Assembly (NCBI GenBank): GCA_030523765.1
Contig: JAUNHX010000004.1
Coordinates: forward strand, 85,553-149,552
DNA: 64,000 bases
Direction: 5' to 3'
Origin: Bacteroidales bacterium
GTDB taxonomy: Bacteria; Bacteroidota; Bacteroidia; Bacteroidales; P3
The number at the start of each line of letters is the position of its first letter. Positions within the stretch are counted from its first letter, which is position 1. Below, piece after piece: positions 1 to 64,000 of the stretch. The translations under genes were made by a program, and so were the position numbers. The notes under the pieces are model-generated. The model searched no databases. It was not told the DNA's origin and saw only the letters and a program-made list of their open reading frames with translations.

Positions 1-1
1 T

Positions 2-529
2 TATCTTCTCAACGAACACACTACCCTCGAAGAGACAATCCATTACCTTGATCCTATTGCTCGCGGCGAAAATGTAGGGTTACTAAGCGAAGCAGGCTTG
101 CCTTGTGTGGCCGATCCTGGCATGCTTGTTACCCGACAGGCACAGCAACGAGGATTCAAGATTCTTCCACTTGTAGGACCTTCCTCGCTGATGATGGCGC
201 TGATGGCATCGGGACTTAACGGACAGCGATTCGCCTTTAATGGTTATCTGCCTGTTGATAAGGGAGAACGGGTAAAAGCGATACGCCAATTAGAGCAGCG
301 GGTACTTAAAGAGGGTCAGACACAACTATTTATTGAGGCACCTTATCGCAACAACCAAATGCTCGAAGCCTTAAGTTCCACTCTTTCGGCGAACACCCTT
401 ATCTGTGTGGCTGTCGATATCACGATGCCCTCCCAACAAATAATTACCGATACAGCTCTTTCATGGAAGAAGAGGCGTTCAACGATTGATCTCCATAAGC
501 GCAATACAGTATTTCTTATTGGTCATTAA
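2..529 (+). CDS. SAM-dependent methyltransferase, RsmI/tetrapyrrole-methylase family (5' end outside window)
   Basis: The reading frame is open from base 2, so the N-terminus lies outside the window. The visible 175 residues contain a SEAGLPCVADPG stretch and a VGPSSLMMALMASGLNGQ stretch. These match the signature of the RsmI family, which 2'-O-methylates C1402 of 16S rRNA using S-adenosylmethionine. Bacteroidota carry a short RsmI-like paralogue of about 230 residues, and this copy probably belongs there rather than to canonical RsmI. The SAM-binding GPSS loop is present; the first strand of the fold is missing because of the window edge. The stop lies 24 bases before the trmN6 ATG, so the two genes are probably co-transcribed. 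Family assignment is firm; the exact rRNA target is inferred. Confidence 0.8.
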   Translation, partial: YLLNEHTTLEETIHYLDPIARGENVGLLSEAGLPCVADPGMLVTRQAQQRGFKILPLVGPSSLMMALMASGLNGQRFAFNGYLPVDKGERVKAIRQLEQRVLKEGQTQLFIEAPYRNNQMLEALSSTLSANTLICVAVDITMPSQQIITDTALSWKKRRSTIDLHKRNTVFLIGH

Positions 530-553
530 AAGTCATTGGAGCACCCATTATCT

Positions 554-1273
554 ATGAAAGATCCTGTTTTTCACTTCCAACAGTTTGATATTCGCCAATC
601 ACATGCAGCCATGAAGGTGGGTACCGATAGCGATTTGCTTGGTGCCTTAGCTGTAGGTGGTAAGAATATCCTAGACATAGGAACTGGAACAGGTGTATTA
701 GCACTGATGATGGCGCAACGTTTCCCCAAAGCACATATTACCGCCATCGAGATTGATGAGCAAGCCGTTATCGATGCACAACACAACTTTAGCGAGTCGC
801 GATTCAGCCATCAGATTGCTTTGCATCATACCTCTTTTCAAGAATATGTGCGACAGCATGAGGAGAGAGCCTTGTTTGACAGTGTTGTGTGTAACCCTCC
901 CTATTTTGATCGTAGCTTAAAGTGTCCTAGTCAAGGACGTACCCGTGCTCGTCATTCATCAAGCCTTCCCTTCTCGGTATTGGCGCAAGGTGCCTTTCTG
1001 ATGCTCGATGAAGAAGGCTATTTCTCGGTATGTCTTCCCCCTGAAGTGCTCGAAGATTTTATCCGTGAATGCCGCTTTGCTGGTTTCTATCTTGCCCACT
1101 CTTGGGCAGTTAAAACACTTCCCCACAAAGAACCCAAACGCTTTATTGTGGTTTTCAAGAAAGGGATAGTGAACGAAGTGGATTCTCAAACTTTTGTGTT
1201 AAGCAACGCTGATCACAGCCGTTCCGATTGGTACCTCGAACTGATGAAGGATTTCTTGTTGCTGGAGCAATAA
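554..1273 (+). CDS. trmN6: tRNA1(Val) (adenine(37)-N6)-methyltransferase, TrmN6/YfiC family
   Basis: A class I SAM-dependent methyltransferase of 239 residues. It shows the glycine-rich SAM motif LDIGTGTGVLALMMAQ, the acidic strand-2 end (AIEIDEQA), and the catalytic NPPYF motif typical of adenine-N6 amino-methylases. After NPPYF comes an RTRARHSSSLPF segment as in YfiC/TrmN6 proteins, which methylate A37 of tRNA-Val. The frame is open upstream to a TTG at 536. I chose the ATG at 554 because the protein then begins at the conserved FHFQQF segment. It follows the RsmI-like gene closely, giving an RNA-modification pair. Confidence 0.85.
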   Translation: MKDPVFHFQQFDIRQSHAAMKVGTDSDLLGALAVGGKNILDIGTGTGVLALMMAQRFPKAHITAIEIDEQAVIDAQHNFSESRFSHQIALHHTSFQEYVRQHEERALFDSVVCNPPYFDRSLKCPSQGRTRARHSSSLPFSVLAQGAFLMLDEEGYFSVCLPPEVLEDFIRECRFAGFYLAHSWAVKTLPHKEPKRFIVVFKKGIVNEVDSQTFVLSNADHSRSDWYLELMKDFLLLEQ

Positions 1274-1508
1274 CCAATTATTCATTATCAATAAAACAAG
1301 AGTAACGTATATATCACGTAGTGTTTATGCGATAGAGAGCATATTCGTCTTATTAAAAGATCACACCTATATATCTTCAAATAGTATTGTAATAGCAATA
1401 GGAGAACTCATACCCAACTCCAATACAACACTAACTGTACAATAAGGAAGAAGTGAGACGGAGGAATGTAAAAGAAAAAGGAATCAAATTATTGATTCCT
1501 TTTCTTTG
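1274..1508. other. Intergenic region, no gene seen
   Basis: AT-rich spacer between the trmN6 stop and the tRNA-Arg on the opposite strand. The only recognisable element is the tRNA terminator at its right end. No reading frame with family resemblance was found. Confidence 0.5.
1472..1507 (-). terminator. Rho-independent terminator of tRNA-Arg
   Basis: Inverted repeat with GGAATCAA and TTGATTCC arms separated by a short AT loop. On the minus strand it is followed by a T-rich run. It lies directly downstream of the tRNA 3' end, so it most likely terminates the tRNA transcript. Confidence 0.7.
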
Positions 1509-1582
1509 TGACTCCCGCGGGATTCAAACCCACAACCTTCTGATCCGTAGTCAGATGCTCTATTCAGTTGAGCTAGGGAGCC
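1509..1582 (-). tRNA. tRNA-Arg (anticodon ACG)
   Basis: On the minus strand the sequence folds as a standard cloverleaf. The acceptor arms GGCTCCC/GGGAGTC pair with one G-U wobble. The D arm is GCTC/GAGC. The anticodon stem TCTGA/TCAGA encloses loop CTACGGA, which gives anticodon ACG. The T arm is GTGGG/CCCGC around TTTGAAT. The discriminator base is A and CCA is not encoded. ACG (wobble-edited to ICG) reads CGU, CGC and CGA arginine codons. It is a single-gene unit with its own promoter 39 bases upstream and a terminator immediately downstream. Confidence 0.96.
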
Positions 1583-1620
1583 ATCTGTTAAAACGTCCTT
1601 ATCTTTCCGTTTTGCGAGTG

Positions 1621-1628
1621 CAAAGATA
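1621..1628 (-). promoter_or_regulatory. Bacteroidota -7 box (TATCTTTG) for tRNA-Arg
   Basis: The minus strand reads TATCTTTG, a perfect match to the TAnnTTTG -7 element, about 39 bases before the tRNA 5' end. Confidence 0.75.
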
Positions 1629-1776
1629 CAAACTTTTTAGAACCCACCAAATTTTTTTTCGTTTTTTCTCTTTCTTTTTTACGCAAAGGTTTCGTTTGCT
1701 GAAGTATACGGATAAAACTTTTTTTTGAATAATGCTCAAGGAAGGCGAAAAAACAAAGGGATTTGGCAGTAAAAAT

Positions 1777-2307
1777 CTACTTTTTGGGGTCGTAGCGATA
1801 GACGTTCTTATAGAGTATTTGTTTAACCTCCTCAAACTCACCATCATCAAGCTCATATTTCGACATTACAATCATCTGCAAAGCCAATCCTTTACCATCG
1901 TAGCGAGGTTGCCAATATTCTTGAGGGTTGCGTGTAAATCCCATATCACCATAAAATTCAAGACGATGCTCGGCAGTTTCAGTGATAGGCATCTCTATTT
2001 CGAGAACCACTTGGTTGGGGTGCTGCATCATGAAATTAAGAAAGACAGCACGTCCAAGTCCTTGACCGCGAAATTCTTTGGCGATAGCGAAATGCTCAAT
2101 ATAGGTAAACTCCTCGAAGGTCCAGTAAGAGAGGATACCTATAGGCTCATCATCGTCGATGGTTGCCACCAAGAAATGGAAGTTATGCTCGTCGCGGTCC
2201 TCGAGCTGACTAAACGGAGGACGCTCTTCTTTCGGAAACGAATCCTCGAAGAGCTCTTTGGCAAAATGGTGATGTCCCGATTCGGACAAAGTGGAAAATT
2301 CTATCAT
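1777..2307 (-). CDS. GNAT family N-acetyltransferase
   Basis: A 176-residue protein with the acetyl-CoA binding motif A as RGQGLGRAV (about residues 80-88), after a FAIAKEF beta-strand. This is the GNAT acyl-CoA pyrophosphate-binding loop. The C-terminal PEIxY-like region (NPQEYWQPRYDG) resembles small cytosolic acetyltransferases of Bacteroidota. The substrate cannot be read from the sequence. It is the last gene of the leftward set that starts with the glycosyltransferase near 5.2 kb, 45 bases after the outer-membrane-like gene. Confidence 0.82.
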   Translation of the reverse strand: MIEFSTLSESGHHHFAKELFEDSFPKEERPPFSQLEDRDEHNFHFLVATIDDDEPIGILSYWTFEEFTYIEHFAIAKEFRGQGLGRAVFLNFMMQHPNQVVLEIEMPITETAEHRLEFYGDMGFTRNPQEYWQPRYDGKGLALQMIVMSKYELDDGEFEEVKQILYKNVYRYDPKK

Positions 2308-2352
2308 TTTATATATCTTTTATTCTTATTTAATATTCAATAATAAACACGA

Positions 2353-3408
2353 TTAAGAGTCGAACAACTTGAAGCCATCGAAATCGAATCGCAGTGTGAT
2401 AACATGCTGAGGTGCAAACATCTCGTAGCCTTCCAAATTGATACGATTGTAATATAAGGTGTAAGCTAACGTAAGGGTGCTATAACTGGGAAGGGTATAC
2501 CCCCAGTTGAGTGTAGCGAACGCACCATAACCGATGCCGCCTTGATTGATATAGTCGTAGGCATAGCTACTAGCCGAAGGGAACTGACCGTTCCAGATAT
2601 CGAGGATGCTATAGGTACGTCCAGCCACTTCGATATCGTTGGCCAGCACCTCTGTATTGTTTACTTGTCCTCCAAGTTCAAGTCCCCAATCAAGACCATT
2701 CTGCATTTTGAACTTACGAGATATTCCCAAGTCGATATTGATACGTTTTTCCTGCCCCACTATACCGCAACGCACCCACCTATCTTGATTAGTAAGGATG
2801 CCCGTACCGTTGGTAGCATTGAGCATAAAAACACCTACAGCAGTAAGCTTAGCATAATCCATTCGAATAATCCAACCCCATCCGTTGCCATAATCATACC
2901 GAAAACCCATACCCACTTGGAGAGCCATACGATATGACATTTCGCCATATTCATCGATTGAGAGTTGCTGATAGTTGGTGATATCGGAACCGATAAGATT
3001 GAGCGTTGTAAGATCGTTCCACATTTGCATACCGAAAGCCTCGCTATGCATGATACGATAGATGGAGTTTACGTTCGATTCGATGCCTTGATAGAAATTG
3101 GCGTGACAATCGCTTGCCAAGAGTATGCCAGCATCAAGACTTAGAGAAAGACCATACTGATAGTGAGTAGAGGTAGGAACGCGGCGCGAATAAGAGTCAT
3201 TGAGTTGACTCATACTCCATTGCCGATCATTGCTGTTGAGACAGAACGAAACATCAGGATCGGTTTTCGACCAACCCTGTGAAGACAATAATAATATGAA
3301 TACAATTAATATATAGCGGACAAGTGGCGACGAGCAACAAGAAGGTCCATCATCCAAATCGGAGGGTCCTGCACCGTCGCTACATCGGTCTCGATCTTTA
3401 TCGTTCAT
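2353..3408 (-). CDS. Uncharacterised outer-membrane beta-barrel-like protein
   Basis: I do not recognise a family. The 351-residue product starts with about 28 hydrophilic residues containing CSDGAGP and a CC pair. A hydrophobic segment, YILIVFILLLSSQGWSK, follows and looks like a signal sequence. The rest is rich in alternating aromatic/polar strands (YGLSLSLDAG, GWGWIIRMDY, LTLAYTLYY) and ends ITLRFDFDGFKLFDS. This pattern fits a small outer-membrane barrel. The hydrophilic extension before the signal is unusual: the true start may be a non-ATG codon nearer the hydrophobic stretch, or the protein may really carry a cytoplasmic N-terminus. It lies 39 bases downstream of the ECF sigma gene and is probably co-transcribed. 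Confidence 0.6.
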   Translation of the reverse strand: MNDKDRDRCSDGAGPSDLDDGPSCCSSPLVRYILIVFILLLSSQGWSKTDPDVSFCLNSNDRQWSMSQLNDSYSRRVPTSTHYQYGLSLSLDAGILLASDCHANFYQGIESNVNSIYRIMHSEAFGMQMWNDLTTLNLIGSDITNYQQLSIDEYGEMSYRMALQVGMGFRYDYGNGWGWIIRMDYAKLTAVGVFMLNATNGTGILTNQDRWVRCGIVGQEKRINIDLGISRKFKMQNGLDWGLELGGQVNNTEVLANDIEVAGRTYSILDIWNGQFPSASSYAYDYINQGGIGYGAFATLNWGYTLPSYSTLTLAYTLYYNRINLEGYEMFAPQHVITLRFDFDGFKLFDS

Positions 3409-3447
3409 TTTAGTTCAACAATTTATTGTAGTTATTATCTAATCAGG

Positions 3448-4074
3448 TTAAAAGATATCGTCGCGTTTGGAAAGGATGCTGAACAGCAAATTGTGGGCAC
3501 GGTGCAATTTAGATTTAACCGAACCTATAGGCATATTCATCTTGGCAGCGATTTCTTCGTACGACAGCTCTTCAAAGTACCGCAATTCGACTATATAGCG
3601 ATACATCGGCTTGAGTTGCTTGATAACCTCGCGCATGACTTGGATACGTTGTTGGCGCACCATATCCTCCTCAGGGTTGTTGGCTTCGGAGGGGATATTA
3701 AGTTCGCGCGAAACAGGTTGCGATTCATCGTAACTCGGAGCGATCACATCATCAATATAGTAAGTTTGTTCCTTACGTTTACGACGCAGATAATCAATAC
3801 AATTGTTCGATGCAATAGCAAAGAGCCAAGTACTAAAGGCGTGGTTGGGAGTATAGTTTTTTAGTTGGTGGAAAGCTTTGCCGAAAGCTTCGATGGTAAG
3901 GTCTTCGGCCGCTGTAGCATCGCTCGTCATCTTGAAAAGCATCATATAGAGAGGTTCGCGATAGGTACGCATCAAGTCGGCATAGGCCCGTTCATCGCCC
4001 TCGTCACGAGCACGTAACACCAGCTGATAATCGCGCTGAGCTTTCTCTGTTGATAAGTTGACGCTTGTTTCCAC
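3448..4074 (-). CDS. RNA polymerase sigma factor, sigma-70 family (ECF type)
   Basis: A 208-residue protein with region 2 (YREPLYMMLFKMTSDATAAEDLTIEAF, then FSTWLFAIASNNCIDYLRRKRK) and region 4 (LRYFEELSYEEIAAKMNMPIGSVKSKLHRA, a helix-turn-helix). There is no region 1.1 or 3, so it is an ECF-type factor directing RNA polymerase to a subset of promoters. A long acidic linker with the YDESQPVSREL region separates the domains. The gene begins three bases after the glycosyltransferase stop, indicating translational coupling. No classical anti-sigma gene is adjacent. The next gene encodes an outer-membrane-like protein with an odd N-terminus. Confidence 0.9.
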   Translation of the reverse strand: METSVNLSTEKAQRDYQLVLRARDEGDERAYADLMRTYREPLYMMLFKMTSDATAAEDLTIEAFGKAFHQLKNYTPNHAFSTWLFAIASNNCIDYLRRKRKEQTYYIDDVIAPSYDESQPVSRELNIPSEANNPEEDMVRQQRIQVMREVIKQLKPMYRYIVELRYFEELSYEEIAAKMNMPIGSVKSKLHRAHNLLFSILSKRDDIF

Positions 4075-4077
4075 TTA

Positions 4078-5226
4078 CTATTTATTTTTTCTTGTTAACG
4101 AAGAAAAATATAAAAAAGTATTTGCCACAAGAAAATAAAATTCATACAAGGGTGACCAGAAGTGTACCTGCTTAACACCAAATCCCTGATTAAGAACGCC
4201 AAACGACACTATTTGCCAAGCAATCTTTAACACAAAAAGTGCTACAACAAAAGGCCATAACATGATATCATGTACCAGCATCAGCACCAATGACAAGTAG
4301 AAAAGCAGCAACGAAAGGGGATGAAGCATTAGCAATAACTTCTGTCCGAAGGAATAGAGATGCTTAGTGGCGTATCTTTTCTTGCGTTGCAAGCGCCACT
4401 GTTTGTAACCGCTAGCAGGAACCCGTTCAACGAAAGCATCGGAGTGCAACACAAAACGGAAATTGCTACGGGTAGCATTCTGATTAACAAAGATATCGTC
4501 CGATCCCTCAGGAATGCTATAGTGGCTAATAAACCCTTTGCGATTCATGAAGAACGATCGCTTATAGGAGAGATTGCTGCCCATAGCAGTATAGGGGCAA
4601 CCCATCATCGACATACCTATCATAGTTGCAGTAGATTCCATATTGTCGTACTGCATCATCATATTGAGTCCTCCTACTTCTTGACGAACGCCACTATAGC
4701 CAGCCACCATATCGTGACCGCGAACAAATCCCGCAGCCATTGTCTTCACCCAATTGAATGTGAGCGGTTTGCAATCGGGTTCGGTTAGGAGAATAACATC
4801 GTTGGTAGCCGACCGAATACCTATAGAGAGGGGATATTTAGGTCCTTTGTACATATTTACATCCTCCTTGAAGTTAACCACTTTTAAATGAGGATAATTG
4901 GCTTTGAGGACTTTTAGCACATAGGGAGTATCGTCTTGCGACATATAGTCAACAATAACAACCTCGTAGCGAGGATAATCCTGTTCGAGCAAATAAACCA
5001 GATTATCTTTCAACAGATAGGCATCGTTGTGAACCGTCATAACAACCGACACCGAGGGCAAATCGGCATCCGAAATATTGTTTTGCAGTTCCTCAGCACC
5101 TTTTTTTTGTCGTCCCACACGGAAATATGCAAGAGCATAATAGAGGACTAAAACAAGAAAAAAGAACGATGCAACAATGAGCAAAGTCAGTGCATATGTG
5201 TTAGTTAAAGTGGAAAAGATATTCAT
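4078..5226 (-). CDS. Membrane-anchored GT2 family glycosyltransferase
   Basis: A 382-residue protein. An N-terminal membrane helix (about residues 10-32) is followed by a GT-A fold domain with PSVSVVMTVHND, the VIVDYMSQDDT acidic loop, and LLTEPDCKP in the position of the DxD-like metal site. A RRKKRYATKH segment resembles the Q/RxxRW-type acceptor region. Two further hydrophobic helices lie near the C-terminus. It probably transfers a sugar from a nucleotide or lipid-linked donor at the inner membrane; the substrate is unknown. It is the first gene of the leftward operon with the sigma factor and diverges from tgt. Confidence 0.82.
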   Translation of the reverse strand: MNIFSTLTNTYALTLLIVASFFFLVLVLYYALAYFRVGRQKKGAEELQNNISDADLPSVSVVMTVHNDAYLLKDNLVYLLEQDYPRYEVVIVDYMSQDDTPYVLKVLKANYPHLKVVNFKEDVNMYKGPKYPLSIGIRSATNDVILLTEPDCKPLTFNWVKTMAAGFVRGHDMVAGYSGVRQEVGGLNMMMQYDNMESTATMIGMSMMGCPYTAMGSNLSYKRSFFMNRKGFISHYSIPEGSDDIFVNQNATRSNFRFVLHSDAFVERVPASGYKQWRLQRKKRYATKHLYSFGQKLLLMLHPLSLLLFYLSLVLMLVHDIMLWPFVVALFVLKIAWQIVSFGVLNQGFGVKQVHFWSPLYEFYFLVANTFLYFSSLTRKNK

Positions 5227-5247
5227 TTGACTCTAAGTTTTCGACTG

Positions 5248-5255
5248 CAAAATTA
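5248..5255 (-). promoter_or_regulatory. -7 box (TAATTTTG) of the GT2-sigma operon
   Basis: The minus strand reads TAATTTTG, matching TAnnTTTG, 22 bases upstream of the glycosyltransferase ATG. The leader would be very short. Confidence 0.55.
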
Positions 5256-5277
5256 CTTATAATTCCCAAAATAGTTG

Positions 5278-5285
5278 TAATTTTG
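5278..5285 (+). promoter_or_regulatory. Candidate -7 box (TAATTTTG) for tgt
   Basis: Reads TAATTTTG on the plus strand, 66 bases upstream of the tgt ATG. A second near-match, TATCTTTA, lies at 5331-5338. I cannot tell which is used. Confidence 0.4.
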
Positions 5286-5351
5286 CACCACGATTTTAAA
5301 AAACTTGTCAACTATTTATTAACAACTTTATATCTTTACAGTTTTTATAGC

Positions 5352-6482
5352 ATGCATTTCGACATCACATCAACTGATCAGCACAGCAACGCCCGAGCCG
5401 GCATTCTTCACACCGATCACGGCGATATTCCTACCCCCATCTTTATGCCTGTAGGAACGGCCGGCACAGTAAAGGCTGTTCACCAACAAGAGTTGCGATC
5501 CGATATTGATGCCAAAATCATATTAGGCAACACCTATCATCTATACTTACGACCGGGATTAGAAACGCTACGAGCTGCTGGAGGATTACACAAATTCAAC
5601 GGATGGGAACGACCCATGCTTACCGATAGCGGTGGTTTTCAGGTGTTTTCGCTTGCCGATAGTCGCAAAATTACCGAAGAGGGATGTAAATTTCAAAGTC
5701 ACATAGACGGCTCTCGTCATCTTTTCACCCCCGAAAGGGTGATGGATATTGAGCGCGTTATTGGAGCCGATATCATTATGGCGTTCGATGAATGCTGTCC
5801 GGGCGATGCCCCCTATGCTTACGCTAAGAAATCGATGGAACTGACCCATCGTTGGCTTGATCGATGCATCCAACGCTACAATGAAACCGAACCGATATAT
5901 GGCTATCAGCAAGCCCTCTTCCCTATTGTTCAAGGATGCCAATATACCGACCTACGGCAACGAAGCGCTGAATACATCGCCTCCAAAGAGGCTTTGGGTT
6001 ATGCTATTGGAGGACTGGCCGTTGGCGAACCCACCGAAGTAATGTACCAAATGATAGAGGTAGTGAATACCATTCTTCCCAAAGATCATCCTCGCTATTT
6101 GATGGGTGTTGGAACTCCTGCCAATATTTTGGAAGCGATAGAACGCGGAGTAGATATGTTTGATTGTGTGATGCCTACACGCAACGGTCGCAACGGTATG
6201 CTTTTCACAAGTCGCGGCACCATTAATATAAAGAACAAGAAATGGGAAAGATGCTTTGAACCTATCGATCCCGATAGTAACGCTGAGGCCGATAGGGTGT
6301 ATACACTAGCTTATCTACATCACCTTTTCAAGGCCGAAGAGCTGTTGGGATTACAAATTGCATCCATCCACAACCTTCATTTCTACCTTTGGCTAGTAAA
6401 AGAGGCTCGTCAACATATTATTGATGGCGACTATAGCTTATGGAAGAGTCATATTGTGGAGCGTCTGTCTGTCCGGATTTAA
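5352..6482 (+). CDS. tgt: tRNA-guanine transglycosylase (queuosine pathway)
   Basis: A 376-residue enzyme exchanging guanine-34 for preQ1 in GUN-anticodon tRNAs. Visible signatures: TPIFMPVGTAGTVK, the substrate-pocket TDSGGFQVFSL, and FDCVMPTRNGRNG containing the nucleophilic aspartate. The ATG at 5352 gives the family-typical N-terminus; an upstream TTG at 5283 overlaps a promoter-like box and is unlikely. The C-terminal region that in E. coli binds zinc through a CxCxxC cluster reads DPDSNAEADRVY here, so those cysteines are absent, while the following AYLHHLF and IHNLHFYLWL are kept. An 11-bp tandem array follows the stop by about 20 bases. Confidence 0.95.
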   Translation: MHFDITSTDQHSNARAGILHTDHGDIPTPIFMPVGTAGTVKAVHQQELRSDIDAKIILGNTYHLYLRPGLETLRAAGGLHKFNGWERPMLTDSGGFQVFSLADSRKITEEGCKFQSHIDGSRHLFTPERVMDIERVIGADIIMAFDECCPGDAPYAYAKKSMELTHRWLDRCIQRYNETEPIYGYQQALFPIVQGCQYTDLRQRSAEYIASKEALGYAIGGLAVGEPTEVMYQMIEVVNTILPKDHPRYLMGVGTPANILEAIERGVDMFDCVMPTRNGRNGMLFTSRGTINIKNKKWERCFEPIDPDSNAEADRVYTLAYLHHLFKAEELLGLQIASIHNLHFYLWLVKEARQHIIDGDYSLWKSHIVERLSVRI

Positions 6483-6504
6483 TCATAAAATCGGTTTTTC
6501 TAAC

Positions 6505-6537
6505 TCTAACTTAAGTCTAACTTAAGTCTGACTTTTT
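6505..6537 (+). repeat. Tandem 11-bp repeat, three units
   Basis: Two exact copies of TCTAACTTAAG and a third unit reading TCTGACTTTTT. The same unit family occurs at 37091-37134 and, on the other strand, at 63630-63662. The function is unknown; the period is about one DNA helical turn. Confidence 0.8.
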
Positions 6538-6674
6538 TGAACCCTAGAAAACTATCATTTTTTTTTGCCAAACGAACCACCCAAGAAAAGGGCGAAAAAG
6601 AGAATAATGTGTCGTTATGGTGCTGAAAGCGAGAGAATAGAAGAAAAAGTGTTGTAGAAAGAAAAATTATTCGT

Positions 6675-6682
6675 ATCTTTGT
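6675..6682 (+). promoter_or_regulatory. -7 box (TATCTTTG) of the glucan synthase gene
   Basis: Perfect TAnnTTTG match, 26 bases upstream of the ATG at 6709. An in-frame TTG at 6679 lies inside this box, which argues against that TTG as a start codon. Confidence 0.75.
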
Positions 6683-6708
6683 CGAATATTAAAATAGTCA
6701 GCACTAGT

Positions 6709-9700
6709 ATGAAAAACAAGTATAAGTATTTCAAGGATAGTTTAAAAGAGATAACGCGATATTATTCCCTATTGGTAGAAGAAACGCAGTCGCAACGCAT
6801 TGTGGGTAGCACCAACGAATGGGTGTTGGACAACTATTATATGATAAGCGAGCAGGAGAAAGTGTTGCGTGCCGATTTGAGGAGCAAAGAGTTCCGGAAT
6901 GTGGGGATGCAGCGCCTTGAGGCTATCAGTCAACTATTGAAACGCTATCTGCAGAAATGTCATTTTCAAATAGATAAAACCCTGTTGCTGCGGTTCCTTT
7001 CACAAGTGCAGTTGAAACAGAAAGATTATCTTACCTACCCTGAGGTATATGCCTTGCTGCCCATACTGAAAACGGTGCTGATTGGCGAATTGGCCGAACT
7101 GTGCCATAGGCTTCGCGAAAGTGGTGCCTACCATTATTCCCCTACCGATAAGGCGGCAGCCGATATGGAGCGCCTCAACGAGTCGGCTCGCGATAACCTG
7201 CTGATGATGAATATTTTCAATTCATTGAAAAAGGTTACCAAATTGCCCGTTTCGGAACTGATCGAACAAGTGAGTTTCTCTGAAAGGGTGCTGAAAGGGG
7301 AGAAGGCTGATATGTTTGACCAAATGTACGATAAGACGAAAGACGACTATCGTGCCCGCATTATCCGTTTGGCTAAGAAACGCCACATGAAGGAGTATGA
7401 TTTGGTGAAGGAACTAGTGGCCAAAGCCGATGAGAAAGAGGAACATGTGGGTTGGCAACTATTTCCCCCAAAGCATTGGAATGCCCGAGCTCATTGGTAT
7501 ATTGCTATCGTGGTTTTGGCCACAGCAGCTTTGGGAGTGGGTTTTGCTAGATTGGCTGTAGGTGAGTGGAATTGGATTACGATAGTGTTGTCGGTGCTGA
7601 TGCTGGTGCCTATGAGTCAGGTGGTTATCGATCTTTTCAACCAGTTGCTTTATAGAATCCACAAGCCGATCAACACCTTCAAAATCAAATTCAAGGACGG
7701 ACTTATCCCCAAGGAGTATGCCACGATGGTGATTATGCCTACCATTCTGAAAAACAAACAGAAAACGGTCGAGTTGTTGGAACAGCTCGAGGTATACTAC
7801 CTCTCGAATATCAATCGCGCTAGCGATGGACAGCGTTTAGAAGGTCGTCCGCAAAATCTCTATTACACCCTTATTGGCGATGCTGCTGCCTACAAAGAGG
7901 CCGATGCCCCTTGGGACGATGAGGTAGTAGAGGCTGGTTTGACCAAAGTGAAGGAATTGAACGAAAAATATGGAGCTCCTATCTTCAACTTCGTTTATCG
8001 CAAACGTGCCTGGAGCGATGGGGAGCAAACCTATCTCGGACACGAGCGCAAGCGTGGAGCTATACTCCATTTCAACGATTTGGTGTTGGGGCAGACCTCT
8101 GAGGCCGACCGCGAAAAGCGTTTCCGCTGCGAAACCATCAGTCAGTGGCTCGAGGGATCGGAACCCGATATCCAGTTTATCATCACCCTCGACACCGATA
8201 CCGAGTTGGTGCTCTATTCGGCTCAGAAACTGATTGGTGCGATGGCCCATCCGTTGAACCGAGCTCGTTTGAGTGCCGATGGTCGTCGCGTAGATCAAGG
8301 CTATGGCATTATGCAACCTCGCGTTAATGTTGATGTTGAGGTTACCAACAAGAGTCGCTATGCGCAACTCTTTGCTGGATTGGGAGGCCTAGATGTGTAC
8401 ACTACCGCTAGCTTTGAGCTTTATCAAGATATTTTCAACGAGGGCTCTTTCTGCGGAAAGGGTATCTACGATCTCCGTGTGTTCCAGCAAGTACTGAAAG
8501 GCACTTTCCCCGAAAACTTGATTTTGAGTCACGACTTGATAGAGGGTTGTCACATTCGCTGCGGTTTGATCAACGACCTAGAGTTGTTTGATGACAATCC
8601 CTCCAACTATATCGATGATGCTAAACGTCATCACCGTTGGACACGAGGCGATTGGCAAATTATTGGATGGCTCAAAAACCGTGTTCGCAATGAACAGGGC
8701 GACAAGGTGAAGAACCAAGTTAACACTTTGGGTCGCTGGAAGATTTTTGATAACCTGCGTCGCTCGGTGCTCAGTTTGGGAGTAGTAGTAATGATTTTTG
8801 CTGGTTATGCCTTTGGCATCGGAAATAGTATGATAATGGATTTCAGTGCCGCTTGGTATGTTTTGGCTGCCTTTATTGTGGTGGCTAGTCCTATCGTTTT
8901 CTTTATTTTGGGACAAATAACCAAGTTGCCCTCCTTCGGTAAGCGCTACCATTATTATGCTACCTTAATGCGAGGTTTCAAAGTGATTATTTATCGTTCG
9001 GTAGTGCAGTTTGCCCTATTGCCTAAAGAGGCTTGGATGTATACCGATGCCCTTGTGCGTGCGTGCTACCGTATGTGGTTCTCGCATCGCGACTTGTTGG
9101 CGTGGATTACTAGCGATGAGGCTGCCAAGAGCACCAAAGGAACGCTGGGTGACTATTTGGTTAAGTTTTGGTTCAATTATATTTGCTCGGCCCTCTTGCT
9201 GTTGCTTACCTGCTTACTAGTCAATAATCGTAGCGAAGTGACGGTTGCCGATATTATGGCTGTTGTTGCAGCGGTCATCACCTGTGTGGTTTGGTGTGGG
9301 GCTCCGTTCTTGATGTACTGGCTGGGCAAGAAGTTTCCACAAAACAAGAAGCATCTTAACGAGCAGGAAACGGCCGAGGTGCGCCAATTGGCAAAGGATA
9401 CTTGGCATTTCTTCGATAGCATGATTGTGGAGCAAAACAATTATTTGATTCCCGATAATTATCAGTTGGATCGCGAAAATAAGGCCGACTACAAGACGTC
9501 GCCTACCAATATAGGTTTCTCGCTAACGGCTATCGTTTCGGCTGCCCAACTGGGATTCATTGAACATAGGTCGGCTATCGACCGCATAGGTCACGTTATT
9601 GATACCATTACCCGATTGGAGAAATGGAATGGACATCTCTTTAACTGGTATCATATCGGAACGCTGAAGGCGTTGCCCAATTTCTTTATCTCTACTTGTG

Positions 9701-12700
9701 ATAGTGGTAACTTTGTGGCTTGCCTCTATGTGGTGAAGGGGTATTTGGAGGAACATCTTGACGATGAAGACAGCGAGGCTTTGCTTCATAGCATTAGTCG
9801 TTTGATTGACCAAACCGATTTCTCGAAGCTTTATAATCCTGAACTCGATGTATTTAGCATTGGTTACGACTACGGAATGCATTCGTTGCTGCCTTATCAC
9901 TACAATAATTTCGCTTCGGAGGCACGACTAACGAGTTTCCTTACTATTGCTCAAGGCGATGCACCGTATAAGCATTGGTTCTGCCTCGACAAGACGTTGG
10001 TGCAGTATAAGGGCTATAAGGGTGTGGCTTCGTGGTACGGCACCCTCTTCGAGTATTTTATGCCGCTTATTTTCCTGCCCACCTATAAGCATACGCTGAT
10101 GGATGAAACCTATAGTTTCGCTATTCGTGCTCAACGGTCGTTTATCCGCAATATGGAATCGACGCGAGGTGTTGAGAAGGGTTGTCCTTGGGGTATTTCG
10201 GAGACAGCTTATCACGAGTTGGACGATGCACAAAACTATAAGTATCATGCCTTTGGTGTACCTTATCTGAAGTTCCAAAATACTACTCCCGACCGTATAG
10301 TTATTTCGCCGTATAGTTCGCTGATGACCATCGGTGTAAACGATAGGGCTGTATATGAGAATATGCAGTCGTTCAAGCGGTTGAATATGTACGATGATAT
10401 GGGATTCTATGAGTCGTACGATGAGGAGGATCGTGTACCCGTAGAGGCGCATTATGCTCACCATCAGGGTATGATTTTGGCTAGCTTGGCAAACTATTTG
10501 GGCGATCACTGCTTACAACGCTTCTTTATGGCGGAGCCAGTAATGAAGTCGATGGAGACGTTGCTGAAGGAGAAAGCTCAGGTGAAGCCTTATATCGATT
10601 TGAAGGTTACACAATATAAGCGTTACCAATACTCGAAAGAACAAACTGAGAGTGATGCTCGTGAATATGAGGGTATTGCTACGATGCCTGAAATTGGTGT
10701 GCTCAGCAACGGGCACTATACGGTGTTACTCAACGATAGGGGCTCTGGTTTTTCGCGTTATAAAAATATCATGCTGAATCGCTATCGCAAAATCAGTGCC
10801 GATCATTATGGTATATACCTCTTTGTGCGCAACTTGAAGAACGATAAGTTGTGGAGTAGTACCTATGCTCCTCTCGATGTGGTGCCGCAAGGCTATCGGG
10901 TGGTTTTTGCCTCCGATAAGATTACTTTCTTCCGCATCGATGAGGGAATAGAAACGAAGACCGAAATTACCGTTATCAAGGATCAACTGGCCGAGATTCG
11001 TCGCTATAGCTTTACTAATAATACCAATAGTGATGTGGATCTTGAACTGACCACCTATGGCGAAGTGGTGCTAGCTCCTCATCAGGACGATGAGAACCAC
11101 CGTGTGTTTAATGGCATGAATATTCTTAGCGAATATGAGAAGGAGCACGATGCTTTGCTGCTTAGCAAGACGGTACAAGGGGTGGTGGATAGCCGCTATT
11201 TCGTTATGCATAAGCTCTTTGTAGCCGACGAGGAGAACGATTTGTCGTCGTCGATTACTGAATATGAGACTTCGCGTTTGCGCTTCTTGGGTCGCGGACG
11301 TAGTTTGGCGCATGCGCTGGTGCTCGAAAGCCGCCGTACGCTGAGCAACACGGTGGGCACTACACTCGATCCTATTATGAGTATGCGACGTCGTATTCAT
11401 GTGCCTGCGGGCAAACAGGTGTCGGCCTTTATGCTTACGGGCTTTGGCAAATCGCGCGAACAGTTGCTGAATATTGCTGAATTGTACAACGATGGGGTTG
11501 ATATTGATCATGCTTTTGATACCGCTTCGGTATTCAACAATATGCGCACTTCGATGTCGCTCCTCAAGGGTTCGCAAATGCGGCTGTACAACAATATTTC
11601 TAAATATATGCTGCAAACGGCCAATTTGGGCAACGAGCGACAGCAGGTATTGGCTAAGAATAAGCTTTCGCAATCGGGCTTGTGGCGTTTTGGTATTTCG
11701 GGCGATCTGACTATCTTGCTTGTTGAGATCGATAATATTAACCGCTCGGGTTATGCGAAAGAGATGATGCGAGCATATGAATATTATAAGGTGCATGGAT
11801 TGATGCTCGATATCGTGTTTATCAACGATGAGCAGGGCGAACAGCGAGAGGGTCTTACCCATTTTATCCGCAATTTGGCCAATACGGAGCATCTTTGGAT
11901 GTCGCATCAGCAGGCGGGTCATGTGTATGTGCTTAATGGCACCGATATCAGCGATGATGAACGTACGCTGCTCCGCACGGTGGCTTGTTTGACGTTCAAT
12001 ACGCGCGATGGGTTGACCATTCAAGAACAGTTAGAGCGGCTTGAGAAAATCAATCAGCATTATCAGGATCAGGTGGAATATCCTGTTCGGAAACCAAGTG
12101 CTGAGTTCCATGTGTGGAGTTCTCTTCAGTTCTACAACCAATATGGTGGATTCGATAATGAGGGTCGCGATTATGTGATTACTAATACCAATACGCCTAT
12201 GCCGTGGGTTAACGTAATGGCTAATCCTCGGTTCGGATGCGTTGTAAGTTCTACTATGGCGGGATTCACTTTCGCTTTCAATGCACAGCAGTTCAAACTG
12301 ACGGGGTGGAGCAACGATATTGTTCGCGATAGTTCTTCAGAGATGCTGCTTATCAACAAGCAGTGTTTCGTCCCTGCTACGGCTCGTCACGGTCAGGGCT
12401 TTTCGGCCTTCGATGCTGAATATGATGATATGAAGGTAATGGTGCGTCTGTTTGTTTCCTCTGAATATGCCGAAAAGTATTACCAAATCAGGATTGAGAA
12501 TAAGACTGATAAGGTGTTGCCTGTACAACTCGATATGATGTACAAACTGGTGCTAGGTTTGAGCGAAGAGCAAACGGCTCGTTATCTCTACTCTGAGTGG
12601 GATGCTGAGAACAACAGTTTGATGGTTCGTAATGTATACCACGAGATTTATCGCAACGTGAAGGTTCAAATTACCGCTACTGAGCCGTTAACGAGTGTTG

Positions 12701-14394
12701 ATTTGGAGTTCCCCAACCGCAAGCGTCTAGGTTTGGAGTTCGCTATCGATCCTAAGTGCAGTCACGAAATGGCTTTCGTGATGGCTGTACAGGAAAACGA
12801 TGATGTGCAGCTGCGTAAGATCTCGCTACCTATCATCGAGGAGGAGTTTGCTAAGGTGGGTCGTTTCTGGGACGAAAAACTGGGTGTGATCCAAGTGGAT
12901 ACTCCCGATGTGTCGTTCAACTATATGCTCAACCGTTGGTACTTGTATCAGGTTTATGCTTCTCGTCTGTTTGCTCGTGCGGGATTCTATCAGGTGGGTG
13001 GCGCTACCGGTTTCCGCGATCAGTTACAGGATGTGATGAGCTGCCTTTACAGCGATCCCGATTATGCTCGTAGGCAGATTCTCGAGCATGCTGCCCATCA
13101 GTTTGCCGAAGGCGATGTGTTACACTGGTGGCATGAAAGTATGTTGATGGGTGCTCGCACTACCTTCAGCGATGACTATCTGTGGCTCGTATATGTGGCC
13201 TATCAGTATATTATGGTAACAGGCGATAAGGGAATCCTTACCCAACAAGTAGCCTTCTGTAAGGGCGACCATTTGGCCGATGGTGAAGCTGAGAAGGGTA
13301 TCCGCTATGTGGTTCCTCAGCACAAGGTGGCTTTGAGTGAGGATCAGCAAGATGCTGACTTTGAGTATGCTCCGCTGTATGAGCATCTGCGCCGTTCGAT
13401 GAACCGTTCAATGAGTCGTATCGGCACTCACGGATTGCCGTTGATGGGTTGTGGCGACTGGAATGATGGTATGAGTAGGGTTGGAGTTGCTGGTAAGGGT
13501 GAGAGTGTTTGGGTGGCCTTCTTTATGATGGATTTGCTGCCTAAGATGGAACAACTTACACTGATGATGCCGGGTGCCGATCTCTCCTATTGCAGCGAGC
13601 TTTCGACTTTCCGCAAGCAATTGAACGATTCTATTCAAGATAATGCATGGGATGGAGCATGGTTCCTCCGTGCATACTTCGATAATGGTGATCCGATGGG
13701 TTCGCGCAACAATACCGAGTGTCAGATCGATCTTATTTCGCAAGCGTGGAGTATTCTTACCGATGTGGCTACTGAACAACAGAAGGTGTCGGTATTCCGC
13801 GAAACGGATGCTCGTTTGGTGAATCGTGCACACGAGATCATCCAACTGCTAACGCCTCCATTCCAGCATTCTGCCAACAATCCAGGATACATTATGCGTT
13901 ATCCGGAAGGGGTGCGTGAAAATGGTGGCCAGTACACGCATGGTGCTATGTGGTATATTATGGCTCAACTCAAAGAGGGCCGTACCGATATGGCCTATTT
14001 CCTATATTCGCTTATCAATCCTATCCATCGTACCTCTTCGCTAGCCGATGTGCTGAAGTATCAAGTGGAGCCCTATTGTATTGCTGCTGATATCTATAGC
14101 AATCGTCAGCATCCCGGTCGGGGTGGTTGGACTTGGTACACAGGTTCGGCTTCGTGGGCTTACAAGACGGGTATCGAGAATATTTTGGGATTGCAGAAAC
14201 AGGGCAACAGCCTTACTATCGAACCTCATATTCCTTCGGAATGGGATCATTTCTCGATGCGTTATCGCTTTGGTTCGACGCTATATACCATCATTTATCG
14301 TCGATCCTCACCCTCCCCTACACCAATCAATCCTGTTACCATCGAGTTGATTGACGACGGTCAACCTCACGAGGTAGTATTGGGAAGTAAATAG
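6709..14394 (+). CDS. Cyclic beta-1,2-glucan synthase-like protein (GT84 + glycoamylase-like + GH94)
   Basis: A 2561-residue multidomain membrane protein. In order: a helical N-terminal domain (about 1-260); two membrane helices (about 265-320); a GT84-type glucosyltransferase core with FIITLDTDTEL, SHDLIEG and RHHRWTRGDWQ; further membrane helices (about 680-900); a glycoamylase-like domain with FGVPYLKFQ and VISPYSSL; two GH94-type N-terminal beta-sandwich regions; and a C-terminal (alpha/alpha)6 GH94 phosphorylase domain with GGATGFRDQLQDVM and GCGDWNDGM. This is the architecture of Cgs/NdvB, which build osmoregulated periplasmic cyclic glucans from UDP-glucose; Brucella Cgs is of similar size. 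The gene stands alone, with its own promoter and a strong terminator. The activity and the cyclic nature of the product are inferred. Confidence 0.85.
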   Translation: MKNKYKYFKDSLKEITRYYSLLVEETQSQRIVGSTNEWVLDNYYMISEQEKVLRADLRSKEFRNVGMQRLEAISQLLKRYLQKCHFQIDKTLLLRFLSQVQLKQKDYLTYPEVYALLPILKTVLIGELAELCHRLRESGAYHYSPTDKAAADMERLNESARDNLLMMNIFNSLKKVTKLPVSELIEQVSFSERVLKGEKADMFDQMYDKTKDDYRARIIRLAKKRHMKEYDLVKELVAKADEKEEHVGWQLFPPKHWNARAHWYIAIVVLATAALGVGFARLAVGEWNWITIVLSVLMLVPMSQVVIDLFNQLLYRIHKPINTFKIKFKDGLIPKEYATMVIMPTILKNKQKTVELLEQLEVYYLSNINRASDGQRLEGRPQNLYYTLIGDAAAYKEADAPWDDEVVEAGLTKVKELNEKYGAPIFNFVYRKRAWSDGEQTYLGHERKRGAILHFNDLVLGQTSEADREKRFRCETISQWLEGSEPDIQFIITLDTDTELVLYSAQKLIGAMAHPLNRARLSADGRRVDQGYGIMQPRVNVDVEVTNKSRYAQLFAGLGGLDVYTTASFELYQDIFNEGSFCGKGIYDLRVFQQVLKGTFPENLILSHDLIEGCHIRCGLINDLELFDDNPSNYIDDAKRHHRWTRGDWQIIGWLKNRVRNEQGDKVKNQVNTLGRWKIFDNLRRSVLSLGVVVMIFAGYAFGIGNSMIMDFSAAWYVLAAFIVVASPIVFFILGQITKLPSFGKRYHYYATLMRGFKVIIYRSVVQFALLPKEAWMYTDALVRACYRMWFSHRDLLAWITSDEAAKSTKGTLGDYLVKFWFNYICSALLLLLTCLLVNNRSEVTVADIMAVVAAVITCVVWCGAPFLMYWLGKKFPQNKKHLNEQETAEVRQLAKDTWHFFDSMIVEQNNYLIPDNYQLDRENKADYKTSPTNIGFSLTAIVSAAQLGFIEHRSAIDRIGHVIDTITRLEKWNGHLFNWYHIGTLKALPNFFISTCDSGNFVACLYVVKGYLEEHLDDEDSEALLHSISRLIDQTDFSKLYNPELDVFSIGYDYGMHSLLPYHYNNFASEARLTSFLTIAQGDAPYKHWFCLDKTLVQYKGYKGVASWYGTLFEYFMPLIFLPTYKHTLMDETYSFAIRAQRSFIRNMESTRGVEKGCPWGISETAYHELDDAQNYKYHAFGVPYLKFQNTTPDRIVISPYSSLMTIGVNDRAVYENMQSFKRLNMYDDMGFYESYDEEDRVPVEAHYAHHQGMILASLANYLGDHCLQRFFMAEPVMKSMETLLKEKAQVKPYIDLKVTQYKRYQYSKEQTESDAREYEGIATMPEIGVLSNGHYTVLLNDRGSGFSRYKNIMLNRYRKISADHYGIYLFVRNLKNDKLWSSTYAPLDVVPQGYRVVFASDKITFFRIDEGIETKTEITVIKDQLAEIRRYSFTNNTNSDVDLELTTYGEVVLAPHQDDENHRVFNGMNILSEYEKEHDALLLSKTVQGVVDSRYFVMHKLFVADEENDLSSSITEYETSRLRFLGRGRSLAHALVLESRRTLSNTVGTTLDPIMSMRRRIHVPAGKQVSAFMLTGFGKSREQLLNIAELYNDGVDIDHAFDTASVFNNMRTSMSLLKGSQMRLYNNISKYMLQTANLGNERQQVLAKNKLSQSGLWRFGISGDLTILLVEIDNINRSGYAKEMMRAYEYYKVHGLMLDIVFINDEQGEQREGLTHFIRNLANTEHLWMSHQQAGHVYVLNGTDISDDERTLLRTVACLTFNTRDGLTIQEQLERLEKINQHYQDQVEYPVRKPSAEFHVWSSLQFYNQYGGFDNEGRDYVITNTNTPMPWVNVMANPRFGCVVSSTMAGFTFAFNAQQFKLTGWSNDIVRDSSSEMLLINKQCFVPATARHGQGFSAFDAEYDDMKVMVRLFVSSEYAEKYYQIRIENKTDKVLPVQLDMMYKLVLGLSEEQTARYLYSEWDAENNSLMVRNVYHEIYRNVKVQITATEPLTSVDLEFPNRKRLGLEFAIDPKCSHEMAFVMAVQENDDVQLRKISLPIIEEEFAKVGRFWDEKLGVIQVDTPDVSFNYMLNRWYLYQVYASRLFARAGFYQVGGATGFRDQLQDVMSCLYSDPDYARRQILEHAAHQFAEGDVLHWWHESMLMGARTTFSDDYLWLVYVAYQYIMVTGDKGILTQQVAFCKGDHLADGEAEKGIRYVVPQHKVALSEDQQDADFEYAPLYEHLRRSMNRSMSRIGTHGLPLMGCGDWNDGMSRVGVAGKGESVWVAFFMMDLLPKMEQLTLMMPGADLSYCSELSTFRKQLNDSIQDNAWDGAWFLRAYFDNGDPMGSRNNTECQIDLISQAWSILTDVATEQQKVSVFRETDARLVNRAHEIIQLLTPPFQHSANNPGYIMRYPEGVRENGGQYTHGAMWYIMAQLKEGRTDMAYFLYSLINPIHRTSSLADVLKYQVEPYCIAADIYSNRQHPGRGGWTWYTGSASWAYKTGIENILGLQKQGNSLTIEPHIPSEWDHFSMRYRFGSTLYTIIYRRSSPSPTPINPVTIELIDDGQPHEVVLGSK

Positions 14395-14422
14395 ACTTCT
14401 AATCGATTGTTTTAGTTAAGAA

Positions 14423-14461
14423 AGCGGCAGCCTATACCTAGTAGGCTGCCGCTCTTGATTT
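14423..14461 (+). terminator. Rho-independent terminator of the glucan synthase gene
   Basis: Perfect 12-bp arms, AGCGGCAGCCTA and TAGGCTGCCGCT, with a 7-base loop followed by a T-rich tail, starting 28 bases after the stop codon. Confidence 0.92.
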
Positions 14462-14492
14462 TTCTGTATTCTCCCTTAGAGTATATAGTAGT

Positions 14493-14548
14493 AATCTCAC
14501 TATGTTTAGTGATTCACCTATCACTAAATCGCTATTTATACTGAGATT
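14493..14548 (+). promoter_or_regulatory. Nested inverted repeat upstream of the iron/cytochrome genes
   Basis: An inner perfect inverted repeat, TTTAGTGAT and ATCACTAAA with a 6-base spacer (14505-14528), sits inside an outer pair, AATCTCACTAT and ATACTGAGATT (10 of 11 matches). It lies 57 bases upstream of the porin ATG and after the previous terminator. It is well placed for an operator of a dimeric repressor, for example an iron-responsive one, or it may form a leader hairpin. The regulator is not identified. Confidence 0.5.
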
Positions 14549-14567
14549 GGGATTGGGGAAATAATAT

Positions 14568-14575
14568 GAATTTTG
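14568..14575 (+). promoter_or_regulatory. Candidate -7 box (GAATTTTG) of the porin gene
   Basis: Seven of eight positions match TAnnTTTG, 29 bases upstream of the porin ATG and 20 bases after the inverted repeat. Confidence 0.4.
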
Positions 14576-14604
14576 CAATTGAAAATCGATAATAAGACTT
14601 TGAT

Positions 14605-15927
14605 ATGAAATATAGATTATCAGCGTTTTGCCTTTTTACCTGCCTATTGGTAGCGGGTACTATTTTTGCTCAACAAACGCATAAAACCGATACGGTGTAC
14701 GTAAAAAACAAGATTAGTGATCGCTTGACTATTGGTGGTTATGGCGAAGCAACATTCAAATACAATTTCTATAGCGATAATGCTTTTCGCTATAGTTATG
14801 CTAACCGATATGCTGAGTCGAAGGGGCATGGGCAAGTGGATCTGCCTCATGTAGTTCTGATGCTTGGCTACGACTTTGGTAATGGTTGGACAATGGGTAC
14901 TGAGGTGGAGTTTGAACACGGGGGTGTTGAGGCTGCCTTAGAGATAGAGCAGGAGGAGACGGGTGAGTTCGAGCAAGAGATAGAGCGTGGCGGCGAGGTA
15001 GCGTTGGAGCAGTTCTGGATTCAGAAGAGTTGGGGACGCGGAGTGAACCTGCGTGTGGGTCATATCGTTGTTCCGGTGGGAGCTGTTAATAATGCTCATC
15101 TCCCTACTGAGTTTAGCAATGTGTTCCGTCCTGAAGGTGAGAATACTATTCTGCCTTGTACCTGGCATGAAACAGGTATCAGTCTTTGGGGCCGTAACAA
15201 TAATTGGCGTTATGAGTTGCAACTTATTCCTTCGCTCAATAGCACTATGTTCAATGTTAGTGGTTGGGCTCACGATGCCTCTCCGTCAGCATATGAGTTC
15301 CGTGTGGCAAACAAACCAGCTTTGGCTGTCCGTGTTGATAACTATACGATACCAGGCTTGCGGTTGAGCATGAGCGGTTTTGTTGGTAATACCTTTAATA
15401 ATGATATTGTTACTGAAGAGAACTCTACTACCTATGCAAATGTGCAAGGGACGATGGTGATAGGGGCTTTCGATTTCCAGTATCGTCGCGGTAGATTGTT
15501 GGCTCGCGGTAATGTGGATTATGGCTACTTATCGGAGGCGGCACTCATAAGTCGCTATAATGGTTATCTGCCTAACAGTAGTTCGGCTCCCTATCCTCAC
15601 ACGCTAGTGGGTGAGACCGCTTGTGCTGCTGGATTGGAACTGGCATGCAATATCCTCAAGCCTACAAGTCCTAAACGAATGCTGCTTTTTGCTCGCTACG
15701 ATTATTATGATTCATATAGTCCTGCGAAGGTAATATCGAGTGGACAAGAGGTGCCTTTGGCCGATTATCCCTGGACGGAACGTAGTGTGGTGAGTGCTGG
15801 ATTTAACTATTACCCGATGCCTCAGATTGTGGTGAAGGGCGAGGTGGGCTACCGTATGTTTGCTAGCCAATATAATAATGAACCCTGGATTGCTTTAGGT
15901 ATTGCCTATAGCGGATTTTTTAATTAA
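14605..15927 (+). CDS. Outer-membrane porin, first gene of the imelysin cluster
   Basis: A 440-residue protein with a signal peptide (cleavage likely after IFA, residue 22). The body is typical of a barrel: TIGGYGEATFKYNF near the start, repeated amphipathic strands, and a terminal strand WIALGIAYSGFFN ending in an aromatic residue. A strongly acidic segment (about residues 112-132, rich in Glu) probably lies in an extracellular or constriction loop and could bind cations. Phosphate-selective-porin-like proteins in Bacteroidota have similar form. Because it heads the imelysin/di-heme cytochrome cluster, I infer a role in letting iron or another metal complex into the periplasm. The substrate is unproven. 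Confidence 0.72.
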   Translation: MKYRLSAFCLFTCLLVAGTIFAQQTHKTDTVYVKNKISDRLTIGGYGEATFKYNFYSDNAFRYSYANRYAESKGHGQVDLPHVVLMLGYDFGNGWTMGTEVEFEHGGVEAALEIEQEETGEFEQEIERGGEVALEQFWIQKSWGRGVNLRVGHIVVPVGAVNNAHLPTEFSNVFRPEGENTILPCTWHETGISLWGRNNNWRYELQLIPSLNSTMFNVSGWAHDASPSAYEFRVANKPALAVRVDNYTIPGLRLSMSGFVGNTFNNDIVTEENSTTYANVQGTMVIGAFDFQYRRGRLLARGNVDYGYLSEAALISRYNGYLPNSSSAPYPHTLVGETACAAGLELACNILKPTSPKRMLLFARYDYYDSYSPAKVISSGQEVPLADYPWTERSVVSAGFNYYPMPQIVVKGEVGYRMFASQYNNEPWIALGIAYSGFFN

Positions 15928-15936
15928 TACTTGAAT

Positions 15937-16045
15937 CGATGTGCCACGATGTGGAACAAACTGTCTGTCAGGATGCAAAACAAAAGCGACTACACAATAG
16001 AATTTGAATGCTCCTGTTCCCTAGTGGTACATCGTTCTTTTTGTT
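15937..16045 (+). promoter_or_regulatory. Long-range stem-loop between porin and imelysin genes
   Basis: A 5' arm of CGATGTGCCAC plus GGAACA pairs with TGTTCC plus GTGGTACATCG (one G-U pair, one small internal loop) around a 56-base apical region. It is followed by a T-rich stretch (TTCTTTTTGTT). It fills the 154-base gap between the genes and could attenuate or process the operon transcript. Confidence 0.5.
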
Positions 16046-16081
16046 GATTATATTAATTGTATAACTAAAATAAAAAGTATT

Positions 16082-17230
16082 ATGAAATTAAAAAGAGTTG
16101 TATTAGGTCTTGCTGTCATCGGTCTGATGGCTGGTATGACATCATGTAAAGACACAACAGAAGAAGAAAACAACGAAACCAAAGCTGCTGTTATCGATCA
16201 ATATCTGAATGGAACGGTGGCTCCTACTTACACGGCATTAGCCAACAAAACACAAGAATTGGTAGAAGCGCTGCAGACGCTGCAGAACAGTCGCACCAAT
16301 GCAAATGTGTCGGCTGCTTGTGATGTGTTCCTCGATGCTCGTGAGCAGTGGGAGAAGAGTGAGGCTTTCCTCTTTGGTGCTGCTAGCGATTTCGGTATCG
16401 ATCCTCATATCGATTCGTGGCCGCTCGATGAGGATGGTTTCAATACCATGATGAGCAATACGCAGCAGATGCAGGCGTTGGCTGGCGAAGAAGGTGATGT
16501 CTATGCTGGTGAATATTTGGGCAATGCTTTGCTTGGTTTTCACGGTATAGAGTATATCCTGTTTAGCAACGGTCAGCCTAAAGATGCTAGCGAGATTAGC
16601 GATCTGCATATGACTTATGCTGTGGCTGTGGCTGGCGATCTGCGTAATCGCTGTTTCCAACTCGAGGTTAGCTGGTTGGGCGACGATGCTGCTCCTTCAC
16701 ATGTGGCTCGCGTTGAAGAACTTGAACTGAACTGCACTGTGAATGGTAGCGATAATTCCTATGGCGATAACATGCGCAAGGCTGGTGAGGCTGGTAGCAC
16801 CTATAGCACCAAGACTCAGGCTTTGTTGGCTATCGTTGATGGCTGCCGTACTATTGCCGATGAGGTGGGTACTAGCAAGATAGGCAAGCCTCACAATGGA
16901 GAGGATCCTACCTATATTGAGTCGCCTTATAGCCAAAAATCGATCCTCGATTTCTACAACAACATTATTAGCATTCAGAATGCCTACATGGGAGGCATTA
17001 GTACCAGTCGTGATGAGTCGAAATCGCTGCATAACTATGTGAAGACGCTCGATGCTGATCTTGATGCACGTGTGATTGCTGCTATCAACAATGCGCTCAC
17101 CGCCATCCAAAATATGAAAGCTCCCTTTGTTAATAACTTTACTGATGCTAGTGCTGGTGTAGCTAGCGAAGCATGTCAGGCTGTTGACGAGATTTTGGCT
17201 GAGGTAGCAACTAAACTGAGAACAAAATAA
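16082..17230 (+). CDS. Imelysin family (peptidase M75-like) periplasmic lipoprotein
   Basis: A 382-residue protein. A lipoprotein signal ends in GMTSC with Cys22 as the lipid anchor. The imelysin GxHxxE motif is present as GFHGIEY (152-158), together with the DAREQWEKSEAFLFG helix. Imelysins such as EfeO, IrpA and ICMP are helical-bundle proteins tied to iron uptake, with GxHxxE as the likely metal site; proteolytic activity is doubtful for the family. It lies between the porin and the di-heme cytochrome, as in iron-regulated clusters of other bacteria. Iron binding here is inferred from family and context. Confidence 0.88.
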   Translation: MKLKRVVLGLAVIGLMAGMTSCKDTTEEENNETKAAVIDQYLNGTVAPTYTALANKTQELVEALQTLQNSRTNANVSAACDVFLDAREQWEKSEAFLFGAASDFGIDPHIDSWPLDEDGFNTMMSNTQQMQALAGEEGDVYAGEYLGNALLGFHGIEYILFSNGQPKDASEISDLHMTYAVAVAGDLRNRCFQLEVSWLGDDAAPSHVARVEELELNCTVNGSDNSYGDNMRKAGEAGSTYSTKTQALLAIVDGCRTIADEVGTSKIGKPHNGEDPTYIESPYSQKSILDFYNNIISIQNAYMGGISTSRDESKSLHNYVKTLDADLDARVIAAINNALTAIQNMKAPFVNNFTDASAGVASEACQAVDEILAEVATKLRTK

Positions 17231-17258
17231 CTTTTTGACATAACAAATCAATATTCAG

Positions 17259-17283
17259 AGAACCCCAATAAGAGGGGTTCTTT
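17259..17283 (+). terminator. Stem-loop between imelysin and cytochrome genes
   Basis: Perfect 8-bp arms, AGAACCCC and GGGGTTCT, with a 7-base loop. Only a short T tail follows. It is probably a partial terminator or attenuator inside the cluster. Confidence 0.6.
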
Positions 17284-17324
17284 GGGTGTTGAAGGCTCAA
17301 GAATTATTAATAAAATATAATGTA

Positions 17325-18902
17325 ATGAAAACACATTTTAAATCTTTGCTAGTGTGTGGTGCGCTGGTACTACCATTGTTGATGGTAAGTTGTAACCGCA
17401 ATGAGACCGACGATAATGCTAATCTGAATAGCATTATGGAAGAGACTTATGCTGGCGGGTTGTTAGGTACTACATTCAATACTTCGGCTTCGGCTTATGA
17501 GGATCCCACTCCTGCTGTGGAACGGGCTGGCTTGGTTAATGAGTTCAAATATGGTGAGTATTTCTTTGAAAGAACCATCACTCAAAACAATGCCCCTTTT
17601 AACGGATTGGGTCCCGTTTATGTGCGTTCGTCGTGTATTAGTTGTCATCCTGGTTATGGTCATGGAAAACGTATGGATCGCTACCGTGCCGATGATTGGG
17701 GTAATGGTTATCTACTTGTGGTATACGATAGGACTACCGATGCTTATGAGAAATCGGTGGCTGGTATGCCTCAAACCAAGGCAGTAGCACCTTTCAAAGC
17801 GCCTATCGATGAGTCGAAAATTCAGATTGCTTGGCTCAACTACACCGATGAATGGGGCAATCGTTTCGATGATGGTGAGAGTTATGATCTAATCTATCCA
17901 GAGGTAAATATTCCTGAGGATGCTTTCTATGCTCCATTGGTAACACCTTATGCTAACCTGGCGTTCCGTTTGGAGGGCACTATCGGTATATATGGCACGG
18001 GTTTGCTCGATGCTATTCCTGACGATTCACTCAAGGCTCAGTATCAGAGAGAATATGATGCTGGTGTGGAACTGAATCCTGCTATCTGGGCTGGCAATGA
18101 TTGGGCATCGCTCTATGGCAACACCAACCACCCGAAACGTTTCACCTATGCGCTAAGTCGTGGCCCGCTGCAAGATGCTGCTGGTGCTAATGCTATATGG
18201 AATATTACTAACGTAACTCGTAGCGATCGTCGCAAGCATTATCTTGACTTGAATGGTACCATCTACGCTACTACCGCTTCAAAAGATCCCGATGTTCAGG
18301 CTTCGTTCTATGACTATTTCCCTGATTGGAACAAGACGGGTAATGTGGAGACCGATATATACAACTATTTGACCTCGAAAGAACTACCTGTTGAGATGAA
18401 AGATGAGGACTATGTGAACTTTATGGTTTGGCATCGTGGTTTAGCTGTTCCAGCTGCACGTAACCTCAGCGACACTACCATTCAACGTGGTCGCAAACTG
18501 TTTCGTGAGATGGGTTGTACCTATTGCCATCGTCCTTCGTGGACTACTGGTAGCGATAACTTCACTGATCCTAACGGCTTCTTTAAAGATGGAGACGCTC
18601 GTTTGCCTCGCTATCCCAATCAGAAGATTTGGCCTTATACCGATATGGTACAGCACCGTTTGTTTATGAAGAACGATATCCGTACGGGTTGGTGCCGTAC
18701 TACTCCTTTGTGGGGTCGTGGTCTTTCGCAGATCTGTACGGGTGCTAGCGATCGTTTGCATGACTTCCGTGCACGCAATGTCATCGAGGCTATCATGTGG
18801 CATGGTGCTCCTCAAAGTGATGCTCGCCGTTCGGTAGAGAATTTCCGCAAGCTATCAAAGAAGGATCGTGATGCTGTGGTTGCCTTCATCAATGCAATAT
18901 AA
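17325..18902 (+). CDS. Di-heme oxidoreductase family (DHOR/DUF1111) c-type cytochrome lipoprotein
   Basis: A 525-residue product from the ATG at 17325. The GTG at 17286 would add a non-signal extension and lies against the preceding stem-loop. The lipobox ends at Cys23 (LLMVSC). Two c-type haem sites are visible: CISCH (104-108) and CTYCH (398-402). MVWHRGLAVPAARN and the C-terminal RLHDFRARNVIEAIMWHG stretch are characteristic of the DHOR family, called thiol oxidoreductase-like in annotations. It is exported and needs a haem lyase, which the next gene supplies. Its likely role is periplasmic redox chemistry linked to imelysin-dependent iron uptake; the true electron donor is unknown. Confidence 0.9.
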   Translation: MKTHFKSLLVCGALVLPLLMVSCNRNETDDNANLNSIMEETYAGGLLGTTFNTSASAYEDPTPAVERAGLVNEFKYGEYFFERTITQNNAPFNGLGPVYVRSSCISCHPGYGHGKRMDRYRADDWGNGYLLVVYDRTTDAYEKSVAGMPQTKAVAPFKAPIDESKIQIAWLNYTDEWGNRFDDGESYDLIYPEVNIPEDAFYAPLVTPYANLAFRLEGTIGIYGTGLLDAIPDDSLKAQYQREYDAGVELNPAIWAGNDWASLYGNTNHPKRFTYALSRGPLQDAAGANAIWNITNVTRSDRRKHYLDLNGTIYATTASKDPDVQASFYDYFPDWNKTGNVETDIYNYLTSKELPVEMKDEDYVNFMVWHRGLAVPAARNLSDTTIQRGRKLFREMGCTYCHRPSWTTGSDNFTDPNGFFKDGDARLPRYPNQKIWPYTDMVQHRLFMKNDIRTGWCRTTPLWGRGLSQICTGASDRLHDFRARNVIEAIMWHGAPQSDARRSVENFRKLSKKDRDAVVAFINAI

Positions 18903-19299
18903 TGATGGTAAGTTTTATAAATTCTTATTTTGAAAAATAGTTAGTCAATATGAGTGAACCCTAGCCTTTCAGCGGTATCGCTATTACGCGGCAGAGTAAG
19001 CATGATTGCTTTATTCTTGACTTCCGCAATGCTTAATACGCTGCATCGTGTTGTTCTTCTTCCCAGATTTCTAACTAAAATAAGTGTATATAACAAGTAA
19101 GCAATTTATAGAATTAACCTATATAATATGAGTATTGGTTTCATTTTTTTAATCGTATTATTAATGTAATTTGTGGTCGAGCCGTCAGAGATTACATACT
19201 CTGTCGGCTCTTTTTTCTAAATATTGACCATGACCTCAGATTCTATCAAATCCACGATAGTTTTAATGTATAGAACTGACCTAAAGAAAGAAGAAGATT
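18903..19299. other. Intergenic region between DHOR and ccsBA
   Basis: 397 bases without a supported gene. It contains a TAAGCAT (18997-19003) and ATGCTTA (19029-19035) inverted pair and, further on, a strong terminator. No match to TAnnTTTG is good here; TAGTTTTA shortly before ccsBA is only a weak candidate promoter. Confidence 0.5.
19179..19216 (+). terminator. Rho-independent terminator after the DHOR gene
   Basis: Arms GAGCCGTCAGAG and CTCTGTCGGCTC (11 of 12 paired) with an 8-base loop and a TTTTTT tail. It separates the porin-imelysin-DHOR unit from ccsBA. Confidence 0.9.
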
Positions 19300-21495
19300 A
19301 TGAAAATCGTAAAAATTCTTACTCCTAGTGTGCTTGTTGCACTGATATTGTTTATGGCCGTAGGTACTGTATACGAAAGTAATTACGGTTCGGCTGAGGC
19401 ATTGGAACATATCTATCATACCCCTTATTTTATTGGTTTATGGGTGGTGATGATGGTGTTGACGGTGGTGTTGATGCTTCGTAATAAACTATACCGGCGT
19501 CCTGTGTTGGCTATACTGCATGGCTCTATGATGATTATCTTTATTGGGGCTATGCTGACAGGTCTTACGGGAGAACGAGGGATGATTGAATTATATCCCA
19601 ACGAACCGAATAACAGCTTTGTTGACAAGGATGGGGAGCAATATGCGATGCCTTTTGATGTGGTTCTTGAGGATTTTGAGGTAGTGAATTATCCAGGGAC
19701 ACGTGCACCGATGGATTTTGTGGCTACAGTTGCTTTGGGTAATCAGCCAGCGATGGTTTCGATGAACAATATTGGACGTCATAAAAACTACCGTTTTTAT
19801 ATCAGCAATTACAATGAGGAGGGTGTGGTTGAACTGAAGGTGACACACGATCCGTGGGGGATCGGAATGGTTTATGCTGGTTTCTCTTTGATGTTGCTTG
19901 CAATGCTTTTCTTCTTCTTTGTCGATAAAAAGAGCGGTTTCCGGGAATTGCTTCGCAATCCTCTGCTGAAGGCCGTAACATTATTACTCATGGTAACAGC
20001 AGCAGTACCTACGATGGCTAACCCCAGGACGTTGCCGCTGTCGACAGCCCAAAAGATGGGCAATATGTATGTTCTCTATAAAGATCGTGTATGTCCAGTG
20101 CAGACGCTTGCTCGCGATTTTACTTATCAACTTTATGGGAGTGCTTCGTACAATGGTTTAACTGCAGAACAGGTGCTGGCTGGCTGGATGTTTTTCTACG
20201 ATGATTGGAAAGATGAGCCTTGCATTAAAGTGAAAGGTAAGTTGGTTCGCGATACGCTCCATATGGAGGGGCGTTATGCTTCGCTAATGCAGTTCTTGGA
20301 TGGACAGGGTGAAAATATCGTTGGGAAGATGCTCGACAGTATGGCGCTCGATGATCCTCGCCGTGCTAAATTTGCTGAGGCTAATAAGAAGTATAACCTT
20401 TTGGTGCAACTATATAGTGGTGAACTGCTGAAGATTTTCCCGATGGCTGATGGACAAGGGTTGATAGGTTGGTACTCGCAGAGCGATAATTTTGCCCCCG
20501 AGGCGATTAGCGATGAGGAATATATCTATATACGCAAACAGCAAAGCTTCTATCAAGAACTAGTGGCTGTGGGCGATATGGAAACGTTAGGTGAGGCTTT
20601 CGAGAAGCACCGTATATACCAAGAGCAGCGTGGAGGTAATTCGATTCCTTCGCGTTTCGTTTTTAATGCCGAGCGTTTCTATAATAGCATCGCGTTGACG
20701 AGGCCGATAGCAATCATATGCATTATGCTAGGTTTGGTATTCTTTGCTATGACGCTGATTCAGTATGGCGGTGTGGGTGAGCAAAAATGGCGCAAAAAAG
20801 TGAATGCATTACTGCTTGCTGTGCTATCGGTTTATTTGCTGATGCTTTTTGTGATGCGCTGGCTTCTTTCAGGCTATGTGCCTTTGGCGGGAGGCTATGA
20901 GACCATGTGTTTTTTGGCACTCTGTATCTCGATAGCTGCGTTGCTTACTTATCGTAAATTCGAACTGGCTTTGCCGTTCGGCTTGTTGATGGCTGGTTTT
21001 GCACTGATGGCGGCTATGATTGAGGGCGTTAATCCTCCTGCTACACCGCTCATCCCTGTCCTAAAATCGCCACTGCTGCTAATTCATGTGGCAATCATGA
21101 TGTTTGCCTATGCGTTGTTGGCCTTTACGTTATTCAATTCGATAGCGGCTGTAGTGGTACGACTGACAAACAAGGAATGGCAAGTACAGGTGGGGAGGTT
21201 GCAAATGGTTTCACAATTGCTACTCTATCCTGCTGTATTCTTTATGGCTGCAGGTATTATAGTTGGTTCTGTGTGGGCTAATATTTCGTGGGGAAGCTAT
21301 TGGTCGTGGGATCCTAAAGAGGTATGGGCCCTCATCACTACCATCATCTATGCTGCACCACTACATGCTCGCAGCATCCCTTGGTTACGTAAGCCTATGG
21401 CATTCCATTTATATGTCTTGGTGGCATTCATTTCTGTTCTTGTTACCTATTTCGGTGTGAACCTTATATTGGGTGGATTGCATAGTTATGCGTAA
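19300..21495 (+). CDS. ccsBA: Cytochrome c biogenesis protein CcsBA (ResB-CcsA fusion, System II haem lyase)
   Basis: A 731-residue polytopic membrane protein. The N-terminal ResB/CcsB half has about four membrane helices and a large periplasmic insertion (about residues 240-460). The CcsA half carries the tryptophan-rich haem-handling motif WGSYWSWDPKEVW (about 664-676) and conserved histidines in flanking helices. System II lyases export haem and attach it to CxxCH motifs in the periplasm. It lies just after the di-heme cytochrome gene, the only CxxCH protein in the window, so that is its likely client. A terminator between them suggests separate transcription. Confidence 0.93.
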   Translation: MKIVKILTPSVLVALILFMAVGTVYESNYGSAEALEHIYHTPYFIGLWVVMMVLTVVLMLRNKLYRRPVLAILHGSMMIIFIGAMLTGLTGERGMIELYPNEPNNSFVDKDGEQYAMPFDVVLEDFEVVNYPGTRAPMDFVATVALGNQPAMVSMNNIGRHKNYRFYISNYNEEGVVELKVTHDPWGIGMVYAGFSLMLLAMLFFFFVDKKSGFRELLRNPLLKAVTLLLMVTAAVPTMANPRTLPLSTAQKMGNMYVLYKDRVCPVQTLARDFTYQLYGSASYNGLTAEQVLAGWMFFYDDWKDEPCIKVKGKLVRDTLHMEGRYASLMQFLDGQGENIVGKMLDSMALDDPRRAKFAEANKKYNLLVQLYSGELLKIFPMADGQGLIGWYSQSDNFAPEAISDEEYIYIRKQQSFYQELVAVGDMETLGEAFEKHRIYQEQRGGNSIPSRFVFNAERFYNSIALTRPIAIICIMLGLVFFAMTLIQYGGVGEQKWRKKVNALLLAVLSVYLLMLFVMRWLLSGYVPLAGGYETMCFLALCISIAALLTYRKFELALPFGLLMAGFALMAAMIEGVNPPATPLIPVLKSPLLLIHVAIMMFAYALLAFTLFNSIAAVVVRLTNKEWQVQVGRLQMVSQLLLYPAVFFMAAGIIVGSVWANISWGSYWSWDPKEVWALITTIIYAAPLHARSIPWLRKPMAFHLYVLVAFISVLVTYFGVNLILGGLHSYA

Positions 21496-21560
21496 AAATA
21501 ACAGGTAGCGATAAAATAACATCGATCCTTTCTCGTTATATATGTTTTAATTAGGTAACC

Positions 21561-21869
21561 ATGAATTGTACAGATTTGAACTTTATAGGCCTACTGATAG
21601 GCGTTGCCTCCTTTCTTTGCATTGGTGTATTTCATCCTATTGTAGTAAAGGCTGAGTACTATTGGTCGAAACACTGTTGGTGGGTTTTCTTGTTGATTGG
21701 ATTAATATCGTTAGTGGCTTCGTTGTTGATTAAGAACTTGGTGCTTTCTACTATTTTGGGCGTTTTCGCTTTTTCTAGCTTTTGGTCTATTCACGAATTG
21801 ATCAAACAGGAAGAGCGTGTGAGGAAGGGATGGTTCCCTAAAAATCCGAACCGTAAGTATCCTTTTTAA
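21561..21869 (+). CDS. DUF4491 family small membrane protein
   Basis: A 102-residue protein with three predicted membrane helices, the conserved NFIGLLIGVASFLCIGVFHP start, KAEYYWSKHCWWVFLLIG in the middle, and a RVRKGWFPKNPNRK tail. These match DUF4491, a Bacteroidota family of unknown function. It follows ccsBA by 65 bases and precedes the Nudix gene by 19, so co-transcription with both is plausible. Confidence 0.82.
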   Translation: MNCTDLNFIGLLIGVASFLCIGVFHPIVVKAEYYWSKHCWWVFLLIGLISLVASLLIKNLVLSTILGVFAFSSFWSIHELIKQEERVRKGWFPKNPNRKYPF

Positions 21870-21888
21870 AGAACAAATAGAATAGGTG

Positions 21889-22377
21889 ATGAAGCAAACA
21901 ACCCTTTGTTATCTGGAACGAGATGGACAGTATTTGATGCTGCACCGCATAAAGAAGGATCATGACGCCAGCCATGATAAATGGATTGGTGTAGGTGGAA
22001 AATGTGAGGGAGATGAGAGTCCCGATGAGTGTATGATACGTGAGGTGAAAGAGGAGACGGGACTAGATATCGTGAAGTGGGAATATCGAGGTATCGTGAC
22101 ATTTATCAGTGATATTTGGCCTTGCGAATATATGCACCTATTTGTTTGTACCGATTGGAAGGGTACTCAGATTGAATGCAATGAGGGCGATTTAGAGTGG
22201 ATAGACAAACGCCGTTTGTTTGATCTAACGTTGTGGCCAGGCGATCGGATCTTTCTCCGACTTCTCGATACTCCTAATCAACCTTTCTTCTCGTTGAAAC
22301 TAGTATATCAAGGGGATGAGTTGATGTCGGCCAAACTGGATGGTATACAGCTTTCAGTAAGGCCTGAGGATCTGTAG
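21889..22377 (+). CDS. Nudix hydrolase, MutT/8-oxo-dGTP diphosphatase-like
   Basis: A 162-residue protein with a complete Nudix box at about residues 37-59: GKCEGDE, seven residues, then REVKEETGL. This is the metal-binding catalytic helix that hydrolyses nucleoside diphosphate derivatives. The overall form (TLCYLERDGQYLMLHR start, WIGVGGK before the box) resembles MutT/YtkD-type 8-oxo-dGTP diphosphatases. The exact substrate is uncertain. ATG 21889 is preferred over the adjacent GTG at 21886. Confidence 0.88.
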   Translation: MKQTTLCYLERDGQYLMLHRIKKDHDASHDKWIGVGGKCEGDESPDECMIREVKEETGLDIVKWEYRGIVTFISDIWPCEYMHLFVCTDWKGTQIECNEGDLEWIDKRRLFDLTLWPGDRIFLRLLDTPNQPFFSLKLVYQGDELMSAKLDGIQLSVRPEDL

Positions 22378-22422
22378 TAGATCTGTATCACACTTACCTC
22401 TTTAATGAAGAGATGTTACGTT

Positions 22423-22893
22423 TTAGTTATGTTTTTTGAGTTCCTCCCAGGTGGGCAATGCCGAAAGGGAGAGGAGACACTGATGGTCGAAATCGGCTTT
22501 GCAGACGATATGTTTTAGTCCATTGGTGACATAGAGGTAGGGGACATGAAGTACTTGATTGTATCGACATATTTGGTCGAGTACTTTTTGGGTAAGAGGT
22601 ACATCGGTCTTCTTACATTCGACAATCATGATGGCTTGGGTGTGACAATTGTATACCACTACATCGCATCGTTTGGTTAATCCTGCCAACGAGATAGCTC
22701 CTTCTACTTGGATGATTTCGAGCGGATAGCCTTGATGGAAGTGCAACGCATGGACTACATGTTGTCGCACCCACTCTTCGGGAGTGAGTGCGACATAGCG
22801 TTTGCGTGCAATATCAAATACCTCAATGCGGCCCTCTACCTGGCGGGTAGTAAGGCTGCATTGAGGCAGGTTGAGTGTGGGGTATGTGTTCAT
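22423..22893 (-). CDS. Stand-alone HsdR N-terminal-like domain protein (PD-(D/E)XK fold)
   Basis: A 156-residue protein with FDIARKRYVALTPEEWVRQHVVHAL, KRCDVVVYN and IVECKK. The last two give the D...ExK nuclease-fold signature. This is the HsdR_N (type I restriction subunit R N-terminal) family, common in Bacteroidota as a short single-domain protein without helicase, modification or specificity genes. No hsdM or hsdS lies nearby, so a restriction role is not supported. It is convergent with the Nudix gene and lies just downstream of the outer-membrane receptor gene. Confidence 0.82.
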   Translation of the reverse strand: MNTYPTLNLPQCSLTTRQVEGRIEVFDIARKRYVALTPEEWVRQHVVHALHFHQGYPLEIIQVEGAISLAGLTKRCDVVVYNCHTQAIMIVECKKTDVPLTQKVLDQICRYNQVLHVPYLYVTNGLKHIVCKADFDHQCLLSLSALPTWEELKKHN

Positions 22894-22914
22894 TGTCGTG
22901 CTGATTGGCGTATT

Positions 22915-25446
22915 TTAGTACGAAAGACTGCTACCCTCGTCCTCGTAATCCATCTGTGGCTGCTGACGTAGACCTTTGTTGATCTTATAGGAGAAACCGA
23001 TGGTGAAGTTGGGTGAGATTCGTTTCGACTTCATTACGCGATACATCTGGCTGTTGATCGTGGTGTGCCCCCAGGCTCCTGTGGCAAAGACATCAGAGAT
23101 GCGGAAGTTGAGGGTGGCCCGTTTATTCCACAGATCTTTCTTGATGGCTAGATCGGCCCAGTATGAGGCATCCATATCTGTTTGGAGGTCGAACCAGGGG
23201 GAGTTGTATTGTGCCGATAACTGGATGGTCCAGTCGTTGGGTAGACTCATGAAGGAACTGAGTTTGGCATTGGTATGGAAAGCACTGCGAGTGCTATCGC
23301 CAATAGTGCTATTGCCTGTGATGCTGCTGTTGAAGAGGTTGACGCTAGCGTTGACTTTCCACCATTTTGTAACCTGTTGATCGATGATCAGTTCGAGGCC
23401 AGCATTGACGCTGCTACCCAAATTTTGTGCTGTTGAGGCCCAGTAATTGTCGTAGTCGGGATTGTACGACATCCAGGGTGCATAGTAGGGTACGGAGAGC
23501 GAATCCCAGACGAAACCGAACCACGTCATCTGGTTGTTGGTTTGACGATAGTAGAGTGAGGTGTATATATTGGTTTGCTTGAAGCCTAAATTATAGGATA
23601 GTTCGTAGGCGTTGGTGAACTCGGGGTCAAGGCTGGGGTTACCAAACGACATCTGAGATCCTTCACGTACATTGATGTAGGGGTTGAGGTCCCACATCCA
23701 AGGGCGACGAACACGACGACTATAGCTGAGTTGGAACGATTGGTTTTTGTTGATCTCGTAACTGATATGAATGGTAGGATAGAGTTGCCAGTAGGGTTTG
23801 TTGACCTCTTCGGATTGGGGGTGTTCGTGGTCTACGCCGTATACGTGGCTATATTCGCCTCGAAGGCCTGCTTGCGCCGAGAGTTTATCAGTGATTTTAC
23901 CTCCTAGGGTGGCATAGACAGCGTGGATTTGCTGTTGGAAAAGATAGTTCATTGACGATAGGCTATCGCGTTCTTTGTTGAGGACACCTAACGCATCGTA
24001 TTGTGTAAGATAATATTCGTAGTCTTGATCGCTACTAGTAATACGTCCCTCATAACCAGTTTCGAATTTCCATTTTTCGGCAAAAGGATGGGTGTAGTTC
24101 AACTTGACATTGAAGTTGTTGTTATAGTTGTCCGACTCCGATTCGCGGAGGAAATAGTGCTGTAGATTGGAAGGGGTATAAGGGTAGTACTGATCTTGCG
24201 ATCCTTCGCCCCATCCGTGACGGCGGCTGTAGGTGGCATCAAGGGTAAGGAGTTGATCGGCTTTATCGAACTTATGGGTGAAGTTGAAGTTGATGCTGTG
24301 GTTTAGGTCGCGGTTTTCGCTGGTGTCGCCCTCTATGTAGTTCATCAATCCACCGTAAAGAAGATCGTGATCCTCAATATAGTGGCCACGAACACGGTTG
24401 CCTCCTCGCAGTTGATAGGAGATCATGGCCGAATTCTTTTTGTTGAAAAAGTACTCGAAACCAACTTTGATACTTCCCATATAGGAGGGACTGCAACCCA
24501 TCATATAGAGGCTATCCTCGCTAGGGTTAATGCCGTAGCGTCTAATATACGTCTCGGTGGTGCGACCTCGGGTTCTGCGTCCACCATCGGCCGAGAAGGT
24601 GAAGTTGTATTTCTCGGTGGTGTAGTTCATGCTGATTGAGGAGGTGGCTGTAGGCATGAACAATCCAATTTCATCGGGGATAGAGAAGGGCATAGGGCTA
24701 CCAATATTGATGTTGGCTAGTCCGTTCCAACCTAGTGCATTCGATGCACGATCTTTCAGTTTGATGTTGATAATGCCACTCATACCTTCGGGGTCGTATT
24801 TGGCTGAAGGATTGGTAATAACTTCCACATTTTCAACACTGCTAGCTGGAATTTGATCCAATAAAGCTGAGAGATCGTTGCTTAACAATTCGGAGGGGCG
24901 CCCATCGATGAGTATTTTGACATTCGAGGAACCGCGCAAGCTTACATTGCCGTCATTGTCGACCGTAACGGAGGGCACTTGCTCTAACACATCGGTGGCT
25001 GTGCCGCCTCCTGCTACGATGTTTTTATCGACATTGATCACTCGTTTGTCTAGCTGATAATCAACCATACTGCGTTCGGCCGTTACTTCGACTGCTTGCA
25101 TTGTTGTGGCTGTCGGGGCTATGGTGATGCGACCAACGTTGATCGCTTTCTTGGAATCGCTAATAGAAATAGGGGTGGGGCTCCAGTAGGTTTGGAATCC
25201 CATAAAGGTGACTCTAAGTAGGTAGCGGCCGTTGGGAAGTTTTTCGATTACGAAATTGCCGTTATCGGAGGTGATGACACCATTGACTAATGCCGAGTCG
25301 GAGACTTTATGGATGGATACAGAAGCGTATCCTATTCCGTCGTTGGATGCTTTGTCGATTACTTTGCCCGAAATACTACCTTGGGCGAAGGCTGTTGCGC
25401 TCCCCCACAGCATAAGCAGTAGGAGCGCCAGTCTGTATGTCTTCAT
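22915..25446 (-). CDS. Outer-membrane beta-barrel protein with carboxypeptidase-regulatory-like and plug domains (TonB-receptor-like)
   Basis: An 843-residue protein. A signal peptide (cleavage near TAFA) is followed by a CarboxypepD_reg-like Ig fold (GSISGKVIDKASNDGIGYASVSI, about 23-110), a plug domain (VLEQVPSVTVDNDGNVSLRGSSNVKILIDG, about 150-250) and a long barrel. It resembles the outer-membrane-barrel-3 type of Bacteroidota receptors. It lacks a SusC signature and no SusD partner is adjacent, so the ligand is unknown. The leftward gene set ptb-PAS-receptor-HsdR_N may be partly co-transcribed. The C-terminal region GFSYKINKGLRQQPQMDYEDEG has a basic/acidic tail after the last strand. 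Confidence 0.85.
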   Translation of the reverse strand: MKTYRLALLLLMLWGSATAFAQGSISGKVIDKASNDGIGYASVSIHKVSDSALVNGVITSDNGNFVIEKLPNGRYLLRVTFMGFQTYWSPTPISISDSKKAINVGRITIAPTATTMQAVEVTAERSMVDYQLDKRVINVDKNIVAGGGTATDVLEQVPSVTVDNDGNVSLRGSSNVKILIDGRPSELLSNDLSALLDQIPASSVENVEVITNPSAKYDPEGMSGIINIKLKDRASNALGWNGLANINIGSPMPFSIPDEIGLFMPTATSSISMNYTTEKYNFTFSADGGRRTRGRTTETYIRRYGINPSEDSLYMMGCSPSYMGSIKVGFEYFFNKKNSAMISYQLRGGNRVRGHYIEDHDLLYGGLMNYIEGDTSENRDLNHSINFNFTHKFDKADQLLTLDATYSRRHGWGEGSQDQYYPYTPSNLQHYFLRESESDNYNNNFNVKLNYTHPFAEKWKFETGYEGRITSSDQDYEYYLTQYDALGVLNKERDSLSSMNYLFQQQIHAVYATLGGKITDKLSAQAGLRGEYSHVYGVDHEHPQSEEVNKPYWQLYPTIHISYEINKNQSFQLSYSRRVRRPWMWDLNPYINVREGSQMSFGNPSLDPEFTNAYELSYNLGFKQTNIYTSLYYRQTNNQMTWFGFVWDSLSVPYYAPWMSYNPDYDNYWASTAQNLGSSVNAGLELIIDQQVTKWWKVNASVNLFNSSITGNSTIGDSTRSAFHTNAKLSSFMSLPNDWTIQLSAQYNSPWFDLQTDMDASYWADLAIKKDLWNKRATLNFRISDVFATGAWGHTTINSQMYRVMKSKRISPNFTIGFSYKINKGLRQQPQMDYEDEGSSLSY

Positions 25447-25504
25447 TGTATATATTTTTCCCCTTTTGACATTACGTAAGGGGTTATGGTTGATGGTGAT
25501 TATA

Positions 25505-25855
25505 TTACTGTACTTTGGGTTTGCGAATATAGTGGGGCATCTCGAAGGGAACGACTAACGAGAGTTCGATATAGCCTTTGAACTCGCCATTCTCAAACCA
25601 AGGGGTCTGATAGATGAGTTTCTTTTGTCCCTCTTTCTCGATGGTATATGCGTTAACATTGTGTTGCTCTAGCAAGTTTATCAGTTTGGTACGAGCAGGT
25701 TCTGGATGACAGTCGAGGAGGTTTTTACCAATGAGGGCTTCGCGTCCACCTCTCTTCTCGTAGAGACTACCAGCTTTGACGTTCATGTCTAAAATATTGC
25801 CATCAACATCGCTTACAGTGATGGCGCACGGGAGTTCTTCAAAATATTTTTCCAT
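25505..25855 (-). CDS. Small PAS domain protein
   Basis: A 116-residue single PAS fold: LPCAITVSDVDGNILDMN at the start, GKNLLDCHPEPARTKL in the helical region, and FKGYIELSLVVPFEMP as the last strand. There is no attached kinase, cyclase or DNA-binding domain. It could sense a small ligand or redox state and act on a partner, or contribute to metabolism of its neighbour phosphate butyryltransferase. The LLDCHPEP cysteine/histidine pair is a feature of this PAS subfamily. Function is unknown. Confidence 0.75.
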   Translation of the reverse strand: MEKYFEELPCAITVSDVDGNILDMNVKAGSLYEKRGGREALIGKNLLDCHPEPARTKLINLLEQHNVNAYTIEKEGQKKLIYQTPWFENGEFKGYIELSLVVPFEMPHYIRKPKVQ

Positions 25856-25909
25856 AGTTTTCTTTTTATTGTTTTAGGATAAATGGTTTAGATTATGCAA
25901 GTTAGAATA

Positions 25910-25943
25910 AACTACGGCAACCACCTAGAGTTGGTAGTTGCCG
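25910..25943 (-). terminator. Stem-loop downstream of ptb
   Basis: Arms of 11 bp (CGGCAACCACC and GGTAGTTGCCG on the plus strand, one wobble) with a 7-base loop. The minus-strand tail is TAGTTTATT. Lies 38 bases after the ptb stop; probable terminator or attenuator. Confidence 0.65.
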
Positions 25944-25980
25944 CAGTTGGATAGATTCTAACATATAGTGTGTGTTAGTT

Positions 25981-26889
25981 TTATTTGCACTGCAGCGATG
26001 CGAGAGCGATGCTATAGAGTTTGGTTTTAGCGCTGTCGCCACGCGAAGTGAGGATGCAAGGGATACGAGCACCAACAACCATGCATGCCAGTTCGGCACC
26101 AGCAAATTTGGTAGCGGTTTTGTAGAATACGTTGCCGGTCTCGAGGTTGGGGAAGAGGAGGCAGTCGGCATCGCCAGCTACAGGGCTAACAAGCTTCTTG
26201 GTCTCGGCAGCCTCTTTGTTGACGGCGATATCGAGGCTCAGAGGTCCTTCTACCTCGCAGCCTTTGATTTGGCCACGACGATTCTGCATGCAGAGCATAG
26301 CAGCATCGACACAGCTTTGGATGCCAGTAAGCATCTGCTCGGTGGGGCAGATAACAGCTACCTTAGGTTTCTCGATTTCGAGGCTCTTTGCGGTCTTTAC
26401 CAAATAGTTGAGGATAGCGGTTTTTTGTTTCAAATCGGGAGCGGGGATGATGGCTACGTCGGAGCAAACAAGCAGTTTGTGGTAAGCGGGAACTTCAAAA
26501 ACAGCCATGTGGGTCAGCATATCGTTCTTGGTGCCAGGCATGAGACCTTTCTCTTTGTTGAGGATAGCACGCATATATTTATCGGTGCTGAGCAGACCTT
26601 TCATCAGAAGGTCGCCTTTACCTTCGTTGATCAAAGCAACAGCTTTAACGCCAGCTTTGGTTTCGTCGGCTTCCTGAACCAGCTCGAATTTGTTTACGTC
26701 GATACCTTCGGCAGCGCACACTTTCTTAATGGTTTCGATATCGCCAACGAGGGTACCATCAACGATACCGAGGTCGATAGCGTTGCTAATAGCTCCAATG
26801 GTGTGGGAGTCGTTAGCGTAAGCACCTATAAGTCTTTTCTTACCTTTGCTCTTGGCAAGGTCAATCAGTTGGTCTAATTTGGTAATCAT
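25981..26889 (-). CDS. ptb: Phosphate butyryltransferase / branched-chain acyl phosphotransferase
   Basis: A 302-residue enzyme of the phosphate acetyl/butyryltransferase family. It converts butyryl-CoA (or isobutyryl/isovaleryl-CoA) and phosphate to the acyl-phosphate and CoA. Visible family features: KRLIGAYANDSHTIGAI at the start, LMKGLLSTDKYMRAILNKEKGL, VAVICPTEQM, and PSLETG-like FPNLETGNVFYKTATKFAG near the end. Length fits Ptb rather than the larger Pta. The usual partner butyrate kinase is not adjacent. Together with the 2-oxoacid:ferredoxin oxidoreductase 12 kb away it fits acyl-CoA-based energy conservation. Its promoter box is clear. Confidence 0.9.
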   Translation of the reverse strand: MITKLDQLIDLAKSKGKKRLIGAYANDSHTIGAISNAIDLGIVDGTLVGDIETIKKVCAAEGIDVNKFELVQEADETKAGVKAVALINEGKGDLLMKGLLSTDKYMRAILNKEKGLMPGTKNDMLTHMAVFEVPAYHKLLVCSDVAIIPAPDLKQKTAILNYLVKTAKSLEIEKPKVAVICPTEQMLTGIQSCVDAAMLCMQNRRGQIKGCEVEGPLSLDIAVNKEAAETKKLVSPVAGDADCLLFPNLETGNVFYKTATKFAGAELACMVVGARIPCILTSRGDSAKTKLYSIALASLQCK

Positions 26890-26936
26890 TTTATTTATAG
26901 TTTATTATTAATAATATCAGCCTTGAATGGGGAATG

Positions 26937-26944
26937 CAAAGATA
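26937..26944 (-). promoter_or_regulatory. -7 box (TATCTTTG) of ptb
   Basis: The minus strand reads TATCTTTG, 48 bases upstream of the ptb ATG. Confidence 0.7.
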
Positions 26945-27111
26945 CTAATTCTTTTTGGTTTTACACTATTTTTTGTTCTTTTTATTTCAAAAACATAGAT
27001 AAAGGATTCGTTTGATGCAGAATGATACTCACTTGGGAATAACGGAATATGGTTTAGATGCTGTGGGAGAGAAAGATGTCTTTTCCTTGTTGCCGTTTGA
27101 AATAAAAGATG

Positions 27112-27119
27112 TATATTTG
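27112..27119 (+). promoter_or_regulatory. -7 box (TATATTTG) of the transglutaminase gene
   Basis: Matches TAnnTTTG on the plus strand, 112 bases upstream of the chosen ATG. Confidence 0.55.
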
Positions 27120-27231
27120 CATTATGTTGCCCAATTGAGCGTGCTTTGTTGAAACGTGATTATCAACTGATAAAATGCCTTTCTGCCAACCGCTAGGGGC
27201 ATTGAGATCATTAATTATTAAAACTGAATAT

Positions 27232-29859
27232 ATGATTAAATCTATTCGTTGGCACCATGGGGTGCTCCTCCTACTGACGATGCTGCTTATGATGACAGCA
27301 TGTAAGAAAGAGACTCATTTTATTACCGACAAGCAATACCGCAACCAAGTACATTCCGATTATGAGAATCGCATGGTTTTGGCTGAGAGAAGAGCTGACG
27401 TGTTGTTTGCTATGATGGATACCCTCTCAACGGAAGAGCGTGAGGCAATGGAGTTCCTTTACGCCTATATGCCTTATAGTGATTTGGCCGATTATGATGG
27501 CGATTATTTCCTACGTCAGGTGCGTTCGGCTTTTGCAGCTCGCGACACTTTTGCTTGGGGTCGAACTGTTCCTGAAGATGTGTTTCGCCACTTTGTACTC
27601 GTTTATCGAGTTAATAACGAAGACCTCGATTCAGCTCGCTGGATAATGCAACGCGAACTGAAGGAGAGGGTGCGAAATCTTTCAATGTACGATGCCGCCC
27701 TTGAAGTAAATCATTGGTGTCACGAACATGTGGCTTATCGTGCTGCCGACAGTCGTACTTCTGCTCCTTTGGCAACGATGCGTACTTCGTTGGGTCGCTG
27801 TGGTGAAGAGAGCACCTTTGCCGTTACAGCCCTCCGTTCGGTAGGCATCCCTGCTCGTCAATGCTATACCCCTCGATGGGCCCATTGCGATGATAATCAT
27901 GCGTGGGTTGAGGTGTGGATTGATGGTCGATGGTATTTTCTTGGGGCTTGTGAGCCTGATCCTGAACTCGATATGGGTTGGTTCTCGGTTCCCTCTACCC
28001 GTACTATGATGGTACATAGCAACTGCTTTGGCCCTTATCGTGGAAGCGAAGAGGTGAATTTCCAAAACTCGCTCTACGCTAAGATCAATATGCTGCCTAA
28101 CTATGCTCCTACAGAGAAGGTCTCGATAACGGTATATAATGCTAACAATCAGCCTGTAGAAGGTGCCGATGTTAAGTTTAAACTTTACAATTACTCGGAG
28201 TATTATCCTTTAGCAACAGTGAAAACAAATAGTAAGGGTGTTGCACAACTAACCACAGGTAAAGGTGATTTGTTGATTTGGGCAACCGATGGGAAACAAT
28301 ATGCCTATGCTAAACTGGATGTTCGCCAGCAACAGTCGCTCGAACTCTACCTTACCCGTGAAGCAGGAACAGCTTACGAGGAGACTTTCGAAATGGTGCC
28401 TCCCGAAGCAGGCAAGGCTAAGGTAACTCCTACTGAAGTCAAAGTTAAAACTAACGCCAAACGGATTGCTTACGAAGATTCTCTTCGTGGAGCTTATGTG
28501 GCAACTTTCCCCACCCAGCAAAACTACAAAGAGTTACTTAAGCCCAACGCTAATCTTACCGATGCACAAGCTTGGGATCTGATTCACCGTTCGGAAGGCA
28601 ATTACCGTGAGGTGGCCTTTTTCTTGAATAACCATTTCCAACAAGAAGAGGATATCTATTTATACGAGTACCTATGCTCATTCTCGGATAAAGATTTGCG
28701 CGATACTCCAGCTGAGGTGTTCGAAGCACAGTTGACGTTCGATAGCAAGACTTTCCCAATCGATGTATATAAGAAAGGTCTGATGCCAGCTCGTATTTCC
28801 AATGAATTGGTACGTCCTTGGGGCCGTTATCTTGTTGAGAAATTCTCGGAAGAAGGGATGGGTAATGCAAATGCCGAACAAGTACGTGAGTGGACGCTAA
28901 AGAACGTGGCTGTTGATGATACGGGCAACTATTACAACTGTCCTATCTCGCCGATAGGTGTTTTCGAACTGCGTCGTAGTGATGCCCATAGCCGCGATAT
29001 CTTCTATGTGGCAGCTTGTCGTTCGCTGAATATCCCTGCCTATTTGGATAATGCTACCAATATTATCTATGTATATTCTGACAACCGTTGGCAAACTATC
29101 ACGTTCGAGGAGAAAGAAGCCGAACAACCGACCGCCAAACTTACGCTAACCTATAAAGGAAAAACTCCAACTAACCCTGTATATTGGATTCACTTCACGT
29201 TGGCAAAATATGAGAAGGGCGACTTTGTAACGTTCGATTACGAAAATGACGATCGGCTAGCTCATTTCCCCGCCACCCTCGATTTAGTGCCTGGTTATTA
29301 TATGCTTAGTACGGGCAATCGTTACCCCGAAGGCGATGTGTTATCACGCGTAGAGTTCTTCGAGGTGAAGGAAGGCGACCAATTAACGAAAGAGATTATG
29401 ATCCGCCCACTCGAAGCTGTCAATCCCCGTCTTCAGCAAGGAGACAAGGCTTCGATAAATCCTTCTGTCGAGTTGTTTGATGGAGTGACGTTGGCCGATT
29501 ATGCTGGCAGCAAAGGGATGCTTTTCGTCTTTTTGGGTGATTATCGCGAACCCTCCAAACATCTTGTCAAAGAACTGCAAGCTATTAGTAAAGAGTGGAA
29601 GGCATGGGGCGGTATGACTTATCTAGTAGCCCCTACTGAAGCTAAAGCACTATCATGGAATCTGCCTAATACCGACTGCTTTACGGCCAAAGCAACCGAT
29701 AAGGATCCTCTCCGCGATCAGATTATCGATGCATTGAAACTCGATTTTAAGGGCGACTATCCATTGGTGGCGTTAGTCAATAATAAAGGTGAAATCTTAT
29801 TCCACAGCGAAGGCTATCGCATTGGATTGGCCGAAACTATCTTGAAGATGACTAAATAA
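27232..29859 (+). CDS. Transglutaminase-like lipoprotein with C-terminal thioredoxin-like domain
   Basis: An 875-residue protein from the ATG at 27232, which places a lipobox (LMMTAC, Cys24) at the right distance. The upstream in-frame ATG at 27175 would bury the signal. A transglutaminase core spans about residues 150-250, with GRCGEES (Cys190), DNHAWVEV (His223) and an acidic EPDPELD as the presumed triad. Then come an Ig-like segment (VEGADVKFKLYNY), a second degenerate transglutaminase-like region (about 560-650: RRSDAHSRDIFYVAACRSLNIPA) and a thioredoxin-like C-terminus (GMLFVFLGDYREPSKHLVKEL) without a CxxC. It is probably a periplasm-facing or surface lipoprotein acting on peptides or proteins. 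The substrate is unknown. Confidence 0.8.
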   Translation: MIKSIRWHHGVLLLLTMLLMMTACKKETHFITDKQYRNQVHSDYENRMVLAERRADVLFAMMDTLSTEEREAMEFLYAYMPYSDLADYDGDYFLRQVRSAFAARDTFAWGRTVPEDVFRHFVLVYRVNNEDLDSARWIMQRELKERVRNLSMYDAALEVNHWCHEHVAYRAADSRTSAPLATMRTSLGRCGEESTFAVTALRSVGIPARQCYTPRWAHCDDNHAWVEVWIDGRWYFLGACEPDPELDMGWFSVPSTRTMMVHSNCFGPYRGSEEVNFQNSLYAKINMLPNYAPTEKVSITVYNANNQPVEGADVKFKLYNYSEYYPLATVKTNSKGVAQLTTGKGDLLIWATDGKQYAYAKLDVRQQQSLELYLTREAGTAYEETFEMVPPEAGKAKVTPTEVKVKTNAKRIAYEDSLRGAYVATFPTQQNYKELLKPNANLTDAQAWDLIHRSEGNYREVAFFLNNHFQQEEDIYLYEYLCSFSDKDLRDTPAEVFEAQLTFDSKTFPIDVYKKGLMPARISNELVRPWGRYLVEKFSEEGMGNANAEQVREWTLKNVAVDDTGNYYNCPISPIGVFELRRSDAHSRDIFYVAACRSLNIPAYLDNATNIIYVYSDNRWQTITFEEKEAEQPTAKLTLTYKGKTPTNPVYWIHFTLAKYEKGDFVTFDYENDDRLAHFPATLDLVPGYYMLSTGNRYPEGDVLSRVEFFEVKEGDQLTKEIMIRPLEAVNPRLQQGDKASINPSVELFDGVTLADYAGSKGMLFVFLGDYREPSKHLVKELQAISKEWKAWGGMTYLVAPTEAKALSWNLPNTDCFTAKATDKDPLRDQIIDALKLDFKGDYPLVALVNNKGEILFHSEGYRIGLAETILKMTK

Positions 29860-29993
29860 GAGGGATTCTCTTTATATTAAAAGCGAAGAGGTCTTTATTC
29901 GGCCTTTTATCATTAAATAGTATTTTTTGCAATTAGAACAATAAAGTAAGCAGAGTTGAGTTATTGCGATAAATAATAAACCTATTTTACAAG

Positions 29994-30674
29994 ATGAAAA
30001 GAATAATCCCCACCATTATTGCCGTTGCCCTAGCAGGCTGTTTCGTGCTACTGGCTGTAGGTCGTTTCAAATCGTACGACCGTTGTGTAAGTGTCCGCGG
30101 ACTTTGCGAACGTGAGATAGCTGCCGATTTAGCTATCTATCCCCTCTCGTTCAGTGTTACGGGCGAAGACCCCGCTACTATCTACGCTGATATCAGTCAA
30201 AAGAACCAAGTGGTAATCGATTTTCTGAAACAGAATGGTTTCGAAGACAAAGAGATTACTGTGGCTTCTCCCAAAGTTACTGACCGTTATGCCGAAGGCT
30301 ATAGTAACTATAATGATCGCTATTCGGTTCGATCAACTATTTCGGTTTATACTAACAAGGTAGACAAAGTAAAGGATATTTCGGCCAAACAGTCAGAACT
30401 CCTTGAAAAAGGTATTGCTGTTTATAGTGGCGATTGGAACAGTCCTACGGTATACGAATTTACAGCCCTCAACGACATCAAGCCCGAGATGATTGAAGAG
30501 GCCAACAAAAACGCTCGCGCTGCTGCTGAGCAGTTTGCTAAAGATTCCCACAGTCGTTTGGGTAAAATCAAAGAGGCTCAGCAAGGATTGTTCAGTATCG
30601 AAGATCGCGATTCCTACACTCCCAATGTGAAGAAAGTACGTGTAGTTACCTACGTTACTTATTATCTACGATAA
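29994..30674 (+). CDS. SIMPL domain protein
   Basis: A 226-residue protein with an N-terminal membrane or signal segment (IIPTIIAVALAGCFVLLAVG) and the SIMPL (DUF541) pattern: VSVRGLCEREIAADLAIYPLSF, then VIDFLKQNGFEDKEITVASPKVTDRY, a STISVYTNKVDKV strand, and AAEQFAKDSHSRLGKI. SIMPL proteins are periplasmic or membrane-anchored; one binds a kinase (IRAK1 in mammals) and bacterial ones have been linked to stress tolerance. The role here is unknown. A strong bidirectional terminator follows. Confidence 0.85.
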   Translation: MKRIIPTIIAVALAGCFVLLAVGRFKSYDRCVSVRGLCEREIAADLAIYPLSFSVTGEDPATIYADISQKNQVVIDFLKQNGFEDKEITVASPKVTDRYAEGYSNYNDRYSVRSTISVYTNKVDKVKDISAKQSELLEKGIAVYSGDWNSPTVYEFTALNDIKPEMIEEANKNARAAAEQFAKDSHSRLGKIKEAQQGLFSIEDRDSYTPNVKKVRVVTYVTYYLR

Positions 30675-30725
30675 TTCGAACTACTATTTAGTACCCTTTA
30701 TAGCATTACAGAAAGTGTTTAGAAA

Positions 30726-30768
30726 AGTAATGCGGCCCTTATTGAGCAAGGGCCGCATTACTTTTTTT
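30726..30768. terminator. Bidirectional terminator between SIMPL and yidD
   Basis: Perfect 15-bp arms, AGTAATGCGGCCCTT and AAGGGCCGCATTACT, with a 7-base loop. T-runs lie on the right for the plus strand and on the left (AAAA) for the minus strand. It sits between convergent genes. Confidence 0.95.
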
Positions 30769-30800
30769 GAATAATATCGTAACTCCTATAAAAAGGATAC

Positions 30801-31031
30801 TTAGGGTACCGGGTCGTAGCCCGATCCTCCGAAGGGATTGCATCGAAGAATCCTTTTCAGTGCCAGCCAACCTCCTTTGAAAGGTCCATATTTGGTGATA
30901 GCCTCTTTGGCATACTGTGAACAGGTAGGGGTATAGCGACAAGCTGGAGGGGTGAGGGGCGAGATGCAGTTTTGGTAAAAAGCTATCAGCGCCAACATCA
31001 GCCACTGAAGTGCGTTACTGAGATATTTCAT
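30801..31031 (-). CDS. yidD: Membrane protein insertion efficiency factor YidD
   Basis: A 76-residue protein with the YidD signature: [24 protein letters not shown], then [28 protein letters not shown]. It assists YidC-dependent insertion of inner-membrane proteins. The start codon overlaps the end of rnpA by 17 bases, so the two are translationally coupled. The conserved cysteines are all present. Confidence 0.95.
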
Positions 31032-31419
31032 TGTCTTGAGGGGCTAATGATTTCTCTAGTTGGGAAAGCAGTTTTAGGTATTTCTTCTCCATTACATCGA
31101 AAGGGAAGATTTCAGGATGGGTGTAGCTAATGCTGAGCAGTAGATGTTGTTGGCGCGATTCCAACAGCTGGTATAGTTGGGGTTTATGCAGACGATACAC
31201 TTCTCGCATGAGTCGTTTGGCATGATTGCGATCAATTGCATGATGCAGTCTCCTTTTCGGAGCCACGATGAGTACTTGTGCCCGAGTAGGGATTACCTCC
31301 TGGCTGCATACTAGGTAGCGAACGTTAAAGGGAAACACCATCAGATGCTCACCCTCTTGAAAAAGGCGATCAATAAGCGTTTGACTGCAGAGACGTTCGG
31401 ATTTGCTGAAGGTATACAT
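31015..31419 (-). CDS. rnpA: Ribonuclease P protein component
   Basis: A 134-residue protein that helps RNase P RNA process tRNA 5' ends. It shows [17 protein letters not shown] at the start and the RNR-like motif region [24 protein letters not shown], which binds the RNA. I chose the ATG at 31419 giving [10 protein letters not shown]; an in-frame ATG at 31461 would add 14 unconserved residues. It lies between hemD and yidD, the standard Bacteroidales order. Regulation is likely by the upstream operon promoter. Confidence 0.93.
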
Positions 31420-31509
31420 GGCTCGGATTGGAAATGGAAAAGAGTAGGTGTGAAGATGCACGGCCTACTCTCTATTCTTTAGTTTGCTGTTTGGCATTAC
31501 AATAGTGAT

Positions 31510-32508
31510 CTATTGCGGATTTTCTTTGGCTTTTAGTGCAGCTTCGGCCTCTTTGCGTGCTTTCTCGGCAGCGCGTTCGGCTCGGCGGGCAGCGCTCTTG
31601 GCCTTCTTCTCTTCCATCAGTTTGCGATATTTGTCTTTCGAGGCAAATACCGATTTGGTTTTGGTAACTCCATTGCGGCCAGTGGTAGTAATTTGGCTTG
31701 AGGAGTTCTTGGCACTCGATTTGCTGCTGCGCGAAGCGGTGGCCTTGGGGGGAGTGGGCACTTCGTTGGGTTTGCCATTGATATAGTTCTCAATAGCCAT
31801 TGCCATAGAGGGAGCTACCTTGGTGGGAGCGGCGATGGTGATAGGGATGCCGGCAGCATTGAGAGCTGCTTGGGTAGAGGAGCCGAAAGCAGCGACGGGC
31901 GACGGCTTTTCGGCAAAATTGGGGAAGGAATGGAGTAGTGAGCGGACACCGCTGGGCGAGAAGAGGCAGAGCATATCATAATCTTTCATATTGAATTTAG
32001 AAAGATCCTTAGGCTCGGCGCGATAGAGTGGGGCTTTGGTATATTTGAACTTGGCCTTGTCGAGGGCTTTGGTATACTCGGTTTGTTTTTCATCGCTACA
32101 AGGGAAAAGGAATTTCTCTTCGCGATGTTTGGACATCACCTCAAGCAAATCGGCAAAACTCTGTTGTCCGAAGAACATCTTGCGTTTGCGATACTGTGTA
32201 TAGTTTTGCATGTAGAGTGAAATAGATTCGGTAGTGCAGAAGTATTTGGTGTCTTCGGGAATAGCAACGCGCAACTCTTTGGCCATACGGAAGAAATGAT
32301 CGACCGAGTTTTTGCTGTTCATGATCACAGCGGTGAAATCACCGAAGTGGATACGCGTTTTGCGAAACTCGCTTGCAGAGATGCCTACAATATCAAAGAA
32401 TTTAAAGAAGGTGATGTCGACCTTATAGGTGCCGATGAGATTTCGCCAAGGCGATTTCTCCAAATCGGGAGGTGCTGGCTGCGAAATTAGGATTTTTTCT
32501 ATCTTCAT
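31510..32508 (-). CDS. hemD: Uroporphyrinogen-III synthase (HemD) with basic low-complexity tail
   Basis: The first 250 residues match HemD: ILISQPAPPDLEKSPW start, VGISASEFRKTRIHFGDFTAVIMNSKNSV, and the second half with SPSGVRSLLHSF and VAAFGSSTQAALNAAGIP. HemD cyclises hydroxymethylbilane to uroporphyrinogen III. The last 80 or so residues are different: a Ser/Thr-rich stretch, then an alanine-, lysine-, arginine- and glutamate-rich helix (KAKSAARRAERAAEKARKEA). The tail resembles an RNA- or nucleic-acid-binding extension. It sits between DUF4271 and rnpA. No other haem biosynthesis gene is in the window. Confidence 0.85.
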   Translation of the reverse strand: MKIEKILISQPAPPDLEKSPWRNLIGTYKVDITFFKFFDIVGISASEFRKTRIHFGDFTAVIMNSKNSVDHFFRMAKELRVAIPEDTKYFCTTESISLYMQNYTQYRKRKMFFGQQSFADLLEVMSKHREEKFLFPCSDEKQTEYTKALDKAKFKYTKAPLYRAEPKDLSKFNMKDYDMLCLFSPSGVRSLLHSFPNFAEKPSPVAAFGSSTQAALNAAGIPITIAAPTKVAPSMAMAIENYINGKPNEVPTPPKATASRSSKSSAKNSSSQITTTGRNGVTKTKSVFASKDKYRKLMEEKKAKSAARRAERAAEKARKEAEAALKAKENPQ

Positions 32509-32539
32509 TGGTTCAGCTATTGTATTAGCAATTTCTTAT

Positions 32540-33571
32540 TTATGAAGAAATTATGAGCTTCCAAGCGATGAGGAACGGCACAATTTCGACGATGCAAAGA
32601 TAGTAAAAAAGATAGATTCGTGAGTTAGTTGAATGTGTTAAAATTAGTTGTAAACCACGAATAAGTCTGATTATAAATAGGATAGCGGCAAAGATTAGTG
32701 CTGTCCACAAAGCAATATTGCTAAGTGGCTCGTAGAAGTAGAGGAGTAGCAGTAGGGGAGCCATACCTACCGAACCGACAAGATGCAATAAAAATGAGGT
32801 GGTATTGTATAAACCTATGGCTGCATTGTTTTGGAAGATATTGCCTAATAGCGAGATAGTGCCTAATCGTAGCAGATATCCACCCATGCATGCTGCCAAA
32901 ATAATGAGGTATGCAGTATAGGCACTGGTGCTGAGACTCGAGGCTATATGTTCGCCGCCAAAGTAGAATCCGAGGAGCGCAAACTCAATCATATAAATGA
33001 GTCCTCCGGGTATGAGCGTTGAAATCTTAACGATATTATGTTCGCGAAGGGTGCGAGCCATTGAACGCAAACTGAAGGCTGAACTTACTGCTTCCACTAG
33101 TTTCACGCGGGTTCGTGCAAGAAAGATACCGATGCAAAGCACCGCAAACACAATGGTGCCAAACACCCAGCCGATACCTTGATTGTCGAGTCGTTCTTGT
33201 TGAGGATGCTCCACCTTCATCGAGTGGCCAGTAAAGAGACTTTTACGTAGTGCAATCTCGGGCCATTCATAGTGAGAAAGGATTGAATCGAAATCAATTA
33301 CGTTTTCCCCTTCGGCCTCCTGTAGTTCCAAGGGGTTGTAAAGGAGAGTGGTGTCGTAGAAATAGAAAGGGTGGTTGCCACTATCGGAGGGAGAGGAAAT
33401 AGCAACGTTGACAGGAGTATTTATAATAGGGTTGGGGTTGATGTTGGCGTTGTTGGTAGCAGGCTGATGCTCCATATAAGGATGCAGTCCCACCTGAGGG
33501 GTGGAATCAACCACAGCTTGTTGCTGGGCGGGCTGCTGAGAGCTTGGAGCAGTAGTATCTACTTGGCGCAT
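32540..33571 (-). CDS. DUF4271 family membrane protein
   Basis: A 343-residue protein. The first 110 residues are disordered and rich in Pro, Gln and Asn. The rest holds about seven membrane helices (GWVFGTIVFAVLCIGIFLA, YLIILAACMGGYLLRL, IALWTALIFAAILFIIRLIRGL and others). DUF4271 proteins stand next to hemD-rnpA-yidD in many Bacteroidales; their function is unknown. It starts 10 bases after the stop of the C25 protease gene, so the two are likely co-transcribed. Confidence 0.8.
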   Translation of the reverse strand: MRQVDTTAPSSQQPAQQQAVVDSTPQVGLHPYMEHQPATNNANINPNPIINTPVNVAISSPSDSGNHPFYFYDTTLLYNPLELQEAEGENVIDFDSILSHYEWPEIALRKSLFTGHSMKVEHPQQERLDNQGIGWVFGTIVFAVLCIGIFLARTRVKLVEAVSSAFSLRSMARTLREHNIVKISTLIPGGLIYMIEFALLGFYFGGEHIASSLSTSAYTAYLIILAACMGGYLLRLGTISLLGNIFQNNAAIGLYNTTSFLLHLVGSVGMAPLLLLLYFYEPLSNIALWTALIFAAILFIIRLIRGLQLILTHSTNSRIYLFYYLCIVEIVPFLIAWKLIISS

Positions 33572-33581
33572 AACATCGTTT

Positions 33582-36500
33582 TTATTGTTTCATCAGTCGC
33601 AACATATAGGTTTCGTTGTTGTATCTGACAGTTATAAAATACATCCCTAAACGCAGATGTTGGGTGGAATATTGTATTGGCGACCCCGTTTTTGTTTCAA
33701 AAAAATCAACCTTCCTTCCTACAGCATCGTATACGGTGATGGTGGCTGAGATGGAGGAGCGGTCAAAATCGATGGTTACCCAATCGTGTGCTGGATTGGG
33801 GTACAGTCGTATGGGCGCCAGCGTTTCGATAGGGATAATCCCTAAGGTAGAATCATTGATTTTGCCAACCCAATAGGGATAACCAACCTCGTGGCTCCAT
33901 AGGGATAGAGGGAGTTGAATATCATCAATCCATCCGCAGTCGCTTCCCAAGGTGTGATCATCGTCTTTCGTGTAACTCCATCGTAGTATATGACTGCCTG
34001 CGGCAATGGGGATAGCTACTCGTTGCCAGTTGTTTATGCCCGACCAGGAACCTTTACCTTTTCCATCGATGGCAAATCCTACGCGGTCGTATTGCGTTTC
34101 GCTCGATGTACGTACATAGAAACTGATGCTATCAGCAGCGTTAACCGTAATGGGTAACTCGATTATCGATGTTTGACGACTGCTTATACTGTCGCTTCTT
34201 ATGGCATAGTGGCCCCCGTGAACGGTGTCGTCTACTAAGTGCCATGGGTTAGTATGCGTGTTACTCCAAGGGAATGTAGTGAGATTACCATTTTCAAAGG
34301 TCTCGGAAGCGAAACCTGCTAGGTAGTAGAATGGAAAGAGATGACTGATGCCGCTATAGGTGAGTTGCAGCTGACAATGGAGCGCCTGCAAACTGTCGGT
34401 CGTATGGAAATGCAGCCATTGGGTGTGATATCCTTGAGCAGTGATGTCGAAATAGGTTGTCTCTAGATCGTCGAAAGTAGCGCTATTGTTCATCAACGAA
34501 ACCATCATGCTTACCGAATCGGCGTCGACTGCTCCTTGATTTCGCCACATTAGCTGAATGTTATAATCGGTATCGCCCATCAGTATTTTGGCCGGTTCAT
34601 TGTTCAGCAATAGGAGAACAGAATCGAGTACTATTTCGGGTTGTATTAGGTTGAAATATAGTTCTTGAGAAGTGATGATAGCTCCCTCGCAACTATCGTT
34701 CATACTCAGCGTAATGCTACCACTCGTTAATTGTGGCCATGCGGTAAGGGAAAATGATAAGGTGTCGGATTGCTGTGGCAAAAGCGAGTCGATAACCATC
34801 AGCGACGGTGCCATCTGCATGTGATGAGAATGGAGAATCCAATAATGATTATATGCTGTATGTTGTCCGACGTTTTTTATCACTACTTGTAGCTGCTGCG
34901 GTTGGTTGGCTGTCAGCGTATTATCACCCGAAAGTAACCAACTCTCTGTAGCCACAATCCATTCTTCGACCCTTTCGTTTACAGCCATTCGGCGTATAAT
35001 CGGTTGGCGGTTTTGTGCCGTAACGGTAAGTAGCAAACTATCGGAAGAGAGGGGCTGTTGCAGATGAATGGTGCCGTTGCCTTGAGCATCTAGCAGGGTG
35101 CTACCTATATGGAGGGTGTCTTGCATTAAGGCTGCTAAGGCTCCAGGTTCGCCGTGAAGATCTAAGGTGGTGGCTCCAATGGTAGGAGGAGTAGAAAACT
35201 CAATCTCCATCGTGGAAGGGATACCTATATAAGGCATCAGTGAAGGATCGCCTAGCAAATGGTATACCTCCCAATAGAATGGTGCATAGGGCGATCCGTA
35301 TTGGCTTACTGCCATATTGCCAGCTATCAGCATCTGTGCTGCCGTTTGTATCCATTCGGTGTGGGGTTCTTGATGATGATGTAGCCAACGGTCGAACATC
35401 CCTAGGTGGAGCGAGTCGTAAGTGGGTATCAATGTGAAGGGATTCTTTGCTCCGAGGGCCCAATAGTAATCCTCGTTCCACAGCGTTTCGTTGGTAGCTC
35501 CGATGCTCCCTATCGCACCCCCTTGCTCTTTATATAAAAGATGTGATCCAAAACAGTTGCTTTGAAACTGATTAGCCAAACAGCAGTTGTTGATCACCAT
35601 ACTATAGCGTCCGTTGGCAGGCATAGAATCGATATCGGTAGTGTTGATGGTAGGATGAAACCAGCCGGAAGAGAAACTGTGGCCCGTATAGTTTACCAAC
35701 CCAGCCCCTTGTTGCCATTGAAGCATGATGCTGTCGCGTTGGTTTATCGATGTGGGATTATAGTAGCAGAGGGTATCGATGTGGCTATTAGCTTCAAGTA
35801 GTTGATGTTTCACGTAGTTGATTTGCCCATTAGTAGTGATGGGCGCTACATCGCGGTTTTCGGTGCCAGCAATCAGTAGGGATCGGTTTAGATAAGAGGT
35901 GTCTGCAAGCTGATATTTTTCGTAGGCAATAGTTTTTTCTATTACAGCACGCAGTTGCGAGCTATCGGCCACAGGCCATCGACCTATGAGTGCATCGGGT
36001 AATTCATCACCTGTAAATTCGGCAAAATAGAGGTCGGTAGGGTGACTGCTCATACCGGGAAGTTGGTGGCGACTGCTATTGCTTTGCAAAAGATCGTTGT
36101 TGCCTACAAGTAGGATAAATGTGGGGGTAGGGGTGAATGGAGTATGGTAACGTTCTTGGAGTCTTTGGCGGATGGTATCGCGACTATAGGTGTCAATCAG
36201 TAGTTGTTCAACTACATAGCCTTGCTGTTGTTTCCATTCAATGAAGGGCTTTAATGTTTCTGCAAAAATTGGGCGACTCACTATCAAATAATGTATTGGA
36301 AGTTGAGGCGTGAGATTTTTTCCTGTTAGATTGGGGAAGAAAGGCGATGCCCCTTGCTGCCACGATTGAAGGGTGGCATCGCTGTTACTACCAGGGAAAG
36401 TGATGTTGATTCTTAGATGGCGGTGCACCTTTATCATACCTTGGGCAGCATTGTACTCTATAGGTGCGATGCTGAGTAGCGCCAATCGCTGACCTCGCAT

Positions 36501-36971
36501 AGTTCCCAGTGGAGTTAGGGTTACAAGGGGGAGCCGATAAAAACTATCGGCATCGTAAATGGTAGGGTTGACTTTGGGCAGCAGCGAAGGAAGATTACGT
36601 GAGGCAGATTCAGCAACTGGGAGCAGCGGAAGACTACAACCCAACTGCTTGAGGGATAGAGTTTCACTCTCCAAATCAGACACCTCGACGGCAATCTCGC
36701 CCCCTTCAGGAATAACCACAATCTGGTTTACCATTGGTAGGGTAGGGAATCCCTCTTTCGTGTTGCTATGTGGCAACGAGGGGGAATGGAGTAGTGCGAA
36801 TCCCTCAGTAGGATAAACAATCGATAATCGCCCCATTTCAAATTCGCATTGAAGGGTGTCCATACTGCTCTTTATCACCAATGGGTTATCCGTTGGTAGT
36901 TGTGCTTGCAATTTAGTGATGCTCAAAAGCAGCATTGCAGCAGTCAACAGTATATGTATCAGTTGTTTCAC
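33582..36971 (-). CDS. Gingipain-like C25 cysteine protease with T9SS C-terminal sorting domain
   Basis: An 1129-residue secreted protein. A signal peptide (to about residue 23) is followed by a prodomain to about 220, then a C25 catalytic domain (about 225-590) with the His motif LVNYTGHSF (His431) and VINNCCLANQF (Cys463/464) as the presumed dyad. An Ig-like and CARDB-like segment, a cleaved-adhesin-type jelly roll (about 890-1035; WHLVDDTVHGGHYAIRSDS, GWIDDIQLPL) and a C-terminal sorting domain follow (IRLYPNPAHDWVTIDFD to the end GMYFITVRYNNETYMLRLMKQ). The sorting domain directs export by the type IX system and usually anchoring on A-LPS. It could be a cargo protease, or PorU, the sortase of the same family; the adhesin domain favours cargo. 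Confidence 0.82.
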   Translation of the reverse strand: MKQLIHILLTAAMLLLSITKLQAQLPTDNPLVIKSSMDTLQCEFEMGRLSIVYPTEGFALLHSPSLPHSNTKEGFPTLPMVNQIVVIPEGGEIAVEVSDLESETLSLKQLGCSLPLLPVAESASRNLPSLLPKVNPTIYDADSFYRLPLVTLTPLGTMRGQRLALLSIAPIEYNAAQGMIKVHRHLRINITFPGSNSDATLQSWQQGASPFFPNLTGKNLTPQLPIHYLIVSRPIFAETLKPFIEWKQQQGYVVEQLLIDTYSRDTIRQRLQERYHTPFTPTPTFILLVGNNDLLQSNSSRHQLPGMSSHPTDLYFAEFTGDELPDALIGRWPVADSSQLRAVIEKTIAYEKYQLADTSYLNRSLLIAGTENRDVAPITTNGQINYVKHQLLEANSHIDTLCYYNPTSINQRDSIMLQWQQGAGLVNYTGHSFSSGWFHPTINTTDIDSMPANGRYSMVINNCCLANQFQSNCFGSHLLYKEQGGAIGSIGATNETLWNEDYYWALGAKNPFTLIPTYDSLHLGMFDRWLHHHQEPHTEWIQTAAQMLIAGNMAVSQYGSPYAPFYWEVYHLLGDPSLMPYIGIPSTMEIEFSTPPTIGATTLDLHGEPGALAALMQDTLHIGSTLLDAQGNGTIHLQQPLSSDSLLLTVTAQNRQPIIRRMAVNERVEEWIVATESWLLSGDNTLTANQPQQLQVVIKNVGQHTAYNHYWILHSHHMQMAPSLMVIDSLLPQQSDTLSFSLTAWPQLTSGSITLSMNDSCEGAIITSQELYFNLIQPEIVLDSVLLLLNNEPAKILMGDTDYNIQLMWRNQGAVDADSVSMMVSLMNNSATFDDLETTYFDITAQGYHTQWLHFHTTDSLQALHCQLQLTYSGISHLFPFYYLAGFASETFENGNLTTFPWSNTHTNPWHLVDDTVHGGHYAIRSDSISSRQTSIIELPITVNAADSISFYVRTSSETQYDRVGFAIDGKGKGSWSGINNWQRVAIPIAAGSHILRWSYTKDDDHTLGSDCGWIDDIQLPLSLWSHEVGYPYWVGKINDSTLGIIPIETLAPIRLYPNPAHDWVTIDFDRSSISATITVYDAVGRKVDFFETKTGSPIQYSTQHLRLGMYFITVRYNNETYMLRLMKQ

Positions 36972-36999
36972 TGTAAGTATTACTTTTCCTTTTCAACTG

Positions 37000-37007
37000 C
37001 AAATATA
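37000..37007 (-). promoter_or_regulatory. -7 box (TATATTTG) of the C25 protease operon
   Basis: The minus strand reads TATATTTG, 29 bases upstream of the protease ATG. Confidence 0.65.
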
Positions 37008-37090
37008 CGATTTTATTTGAGATAATAGGATATGTGGTTTCTGCATATTGAACCCCCATCTTTATAAAAGAGGAAATCCACCAATTCAAC

Positions 37091-37134
37091 TCTAATGTAA
37101 CTCTAATGTAACTCCGATGTAAATCTAACTTTTT
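37091..37134 (+). repeat. Tandem 11-bp repeat, four units
   Basis: Units TCTAATGTAAC twice, then TCCGATGTAAA, then TCTAACTTTTT. The unit family and the final TCTRACTTTTT are shared with the array after tgt. Confidence 0.8.
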
Positions 37135-37184
37135 AACAATTTATTCCTCTCACACAAAGTCAGTAAAACATCAACTCAATGATA

Positions 37185-37222
37185 TCAAAAAAAAGCGTCA
37201 CTTCCCGTAGTGGCGCTTTTCC
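37185..37222 (-). terminator. Terminator of the candidate noncoding RNA
   Basis: An 11-bp stem (AAAGCGTCACT with AGTGGCGCTTT, one G-U) and 6-base loop. The minus strand continues with eight T residues. Confidence 0.88.
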
Positions 37223-37480
37223 CATTCTGCCTTTGGGTGGCAGCCTTTCTCTCTCATACGGTTTCCCGACCGCAGGTCCTTGTTTGAGTTTTGAGGCTCT
37301 TTCTTTGCCGACGCCCATGCTAAAGGGGCACTTGACATTGTGTCGGCGGACAGGAGAGAAAGGAAATTATTAATCCTAAAACTAAAAGTCATGTTTTTGG
37401 GTCCTTCTCGGATACCTTTTATTGTTGATTGTCTGTTATTTGATGGCAATAAAGAGTCAAATCCTTTCTTTCTCTTTTCG
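37186..37480 (-). ncRNA. Candidate structured noncoding RNA with its own promoter and terminator
   Basis: On the minus strand a transcript of about 295 nt would start near 37480, after TACTTTTG at 37485-37492, and end at a strong terminator. Pairings visible: a 10-bp helix (37244-37253 with 37354-37363) closing a domain; inside it GCCGAC/GTCGGC (37307-37312 with 37342-37347) and CGGT/ACCG (37259-37262 with 37269-37272); outside it CTGCC/GGCAG (37227-37231 with 37239-37243). It does not show the signatures of RNase P RNA, tmRNA, SRP RNA or 6S RNA that I know. Family unassigned. Confidence 0.55.
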
Positions 37481-37484
37481 ATTG

Positions 37485-37492
37485 CAAAAGTA
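37485..37492 (-). promoter_or_regulatory. -7 box (TACTTTTG) of the candidate noncoding RNA
   Basis: The minus strand reads TACTTTTG, fitting TAnnTTTG. No protein-coding gene lies downstream before the terminator. Confidence 0.5.
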
Positions 37493-37592
37493 CTACCGTT
37501 TCAGAGAGTTTCAGATACCTAATTGTAGTGAAAAACGTTTTAGCGATTCACTAATTCTTGTAAAAAGAGACTGCCAGATGGCCCTTTTTTAG

Positions 37593-37600
37593 TATCTTTG
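37593..37600 (+). promoter_or_regulatory. -7 box (TATCTTTG) of cutC
   Basis: Perfect consensus match, 18 bases upstream of the ATG at 37619. A TTG inside the box at 37598 is in frame but cannot be both promoter and start. Confidence 0.75.
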
Positions 37601-37618
37601 CACTGTTTAATAAATAAT

Positions 37619-38338
37619 ATGATATCTGTTATGTTGTTGGAAATCTGTACTAATTCGTTGCAATCGGCTAAAGCTGCCTGTCTCGGTGGTGCCAAAAGAG
37701 TGGAGTTGTGTCAAGATTTAGCCTCGGGTGGCATCACCCCTTCGGCTGGTTTGATTGATTACTGTGTCCATCAGTTGGGATTGGAGACGCGTGTTTTGAT
37801 CCGTCCTCGTTCAGGTAATTTCACCTATTCTACCGACGAACTCGAAGTCATCGCCCGTGATATTGAGATGTGTCGACAGATAGGGGCTGCTGCAGTAGTG
37901 ATAGGTTTCCTAAATGAAACAGGTGCTATCGATGTGGAAACAACACGTCGAATGGTAGAGTTGGCTGCTCCTATGGAGGTAACATTTCATCGTGCCTTTG
38001 ATGCTTGTTGCAGTCCCTTCGAGGCATTGGAACAGTTAATAGCATGCGGATGCCACAAGTTGCTCACCTCAGGGTGTGCCCCTTCGGCTATAGAGGGCGC
38101 TGCCACAATTCGCCAACTCGTACAACAATCGCGCGGACGGATCGATATTATTGCTGCCGCTGGCATCACTCCCTACAATGTGTTGCAAGTGGTAGAAGCA
38201 ACGGGAGTGAACGAGGTTCACGGCTCCTGTAAACGAGCAGGCAACCCTACCGATGGAGGCACCAACCTTTTTCCCTTTACCGAAAGCGTAACCGATGAGC
38301 AGCAAGTACGCCAAATGGTATCGCTGCTAAATATATAA
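37619..38338 (+). CDS. cutC: CutC family protein
   Basis: A 239-residue TIM-barrel protein of the CutC family: LLEICTNSLQSAKAACLGGAKRVELCQDLASGGITPS near the start, VLIRPRSGNFTYS, VTFHRAFDACCSPFEALEQLI, and LTSGCAPSAIEGA. CutC was named for copper homeostasis, but a direct copper role in bacteria is disputed. The ATG at 37619 or the one at 37631 (MLLEIC) may be the start; both lie after the promoter box. It is a single-gene unit convergent with the oxidoreductase operon. Confidence 0.92.
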   Translation: MISVMLLEICTNSLQSAKAACLGGAKRVELCQDLASGGITPSAGLIDYCVHQLGLETRVLIRPRSGNFTYSTDELEVIARDIEMCRQIGAAAVVIGFLNETGAIDVETTRRMVELAAPMEVTFHRAFDACCSPFEALEQLIACGCHKLLTSGCAPSAIEGAATIRQLVQQSRGRIDIIAAAGITPYNVLQVVEATGVNEVHGSCKRAGNPTDGGTNLFPFTESVTDEQQVRQMVSLLNI

Positions 38339-38512
38339 AATGTATACATTATTATTATATGTCTGATTGGTAACCTCATAGTATCCTCCTCTTCTTACGA
38401 TTAATATACCACCAACCCATAACTTCATTGTATCCTCTTCCTCTCGCTCGTAGAAATATCGACTATAAGATAAGTATCTAGGTGTGATAATATATGAAAC
38501 TAGCATAAAAGA

Positions 38513-38541
38513 AAAGCGGCACCCTACTAGGATGCCGCTTT
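38513..38541. terminator. Bidirectional terminator between cutC and the oxidoreductase operon
   Basis: Arms AAAGCGGCA and TGCCGCTTT with inner CC/GG pairing. The minus strand continues as TTTTCTTTT, so it mainly serves the leftward operon. Confidence 0.85.
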
Positions 38542-38570
38542 CTATTTACTAACTGTTAATCAGCGTGGAA

Positions 38571-39122
38571 TTACACAGTCTGAACAGTTTCGATGAGGCC
38601 TTTACCGATCTCGATAGCTTCCTCGTTCTGGGGAATGAGGTTGTGGTGACGAGCGGGGAGCGATTTCTCCAGACCCTTGTGGATGAACTCGGGAGCCACG
38701 ATGGGTTTCAGTTTGAGGAAACCACCCAGGACAACCATGTTGAACACCTTGCTGATACCCATTTCCTGAGCCTTAGCGGTGGCAGCAATCTTATAGATAT
38801 TGATGTCTTTGCGGGTAGGCTCGTGGGTGATACCATTGGGGTCATAGATAAGAACGCCGCCAGGTTTCACAGTGTGCTCAAATTTGTCGAGCGACTGCTG
38901 GTTGAGGATGATAGCGGTGTCGAACTCATTGATGATGGGCGAGCTGATGCGTTCGTCGCTGATGATGACGGACACGTTAGCAGTACCACCACGCATTTCG
39001 GGACCGTAGCTGGGCATCCAGCTTACTTCTTTGTCTTGCATTACGCCAGAGTAGGCAAGGATTTTACCCATAGAGAGTACGCCCTGACCACCAAAACCGG
39101 CGATGATTATTTCTTCTGTCAT
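38571..39122 (-). CDS. 2-oxoacid:ferredoxin oxidoreductase, gamma subunit
   Basis: A 183-residue subunit with IIIAGFGGQGVLSMGKILAYSG, SWMPSYGPEMRGGTANVSVIIS and FNMVVLGGF. It is the gamma subunit of the VOR/KOR type complex that oxidatively decarboxylates 2-oxo acids (branched-chain or 2-oxoglutarate) to acyl-CoA and reduces ferredoxin. It is last in the operon, separated from the beta gene by 145 bases that contain a perfect GTCGAAG/CTTCGAC inverted pair. Confidence 0.9.
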   Translation of the reverse strand: MTEEIIIAGFGGQGVLSMGKILAYSGVMQDKEVSWMPSYGPEMRGGTANVSVIISDERISSPIINEFDTAIILNQQSLDKFEHTVKPGGVLIYDPNGITHEPTRKDINIYKIAATAKAQEMGISKVFNMVVLGGFLKLKPIVAPEFIHKGLEKSLPARHHNLIPQNEEAIEIGKGLIETVQTV

Positions 39123-39144
39123 TTTTTTTTCGTTTCGTTTATCG

Positions 39145-39189
39145 GTCGAAGGGTTGAGCCTTTAGGGTGAGGCTGATAGCCTCTTCGAC
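39145..39189 (-). promoter_or_regulatory. Stem-loop between beta and gamma subunit genes
   Basis: GTCGAAG (39145-39151) and CTTCGAC (39183-39189) pair perfectly. The enclosed part has further AGCCT/AGGCT complementarity. Possible processing or attenuation element within the operon. Confidence 0.45.
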
Positions 39190-39267
39190 ATTGATTAATG
39201 AATAATACTTAAAATAGATAAGGGGAATCGACTACAGCGTGTAAGTTGTTCCTATTGTATCTACTTT

Positions 39268-40098
39268 TTATTTGGACTGTACACTCAGTGCGTGATCCAT
39301 GACAAGGCGGTTCAAATCAACGCCCTCGGCCAGTTTGCCGTCAACTTTGATGTCGCCGATAGGATAGTTGGGGAACATGTTCTCTTCCATCCACTTGTTG
39401 GCTGCGGGAGCAGTCATCTTCCAGCCTGAGTTGCAGTTAGAAACGATCTCAACGAAGGAGACGCCTTTCTTCAGCTTCTGGTTCTCGAAAGCTTTCTTGA
39501 TGGCAGCTTTGGCTTTGCGGACAGCCTGTGGAGTGTGTACCGACTGACGGGTAATGTAGTAGGTGCCAGGCAGGGTAGCCAGCAGCTCGGTCATACGCAG
39601 GGGATAACCGTTGAGTTCTACATTACGGCCGTAAGGAGTTGTTGCCGAACGCATACCTACGAGGGTGGTAGGAGCCATCTGGCCACCGGTCATACCATAG
39701 ATACCGTTGTTAACGAAGATCATGGTGATATTCTCGCCACGGTTAGCAGCGTGAATGGTCTCAGCAGTACCGATAGCGGCGAGGTCGCCGTCGCCCTGAT
39801 AAGTGAATACATACATATCGGGGTTGAGTCGTTTAGCTGCGGTAGCCAGTGCGGGAGCACGTCCGTGAGCAGCCTCTTGGAAGTCGACATTGAGGTAGTT
39901 GTAGGCCAATACGGAGCATCCTACAGGAGCTACGCCCATAACATTGTCCTGAATGCCAAGTTCTTCAATAACTTCGGCGATGATGCGGTGAGTGGTACCG
40001 TGACCGCAACCGGGGCAGTAGTGCATAGTGGCTTCGGTCAGTACGCTCGATTTCTTATAAACCAGGTTCTCGGGTTTTACTATATCTAAATTTGCCAT
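39268..40098 (-). CDS. 2-oxoacid:ferredoxin oxidoreductase, beta subunit (thiamine diphosphate-binding)
   Basis: A 276-residue subunit. It shows CPGCGHGTTHR (28-38), the thiamine diphosphate/Mg motif GDGDLAAIG (102-110) and FVNNGIYGMTGGQ. It binds the thiamine cofactor that attacks the 2-oxo acid. No ferredoxin domain is fused; the separate ferredoxin gene upstream supplies the clusters. Nine bases separate it from the alpha gene. Confidence 0.92.
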   Translation of the reverse strand: MANLDIVKPENLVYKKSSVLTEATMHYCPGCGHGTTHRIIAEVIEELGIQDNVMGVAPVGCSVLAYNYLNVDFQEAAHGRAPALATAAKRLNPDMYVFTYQGDGDLAAIGTAETIHAANRGENITMIFVNNGIYGMTGGQMAPTTLVGMRSATTPYGRNVELNGYPLRMTELLATLPGTYYITRQSVHTPQAVRKAKAAIKKAFENQKLKKGVSFVEIVSNCNSGWKMTAPAANKWMEENMFPNYPIGDIKVDGKLAEGVDLNRLVMDHALSVQSK

Positions 40099-40106
40099 AC
40101 TGATTC

Positions 40107-41189
40107 TTATTTAACGATTTTGTTTTCTAATGCTTCCAGTACCTCGGTGGGGGTGGGGATGATACCGCCGAAACGGCCGAAGTGTTCAACCTTAACACCG
40201 CAGTTGGTAGCGAGCTTAACATCTTCAATCATCTGACCGGCGCTCATTTCGACAGTCAAGATGCCCTTAACGTTCTTGGCAACTTCGGCCAGCTGGGTCT
40301 TGGGGAAGGGGAAGAGGGTAATGAGACGGAAGATACCGACTTTGATGCCCTTTTCGCGAGCCAGTTGCATAGCCTTCATAGCGATACGCGAGCTGGAACC
40401 GTAGGCAACGATGATATATTCAGCATCTTCGCAGTTGATCATCTCGTAGCGAGTTTCGTTCTTCTCCATTTCGCGGTATTTAGCCTGCAGTTTGTGGTTG
40501 AAGACTTCCTGCTTAGCCGAGTCGAGCTCGAGCGAGGTGATGATGTTGTGGTCGCGAGTAGCAGGTTTGCCCCAGGTGCCCCAAGGAGCATTCTTGCGGC
40601 GTTCTTCCTCAGTCCAACGGGGAAGGTTGTCGCGAGTGTAGAGTTTCTCCATGCACTGACCGATAGCACCATCGGAAAGAATCAGAACAGGGTTACGATA
40701 CTTGAAGGCGATATCCCATGCGTCGAATACAAAGTCGTACATCTCCTGTACAGAAGCGGGAGCCAAAGTGTAAAGCTGATAGTCACCGTGTCCACCGCCT
40801 TTAACCGACTGGAAGTAGTCGGACTGTGAAGGTTGGATAGTACCCAGTCCGGGACCACCGCGCATAACGTTAACGATCAGGCAGGGGATTTCAGCGCCAG
40901 CAAGGTAGGTAAGACCTTCCTGCATCAGCGAGATTCCGGGCGAGGAGGAAGAGGTAGCCACTTTCTTACCAGTAGCAGCTCCACCGTAAACCATATTGAT
41001 GGAAGCCACTTCGCTTTCAGCTTGAAGAACAACCATACCGGTGGTTTCCCAAGGTTTTTCGAGCATCAGGGTTTCCATAACTTCCGACTGCGGGGTGATA
41101 GGATAGCCAAAGTAGCCGTCCGTACCGCTGGCAATCATAGCGCGAGCAATAGCTTCATTGCCCTTCATTAATTTCAATTCTTTTGCCAT
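40107..41189 (-). CDS. vorB: 2-oxoacid:ferredoxin oxidoreductase, alpha subunit (VorB-like)
   Basis: A 360-residue subunit with the pyrimidine-binding domain (GNEAIARAMIASGTDGYFGYPITPQSEVMETL), TSSSSPGISLMQEGLTYLAGAEIP and the C-terminal transketolase-like half (YGSSSRIAMKAM, TLFPFPKTQLAEV). In Bacteroidales this gene is generally annotated as 3-methyl-2-oxobutanoate dehydrogenase subunit VorB; 2-oxoglutarate (KorA) activity is the main alternative and cannot be excluded from sequence. It is the second gene of a four-gene operon. Confidence 0.88.
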   Translation of the reverse strand: MAKELKLMKGNEAIARAMIASGTDGYFGYPITPQSEVMETLMLEKPWETTGMVVLQAESEVASINMVYGGAATGKKVATSSSSPGISLMQEGLTYLAGAEIPCLIVNVMRGGPGLGTIQPSQSDYFQSVKGGGHGDYQLYTLAPASVQEMYDFVFDAWDIAFKYRNPVLILSDGAIGQCMEKLYTRDNLPRWTEEERRKNAPWGTWGKPATRDHNIITSLELDSAKQEVFNHKLQAKYREMEKNETRYEMINCEDAEYIIVAYGSSSRIAMKAMQLAREKGIKVGIFRLITLFPFPKTQLAEVAKNVKGILTVEMSAGQMIEDVKLATNCGVKVEHFGRFGGIIPTPTEVLEALENKIVK

Positions 41190-41211
41190 TTTCTATTTAA
41201 CGTTTTTCAGT

Positions 41212-41430
41212 TTAACATTTAACTTTGTAGACGGAGATTACACCATCGGGGCATACGATAGCGCAGCTAGCGCAACCGATGCACTTGTCATTTACGGATT
41301 CTAGGTAGTTGTAACCTTTGCCGTTTACATGCTTCGACAAGGCGATGCACTGCAGGGGGCATGCTCCTACGCATACTCCACATCCTTTGCAGCGTTCGGT
41401 GTCGATGACTATTTGTCCTTTAAATGCCAT
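41212..41430 (-). CDS. 2x[4Fe-4S] ferredoxin subunit of the 2-oxoacid oxidoreductase
   Basis: A 72-residue protein with two cluster motifs, CKGCGVCVGACP and CIGCASCAIVCP, each of the CxxCxxCxxxCP form. It transfers electrons from the thiamine site to soluble ferredoxin. It is the first gene of the operon, 22 bases before the alpha subunit. Confidence 0.93.
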   Translation of the reverse strand: MAFKGQIVIDTERCKGCGVCVGACPLQCIALSKHVNGKGYNYLESVNDKCIGCASCAIVCPDGVISVYKVKC

Positions 41431-41571
41431 AGTTTTAGTTTTATATGATTAATAATATTATTTCTTTGATTGGCTAACGCTCATCGCACCCTTTCAGTAG
41501 AAATATCAAAAACCTTGTAAGGCTTTGATTTCCACATCGAGGCGTAATCAACGCTTCGCTTTATCAGATTG

Positions 41572-41579
41572 CAAAGATA
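41572..41579 (-). promoter_or_regulatory. -7 box (TATCTTTG) of the 2-oxoacid oxidoreductase operon
   Basis: The minus strand reads TATCTTTG, about 142 bases upstream of the ferredoxin ATG. Confidence 0.65.
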
Positions 41580-41793
41580 CAAATTTTTTGATAACTGGTA
41601 GTTTTTTTTCAATTATTTTGAACTCCCCTACCTATTTATTATTTTTCTACCCCGCGCCAAGGTGCCACCAGCCCCAATATCCAAGCATCGTGGCATCGAT
41701 TGTTGGAGGGAGAGAAGGAAAAAAGAAATGTAAAAAAATACTAAAAGGACAATAAAAAAAAACTTTTGGTGTTATCCATTGCGAAATATGTTG

Positions 41794-41801
41794 TAATTTT
41801 G
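41794..41801 (+). promoter_or_regulatory. -7 box (TAATTTTG) of the DUF1573 gene
   Basis: Matches TAnnTTTG, 55 bases upstream of the ATG at 41857. Confidence 0.6.
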
Positions 41802-41856
41802 CAACCTAAAACAGCAATAAAAGTTGAACGTAAAACAAGTTAAAGATTTCAATATC

Positions 41857-42276
41857 ATGAAGAAACTTTTAGTACTGAGCTTTTTTGTAGCTCTTACAGT
41901 CGGTGCTTTGAAAGCACAAAACACAACAACCCAGCAGGCTCCTGCTAACGGTCCGAAAATTGAATTCGCTGCACTTGAACACAATTATGGTCAGATCCAA
42001 AAAGGTGGCGACGGCAACTGCGCTTTCACCTTCACCAACGAAGGTACCGAACCTCTGATCCTCTCCAACGTACGCGCCTCTTGTGGCTGTACCACTCCTT
42101 CTTGGACCAAAGAACCCGTTATGCCCGGTCAAACTGGTACCATCAAAGTGAAATACAACACCAACAACGTAGGTGGTTTCACTAAGACCATCACCGTTAC
42201 CAGCAATGCAGTCAACAACCCCCGTGTAGTGCTCAAAATCAAGGGCAATGTTCAAAACCCCAACGCCAACAAATAA
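41857..42276 (+). CDS. DUF1573 domain secreted protein
   Basis: A 139-residue protein with a signal peptide (KKLLVLSFFVALTVGALKAQ) and one DUF1573 Ig-like domain: FAALEHNYGQIQKGG, FTFTNEGTEPLILSNVRASCGCTTPSW, and VKYNTNNVGGFTKTITVTSN. The CGC pair is typical of the family. The ATG at 41857 puts the signal at the N-terminus; the frame is open upstream to 41824. The family is abundant in Bacteroidota and its function is unknown. Its codon use is C-rich at third positions compared with neighbours, which may mean high expression. Confidence 0.88.
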   Translation: MKKLLVLSFFVALTVGALKAQNTTTQQAPANGPKIEFAALEHNYGQIQKGGDGNCAFTFTNEGTEPLILSNVRASCGCTTPSWTKEPVMPGQTGTIKVKYNTNNVGGFTKTITVTSNAVNNPRVVLKIKGNVQNPNANK

Positions 42277-42368
42277 GAAGAAGATGCATTGAGGATAGGT
42301 CTCCTACCAAGGCGCTTATCCGTCTAGTTTAAGAGATCTTATCTATAAGAAAAATCAGATAGAAACAC

Positions 42369-42429
42369 AAGGTAGTAGGGAACAGTCTGCTAAGGCAGAG
42401 CTATCCCACTACCTTTGCTTTTCTTTTTT
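42369..42429 (+). terminator. Terminator downstream of the DUF1573 gene
   Basis: Arms AAGGTAGTAGGGA and TCCCACTACCTT (one bulge) with further pairing inside, and a tail rich in T (GCTTTTCTTTTTT). Lies about 90 bases after the stop. Confidence 0.8.
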
Positions 42430-42480
42430 AGGAAAACCTTGCAAAACAAATCATTATTGAATAATTAATTATTATCTATC

Positions 42481-43683
42481 ATGCCCCAGATATCCAAAAA
42501 AGGAAACGAACTGCCCCAGTCGGCTATCCGCAAACTGGTGCCTTTCTCCGATGCCGCCAAAGCACGTGGCATCCATGTCTATCACCTCAACATCGGACAG
42601 CCCGATATCGAGACCCCCAAAGGTGCTTTGAAGACCCTAGCCGAGACCGAGATTGGTGTACTAGCCTATAGCCATAGCGCCGGCAATATGTCGTATCGTA
42701 AAAAACTGGTGGAATATTATAACCGCCACGATATCCACATCAACGAGAACCAGATCATCGTTACCACGGGCGGCAGCGAAGCGCTTCAGTTTGCCTTCAC
42801 TGTTTGCCTCAATCCTGGCGACGAAATCATCATCCCCGAGCCCTACTACACCAACTACAACACCTTCGCCAAACTGTGTGATGCCACCATCAAGACCATC
42901 CCCTCCGATATCAGAGGTGGTTTCGCATTGCCTCCCATCGAGGACTTCGAGAAAGCTATCACCCCTCGCACTCGCGCCATCATGATCTGCAACCCCAACA
43001 ACCCCACCGGCTACCTCTATACCAAAGAGGAATTGCTCAAAGTGGCCGAATTGGTGAAGAAATACGATCTCTTCCTCTTTGCCGACGAAGTGTATCGTGA
43101 GTTCTGCTACGACGGACATGAGCATTTCAGCGTAATGCAGCTCGAAGGACTGGAGAAGAACGTAGTACTGTTCGACTCTGTATCGAAACGCTATAGCGCA
43201 TGTGGTGCTCGTATCGGTTGCATGGTAACGAAAAACGAAGAAGTATACTCCATCGCTATGCGTCTAGCTCAAGCTCGTCTCTCTCCTCCCAGCTTCGGTC
43301 AGATCTTCGGTGAAGCTGCCGTCGATACCCCCCAGGAGTATTTCGACGCTGTTTCGAAAGAGTATGTGGCTCGCCGCAACGTCATCGTTGAGGGTATCAA
43401 CAAAATCCCCGGCTGCTTCTGCCCCAATCCTAAGGGTGCCTTCTACACTGTAGTAGAGCTTCCCGTCGACGATAGCGACAAATTCTGCCAGTGGTTGCTC
43501 ACCGATTTCAACTACAACAACGAAACCCTTATGATGGCTCCCGCCACTGGTTTCTATGCCGATCCCGAAAAGGGTCGTCATCAGGCACGTATCACATACT
43601 GCCTCTGCATTGAAGACCTCAAGCATGCCGTTAAGTGCCTCGAAGAGGCTCTGAAGGTATACCCTGGCCGTCTCAACAAATAA
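42481..43683 (+). CDS. Pyridoxal phosphate-dependent aminotransferase, class I (AspC-like)
   Basis: A 400-residue fold type I aminotransferase. VTTGGSEALQ marks the PLP phosphate loop, NPNNPTG (171-177) and ADEVY (201-205) contact the cofactor, and SVSKRYS carries the Schiff-base lysine (Lys236). Two arginines near the C-terminus fit dicarboxylate recognition. Subgroup I-beta/gamma aspartate aminotransferases look like this; specificity for aspartate or an aromatic/branched substrate is not decidable. Single gene with its own terminator. Third codon positions are strongly C-biased. Confidence 0.88.
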   Translation: MPQISKKGNELPQSAIRKLVPFSDAAKARGIHVYHLNIGQPDIETPKGALKTLAETEIGVLAYSHSAGNMSYRKKLVEYYNRHDIHINENQIIVTTGGSEALQFAFTVCLNPGDEIIIPEPYYTNYNTFAKLCDATIKTIPSDIRGGFALPPIEDFEKAITPRTRAIMICNPNNPTGYLYTKEELLKVAELVKKYDLFLFADEVYREFCYDGHEHFSVMQLEGLEKNVVLFDSVSKRYSACGARIGCMVTKNEEVYSIAMRLAQARLSPPSFGQIFGEAAVDTPQEYFDAVSKEYVARRNVIVEGINKIPGCFCPNPKGAFYTVVELPVDDSDKFCQWLLTDFNYNNETLMMAPATGFYADPEKGRHQARITYCLCIEDLKHAVKCLEEALKVYPGRLNK

Positions 43684-43707
43684 GTCTCTCGTAGACTCTC
43701 ATCCAAT

Positions 43708-43748
43708 CTATGGGCTAGCACCTCTGTTGCTGGCCCATAGTTTATCTT
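43708..43748 (+). terminator. Terminator downstream of the aminotransferase gene
   Basis: Arms CTATGGGCTAGCA and TGCTGGCCCATAG (one G-U pair) with a 7-base loop, then TTTATCTTG. Confidence 0.85.
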
Positions 43749-43824
43749 GCCGTTGCTCCTTTTATTAGGCAAAGCGAAACAACCACAAGGACAACCGCAG
43801 TGTTCCCTAAAACCGTTAAATACC

Positions 43825-44292
43825 ATGAATCCCGAAGCAAAACGCCAACAGGTATTACAAGCGCTTATCGCTCATCAACAGCATATCGCCGATACCGCGA
43901 AAAAAGAGATGGATTCGGCGCAACAGCAAAGCAATGATTATGGTCAGAATGTGGATCGCTACGATAGCTTTCGCACCAAGATGATGCGTGCTCGCGATAT
44001 GTATGCCCGACAGTATAGCAATGCGATAGAAAGTATACGTCATCTCCAAGAGTTGCTCAAGCAGTCCCCTTTCGAAACGGTTGACTACGGGGCTATCGTG
44101 ATTACCAACAAGCAACGCTTCTGTCTCAGCATCGGTGCTGGCAAATTCAAGGTTCCTTTTGAAGGAGAATCGCAAGAATTTTTCTTCGCTATCTCGGCCC
44201 AAGTGCCTATCTATAAGGTTATGCAAGGGAAAAAAGTAGGTGACACCTTCTCCTTTAACGGAACAAGTCAAACTATCCTAGAGATTTATTAA
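43825..44292 (+). CDS. GreA/GreB C-terminal-like protein
   Basis: A 155-residue protein. The N-terminal half is a helical/coiled-coil segment (NPEAKRQQVLQALIAHQQHIADTAKK) and the C-terminal half is an FKBP-like domain ending VPIYKVMQGKKVGDTFSFN, as in Gre transcript-cleavage factors. In Bacteroidota such proteins differ from true GreA and may bind RNA polymerase's secondary channel without the same acidic tip. The ATG at 43825 is chosen; the longer frame starts inside the upstream terminator region. Role inferred, not proven. Confidence 0.72.
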   Translation: MNPEAKRQQVLQALIAHQQHIADTAKKEMDSAQQQSNDYGQNVDRYDSFRTKMMRARDMYARQYSNAIESIRHLQELLKQSPFETVDYGAIVITNKQRFCLSIGAGKFKVPFEGESQEFFFAISAQVPIYKVMQGKKVGDTFSFNGTSQTILEIY

Positions 44293-44314
44293 CCCTCATC
44301 TCCCACTCTCACTT

Positions 44315-45793
44315 ATGCCACGATTCACCAAGCATAGCAAAAAATTCAATCCCCATTGGGTAATCGGAGTGCTCCTTCTTTTTGCACTCCTCTACGCTTT
44401 GGTCTCGATAGTGAATCATCTTAAACTGCGCACCTATGCCCTCGATTTAGGTGTTTATACCCATGCCCTGTGGCAGTATGCTCATGGCGAGTGGGCCGAT
44501 TGCAGTATCTTTACTTGGCCAGCCGATAATCAGAATCTCCTCCACGATCATTTCGACCTCTATATCATCCTCTTCTCGCCCCTAGTGAAACTCTTTGGCA
44601 GTTACACCCTACTCATCATACAGATCATCTCCTTGCTTTTAGGAGGGTGGGGTATCTATCGCCTTATCCGAACCTACGATCGCAAAGGATGGCTACCTAT
44701 CCTAGCTATGATCTGTTATCTCTCCTTCTTCGGCATATGGCATGCTATAGCCTTCGATTATCACTCCAATGTAGTGGCCGTCAATCTCCTCCCGTGGTTA
44801 CTATTGGCCATACGCAACAAGCGGTATATCGGCGGACTCGTAGCCGTAGTCATGCTCTGTATATCGAAAGAAACCACCGCTCTATGGACCCTCTTTATCC
44901 TCGTGGCACTCCTTTTCGATTATTGGAAAGATCGAACCTCTCGCCAATGGATTATCGGCTATGCTGTTTTCTCTTTGCTCTATTTCGTTGTTATCTCGAT
45001 GGTGGTGATGCCACAGTTGGGAGGCAGTAGTCGTGGTTTCTGGCGCTATAGCTATCTCGGCGAAAGTATGGGTAGTATGGCCCTCTATCTCATCACCCAT
45101 CCACTGCAAGCCCTTCGTTATTTCTTTACCAACTTCACTGGCGATGCCGACTACAATAACCTGAAACTCGAGTTTTGGCTCTGCTGCGCTACTTCGGGCA
45201 TGCTACTCTGCCTCTTCAAACCCAACTACTTGCTTATGATCATTCCCCCCGTACTGATGAAAATGATGAGTTGCGATGCCGGCTTCTGGGGGGTAGGATT
45301 TCATTACAACGTCGAAATGGCCCCCGTGTTGGTGGTAGGCAGTTTCCTAGTCCTCTGTCGTTGGCAACAAAGAGGTTATCACCAGGGAGCATCGATGGTG
45401 GCAGTGTTATCGCTTTTTGCCACGTTGGCCACATCTATCTATGCTACTAATCATCCCCTTACTAATATCCGCCGCGATAACGTCTGTCTCTATTCGCCCG
45501 ATCATTATCGCCAATCGCAGTTCGACGATCAGTATGCCAAACAACTGATGGAGATGATCCCTTCCGATGCTAGCGTCAGTGCTGCTGCTCCCTTTGTTCC
45601 CCATCTCTGCTTACGCTCCAATATCACCCTCTTCCCCATCATGGCCTCGATGTCCGATTATATGTTGGTCTTCAACGATCATTGGAGTTACTACGACGAT
45701 ACCCGAGTCGAATTTCAGAAAACCATTGCCGATACCACTCATTATGAGGTACTCTCCACCAACGGCACACTCTATTTAATCCACCAGCGATAA
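44315..45793 (+). CDS. DUF2079 family polytopic membrane protein
   Basis: A 492-residue membrane protein with about ten helices. The first periplasmic loop carries the conserved YALDLGVYTHALWQYAHGEW and HDHFDLYIILFSP segments of DUF2079, which resemble GT-C glycosyltransferases that use lipid-linked sugars. CISKETTALW in the middle is also a family feature. The substrate is unknown. It follows the Gre-like gene by 22 bases. Confidence 0.85.
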   Translation: MPRFTKHSKKFNPHWVIGVLLLFALLYALVSIVNHLKLRTYALDLGVYTHALWQYAHGEWADCSIFTWPADNQNLLHDHFDLYIILFSPLVKLFGSYTLLIIQIISLLLGGWGIYRLIRTYDRKGWLPILAMICYLSFFGIWHAIAFDYHSNVVAVNLLPWLLLAIRNKRYIGGLVAVVMLCISKETTALWTLFILVALLFDYWKDRTSRQWIIGYAVFSLLYFVVISMVVMPQLGGSSRGFWRYSYLGESMGSMALYLITHPLQALRYFFTNFTGDADYNNLKLEFWLCCATSGMLLCLFKPNYLLMIIPPVLMKMMSCDAGFWGVGFHYNVEMAPVLVVGSFLVLCRWQQRGYHQGASMVAVLSLFATLATSIYATNHPLTNIRRDNVCLYSPDHYRQSQFDDQYAKQLMEMIPSDASVSAAAPFVPHLCLRSNITLFPIMASMSDYMLVFNDHWSYYDDTRVEFQKTIADTTHYEVLSTNGTLYLIHQR

Positions 45794-45811
45794 ACCATCA
45801 TTCTTTCATTA

Positions 45812-45854
45812 CAAAAAAGAAAAAAGCGGATAGGATCACTCGTATCCTACCCGC
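45812..45854 (-). terminator. Terminator downstream of glmS
   Basis: Arms GCGGATAGGAT and ATCCTACCCGC (10 of 11 paired) with a 7-base loop. On the minus strand the stem is followed by a long T-run. Confidence 0.88.
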
Positions 45855-45876
45855 CGTATGTCGATATTTAGTAGAC

Positions 45877-47739
45877 TTATTCTACCGTAACCGATTTAGC
45901 CAAATTTCGCGGTTGGTCAACGTTGCGACCCTTAGCAATAGCCACATAATAGGAGAGCAACTGTAAAGGAATCACAGCCAACAGAGGCACATAGCAGTCG
46001 CGCGTATCGGGAATTACAAAACTGTAGTCGCTCATATCGCGAACCACCGTATCGCCTTCGGTAACCACCGAAATGATCTTACCCTTACGCGATTTTATTT
46101 CCTGAATATTGCTTACCACCTTCTCGTACATTCCTTTCTTAGGAGCAATCACTACCACAGGCATCTCCTCGTCAATCAGAGCAATAGGGCCATGTTTCAT
46201 CTCGGCTGCAGGATATCCTTCAGCGTGGATGTAGGAGATCTCCTTCAGTTTCAAGGCACCTTCAAGAGCTACGGGGTAGTTATAGCCACGACCCAAGTAG
46301 ATGAAGTTCTTGGCATAGGTGAACATTTGTGCGAAGGGGGCAATATCTTTGTTGTGATCCAGCGTCCATTGCATCTTGTCGGGAATCATCTGCAGTTCAT
46401 CGATCAGCATATGGAACATATCATCGCTTAGGGTATGTTTCTCTTTAGCAATAGCCAAACCTAGCAGTGCCAAAGTAATCACCTGTCCCGTGAAAGCCTT
46501 CGTAGAGGCCACACCAATTTCGGGTCCCACATGGAGATAAGTGCCGCTATCGGTAGCGCGGGCTATCGAAGAGCCAATCACGTTGCAAATACCGTACAAG
46601 AAAGCGCCTTTGCTCTTAGCTAGCTGGATAGCAGCCAGCGTGTCGGCCGTCTCACCCGATTGCGAAACTGCTATCACCACATCGTCGGGATAGATAACTG
46701 GGTTGCGATAACGGAACTCCGATGCATACTCCACCTCTACAGGTATCTGAGCAGCCTCTTCGATGAAATATTTGCCAATCAAAGCCGAATGCCACGAGGT
46801 ACCACAAGCGCATATGATAATGCGGCGAGCATTAATGAATTTCTCTTTATGGTCAATAATACCGCTCAGTAGCACATCCTTATCGGCCACGTTCAAACGG
46901 CCACGAATACAAGTGCGTAGAGCATCCGGTTGTCCCCAAATCTCTTTGAGCATGAAATGGGGGAAACCACCTTTCTCCAGTTGGTCGAGACTCAGTTGGA
47001 GCGTCGACAGCTGCGGTGTCTGTTTTACGTTCGATAGGTTGGTAATCAATAGGTTGCCAGCACGATCCATCTTGGCAATCTCCTCCTCCTGCAGGTAAAC
47101 AACCTTATCGGTATATTCAATAATAGGGGTAGCATCGCTTCCTAGATAAAATTCGTTGGTCTTGCCTTCGGCATCGCGACCCACACCGATAATCAGGGGG
47201 CTGCCTTTACGAGCGCAAATCAGCGTATCAGGGTGATGCTTATCGAGAATAGCGATTGCATAAGCTCCTACCACACTCTTCAGTGCCAACTGGGTAGCAG
47301 TAAAAAGGTCGCAGTTGTGCGATTCCTGCGTATATTCTACCAATTGCACTAACACCTCTGTATCGGTCTCGCTGCAAAAAGTACGGCCATGCTCTGTTAG
47401 CATGCTACGTAGCGATTTGTAATTCTCAATAATACCATTATGTACCAGTGTCAGATTGCGGCTTTGCGAGAAATGGGGGTGAGCATTTACTTCGTTGGGT
47501 TCTCCATGGGTAGCCCAACGGGTATGGGCAATACCGATGGTGCCGCTTATATCTTTGTCGGCAACAGCAGCCTCCAAAGCCGACACTTTGCCCTTAGCCT
47601 TGTAGCAGGAAAGGTCGCCATTTTCATTAATCATAGCCACGCCGGCGCTATCGTATCCACGATATTCCAAACGGTGCAAGCATTTAATAAGGATGGGGTA
47701 AGCTTGCTGGTCCCCGATGTATCCTACGATTCCGCACAT
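45877..47739 (-). CDS. glmS: Glutamine--fructose-6-phosphate aminotransferase (isomerizing)
   Basis: A 620-residue enzyme making glucosamine-6-phosphate for peptidoglycan and lipid A. The Cys nucleophile is Cys2 (MCGIVGYIG), followed by the glutaminase domain (LEYRGYDSAG, HTRWATHGEPNEVNAHPH, SETDTEVL) and two SIS domains (IICACGTSWHSALIGKYFIEE, SQSGETADTLAAIQLAK). The C-terminus DQPRNLAKSVTVE is intact. The leader is short (about 95 bases) and shows no ribozyme core, as expected outside Firmicutes. Confidence 0.98.
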   Translation of the reverse strand: MCGIVGYIGDQQAYPILIKCLHRLEYRGYDSAGVAMINENGDLSCYKAKGKVSALEAAVADKDISGTIGIAHTRWATHGEPNEVNAHPHFSQSRNLTLVHNGIIENYKSLRSMLTEHGRTFCSETDTEVLVQLVEYTQESHNCDLFTATQLALKSVVGAYAIAILDKHHPDTLICARKGSPLIIGVGRDAEGKTNEFYLGSDATPIIEYTDKVVYLQEEEIAKMDRAGNLLITNLSNVKQTPQLSTLQLSLDQLEKGGFPHFMLKEIWGQPDALRTCIRGRLNVADKDVLLSGIIDHKEKFINARRIIICACGTSWHSALIGKYFIEEAAQIPVEVEYASEFRYRNPVIYPDDVVIAVSQSGETADTLAAIQLAKSKGAFLYGICNVIGSSIARATDSGTYLHVGPEIGVASTKAFTGQVITLALLGLAIAKEKHTLSDDMFHMLIDELQMIPDKMQWTLDHNKDIAPFAQMFTYAKNFIYLGRGYNYPVALEGALKLKEISYIHAEGYPAAEMKHGPIALIDEEMPVVVIAPKKGMYEKVVSNIQEIKSRKGKIISVVTEGDTVVRDMSDYSFVIPDTRDCYVPLLAVIPLQLLSYYVAIAKGRNVDQPRNLAKSVTVE

Positions 47740-47841
47740 AATATTCTTGTTTTATTATTTAATGATATTGATTTTCAGAGTGTAATTAATCGTACTGGGT
47801 TTGTACTTCTTAACAACTATCTCTATTATTAAAAAGCAATG

Positions 47842-47849
47842 CAAAAATA
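47842..47849 (-). promoter_or_regulatory. -7 box (TATTTTTG) of glmS
   Basis: The minus strand reads TATTTTTG, matching TAnnTTTG, about 103 bases upstream of the ATG. Confidence 0.6.
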
Positions 47850-48020
47850 CATAATTTATTCCAATTATTCATACCTAACTAGCGATTATTTTAACCAATT
47901 CATATTTAATCATCTGTATATTAGAAAAATAAATTTGATTTTTACTACTGCTATATAACAACATATAGATTCGTTTTTTTGTTTATTTTACTTTTATGTA
48001 GTATTTTTCACCTTCTTTTG

Positions 48021-48764
48021 CTACCGCAAAACCTCGTGGAGCACATGGTGCGACTGGAAGTTTTTGAAGCTAGGTAAGTGCGCTTGATAGTAATCAAGCA
48101 GATAGTCTATCAGTCCTCTGCGTTGTTGCAAACTCAGTGTAGGCATCGGCTCGTTGGAGTGTAGGGCGCTGAGGTATTGGTGTAGGTGTTGACTTTGTTC
48201 TACATTGAAAAAACGGGCCTGTGGATGTTCCGACAAATAGACCATCGATGGCGACGATTGGAAACGCCCTTCGTTCATATTGAACACCCTCTCGTGCATA
48301 CTATAGTTATCGTAAGGCTCAATGCCCAAATAGCGAGCCACCATCAATAGGTATTGAATAGGGAAATCAGCATCGGGCCGCCCGTTGTCCAGGTCGCTAA
48401 TCGCCTTGTCCACATAGTCGAACAGCGGTTGGTTAGGTTCATCGGCTCGGAGCGTCTTGTATAGTACCTCATTCATAAAGAAAAGAAGCGACGTTCGAAG
48501 GGTCGATATCGTGTTTCCGTTGGCAGGATGACTCATCTGCATCTCCTTGATATGGTTGATATCCTTTTTAGGGGTATCGTATACCACCATATCCAGTTGC
48601 CGCATAGGTTGTAGCAATGCCGTTCTTCCCTTACCTCGACCTCCACGAGCCCCTTTCGAAATATACGTCTTCAATCCCAACTGGCGGGTAAACACTTGTG
48701 CTATCACCGATGTTTCGGAGAAAGGAGTAGTGTGGAGTACTATGGCCTGTGTTGAGAGAAGCAT
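48021..48764 (-). CDS. recO: DNA repair protein RecO
   Basis: A 247-residue protein with LLSTQAIVLHTTPFSETSVIAQVFTRQLG at the start (OB fold), GKGRTALLQPMRQLDMVVY, and a helical C-terminal domain. The zinc-binding cysteines found in many RecO proteins are absent, as is common in this phylum. RecO loads RecA onto single-stranded DNA with RecR. It is the last gene of the leftward operon, 48 bases after porZ. Confidence 0.92.
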   Translation of the reverse strand: MLLSTQAIVLHTTPFSETSVIAQVFTRQLGLKTYISKGARGGRGKGRTALLQPMRQLDMVVYDTPKKDINHIKEMQMSHPANGNTISTLRTSLLFFMNEVLYKTLRADEPNQPLFDYVDKAISDLDNGRPDADFPIQYLLMVARYLGIEPYDNYSMHERVFNMNEGRFQSSPSMVYLSEHPQARFFNVEQSQHLHQYLSALHSNEPMPTLSLQQRRGLIDYLLDYYQAHLPSFKNFQSHHVLHEVLR

Positions 48765-48812
48765 ATTGTCTTATTGTATTATTCTTCTTCAAATTATTGG
48801 GAAGCGTAGCCC

Positions 48813-51155
48813 TTAGCGGATCACCAACACCTTGGCCACCGATTTCATAGAACCGCCTTCGTCGCTAGCAAAAACAAAGTAGGTGCCCGAAGCCACAGGA
48901 TCTCCGCTCTGCGTACGACCATACCATACAGCCTGTCCCCCGTTGGCAGTAGTAGAGAAAACCACATGTCCTGCTGCATCGGTAATATGTACCAACGCAT
49001 TGCGGGTAAATCCTTTGATGGCGATAGCGCCCGTATATCCAGGTCGCACTGGATTGGGGAAAGCATAGATCTCGCTTTGGGGTTGCCAAGAACCATAAGT
49101 GGCAGTCGATCGAAACGATTGCAGCCCCTTGTCAGTACCCACAAACACTTCGCCCGTTTGTGGATGCACCCCAATGCATATAATCTTATCAGAAAATAGC
49201 GCACTGTTGGAGGCAGTGAAATGATACACCTCGTCCAATCCGTTGGCCGAAATCAAGTACAATCCCCCCGACGAGGTGCCTACCCATTTGCGATTGGCCC
49301 CATCCACAGCCATACAAGTAATACTCTCGTAGGCCATCAGATATTCGGCTATGTCGCCCGACGAGATTACAATATTAAGACTCGTCACAGGCGATTTCTC
49401 CCCGTTGCCCCCATTATCGAACACTCGGTAAAGGTTGCTCAGCAACTTTAGTCCTTTGTTGGTGCCAATCCATAAATCGCCATTATGATCTTGCACCATC
49501 GCCGTCACTGCCGAAGTCTCCATCTTGCTGCCGTTGTTGGGGTCCACATAGGCCGTTTTGCCGTTGCCATCGGCCACATAAATCCGATTGGCCCTACCGT
49601 AAAACCACTTATAGTCGCGAATGCTATCCCAAAGGATGTGGTCAATCTCGTTGTTGCCTACCATATTGCGGGTATCGAACGAAGCCCACGACCCATCCTT
49701 GTAGCGTACCACCAGTCCGTTATCTTGTAGCGAATTGGTCATCCAAGCATTCCCTTTGTTGTCGAAGCAGATCGAAGCGGTCCTTATTGCCGAATAGCTA
49801 CCTTGCGTGTAGGCCGACAAAGCGCCATTGGTGTTCTCGTTCGTATAGAGTGTAGTTGGCACATTGTTCTGTATTTCCAAAATGCCGCCACCCCATACAG
49901 CCGCTAGCGCTATAGCGGTGTCTCTCGGATTGATAGCAATATCGCAGAGGTCATAGAGTCCTGCATCCACATCGTTGTGTATCATATTCTGCCAACGGTT
50001 GTTGCGGAATGTGCAAGTATTGGCAGGAATATAGGCCGACATATAGGTGGTCGATTTGCCACCAGGACATAGGATCATCCTATCTTGATAGGGGAGCAAA
50101 CGGTAGTTATTATCTGTTACAGGACCCGAAAAAAAGAAGGTCGACAAGTCGTGACTCCCCGCCTCCACACAGGCCATACCATCCCAGTTGGTGGCTATCC
50201 ATAAAGCCCCAGCTTTATCCATATGGGCATCGAGGGCAGCCATCGTCATCCACGACACATCGCCTACTTCGTCCACCAAGTTCAGTTGGGCATCATATAC
50301 CTTTACTGTGGTATAATAAGAAACCACCAGTTTCCCGTAATCCACATGCATCGAACGGATGTCGCCACTCAGCGAAGACACCAAGCTCTCCGAACTGAGG
50401 GCTGTTGCCGATGCTTGCAGTTGGAATATATCGTTGGCTCCAACCCCCTCTACCAAAGCCCACAGCTTGTCGCTCATCGGCTCTATCTTGCTCACCTCCA
50501 TATCGGCCACAGCCGAAAGGGTATCGGTGCTCCAGTTGGTGGTGATGTTCAAAAACGGTTGCGAAAGCGAAGCGTAGCGCAATCCCGTAGCGGTAGCAGC
50601 CACAATCAAATCATTGGTAAAAGCAATATCGTTGATGGACAGATAGCCTCCATCGGTGCCCAGGTAGTAGGTGTCCTCAATCTCATGTCGTTTCAAATCA
50701 ATCACCACAATACCGAAGTCGCAAGCCAAGTAGGCCCGCTTATTGTAGAAACGGATGTTATTAATCTGTTTGCTGCCACTAAGACTGCTGTGGTTGATAC
50801 CCGAAATGTTGTATGTCTTGTCGTCGTATACCAAATCGATATTGCTGTTGGTATAAGCCACCACAAGCACTTGCATCTCATCGTAGTAGGCAATCGTTTG
50901 CACCCCTACATCGTTCAGTCGTTTGGTTTTATTGAGTCGTTCCACCGAAAGGTCGTCAAGATCATAGTACAGCACCCCTTGGTTGGCAGCGCCAAATACT
51001 TGACTGCTACCCATCGCCACGGTGTTGATTTGGCCGTACGACAGATGGTCGCGCCATTTTCCAATGCCTATAGCATCGTTGTCGCCTTGGCCCCATAGGG
51101 TAGAGGCGATGAGCAGAAGAGTAGCGAGGATGGGAAATATGCGGTGTTTTTTCAT
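48813..51155 (-). CDS. porZ: PorZ-like T9SS component (two beta-propellers plus C-terminal sorting domain)
   Basis: A 780-residue secreted protein; P. gingivalis PorZ is almost the same length. After the signal peptide (ATLLLIASTLWGQ) comes GKWRDHLSYGQINTVAMG, then repeated propeller blades of the two-component-regulator type (HMDKAGALWIATNWDGMACVE, DHNGDLWIGTNKGLKLLS, DGANRKWVGTSSGGLYLI). A C-terminal sorting domain starts at EIYAFPNPVRPGYTGAI and ends SVAKVLVIR. PorZ belongs to the attachment complex that links T9SS cargo to A-LPS on the cell surface. It sits between mreD and recO. Confidence 0.87.
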   Translation of the reverse strand: MKKHRIFPILATLLLIASTLWGQGDNDAIGIGKWRDHLSYGQINTVAMGSSQVFGAANQGVLYYDLDDLSVERLNKTKRLNDVGVQTIAYYDEMQVLVVAYTNSNIDLVYDDKTYNISGINHSSLSGSKQINNIRFYNKRAYLACDFGIVVIDLKRHEIEDTYYLGTDGGYLSINDIAFTNDLIVAATATGLRYASLSQPFLNITTNWSTDTLSAVADMEVSKIEPMSDKLWALVEGVGANDIFQLQASATALSSESLVSSLSGDIRSMHVDYGKLVVSYYTTVKVYDAQLNLVDEVGDVSWMTMAALDAHMDKAGALWIATNWDGMACVEAGSHDLSTFFFSGPVTDNNYRLLPYQDRMILCPGGKSTTYMSAYIPANTCTFRNNRWQNMIHNDVDAGLYDLCDIAINPRDTAIALAAVWGGGILEIQNNVPTTLYTNENTNGALSAYTQGSYSAIRTASICFDNKGNAWMTNSLQDNGLVVRYKDGSWASFDTRNMVGNNEIDHILWDSIRDYKWFYGRANRIYVADGNGKTAYVDPNNGSKMETSAVTAMVQDHNGDLWIGTNKGLKLLSNLYRVFDNGGNGEKSPVTSLNIVISSGDIAEYLMAYESITCMAVDGANRKWVGTSSGGLYLISANGLDEVYHFTASNSALFSDKIICIGVHPQTGEVFVGTDKGLQSFRSTATYGSWQPQSEIYAFPNPVRPGYTGAIAIKGFTRNALVHITDAAGHVVFSTTANGGQAVWYGRTQSGDPVASGTYFVFASDEGGSMKSVAKVLVIR

Positions 51156-51178
51156 GGTTATGGATTTTAACTTAGGCT

Positions 51179-51700
51179 TTATTTAACCTTCATGCGCCGT
51201 AAAAATAGTACTTGGTAGATGAGGGCCAACAGCCAGGTAATCAGGGTGCTTATAAGTGAAGCCAACAGCAGTCGCCACCATCCTTGAAAGGAAAAAGCTT
51301 CGATAAGGAAGTAGAAGGTGTTATAGATCAGCAGCATTATAAAGAGGTATAGGAGGAAGGTTTGGGTAGCCACAGTATAGATGCAAGGGGTATCGATTAC
51401 CACATCTTCGCCCCTCGTCAGTATCTTGTTGGCAAACAGAATGCGGCAAAACGCAACCAAAGTGGCCGAGGCAGCATGAAATCCCAACATATTGGCCGCC
51501 ACATCAACCCCCAGTCCAGTACAGAAGGCTATGATCAGCATCCAGAGGGGCGGCAGGTTGGTAGGCAGCATCAATATAAATAGCACGTATAGGAACGGAT
51601 TGATAAACTGTCCCAGATATACGTTGTTCAGTACCAGTACTTGCAAGAGCATCAGTACTATAAAGCGGACTATATTTTGGAGTACAATATTGTTGTTCAT
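51179..51700 (-). CDS. mreD: Rod shape-determining protein MreD
   Basis: A 173-residue membrane protein with about five helices (LMLLQVLVLNNVYLGQFINPFLYVLFIL, LPPLWMLIIAFCTGLGVDVAANMLGFHAA). Part of the elongasome that couples MreB to peptidoglycan synthesis. Only four bases separate it from mreC, and 23 from porZ. mreB, pbp2 and rodA are not in the window. Confidence 0.88.
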   Translation of the reverse strand: MNNNIVLQNIVRFIVLMLLQVLVLNNVYLGQFINPFLYVLFILMLPTNLPPLWMLIIAFCTGLGVDVAANMLGFHAASATLVAFCRILFANKILTRGEDVVIDTPCIYTVATQTFLLYLFIMLLIYNTFYFLIEAFSFQGWWRLLLASLISTLITWLLALIYQVLFLRRMKVK

Positions 51701-51704
51701 GGTG

Positions 51705-52547
51705 TTAATCCTCTTCGTCGTTTTCGGCAGTAGCCGCCATCAAAGCCTCCTGTTCGGCTTTGAAATGGTTGTCTACCACATATACATGATCCAAATTCAC
51801 AAAGTCGGTAGCCAAACGCACTTTGATATGATAGAATCCGCTTCCTTGATCGGTGCGGGCCTCTTCAATATAGCCTACGGCGATGCCTTCGGGGAAATCG
51901 TTGGCAAAGCCGGAGGTGATAATCGTGTCGTTCTGATACAGTTTGTGGGTGGTAGGAATATCGATTACCGTTGCATAGCGATAATCGCCCCCCTCCCATA
52001 TCAATGTGCCCACAAGGTCGGTGCGCTTAATCTTCACACTGTTGCGACTGTTGGAGTGCAACACTGGCATAATGGTGGCAAAATTGCTGGTAGTGTTCAC
52101 CACCACACCTACAATGCCTTGAGGTGAGATCACCGCCATATCGGTACTGATGCCGTGCAGCGATCCTTTGTTAATCATCAAGTAGTTGTTGTGTTGAGTC
52201 CACGAGGCTTTGATAATCTTGGCCTCGGTATAGGTGTAGTGCTGCTTGTATACTGTGTCGTTGATCGAGAAAACGCTATCGTTAAATGAGATGTAGGAGG
52301 CGGCTTGCTGGGCTCTCAGCATGGCGTTTTCGGCTGCTAGGCGGTCGTTTTCGGCCTTCAGTCCGAAATAGCTGCCCACCGAGTTCACCCCCTTGTACCA
52401 TCTTCCTGCAATGCTGTTGCCCCAACTAATAATGCGCGAGTTCTGGTAGTAGCTGTTTTTAGCCACCATGATAATACAGAACACCTCTAGCAGAAGGAAG
52501 AGGAACACATAGTTGAATCGTTTTATAAACTCTAATAGTTGTCGCAT
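51705..52547 (-). CDS. mreC: Rod shape-determining protein MreC
   Basis: A 280-residue protein with one N-terminal membrane helix (YVFLFLLLEVFCIIMVAKNSY), a coiled coil (LKAENDRLAAENAMLRAQQ) and the periplasmic MreC beta domain (YLMINKGSLHGISTDMAVISPQGIVGVV, then GDYRYATVIDIPTTH, ITSGFANDFPEGIAVGYIEEA). The C-terminus is acidic (AATAENDEED). It starts 17 bases after the gmk stop. Confidence 0.93.
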   Translation of the reverse strand: MRQLLEFIKRFNYVFLFLLLEVFCIIMVAKNSYYQNSRIISWGNSIAGRWYKGVNSVGSYFGLKAENDRLAAENAMLRAQQAASYISFNDSVFSINDTVYKQHYTYTEAKIIKASWTQHNNYLMINKGSLHGISTDMAVISPQGIVGVVVNTTSNFATIMPVLHSNSRNSVKIKRTDLVGTLIWEGGDYRYATVIDIPTTHKLYQNDTIITSGFANDFPEGIAVGYIEEARTDQGSGFYHIKVRLATDFVNLDHVYVVDNHFKAEQEALMAATAENDEED

Positions 52548-52564
52548 GTTTCTTTAAGTAATCG

Positions 52565-53134
52565 CTACGATTCGAGGAAATGGTTTACCACTTGTCGGGT
52601 CTCCTCGACAGCCTGTTGTAAATCGTCGTTCACAATGGTGACGTCAAACTTGGGAGCCTCTTTCAATTCTAGTGCCGAGCGTCCTAGGCGTTTCTGTATA
52701 CTCTCCTCGCTCTCGGTACCGCGATTGCGTAGCCGTTGTTCTAGCACCTCTATGCTGGGTGGCATCACAAAGATGGCCAACGCGTCGTCGCCGAATATCT
52801 TTTTCAGATTCATGCCCCCCTTCACATCCACATCGAAAACAATCACGTGTCCGTTGTCCCATATTCGCTCTACTTCGCTACGCAAGGTGCCGTAGCAAGT
52901 GCCCTCATACACCTCTTCCCATTCCAAAAATTCGTTCCGTTCCACCCGTTGGCGGAAGTCGCCGATGCTCAGAAAATAGTAGTCTTTGCCGTGCAACTCC
53001 CCTTCGCGAGGCTGACGACTGGTGGCGCTGATCGAAAATTCGAAACAGTCGAAATACTGGTGCAGTTGTTTGATAATGGTTGTCTTTCCCGAACCTGAGG
53101 GGGCTGAAAAGAGTATGGCTTTCCGATTGTTCAT
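52565..53134 (-). CDS. gmk: Guanylate kinase
   Basis: A 189-residue enzyme phosphorylating GMP to GDP. P-loop SAPSGSGKTT (10-19), GMP-binding SATSRQPREGELHGKDYYF, and EWEEVYEGTCYGT are all present. It is in an operon between a coiled-coil protein and mreC. Confidence 0.97.
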   Translation of the reverse strand: MNNRKAILFSAPSGSGKTTIIKQLHQYFDCFEFSISATSRQPREGELHGKDYYFLSIGDFRQRVERNEFLEWEEVYEGTCYGTLRSEVERIWDNGHVIVFDVDVKGGMNLKKIFGDDALAIFVMPPSIEVLEQRLRNRGTESEESIQKRLGRSALELKEAPKFDVTIVNDDLQQAVEETRQVVNHFLES

Positions 53135-53159
53135 GGTTTTAAGATGATGTTTTATAGGG

Positions 53160-54572
53160 TTAGAAGCGTCGGTCGAATATGGTTTGGAATTTCTTTACCG
53201 TCAGCGAGTCTTTATCCCAGTTGAAGGAGGCGGCTGTGGCAGCCATCACCTCGAGTCCGGCAGCCCTATTGGGCGCAGCATTCAGTTGTAAGATAAAGTC
53301 GTTGTAGGCTTTCATATTGTTATGGAACAGATCGTTCATGAACTGGAACTTGTCGCTAATACTGATCACTGTACGGAGATCGGTCACCTTGTGGGCGTTT
53401 ACCTTCTCTTCGATCGATTGTTCTATGTTGGGTTTGTTGTTGCTCAGTTGGTCGGCCAGCGTGCGGGTGGTAGTTTCTTTGGCTTGAGGTGCCTCATGGT
53501 GGAGCATCTCGAAGATCGAACCGTTAGCACTCTCTTTCTTCTCTTGCACTGGCTTGGGTTGTGGGGCACTTTCTACAGGTTTTGCTACAGGCTGTGCCAC
53601 CTTCTCTACAGGTTTCGGTTCTTCTTGTTTGGGGGCTGCCGTAGTATGCTCGTGATTCTTCACCTCTGCTTTGGTAGGGGTTTCAGTGGTAACGGAAGGG
53701 TTCTCTTTGTCGTTCACTTTATATTGATCTACCAGCGAATGACCTGGTTTGAAACGATCGGCTACCGATGCAGTGCCCTCTTTGGGCTGCAGCATATCCC
53801 ATAGGGTGGTACTGTTCTCTTTGGCGGCTGGTTTCTTGGGTTGGGGTTCCTCAAAAAGCGACTCGTTTTGGTGTCCCTCCAATTGTTCCATCGTCTGTGC
53901 GTCGTTGGGTTTTACCGGCTCTGTAACGGGTTCTTCGGGGGCAAATAGTGGGGCTTCGTCGGTGGGCTGTACTTTCTCGGCAACGGGGGGCACTGCTTTG
54001 GGAGTCTCGGTTACGGGCTCCTTCGGGGTTTCTATAGAGATCTTAGCCTTAGGCTCAGGTTGGATTTCAGGTTCGATTTCTACCGTAAGTTCAGGCTGTG
54101 GTTCCACTGAGGGTTCTTCCTTCGGCTGAGGGACCTCCTCGATAGGAGTTTCGGTAGCAATCGTTTTTTCTGTCCGAGCCTCTGTTTGAGGAGCGGAAGC
54201 ATTGCGATCTATAGTGGCAGCCACCATTGTCGTCGAAGCGATTGCCTCCAATTTAGAGGTGAGAATCGAAGAGAGTTTTTCATTGAGCATAGTATCGAGT
54301 CGTTGTTCCAAACGACTCATCAGCTGCTCCAGACTCTCCGACTGAGTCTTGAAGTGCTTCTCCACCATACGGTCTATTTTTCCCTCGAGAGGTTCCGTCT
54401 CTTCTACCTCCGGTTTGTTCATATCGAGAACAGACTGGTAGGTTTCACGCATCAAGTTAAGCAATATGTCGCAGTCGAGGACCGTCAGCTCGGCATCCGA
54501 TTCTTCCATGCGTTTCAGTACCTCTAGCATGCTTGTTATTTTCTCTTTGAGAAGAATTACTCCTTTTTTCAT
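53160..54572 (-). CDS. Uncharacterised protein with coiled coil, Pro/Glu-rich middle and conserved C-terminal domain
   Basis: A 470-residue protein without a signal or membrane helix. The N-terminal 125 residues are helical with heptads (LEQLMSRLEQRLDTMLNEKLSSIL). Residues about 130-380 are a low-complexity stretch rich in Pro, Glu, Lys, Val and Thr. The C-terminal 75 residues (TDLRTVISISDKFQFMNDLFHNNMKAYNDF ... KKFQTIFDRRF, given in parts) form a compact domain seen at the end of similar Bacteroidota proteins beside gmk. Function unknown; perhaps a cytoskeletal or scaffold partner of the Mre system by context. It is the first gene of the leftward operon. A weak TATTTTTA box lies at 54644-54651 (minus). 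Confidence 0.72.
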   Translation of the reverse strand: MKKGVILLKEKITSMLEVLKRMEESDAELTVLDCDILLNLMRETYQSVLDMNKPEVEETEPLEGKIDRMVEKHFKTQSESLEQLMSRLEQRLDTMLNEKLSSILTSKLEAIASTTMVAATIDRNASAPQTEARTEKTIATETPIEEVPQPKEEPSVEPQPELTVEIEPEIQPEPKAKISIETPKEPVTETPKAVPPVAEKVQPTDEAPLFAPEEPVTEPVKPNDAQTMEQLEGHQNESLFEEPQPKKPAAKENSTTLWDMLQPKEGTASVADRFKPGHSLVDQYKVNDKENPSVTTETPTKAEVKNHEHTTAAPKQEEPKPVEKVAQPVAKPVESAPQPKPVQEKKESANGSIFEMLHHEAPQAKETTTRTLADQLSNNKPNIEQSIEEKVNAHKVTDLRTVISISDKFQFMNDLFHNNMKAYNDFILQLNAAPNRAAGLEVMAATAASFNWDKDSLTVKKFQTIFDRRF

Positions 54573-54781
54573 TTCGATGTATCTTATCTATTATTCTTAT
54601 TTACAGATTTATATATGCTTTTGTTGTATATAATTTGCCATTGTAAAAATACAATTATTTATTAAATATCCAGCCATACTCTTCAAAAAGTTTTCCTCAT
54701 CCTTAGTTGATAACTTTTAATCCATTGTTTTATACCTTGATATAAGGCCGCTTACATAGAAAAAATGAGTTTTACCCCTGG

Positions 54782-54850
54782 GCTCTCTAAGCCCTCCGGA
54801 TTATCCGGCTCCTCCAGAATATCCAAGTCTTCCGGAACATCTGGGACCTC
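54782..54850 (+). repeat. Imperfect 9-nt tandem array (consensus near GAATCTCCG)
   Basis: About seven consecutive nine-base units such as AGCCCTCCG, GATTATCCG, GCTCCTCCA, GAATATCCA, AGTCTTCCG, GAACATCTG and GGACCTCCG. The same unit recurs at 54924-54972 and 61530-61660. Confidence 0.7.
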
Positions 54851-54864
54851 CGAAAAAAAGATGA

Positions 54865-54892
54865 TAACCGTAAAAGATACATGATACATCTT
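54865..54892 (-). repeat. GATACAT-type interspersed element, copy 1
   Basis: On the minus strand it reads AAGATGTATCATGTATCTT followed by TTACGGTTA. Two GATACAT heptamers lie in tandem. Shares the whole 28 bases with copies at 55756-55783 (one indel-like change) and 61698-61732 (an extra heptamer). Confidence 0.8.
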
Positions 54893-54923
54893 GTGGGATA
54901 GAAAGCCGTCGCAAATCTTCTTT

Positions 54924-54972
54924 CTAATCTTCCGGGCCCTCTGGGGCCTCCGGATCTTCCAAATCTTCCAAA
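54924..54972 (+). repeat. Imperfect 9-nt tandem array, second block
   Basis: Units such as TAATCTTCC, GGGCCCTCT, GGGGCCTCC, GGATCTTCC and AAATCTTCC. The 9-base phase is the same kind as at 54782, with the GATACAT element between the two blocks. Confidence 0.6.
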
Positions 54973-55056
54973 TAAAAGTATCGGTATAAGTGTTTTATTA
55001 AGTGCTATTATTGAAAATACTAATATATTATAAACGGCTGCAATGGGGCGCCTAAA

Positions 55057-55192
55057 GCTGACATCAAACCCCGATCGAAGGGTGGCAAAAAGGTCTCTTA
55101 ACGCGGACATCAAACCTCGATTGAAGGGCTGAAATTTGTCACGTATAGCGGATATATTTCCTCGATTGAAAATGGAAATTTGGAACATTTTC
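55057..55192 (-). repeat. Three imperfect 45-46-bp repeats
   Basis: Units begin GCTGACATCAAACC (55057), GCGGACATCAAACC (55103) and GCGGATATATTTCC (55148), each followed by a CGATYGAA core. Translated on the minus strand they give a 15-residue repeat of the type FNRGxxSAxRDxF. Not followed by a recognisable protein. Confidence 0.65.
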
Positions 55193-55525
55193 GACTCAAA
55201 TTATATCGAGATGTCATAAATGGCGAAAAATCACAAATCGCGGTCCGATTTTTTGCTTTCTGTTGATTTCTAACTATTTGTGACCCATCAAAAAATGCGA
55301 TTAAGAAGTTTTTTGCCACCTATCCCAGTACTAGCAAGGGCTAGACCCCAATCAGGGGTACCCAAAAGTGTACAAAAAGATACTCGAAAATGGGGGGGGC
55401 AAAATCGGTTTTTTGATTCATTTCGCTGATCTATGACGTTTTAAGGTCGTTTTTTTCGGAATGTTGTCGAGAAAAATATACACATCTTCCTATAAAAATA
55501 TGTTATTTTCATAAAAATGAGTCGC

Positions 55526-55645
55526 AAGATGTATCATGTATCTTTTTCGTTTTCGACCCAAAAGATACATTTTAAATCTATAAAACATTATATTTTAATT
55601 GTTTATGTTGCGAAAATCCAAGATGTATCATGTATCATGTATCTT
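55526..55645 (+). repeat. GATACAT-type elements, copies 2 and 3
   Basis: AAGATGTATCATGTATCTT at 55526-55544, and a longer version with three GTATCAT/GTATC heptamers at 55620-55645. A partial AAAGATACAT lies between at 55560-55569. Confidence 0.75.
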
Positions 55646-55755
55646 TTTTTTGGGGGGAGCCACTTTTGCGAAACTCCTCACGCCTATTCCTTATAATTTA
55701 ATATATATTATTTATTTAATAAATAGAATTTGAAGGCCCCCCTCAAAAAGTGCAC

Positions 55756-55836
55756 TAACCGTAAAAGACATATGATACATCTTGATAGACTCAAAAGCCA
55801 AGAAATCAGCAGTGTAACTTTTTAAGATGTATCATG
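55756..55836. repeat. GATACAT-type elements, copies 4 and 5
   Basis: A minus-oriented copy with the TACGGTTA flank at 55756-55783 (CATATG in place of ATACATG) and a truncated plus copy AAGATGTATCATG at 55824-55836. Confidence 0.65.
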
Positions 55837-55865
55837 AGTTTGGGCAAAATGCCCCAAAATGGCCT

Positions 55866-55995
55866 TTTTCGAGGGTCGTTTTTGAGCTCATTTTCGAGGG
55901 TCGTTTGGGAGGGTCATTTTGGGGTCTTTTTGGGGTTCATTTTGGAGGTTGGTTGAAAAGCTCATTTTGGGAGTGGATGACGAACCGCTTTCGAA
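55866..55995 (+). repeat. G/T-rich direct repeats
   Basis: The 16-mer TTTTCGAGGGTCGTTT occurs exactly at 55866-55881 and 55891-55906. Variants of GAGGGTCATTTT and AGCTCATTTT continue for another 90 bases. It produces a long low-complexity frame that I do not believe is a gene. Confidence 0.6.
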
Positions 55996-56451
55996 GATGT
56001 CATTTTGCACATTTTGGCTCCAAACATCAGCGTCACCTCGTAAAGGGAGTCTTTTGGGAGTCAAACTTTATTAAAATCAAGTTAACATTCGAAAAATTCA
56101 CCAATTAACACCCCTTAGTTGTTAAAACTTTCGTTTTTTTACCGATTAAATTTCAATTTTTTTCGATTGTAACTTGCTAGTAATTTAACAATTAACATAA
56201 ATATTAATAATATGTTAAAAACTTTTCCCTCAAAACACTTGCCAGAATAAAAAAAGGTTGCATCTTTGCATCGTGATTTCAAGTGATAGGTAGTGCAGCT
56301 ACAACCCTGGTGCAAGTCAAAGGTAAGCCCTATATAAATATAATATATAATTTTTGACACACCCTCGCGCGATGAAGTCTCCTAGCACAGGCAATCACAA
56401 AAATGGCCTAAAAGCCAAGTATTAATTATTTAAAACCAAAATAGAAAATAC

Positions 56452-56553
56452 ATGACACCCATAACCTCCGTTAATCAGTTTGCCGACCCCAAAGGATTCA
56501 TTTCCATTGCGTCAGCCAAAGATAGTGTTCTACATCGACCCGTCAATCGATGA
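56452..56553 (+). CDS. Short reading frame of 33 codons, possible gene remnant
   Basis: Starts ATG at 56452 and encodes MTPITSVNQFADPKGFIS followed by IASAKDSVLHRPVNR. The composition looks like real protein, unlike the surrounding frames, and a CATCTTTG promoter-like box lies near 56270. It may be the N-terminal stub of a decayed gene. I do not recognise a family, so this is tentative. Confidence 0.25.
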   Translation: MTPITSVNQFADPKGFISIASAKDSVLHRPVNR

Positions 56554-56593
56554 ATGTTTTTAAAAGAGTTGCATCCAAATCGAAGTTTTTTTG

Positions 56594-56601
56594 TATCTTT
56601 G
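56594..56601 (+). promoter_or_regulatory. -7 box (TATCTTTG) of the M16 protease gene
   Basis: Perfect TAnnTTTG, preceded 22 bases upstream by TTGC as a possible -33 part. The leader to the ATG is about 170 bases and includes an 8-1-8 palindrome (56714-56730). Confidence 0.7.
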
Positions 56602-56636
56602 CAAAAGTTTTTATCTTGATGGCAACGACGCTGAAG

Positions 56637-56648
56637 AGATGTATCATG
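56637..56648 (+). repeat. Truncated GATACAT-type element in the M16 leader
   Basis: AGATGTATCATG, the left half of the element found in the upstream repeat region. It would lie inside the transcribed leader of the M16 gene. Confidence 0.5.
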
Positions 56649-56713
56649 CTAATTCTGCGTGAGTCAGAGAGAAGAGAGACTGAGAGAGGTGGAAACAGAG
56701 ACAAGAAGAAAAC

Positions 56714-56730
56714 TGATCCCTAAGGGATCA
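56714..56730 (+). promoter_or_regulatory. Perfect 17-bp palindrome in the M16 leader
   Basis: TGATCCCT, one central A, then AGGGATCA. It lies 47 bases before the ATG and could be a protein binding site or small hairpin. Confidence 0.4.
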
Positions 56731-56777
56731 AAAACAAGCAAAATAACAATACTAATCATTCAAAAAACAAGTTTAAG

Positions 56778-59696
56778 ATGAAAAGAAACGTAAGATTTTT
56801 GGCTACCCTGGTAGCGATGATGTTCTTGCTAGGATCGTCGATCTTCGCTCAGAAGCAGTACACCTACAAGACGTTTAACAACGACCCGATGGGGGTGAGA
56901 GAGTATACCCTCGATAATGGATTGAAGGTCTACATGAGCGTTTACAAGGATGCTCCTCGTATTCAGACGTATGTGGCTGTGCGTGCTGGATCGAAGAACG
57001 ATCCGTCGACGACGACTGGTCTTGCTCACTATCTGGAGCATATGCTCTTCAAGGGTACCCAGAAACTGGGCACCACCGACTGGGAGAAAGAGGGTCCCAT
57101 TATCCAACAGATTGAGGATCTCTTCGAGGTGTACCGTATGTTCGACGATAGCGCTACTCGTGCTGTGATATATCATAAGATTGACAGCCTAAGCTATGAG
57201 GCTTCGAAGATCTCGGTGGCCAACGAGTATGATAAGGCAATGACGGCTATCGGATCGAAGGGTACCAATGCTTTTACGAGCAACGACTACACGATGTATG
57301 TGGAAAATATCCCCTCCAATCAGCTCGAAACATGGGCTATGGTGCAGGGTGACCGTTTCCAGAATATGGTGCTCCGTCTGTTCCATACCGAGCTGGAGGC
57401 TGTGTATGAGGAGAAAAACATCAGTCTGGCTAAAGATGGTCGCAAGACTAACGAGATGATGATGGCTGCCCTTTTCCCTCATCACCCTTATGGACAACAA
57501 ACCACGCTAGGAACCATCGAGCATCTGAAGAACCCTTCGATGCGCAACATCCGCAACTATTTTGCTCAGTACTATGTGCCCAACAATATGTGTGTGGCTA
57601 TGGCTGGCGATTTCGATCCCGATGAGGCTATCCGTATTATCGACAAGTATATGGGCTGCTGGAAACCAGGCAATGTGCCGGAATTCCACAAGGTGCCTGA
57701 GGCTCCTATCACCTCCCCTATAGTACGTACGGTAACGGGTCTCGATCCTGAAAATATCACTATTGCTTATCGTATCGATGCTGGCAATGGTAGCCATGAG
57801 GCCCTGTTGGCTAGTTTGCTGGATCAGGTGATGAGTAATGGCAAATGTGGTTTGATCGACCTCAACATCAACCAACAGCAGAAATGTATGGGTGCTTATG
57901 CCTATACCTATGCTTTGAACGATTATATAGCCTATGTGTTCAGCGGTCGCCCGCTGCAGGGTCAAAGTCTCGACGATGTGAAAGATTTGCTGCTGCAACA
58001 AGTGGAACTGGTAAAGCAGGGCAAGTTCGAAGAGTGGCTGCTCGAGGCTGCTATCAACAATGTGGAGTATACCATCCAGAAGATGGCCGAGAGCAACGAT
58101 AGTCGAGCTCGCCAGATGGCCTATGCTTTTGTTCAACATCAGTCGTGGGATGAGATTTGCAATGAGATCAACGAGCTACGCAAAATCTCGAAGCAGGATC
58201 TGGTGGCTTTCGCCAACAAGGTGTTCCGTGAGGGTGCTTATACGGTGGTGTACAAACGTCAAGGTACCCCCGATCCTATAGTGAAGGTAACCAAACCGGC
58301 CATCACCCCCATCGAGGTGAATCGCGATAAAACGAGCGATTTCTTGGCCGAGATCAAGTCGCACCAAGTAACGCCGATCGAACCAGTGTTTGTCGACTTC
58401 AACAAGGATATGCAGAAAACGAAACTGGCTAACGGTAGCGAGTTGCTCTATGTGAAGAATAATGAGAACAGTACTTTCTCGCTCAACTACTATTTCGATT
58501 TCGGTTCCGATGCCGACAAGACCATCGATCTGGCTGCCGATTTGCTCGACTATCTGGGTACGAGCAAACATACCGTTGATCAGCTGAACGAGGAGTTCTT
58601 CCGTCTGGCTTGCGACTATAGTTTGAGTGTGAGCAACAAGACGATTTCGGTTCATATTGGCGGCTTGTCGAAGAATATGGAGAAGGCTATGGGTTTGGTT
58701 GAGGAGATTTTCAGCGATGTGCAGTCCAACGACGAGGCTCTGCAGTCGCTCGTAGAACGTATCATCAAGGGTCGTAAGGACAACAAGAGCAATCAGCAGA
58801 ACGCCTTCCGTGCATTGACTCAGTATGCTATGTATGGCGAGAACTCGTCGTTTTTGGATGTGCTTACCGATCAAGAACTTCGCGCCTATAACTCGCAGCA
58901 GTTGGTCGACGCTATCCGCGGACTCTTCGCTTACAAACACCGTGTGCTTTACTATGGCGATGCTTCGATAGACCAGGTGAAGGCTACGGTGACCAAGATC
59001 CATAAAACGCCCAAGAGTCTCAAGAAGGTTCCTGCCAACAAGAAACGTCAGCCAGTGGCTGTGGGTGGCAACCAGGTGCTCTTCTGCCACTATGATGCTA
59101 AAAACTCGTATGTGAACGAATATTTCCGTGGTGGTAAATACGATGTGAAATTGCTGCCTCAGGTAAGTCTCTATAATGAATATTTCGGTGGTAGCATGAA
59201 CGCTATCGTATTCCAAGAGCTGCGCGAAAAACGGAGTCTAGCTTACAATGCTTCGGCTTACTATAGTCAGACGGGAGAGAAGGATGGCTATTTCTTTGAT
59301 CAGGCTCAGGTGGTTACGCAGAACGACAAGTTGGGCGATGCTTTGGCTGCCTACGAGGATCTCTTCAACAACATGCCAGAGGCTCAGGCCAATTTCGATT
59401 TGGCTAAGGAGAGCAGCATCTCTTTGCTGCGTACCGCTCGTACAACCAAATTTGGCATCATTAACCGTTACCTCACTTTCGAACGGATGGGATGGAAGAG
59501 CGATCCTAGCAAGACGTTCTTCGCTATGTTGCCTTCGATGACGATGCAGGATGTGGTGAACTTCAACAACAAATACGTCAAGGGTCAGAAGAAGTGCTAC
59601 ATCATTCTTGGCAATGAGGCTGATACTGACTTCCAGATGCTTGCCAAATATGGTAAGGTGAAGAAGGTGAAACTAGATGATCTCTTCGCTTACTAG
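56778..59696 (+). CDS. M16 family (insulinase-like) zinc metalloprotease, secreted
   Basis: A 972-residue protein with a signal peptide (VAMMFLLGSSIFAQ). Two M16 halves: the N-terminal half has the inverted zinc motif HYLEH (84-88) and a distal glutamate within ELEAVYEEK (205-213); the C-terminal half (about 530-960) lacks the motif and acts as the companion lobe (QELREKRSLAYNASAYYSQ is the characteristic RxLxY segment). It cleaves peptides in the periplasm. It has its own promoter and terminator. Confidence 0.94.
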   Translation: MKRNVRFLATLVAMMFLLGSSIFAQKQYTYKTFNNDPMGVREYTLDNGLKVYMSVYKDAPRIQTYVAVRAGSKNDPSTTTGLAHYLEHMLFKGTQKLGTTDWEKEGPIIQQIEDLFEVYRMFDDSATRAVIYHKIDSLSYEASKISVANEYDKAMTAIGSKGTNAFTSNDYTMYVENIPSNQLETWAMVQGDRFQNMVLRLFHTELEAVYEEKNISLAKDGRKTNEMMMAALFPHHPYGQQTTLGTIEHLKNPSMRNIRNYFAQYYVPNNMCVAMAGDFDPDEAIRIIDKYMGCWKPGNVPEFHKVPEAPITSPIVRTVTGLDPENITIAYRIDAGNGSHEALLASLLDQVMSNGKCGLIDLNINQQQKCMGAYAYTYALNDYIAYVFSGRPLQGQSLDDVKDLLLQQVELVKQGKFEEWLLEAAINNVEYTIQKMAESNDSRARQMAYAFVQHQSWDEICNEINELRKISKQDLVAFANKVFREGAYTVVYKRQGTPDPIVKVTKPAITPIEVNRDKTSDFLAEIKSHQVTPIEPVFVDFNKDMQKTKLANGSELLYVKNNENSTFSLNYYFDFGSDADKTIDLAADLLDYLGTSKHTVDQLNEEFFRLACDYSLSVSNKTISVHIGGLSKNMEKAMGLVEEIFSDVQSNDEALQSLVERIIKGRKDNKSNQQNAFRALTQYAMYGENSSFLDVLTDQELRAYNSQQLVDAIRGLFAYKHRVLYYGDASIDQVKATVTKIHKTPKSLKKVPANKKRQPVAVGGNQVLFCHYDAKNSYVNEYFRGGKYDVKLLPQVSLYNEYFGGSMNAIVFQELREKRSLAYNASAYYSQTGEKDGYFFDQAQVVTQNDKLGDALAAYEDLFNNMPEAQANFDLAKESSISLLRTARTTKFGIINRYLTFERMGWKSDPSKTFFAMLPSMTMQDVVNFNNKYVKGQKKCYIILGNEADTDFQMLAKYGKVKKVKLDDLFAY

Positions 59697-59717
59697 GCCT
59701 AGTGTATTATATTCATG

Positions 59718-59761
59718 AAGGGCGGTCCTCTTCGAAATCGAGGAGGGCTGCCTTTCTTTTA
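59718..59761 (+). terminator. Terminator of the M16 protease gene
   Basis: Arms AAGGGCGGTCCTC and GAGGAGGGCTGCCTTT (a short internal mismatch) followed by CTTTT. Confidence 0.8.
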
Positions 59762-59774
59762 AAGATAGGATGTT

Positions 59775-60296
59775 ATGATGGATGATGCTTTGCTGTTCCG
59801 CCCTTGCTACGCTGCCGATATCGACGCGATCTGTGAACTAGAGAGCGAGACCCTGCAACATTTGGCTAGGCCCGATATGTTGCGATCCAATGGGCGGCAA
59901 CGCTTCGAAGTCTGCCTGAAGGCACCCCATTTTACGCTGGGGGCCTTCGATGGGGATCGGTTGGTGGCGGTGGCTATCTTGTACGATCCACTACACGATG
60001 AGGCGGAGGATCTGTCGCATTGGGTGGGATTGGAATGGATGCGCAGTGCTAACTATAAACTGTGTATTGTCGATGCTCGCTATCGGGGAGATCACCTGCA
60101 GGTGAGGATGGGACAAAGGCTAGAACAGGAAGCGCTGCAACGGGGCATAGAGCTACTCTGTGCTACGGTGTCGCCAATGAATGAGGCTAGCAAACATAAT
60201 CTAGAACGTCTGGGATATATACAAGGGGCTATGGTAACGAAGTATGGTTATGATCGGTGGGTGTACTATAAAAGGCTGAGGAAGACTGATGATTGA
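59775..60296 (+). CDS. GNAT family N-acetyltransferase
   Basis: A 173-residue protein with the GNAT acyl-CoA motif region IVDARYRGDHLQVRMGQRLEQEA (given as motif A, about residues 104-126) and the ASKHNLERLGY C-terminal element. No partner suggests a substrate. A second ATG lies immediately after the first (59778). It follows the M16 terminator by 14 bases; a promoter is not obvious. Confidence 0.8.
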   Translation: MMDDALLFRPCYAADIDAICELESETLQHLARPDMLRSNGRQRFEVCLKAPHFTLGAFDGDRLVAVAILYDPLHDEAEDLSHWVGLEWMRSANYKLCIVDARYRGDHLQVRMGQRLEQEALQRGIELLCATVSPMNEASKHNLERLGYIQGAMVTKYGYDRWVYYKRLRKTDD

Positions 60297-60483
60297 AGGT
60301 GGTGAGATTCCTTCTTCTTGCTCTTTTTTGAAAAAAAATTGTGAGGGGCTGTAATATTTTCTCCACAAATGCGATTGTAGGGTGTAAAGTGTTAGAGTAT
60401 TAAATAAAGGGATATGAGGTATATATTATGTAATTCAGTTGGTTATCGTTGTTGGCTTTTATATGATGGAGATTGTTGTTTTG

Positions 60484-60491
60484 TATCTTTG
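60484..60491 (+). promoter_or_regulatory. -7 box (TATCTTTG) of the TPR-like protein gene
   Basis: Perfect TAnnTTTG on the plus strand, 73 bases upstream of the ATG at 60565. Confidence 0.7.
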
Positions 60492-60564
60492 CACTTGCAC
60501 CGCATATATAATTCGACTATGCCGTAATTATGGAGATTAAAGGAATACAAATAATAATAATGAT

Positions 60565-61449
60565 ATGAAAACAAAACTTTTCTTCTTTGCTGTGCTGTTG
60601 ATGGCACTTGATTCACTTCGGGCTCAAGATTTCCAAGAGCAGTTTAATCAAGCAATATTCGACGATTCGATTCAATTACAAGAAAAGATCCTCGACGCTT
60701 GGCGCTTACAGGGTGGGGATTCGGAGGCCGACTATCATGTGGCTCGGTTCAATTATTTCTTCCGTCAAGCCTTTGTTAAAGGGATGCACACGAATACTTC
60801 TTATCCTCCAGGAGAGGAGAATGTGATGGTGATGTACGATTCGACAGGTACGGCGTGGTATATGTATATGGGTTTTATTCTTATGGATTCAACATTGGTT
60901 GATTCGGCGATGGCTGAAATAGCGAAGGGTATTGCCTGCCAGCCTAATCGTATGGATGTCTATTTGGGCGGGATATATACGCTGCTGACTGCTGAGCGGT
61001 GGAATGAGGCTATTGATAGAATCAATGCTATGATCGATTACTCACGCAAGATCAATCATCAGTGGATGTTCGATCAAGAAAAGGCGGGGGTGAAAGAAAT
61101 GGTGAGTGCAGTAGAGGATTATTTGGCGAAACTCTTCTCTAGTGTTGATCTGAATGCGACTATCCCCAGTGATGAGGAGGAACAGCGTCTCTTGGCTGTC
61201 CGTAGTATTGCTACCCAATTGCACGAGATCGATCCCCGCGATGTGATTTCGCTCAATTTTATTGCTGCTAGCTATAGTTTTTTCTTTGATTATAAAACGG
61301 CACAGCCTTTCCTAGAAAAGGCCTTCAAAATCGATAAAAAAGACTGTATCGTGTTGAGCAACCTTTATGATGTTGCTACTCACAACGAAGATAAGAAAAT
61401 GGCCAAAAAGGCCCTTAAGAATCTGAAGCGTTACTGCAGTGAGGAATAG
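60565..61449 (+). CDS. Secreted TPR-like protein of unknown function
   Basis: A 294-residue protein with a signal peptide (LFFFAVLLMALDSLRAQ) and helical repeats of TPR type: ILDAWRLQGGDSEADYHVARFNYFF, AMAEIAKGIACQPNRMDVYLGGIYTLL, and FDYKTAQPFLEKAFKIDKKDCIVLSNLYDVA. TPR repeats usually mediate protein contacts. The family is not known to me. It is followed by a repeat-filled gap. Confidence 0.7.
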   Translation: MKTKLFFFAVLLMALDSLRAQDFQEQFNQAIFDDSIQLQEKILDAWRLQGGDSEADYHVARFNYFFRQAFVKGMHTNTSYPPGEENVMVMYDSTGTAWYMYMGFILMDSTLVDSAMAEIAKGIACQPNRMDVYLGGIYTLLTAERWNEAIDRINAMIDYSRKINHQWMFDQEKAGVKEMVSAVEDYLAKLFSSVDLNATIPSDEEEQRLLAVRSIATQLHEIDPRDVISLNFIAASYSFFFDYKTAQPFLEKAFKIDKKDCIVLSNLYDVATHNEDKKMAKKALKNLKRYCSEE

Positions 61450-61529
61450 TATGGTATTTTTCCTCATTCTTTAAAACATCTCCCCTAAAAGAGTATTCCA
61501 CGTGGTTTTATTGGAGGCCCCAGAATTTT

Positions 61530-61660
61530 GGGACCTCCAGTACTTTCAGAACCTCCAATACTTCTGGAACCTCCCAAACCTTTGGAGCATCCGAGATCTC
61601 CGGAATCTCCGGAAAAACCAGAACCTCAAGAAAAATCAGAAAATCCACCCCGCGCCAGCC
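61530..61660 (+). repeat. Imperfect 9-nt tandem array, third block
   Basis: About eleven to fourteen units in phase, for example AACCTCCAA, TACTTCTGG, AACCTCCCA, AACCTTTGG, GATCTCCGG, AATCTCCGG. The consensus is close to the arrays at 54.8-54.97 kb, in the same orientation. Confidence 0.72.
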
Positions 61661-61697
61661 TAACCCTTAACCCCAAAAGCTCACGGGTTTTCCCTCT

Positions 61698-61732
61698 AAG
61701 ATGTATCATGTATCATGTATCTTTTACGGTTA
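61698..61732 (+). repeat. GATACAT-type interspersed element, copy 6 (long form)
   Basis: AAGAT, then three GTATC heptamer units, then TTTTACGGTTA. The TTTTACGGTTA flank is shared with the copies at 54865-54892 and 55756-55783. Confidence 0.82.
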
Positions 61733-61808
61733 TTGCTATTTTTAGTCAGCCCCTCCCCAAGAATTCCGCGAAAACGGAACATTTGGGATTGAAGACTTGT
61801 TTTTTTTG

Positions 61809-61816
61809 TATATTTG
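61809..61816 (+). promoter_or_regulatory. -7 box (TATATTTG) of the GH5-like gene
   Basis: Matches TAnnTTTG, 100 bases upstream of the ATG. Confidence 0.6.
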
Positions 61817-61916
61817 CAATTGGTTTTAGTCTCTTATAGTAAGAAGATGACATATTTATTTATCTGATTTATATGTTATAAGCTATTTTATAGACACTTT
61901 TAAAAAAAGAAACAAT

Positions 61917-63497
61917 ATGTGCAATAATGGTAAGTTGTTGAAGCGTTGTAGTGTACTTCTTTCTTTTCTTTGTTCGTTGTTGATGGTGAATTGTGTTCAA
62001 CAGCCTGAACCGCTATCAATTCCTCAACCTAGAACAACCAGGGCTGTCGATTTCGTTTATATTGACGGCAACCATTTTGCTATCAACGATACGGTTTGGT
62101 TTCCTCTGATGATAAACTATAAGGTTGATTTTCATCGCATAGGCGACACTGTTGTGCTTTCGCCAGCTTTCTATTATGATGACCCTGATTGTTTTGACAA
62201 CACGACGGTGACGGGCGAACGAAATCAGATGGAACGCCATTTTGCTATGTTGAGTAGGCTAGGGTTCAATGCTATCCGTATATGTATGGACAAACCGAGA
62301 TGGGACTCGACGGGATTCTTTTATGGCAATCGCGAAGAGCCTATCTATTTGGGGCAGCATAAGGCGGAGATTTTAGTTAACTTGGATTCGCTTATGGCGA
62401 TGGCTCATCGAAAAGGGTTGCGGGTAATGCTGCTGCCTAAGTCGCCCATCGATGATGAGGTGGTGGAATTTACAAGCATCCTGATGCAGCATTTCCAGGA
62501 TAATCCAACACTCTTCGCCTACGATCTGTTCAACGAGCCACTCTATTTTGACTCGGTGCCCGAACGGAGCAAAGATTCGGCATTCAAGATTGTGTGTTGT
62601 TGGCGTGAGCTGATGGATCAATATGCGCCACATCAACTCTTTACTATCGGTTTCAGTGAACCTATCGAGGTCTTTGAATGGGATCCAACCTTATTGCCAG
62701 TCGATTTTATTGAGGTGCATACCTATCATCCGCTCCGGGTGGGCAATGAGATGTGGTGGTATGCTCATTATGGCGGGAAACCGTGGATGGTGGGTGAAAC
62801 GGCTTTGCCTGCCGACGATAGTTTGGTTTCGTATGCCAATCAGCAACGGTTCATGGAGCAGAGCTTTGATTATGCTCGCAGCTTGGGTGCCGCTGGCTAT
62901 GGATGGTGGGAGTTTCAGGAGGCTCCATATGGCAATTACGAGGCTAGGTATACCGGTCTTTATCGCCACGATGCTAAGGGCACCTATCCCAAGCCTGTGG
63001 CTCAAACGGTGGCAACGCTGATGGATCGCCCTATCAATCCTTGTTCGCAACGTCCCAACAATTATCGCAATATGCTGGGCTATTCCCATTGGGTGATTGA
63101 AGGTAAGGTGATCGATACCGACAACAGGCCTGTGGCGGGAGCTGTGCTTCGTGGTTGGAACGATGATTGGAGTATCGGTGTCAATACATTTAGCGATACC
63201 AATGGCCGTTTCACTCTTGTGAGTGGAAAGCCGTGTACTCATTTCGAGATATCGGCCCCTTGTATGAGTCACCAGAAATTCGATTACCCCGATGCGAAAT
63301 ATATCGACTTGGAGGGCAACCCACTGAGTGAGGAGCGCCGCCTAGAGGCTGAAGCTTTGCCTGTTTTAGAATATCAGCAAATCCCACTGCTCCATCTGCT
63401 TGATAGCGATAGCGCTTTCTTCCATTATCGGCGTAGCGATTTCGAGATTCCGGCCTATCGTTATGATATGGGTACTATCCAGTTGCGAAGACTCTAG
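61917..63497 (+). CDS. GH5-like (clan GH-A) glycoside hydrolase lipoprotein
   Basis: A 526-residue protein. The lipobox ends at Cys26 (LLMVNC). A TIM barrel spans about residues 50-375 with RLGFNAIRICMDKP, the acid/base motif YDLFNEP (Glu207) and the nucleophile in MVGETALP (Glu294), the pair expected in clan GH-A cellulase/mannanase-type enzymes. A carboxypeptidase-regulatory-like domain follows (IEGKVIDTDNRPVAGAVLRGW). It probably cleaves a beta-linked glycan at the cell surface; the substrate is unclear. It stands without SusC/SusD neighbours. Confidence 0.75.
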   Translation: MCNNGKLLKRCSVLLSFLCSLLMVNCVQQPEPLSIPQPRTTRAVDFVYIDGNHFAINDTVWFPLMINYKVDFHRIGDTVVLSPAFYYDDPDCFDNTTVTGERNQMERHFAMLSRLGFNAIRICMDKPRWDSTGFFYGNREEPIYLGQHKAEILVNLDSLMAMAHRKGLRVMLLPKSPIDDEVVEFTSILMQHFQDNPTLFAYDLFNEPLYFDSVPERSKDSAFKIVCCWRELMDQYAPHQLFTIGFSEPIEVFEWDPTLLPVDFIEVHTYHPLRVGNEMWWYAHYGGKPWMVGETALPADDSLVSYANQQRFMEQSFDYARSLGAAGYGWWEFQEAPYGNYEARYTGLYRHDAKGTYPKPVAQTVATLMDRPINPCSQRPNNYRNMLGYSHWVIEGKVIDTDNRPVAGAVLRGWNDDWSIGVNTFSDTNGRFTLVSGKPCTHFEISAPCMSHQKFDYPDAKYIDLEGNPLSEERRLEAEALPVLEYQQIPLLHLLDSDSAFFHYRRSDFEIPAYRYDMGTIQLRRL

Positions 63498-63629
63498 GCT
63501 CCTATATATAGAAGACCCTAGGCTCAAATATATAATTGTATATAATATATTATATAATACACATTCCTTTTCTTGACCCCATTGTTGCTCCTCCCTTCCT
63601 TGAGTGATGGAGGGAAGTGTAGTGCCGTA

Positions 63630-63662
63630 ACTGAGTTAGCGTTAAGGCTGCGTTAGGTTAGA
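63630..63662 (-). repeat. 11-bp phased repeat, three units, third locus
   Basis: On the minus strand the units read TCTAACCTAAC, GCAGCCTTAAC and GCTAACTCAGT. More degenerate than at 6505 and 37091 but with the same period and a shared first unit. Confidence 0.55.
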
Positions 63663-63967
63663 CTCTAGTATGCTTTGCAGTAGTATTCCCGATAGAATTC
63701 ATTTAAGTTCCAGTAAACCAGTTGTTTGATATAGAATAATAAGTTTTTCGAAATAATGTAACATTAAGATAATCAACTATATAACTGTTTTGCGCGTGTG
63801 TCATAACAATGCTGAAGGTCGATTTTACGGAAAAAAGGGTGGGTGAGTGGTAAAAATAATGGTCTATTTTGACCGATAAAAGTAGGAATTTGAATTTTTT
63901 TTTCGACTTTAAATCGTTGAAACAGAAAGCCAACAGCGATAGGGTGGGGAAAGATTTGAAAAAAAAA

Positions 63968-63998
63968 TTTGGCAGTTTCAAAAATGGTCGTATCTTTG
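63968..63998 (+). promoter_or_regulatory. Complete Bacteroidota promoter (TTTG, 19 bp, TATCTTTG) for the next gene
   Basis: TTTG at 63968-63971 as the -33 element and TATCTTTG at 63991-63998 as the -7 element, with the usual 19-base spacing. The gene lies outside the window. Confidence 0.85.
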
Positions 63999-64000
63999 CA

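Follow-up and report, generated by a model that had tools for sequence, protein, structure and literature searches.

A predicted small RNA gene in a Bacteroidales genome whose conserved core complements the translation starts of ferredoxin oxidoreductase and [FeFe]-hydrogenase operons

RyhB and FnrS of Escherichia coli are Hfq-dependent small RNAs (sRNAs), and in each case one sRNA turns down iron–sulfur or redox enzymes together. In Bacteroides thetaiotaomicron, the sRNA GibS uses a conserved, long, AU-rich and single-stranded seed to pair around the start codons of metabolic mRNAs and represses without a protein partner in vitro, as described in its report (PMC7366714), from which the promoter consensus TAnnTTTG used below was also taken. 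FopS of the same species is present in 14 copies of 65–70 nt, is bound by RbpB and represses by pairing at translation starts, again through a long, AU-rich and single-stranded seed, according to its description (PMC11697453).

Here we describe a locus of a Bacteroidales bacterium that probably encodes a trans-acting sRNA whose core would pair with the starts of a por/vor operon and of two hydrogenase operons and likely repress them. The stretch analysed, referred to as the window, comprises 64,000 nt of contig JAUNHX010000004.1 (assembly GCA_030523765.1, positions 85,553–149,552, forward strand). The predicted RNA appears to be new and narrowly distributed, and it would belong to a kind, the base-pairing sRNA, that is already known. 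Like GibS, it is intergenic and would be trans-encoded, with a long conserved AU-rich predicted seed, in a phylum that lacks Hfq, the two being compared by description and not by the letters of their seeds; unlike GibS, it would carry its seed internally rather than at the 5′ end, and its predicted targets differ. With FopS it shares the canonical TAnnTTTG promoter and predicted pairing at translation starts, but it is present as one copy in its genome, would measure about 295 nt (175 nt in a sister species) and was found without an accompanying RRM protein.

The predicted sRNA occupies 37187–37484 on the minus strand, with its 5′ end estimated to lie within a few nucleotides of 37481. Directly upstream is a −7 box of the TAnnTTTG type (TACTTTTG, 37492–37485, minus strand), which is identical in the sister genome; inspection of the sequence revealed no clear −33 TTTG upstream of it. 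The transcript would begin with a purine-rich 5′ leader (37466–37484), continue through a 26-nt core, GACUUUUAGUUUUAGGAUUAAUAAUU (37365–37390), which is the predicted seed, and a 120-nt own-species expansion closed by a 10-bp helix (37244–37363), and end with a 3′ hairpin, CUGCC/GGCAG (37227–37243), and an intrinsic terminator (37187–37218), all on the minus strand. The terminator consists of nine pairs around a single C–A mismatch, which is kept in both species, followed by U8 (T8 at 37194–37187); an automated scan did not call this mismatch-bearing stem as a terminator. The promoter box, the strong eight-T terminator and the perfect 10-bp helix (37363–37354 with 37253–37244, indexed by script) on which the original prediction relied were all present where it had placed them. 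Its statement that the RNA could not be matched to RNase P RNA, tmRNA, SRP RNA or 6S RNA is borne out by the Rfam covariance models, which gave no match in the region at the gathering cut-off and three chance matches only at E ≤ 10, the sister region behaving likewise. The 6S model RF00013 had no match at E ≤ 10 in the genome, a blank that says little, since Bacteroides controls were equally unmatched and the model may not reach Bacteroidota.

The divergent neighbour is cutC (37598–38338, plus strand; ATG at 37619 or 37631). Between the cutC and sRNA promoters we infer a candidate regulator site at a dyad, TTAGTGA-N16-TCACTA (37526–37554, minus strand), whose arms and spacing are equal in the two species and whose spacer has diverged. 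On the other side lies a gene for a C25-type protease (33582–36971, minus strand; the family name is that of the original prediction). The unit stands on the same strand as this gene and directly upstream of it in both species, as would a cis-acting leader or attenuator of the protease. Such a role is extremely unlikely, however, because the protease gene has a TAnnTTTG box of its own (TATATTTG) after the sRNA terminator in both species, the intervening spacer is unalignable and varies from 25 to 220 nt, and the C25 orthologues at 16 other loci, inspected by eye (one of them, L062, on the wrong strand and another, L065, short), are not accompanied by the sRNA unit.

Of 120 genomes of the genus, 100 gave a match to cutC. 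The closest match (78%) was in the sister genome G132, which is 76% complete and whose cutC contig is a rumen Bacteroidales record (CAJOQB010000216.1). The order C25–sRNA–cutC is the same there, and the orthologous unit is 175 nt long. Across the unit plus promoter, blastn aligned the two loci as three separate segments: the promoter with the 5′ end (53/69 identities), the core (26/26) and the 3′ hairpin plus terminator (55/70). The 5′ leader is identical at 17 of its 19 positions, and all five pairs of the 3′ hairpin are invariant. At the position of the expansion, G132 has a short hairpin, CTTGCA-ACA-TGCAAG, and lacks the 10-bp helix together with the hairpins that it encloses; the parts kept in both species are the promoter, the 26-nt core, the 5-bp 3′ hairpin and the terminator. 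In the flanking genes, 33 of 94 fourfold sites (cutC) and 123 of 305 (C25) are identical between the species (35–40%), and identical stretches there extend to at most 18 nt (cutC) and 20 nt (C25). The locus rises above chance through its conservation in the sister species, and the 10-bp helix lies outside that conservation.

Large nested helices had been put forward as the main feature of the RNA. The fold of the own-species unit alone barely exceeds chance: its z-score is −1.48 for a 299-nt version (15 of 200 shuffles equally stable), −1.64 for a 298-nt version (11 of 200) and −1.22 without the terminator (20 of 200), and a perfect inverted repeat of at least 10 arose in 10 of 200 shuffles. 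The G132 unit folds with a z-score of −3.55 (0 of 200 shuffles), falling to −1.55 without its terminator (15 of 200). Three terminator pairs are changed on both sides between the two species and are thus compensatory, a result that 56 of 500 shuffles equal for two sequences; the 10-bp helix is absent from G132. Of the structured noncoding RNA first envisaged, a predicted RNA gene with its promoter and terminator and with no Rfam relative remains; the large nested structure, absent from G132, is not supported as its main feature, the constant parts being the core, the 3′ hairpin and the terminator.

The expansion may instead be a species-specific spacer and stabiliser, and the 3′ hairpin and terminator would supply a stable 3′ end. 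A reading of the expansion as a mobile insert was dropped, as its own genome held no second copy at E ≤ 0.001. The CCCA loop of the 3′ hairpin could pair with UGGG just downstream, making a candidate tight pseudoknot. The core is partly paired in the predictions, with a mean unpaired value of 0.61 in one species and 0.57 in the other. A weak and interrupted pairing between the 5′ leader and the core, with 13 pairs in both species and two one-sided changes, is also predicted, but against 1000 shuffles the duplex gave 0.078 and 0.186 and was not clearly beyond chance. Because of this closeness to the shuffles, and because the actual 5′ end of the RNA may fall downstream of the first four bases of the pairing, a latch between leader and core is suggested only tentatively.

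The distribution of the unit is narrow. Allowing up to three mismatches, the core was found in 2 of 120 genomes of the genus and 2 of 190 of the family, the own genome included, and its exact match among genome contigs was confined to one record, that of G132. Viral contigs matched neither the core nor cutC, and blastn in 61 relatives returned the own locus plus two chance stretches in a single genome (G026). Across the order, a 23-mer of the core matched 75 of 393 genomes; these matches were treated as chance, because a reversed-pattern control was about as frequent (approximately 67, counted by hand). When a covariance model was built for the 3′ domain, 74 of 120 genomes gave matches at E ≤ 1, and the two species discussed here alone exceeded 33 bits (89.2 and 95.7 bits for own and G132); the ten best other alignments were plain terminators in which the CUGCC/GGCAG hairpin was missing as modelled or broken.

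The 83-codon frame previously noted in the unit does exist, running from a TTG start over 37449–37198, and could make the locus a small protein gene. It is free of stop codons in each of the two species and stays in register across both indels, a coincidence that arises in 0.36% of free shuffles and 0.64% of shuffles with the blocks fixed; the stop-free stretch as a whole spans 37198–37478 (minus strand), in register in both species. A coding function is nevertheless very unlikely. A protein search found no homologue, and the G132 frame has no ATG, GTG or TTG either upstream of the core or within it. In addition, all eight core codons are identical between the species, compared with 81 of 178 and 299 of 652 codons at conserved residues of the neighbouring genes, with the caveat that the por genes, which are under strong protein constraint, also hold identical runs of up to 56 nt. 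Moreover, the reading frame is displaced in the 3′ domain by an indel of 1 nt, and the changes in the terminator are compensatory. Judged from the sequence, the most plausible role of the core is that of an antisense seed directed at mRNA starts.

The foremost predicted target lies approximately 4 kb from the sRNA in the window. Its site, AUUAUUAAUCAUAUAAAACUAAAA (41433–41456, minus strand), ends 2 nt before the AUG at 41430, where the leader reads AUUAUUAAUCAUAUAAAACUAAAAC-U-AUG, and shows 21 Watson–Crick matches with the core around one 2-nt gap. The predicted pairing is the same in G132, in which the last 26 nt of the leader region are identical. The operon that follows on the minus strand encodes a 2-oxoacid:ferredoxin oxidoreductase (por/vor): its first gene (41212–41430; Pfam Fer4) specifies the 4Fe-4S ferredoxin (delta) subunit, and the remaining genes (38571–41189) specify the alpha (40107–41189; POR_N, NCBIfam VorB subfamily at 515.9 bits against a cut-off of 399), beta (39268–40098; TPP) and gamma (38571–39122; POR) subunits.

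A gapped alignment score was adopted after this site had been spotted by eye. By that score, the por/vor leader site ranked first of all non-self sites in 55,196 windows (670 kb of the own genome and 20 kb of G132), and of 100 shuffled cores one attained its score at the top-scoring start among 1863 ORF starts. The own-genome sample covered 823,238 of 2,397,220 bases (34.3%) with 634 non-overlapping ORF starts, and the top start sites were those of por/vor (33), of an operon with rex, a [2Fe-2S] ferredoxin and hydrogenase B1 (32) and of a hydrogenase A6 operon (31). Among 400 shuffled cores, 8 reached the best score and none the second best or the top-five sum, and the sense, reversed and complement-only controls peaked at 26, 27 and 22, respectively. 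For the sister species, 81 stretches of G132 were sampled (762,738 bases, approximately 40% of the genome; 707 starts), in which the two best starts were the orthologues of the por delta gene (30) and of the hydrogenase A6 operon (28), the next scoring 24; here, 12, 3 and 4 of 400 shuffled cores reached the best score, the second and the top-five sum. A scan of both strands of this sample at a score of at least 26 recovered the por site, the A6-operon site and the sRNA locus alone. By the gapped score, the conserved predicted seed complements several mRNA starts beyond chance in both species. A fourth site in the own genome, before a 116-aa ORF (window 25505–25855) with no Pfam or NCBIfam match, scored 27 in the own species and 10 in G132, so it is not kept. 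At the start of a phosphate butyryltransferase gene (window 25981–26889; L214:15641–16546), the core complement scored 22 and 21, which is not beyond chance alone.

Other measures were less discriminating. An energy-based test on 455 starts, from which the 72-aa por delta gene was left out by a length filter, was weak: 7 of 100 shuffles gave an equally low mean, and the difference between starts and mid-gene positions was equalled in 34 of 100. The count of ungapped sites was likewise weak (five sites in the 60 nt preceding starts, a number reached in 6 of 60 shuffles). An ungapped complement search gave nine non-self sites in the own genome, where the reversed control gave three, and no site in G132; it did not pick up the por site, owing to the 2-nt gap in its pairing. 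Ranking by duplex energy was unspecific, G–U-rich windows elsewhere reaching −20.7 versus −16.9 for the por site.

The second predicted target operon (L143:4380–9997, own genome) comprises rex, a [2Fe-2S] ferredoxin gene, a Fe_hyd_lg_C-PAS gene, a SpoIIE gene and a monomeric [FeFe] hydrogenase called as group B1 (529.8 bits, cut-off 450). The start that would be paired is that of the [2Fe-2S] ferredoxin gene, which overlaps the end of rex, and an orthologue of the operon was absent from the 81 G132 stretches. One predicted target operon of the sRNA is Rex-linked. The third operon, also in the own genome, contains a 127-aa gene followed by genes for a NuoF-like subunit, an NADH-dependent [FeFe] hydrogenase called as group A6 (865 bits, cut-off 765) and a NuoE-like subunit. 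The 127-aa gene had no family match, and we take it to be HydD/HndB-like; its product is 72% identical to the G132 orthologue. The leader of this gene has diverged between the species, and the two versions are predicted to pair with the core at different places, the own leader through 21 matches with one gap and that of G132 through 14 contiguous matches plus GACU/AGUC. Such drift with the pairing kept is as predicted by selection on pairing. The distance from the end of the site to the AUG is 2 nt for por in both species, 12 nt for hydrogenase B1 and approximately 9–10 nt for the 127-aa gene, and in the predictions the sites are more open than their complete leaders. Cofolding of the full sRNA with the leaders gave gains of −15.1, −13.5, −18.6, −13.4 and −18.5 kcal/mol.

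A motif shared downstream of several promoters would look alike in a string comparison if the core and the leader sites were copies of a single transcription-factor operator in the DNA, placed in opposite orientations. We consider this quite unlikely, given that the central gaps differ among the sites (1–5 nt), which a rigid operator would not tolerate, that all five compared sites are antisense to the core and just before an AUG, and that the sense and reversed controls score lower. It is also conceivable that the small RNA is real and its core serves as a binding site or decoy for a protein, the leader matches being a by-product of AU richness. The core is AU-rich and fully conserved, and its UAGGAU (37376–37381) is shared with the GUAGGAUA motif of B. 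thetaiotaomicron RbpB, as given in PMC12119571. However, dinucleotide-shuffled cores do not reproduce the leader matches, and neither an RRM_1 protein nor Hfq was found in the own genome or in G132 (76% complete), although a Bacteroides control genome was positive for RRM_1. An RRM-protein reading of UAGGAU was rejected on this ground, and a protein site in general is highly improbable.

Under the antisense reading, the sRNA would be made and its core would then pair with the target leaders in the cell, where pairing at the starts would block ribosome entry and lower translation, by analogy with GibS and FopS. Complementarity gives no direction, and pairing might activate or stabilise the leaders, or the leaders might act as sponges of the sRNA; repression of initiation was chosen because the sites lie a few nucleotides from the AUG, where, according to their reports, GibS and FopS repress, and the opposite or sponge-like effect is unlikely. 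One RNA would in this way lower ferredoxin reduction and H2 release together. It would act like RyhB and FnrS, a likeness of function, on different enzymes. The predicted regulon is unusually coherent, and the shuffle statistics cover the scores and not the functions of the targets. A search of the open-licence PubMed Central literature, on partly narrow terms, turned up no paper on an sRNA with these enzymes as its targets in bacteria of this type, which is a weak negative.

On balance, we lean towards the fuller proposal that one Hfq-independent sRNA, through a 26-nt seed, shuts the por operon and both [FeFe]-hydrogenase operons and so serves as a post-transcriptional switch of fermentative H2 production in rumen Bacteroidales. 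If this is true, a phylum without Hfq would possess a metabolic sRNA with a coherent regulon, and the release of H2 and the reduction of ferredoxin in rumen Bacteroidales, which feed methane formation, would be under RNA control.
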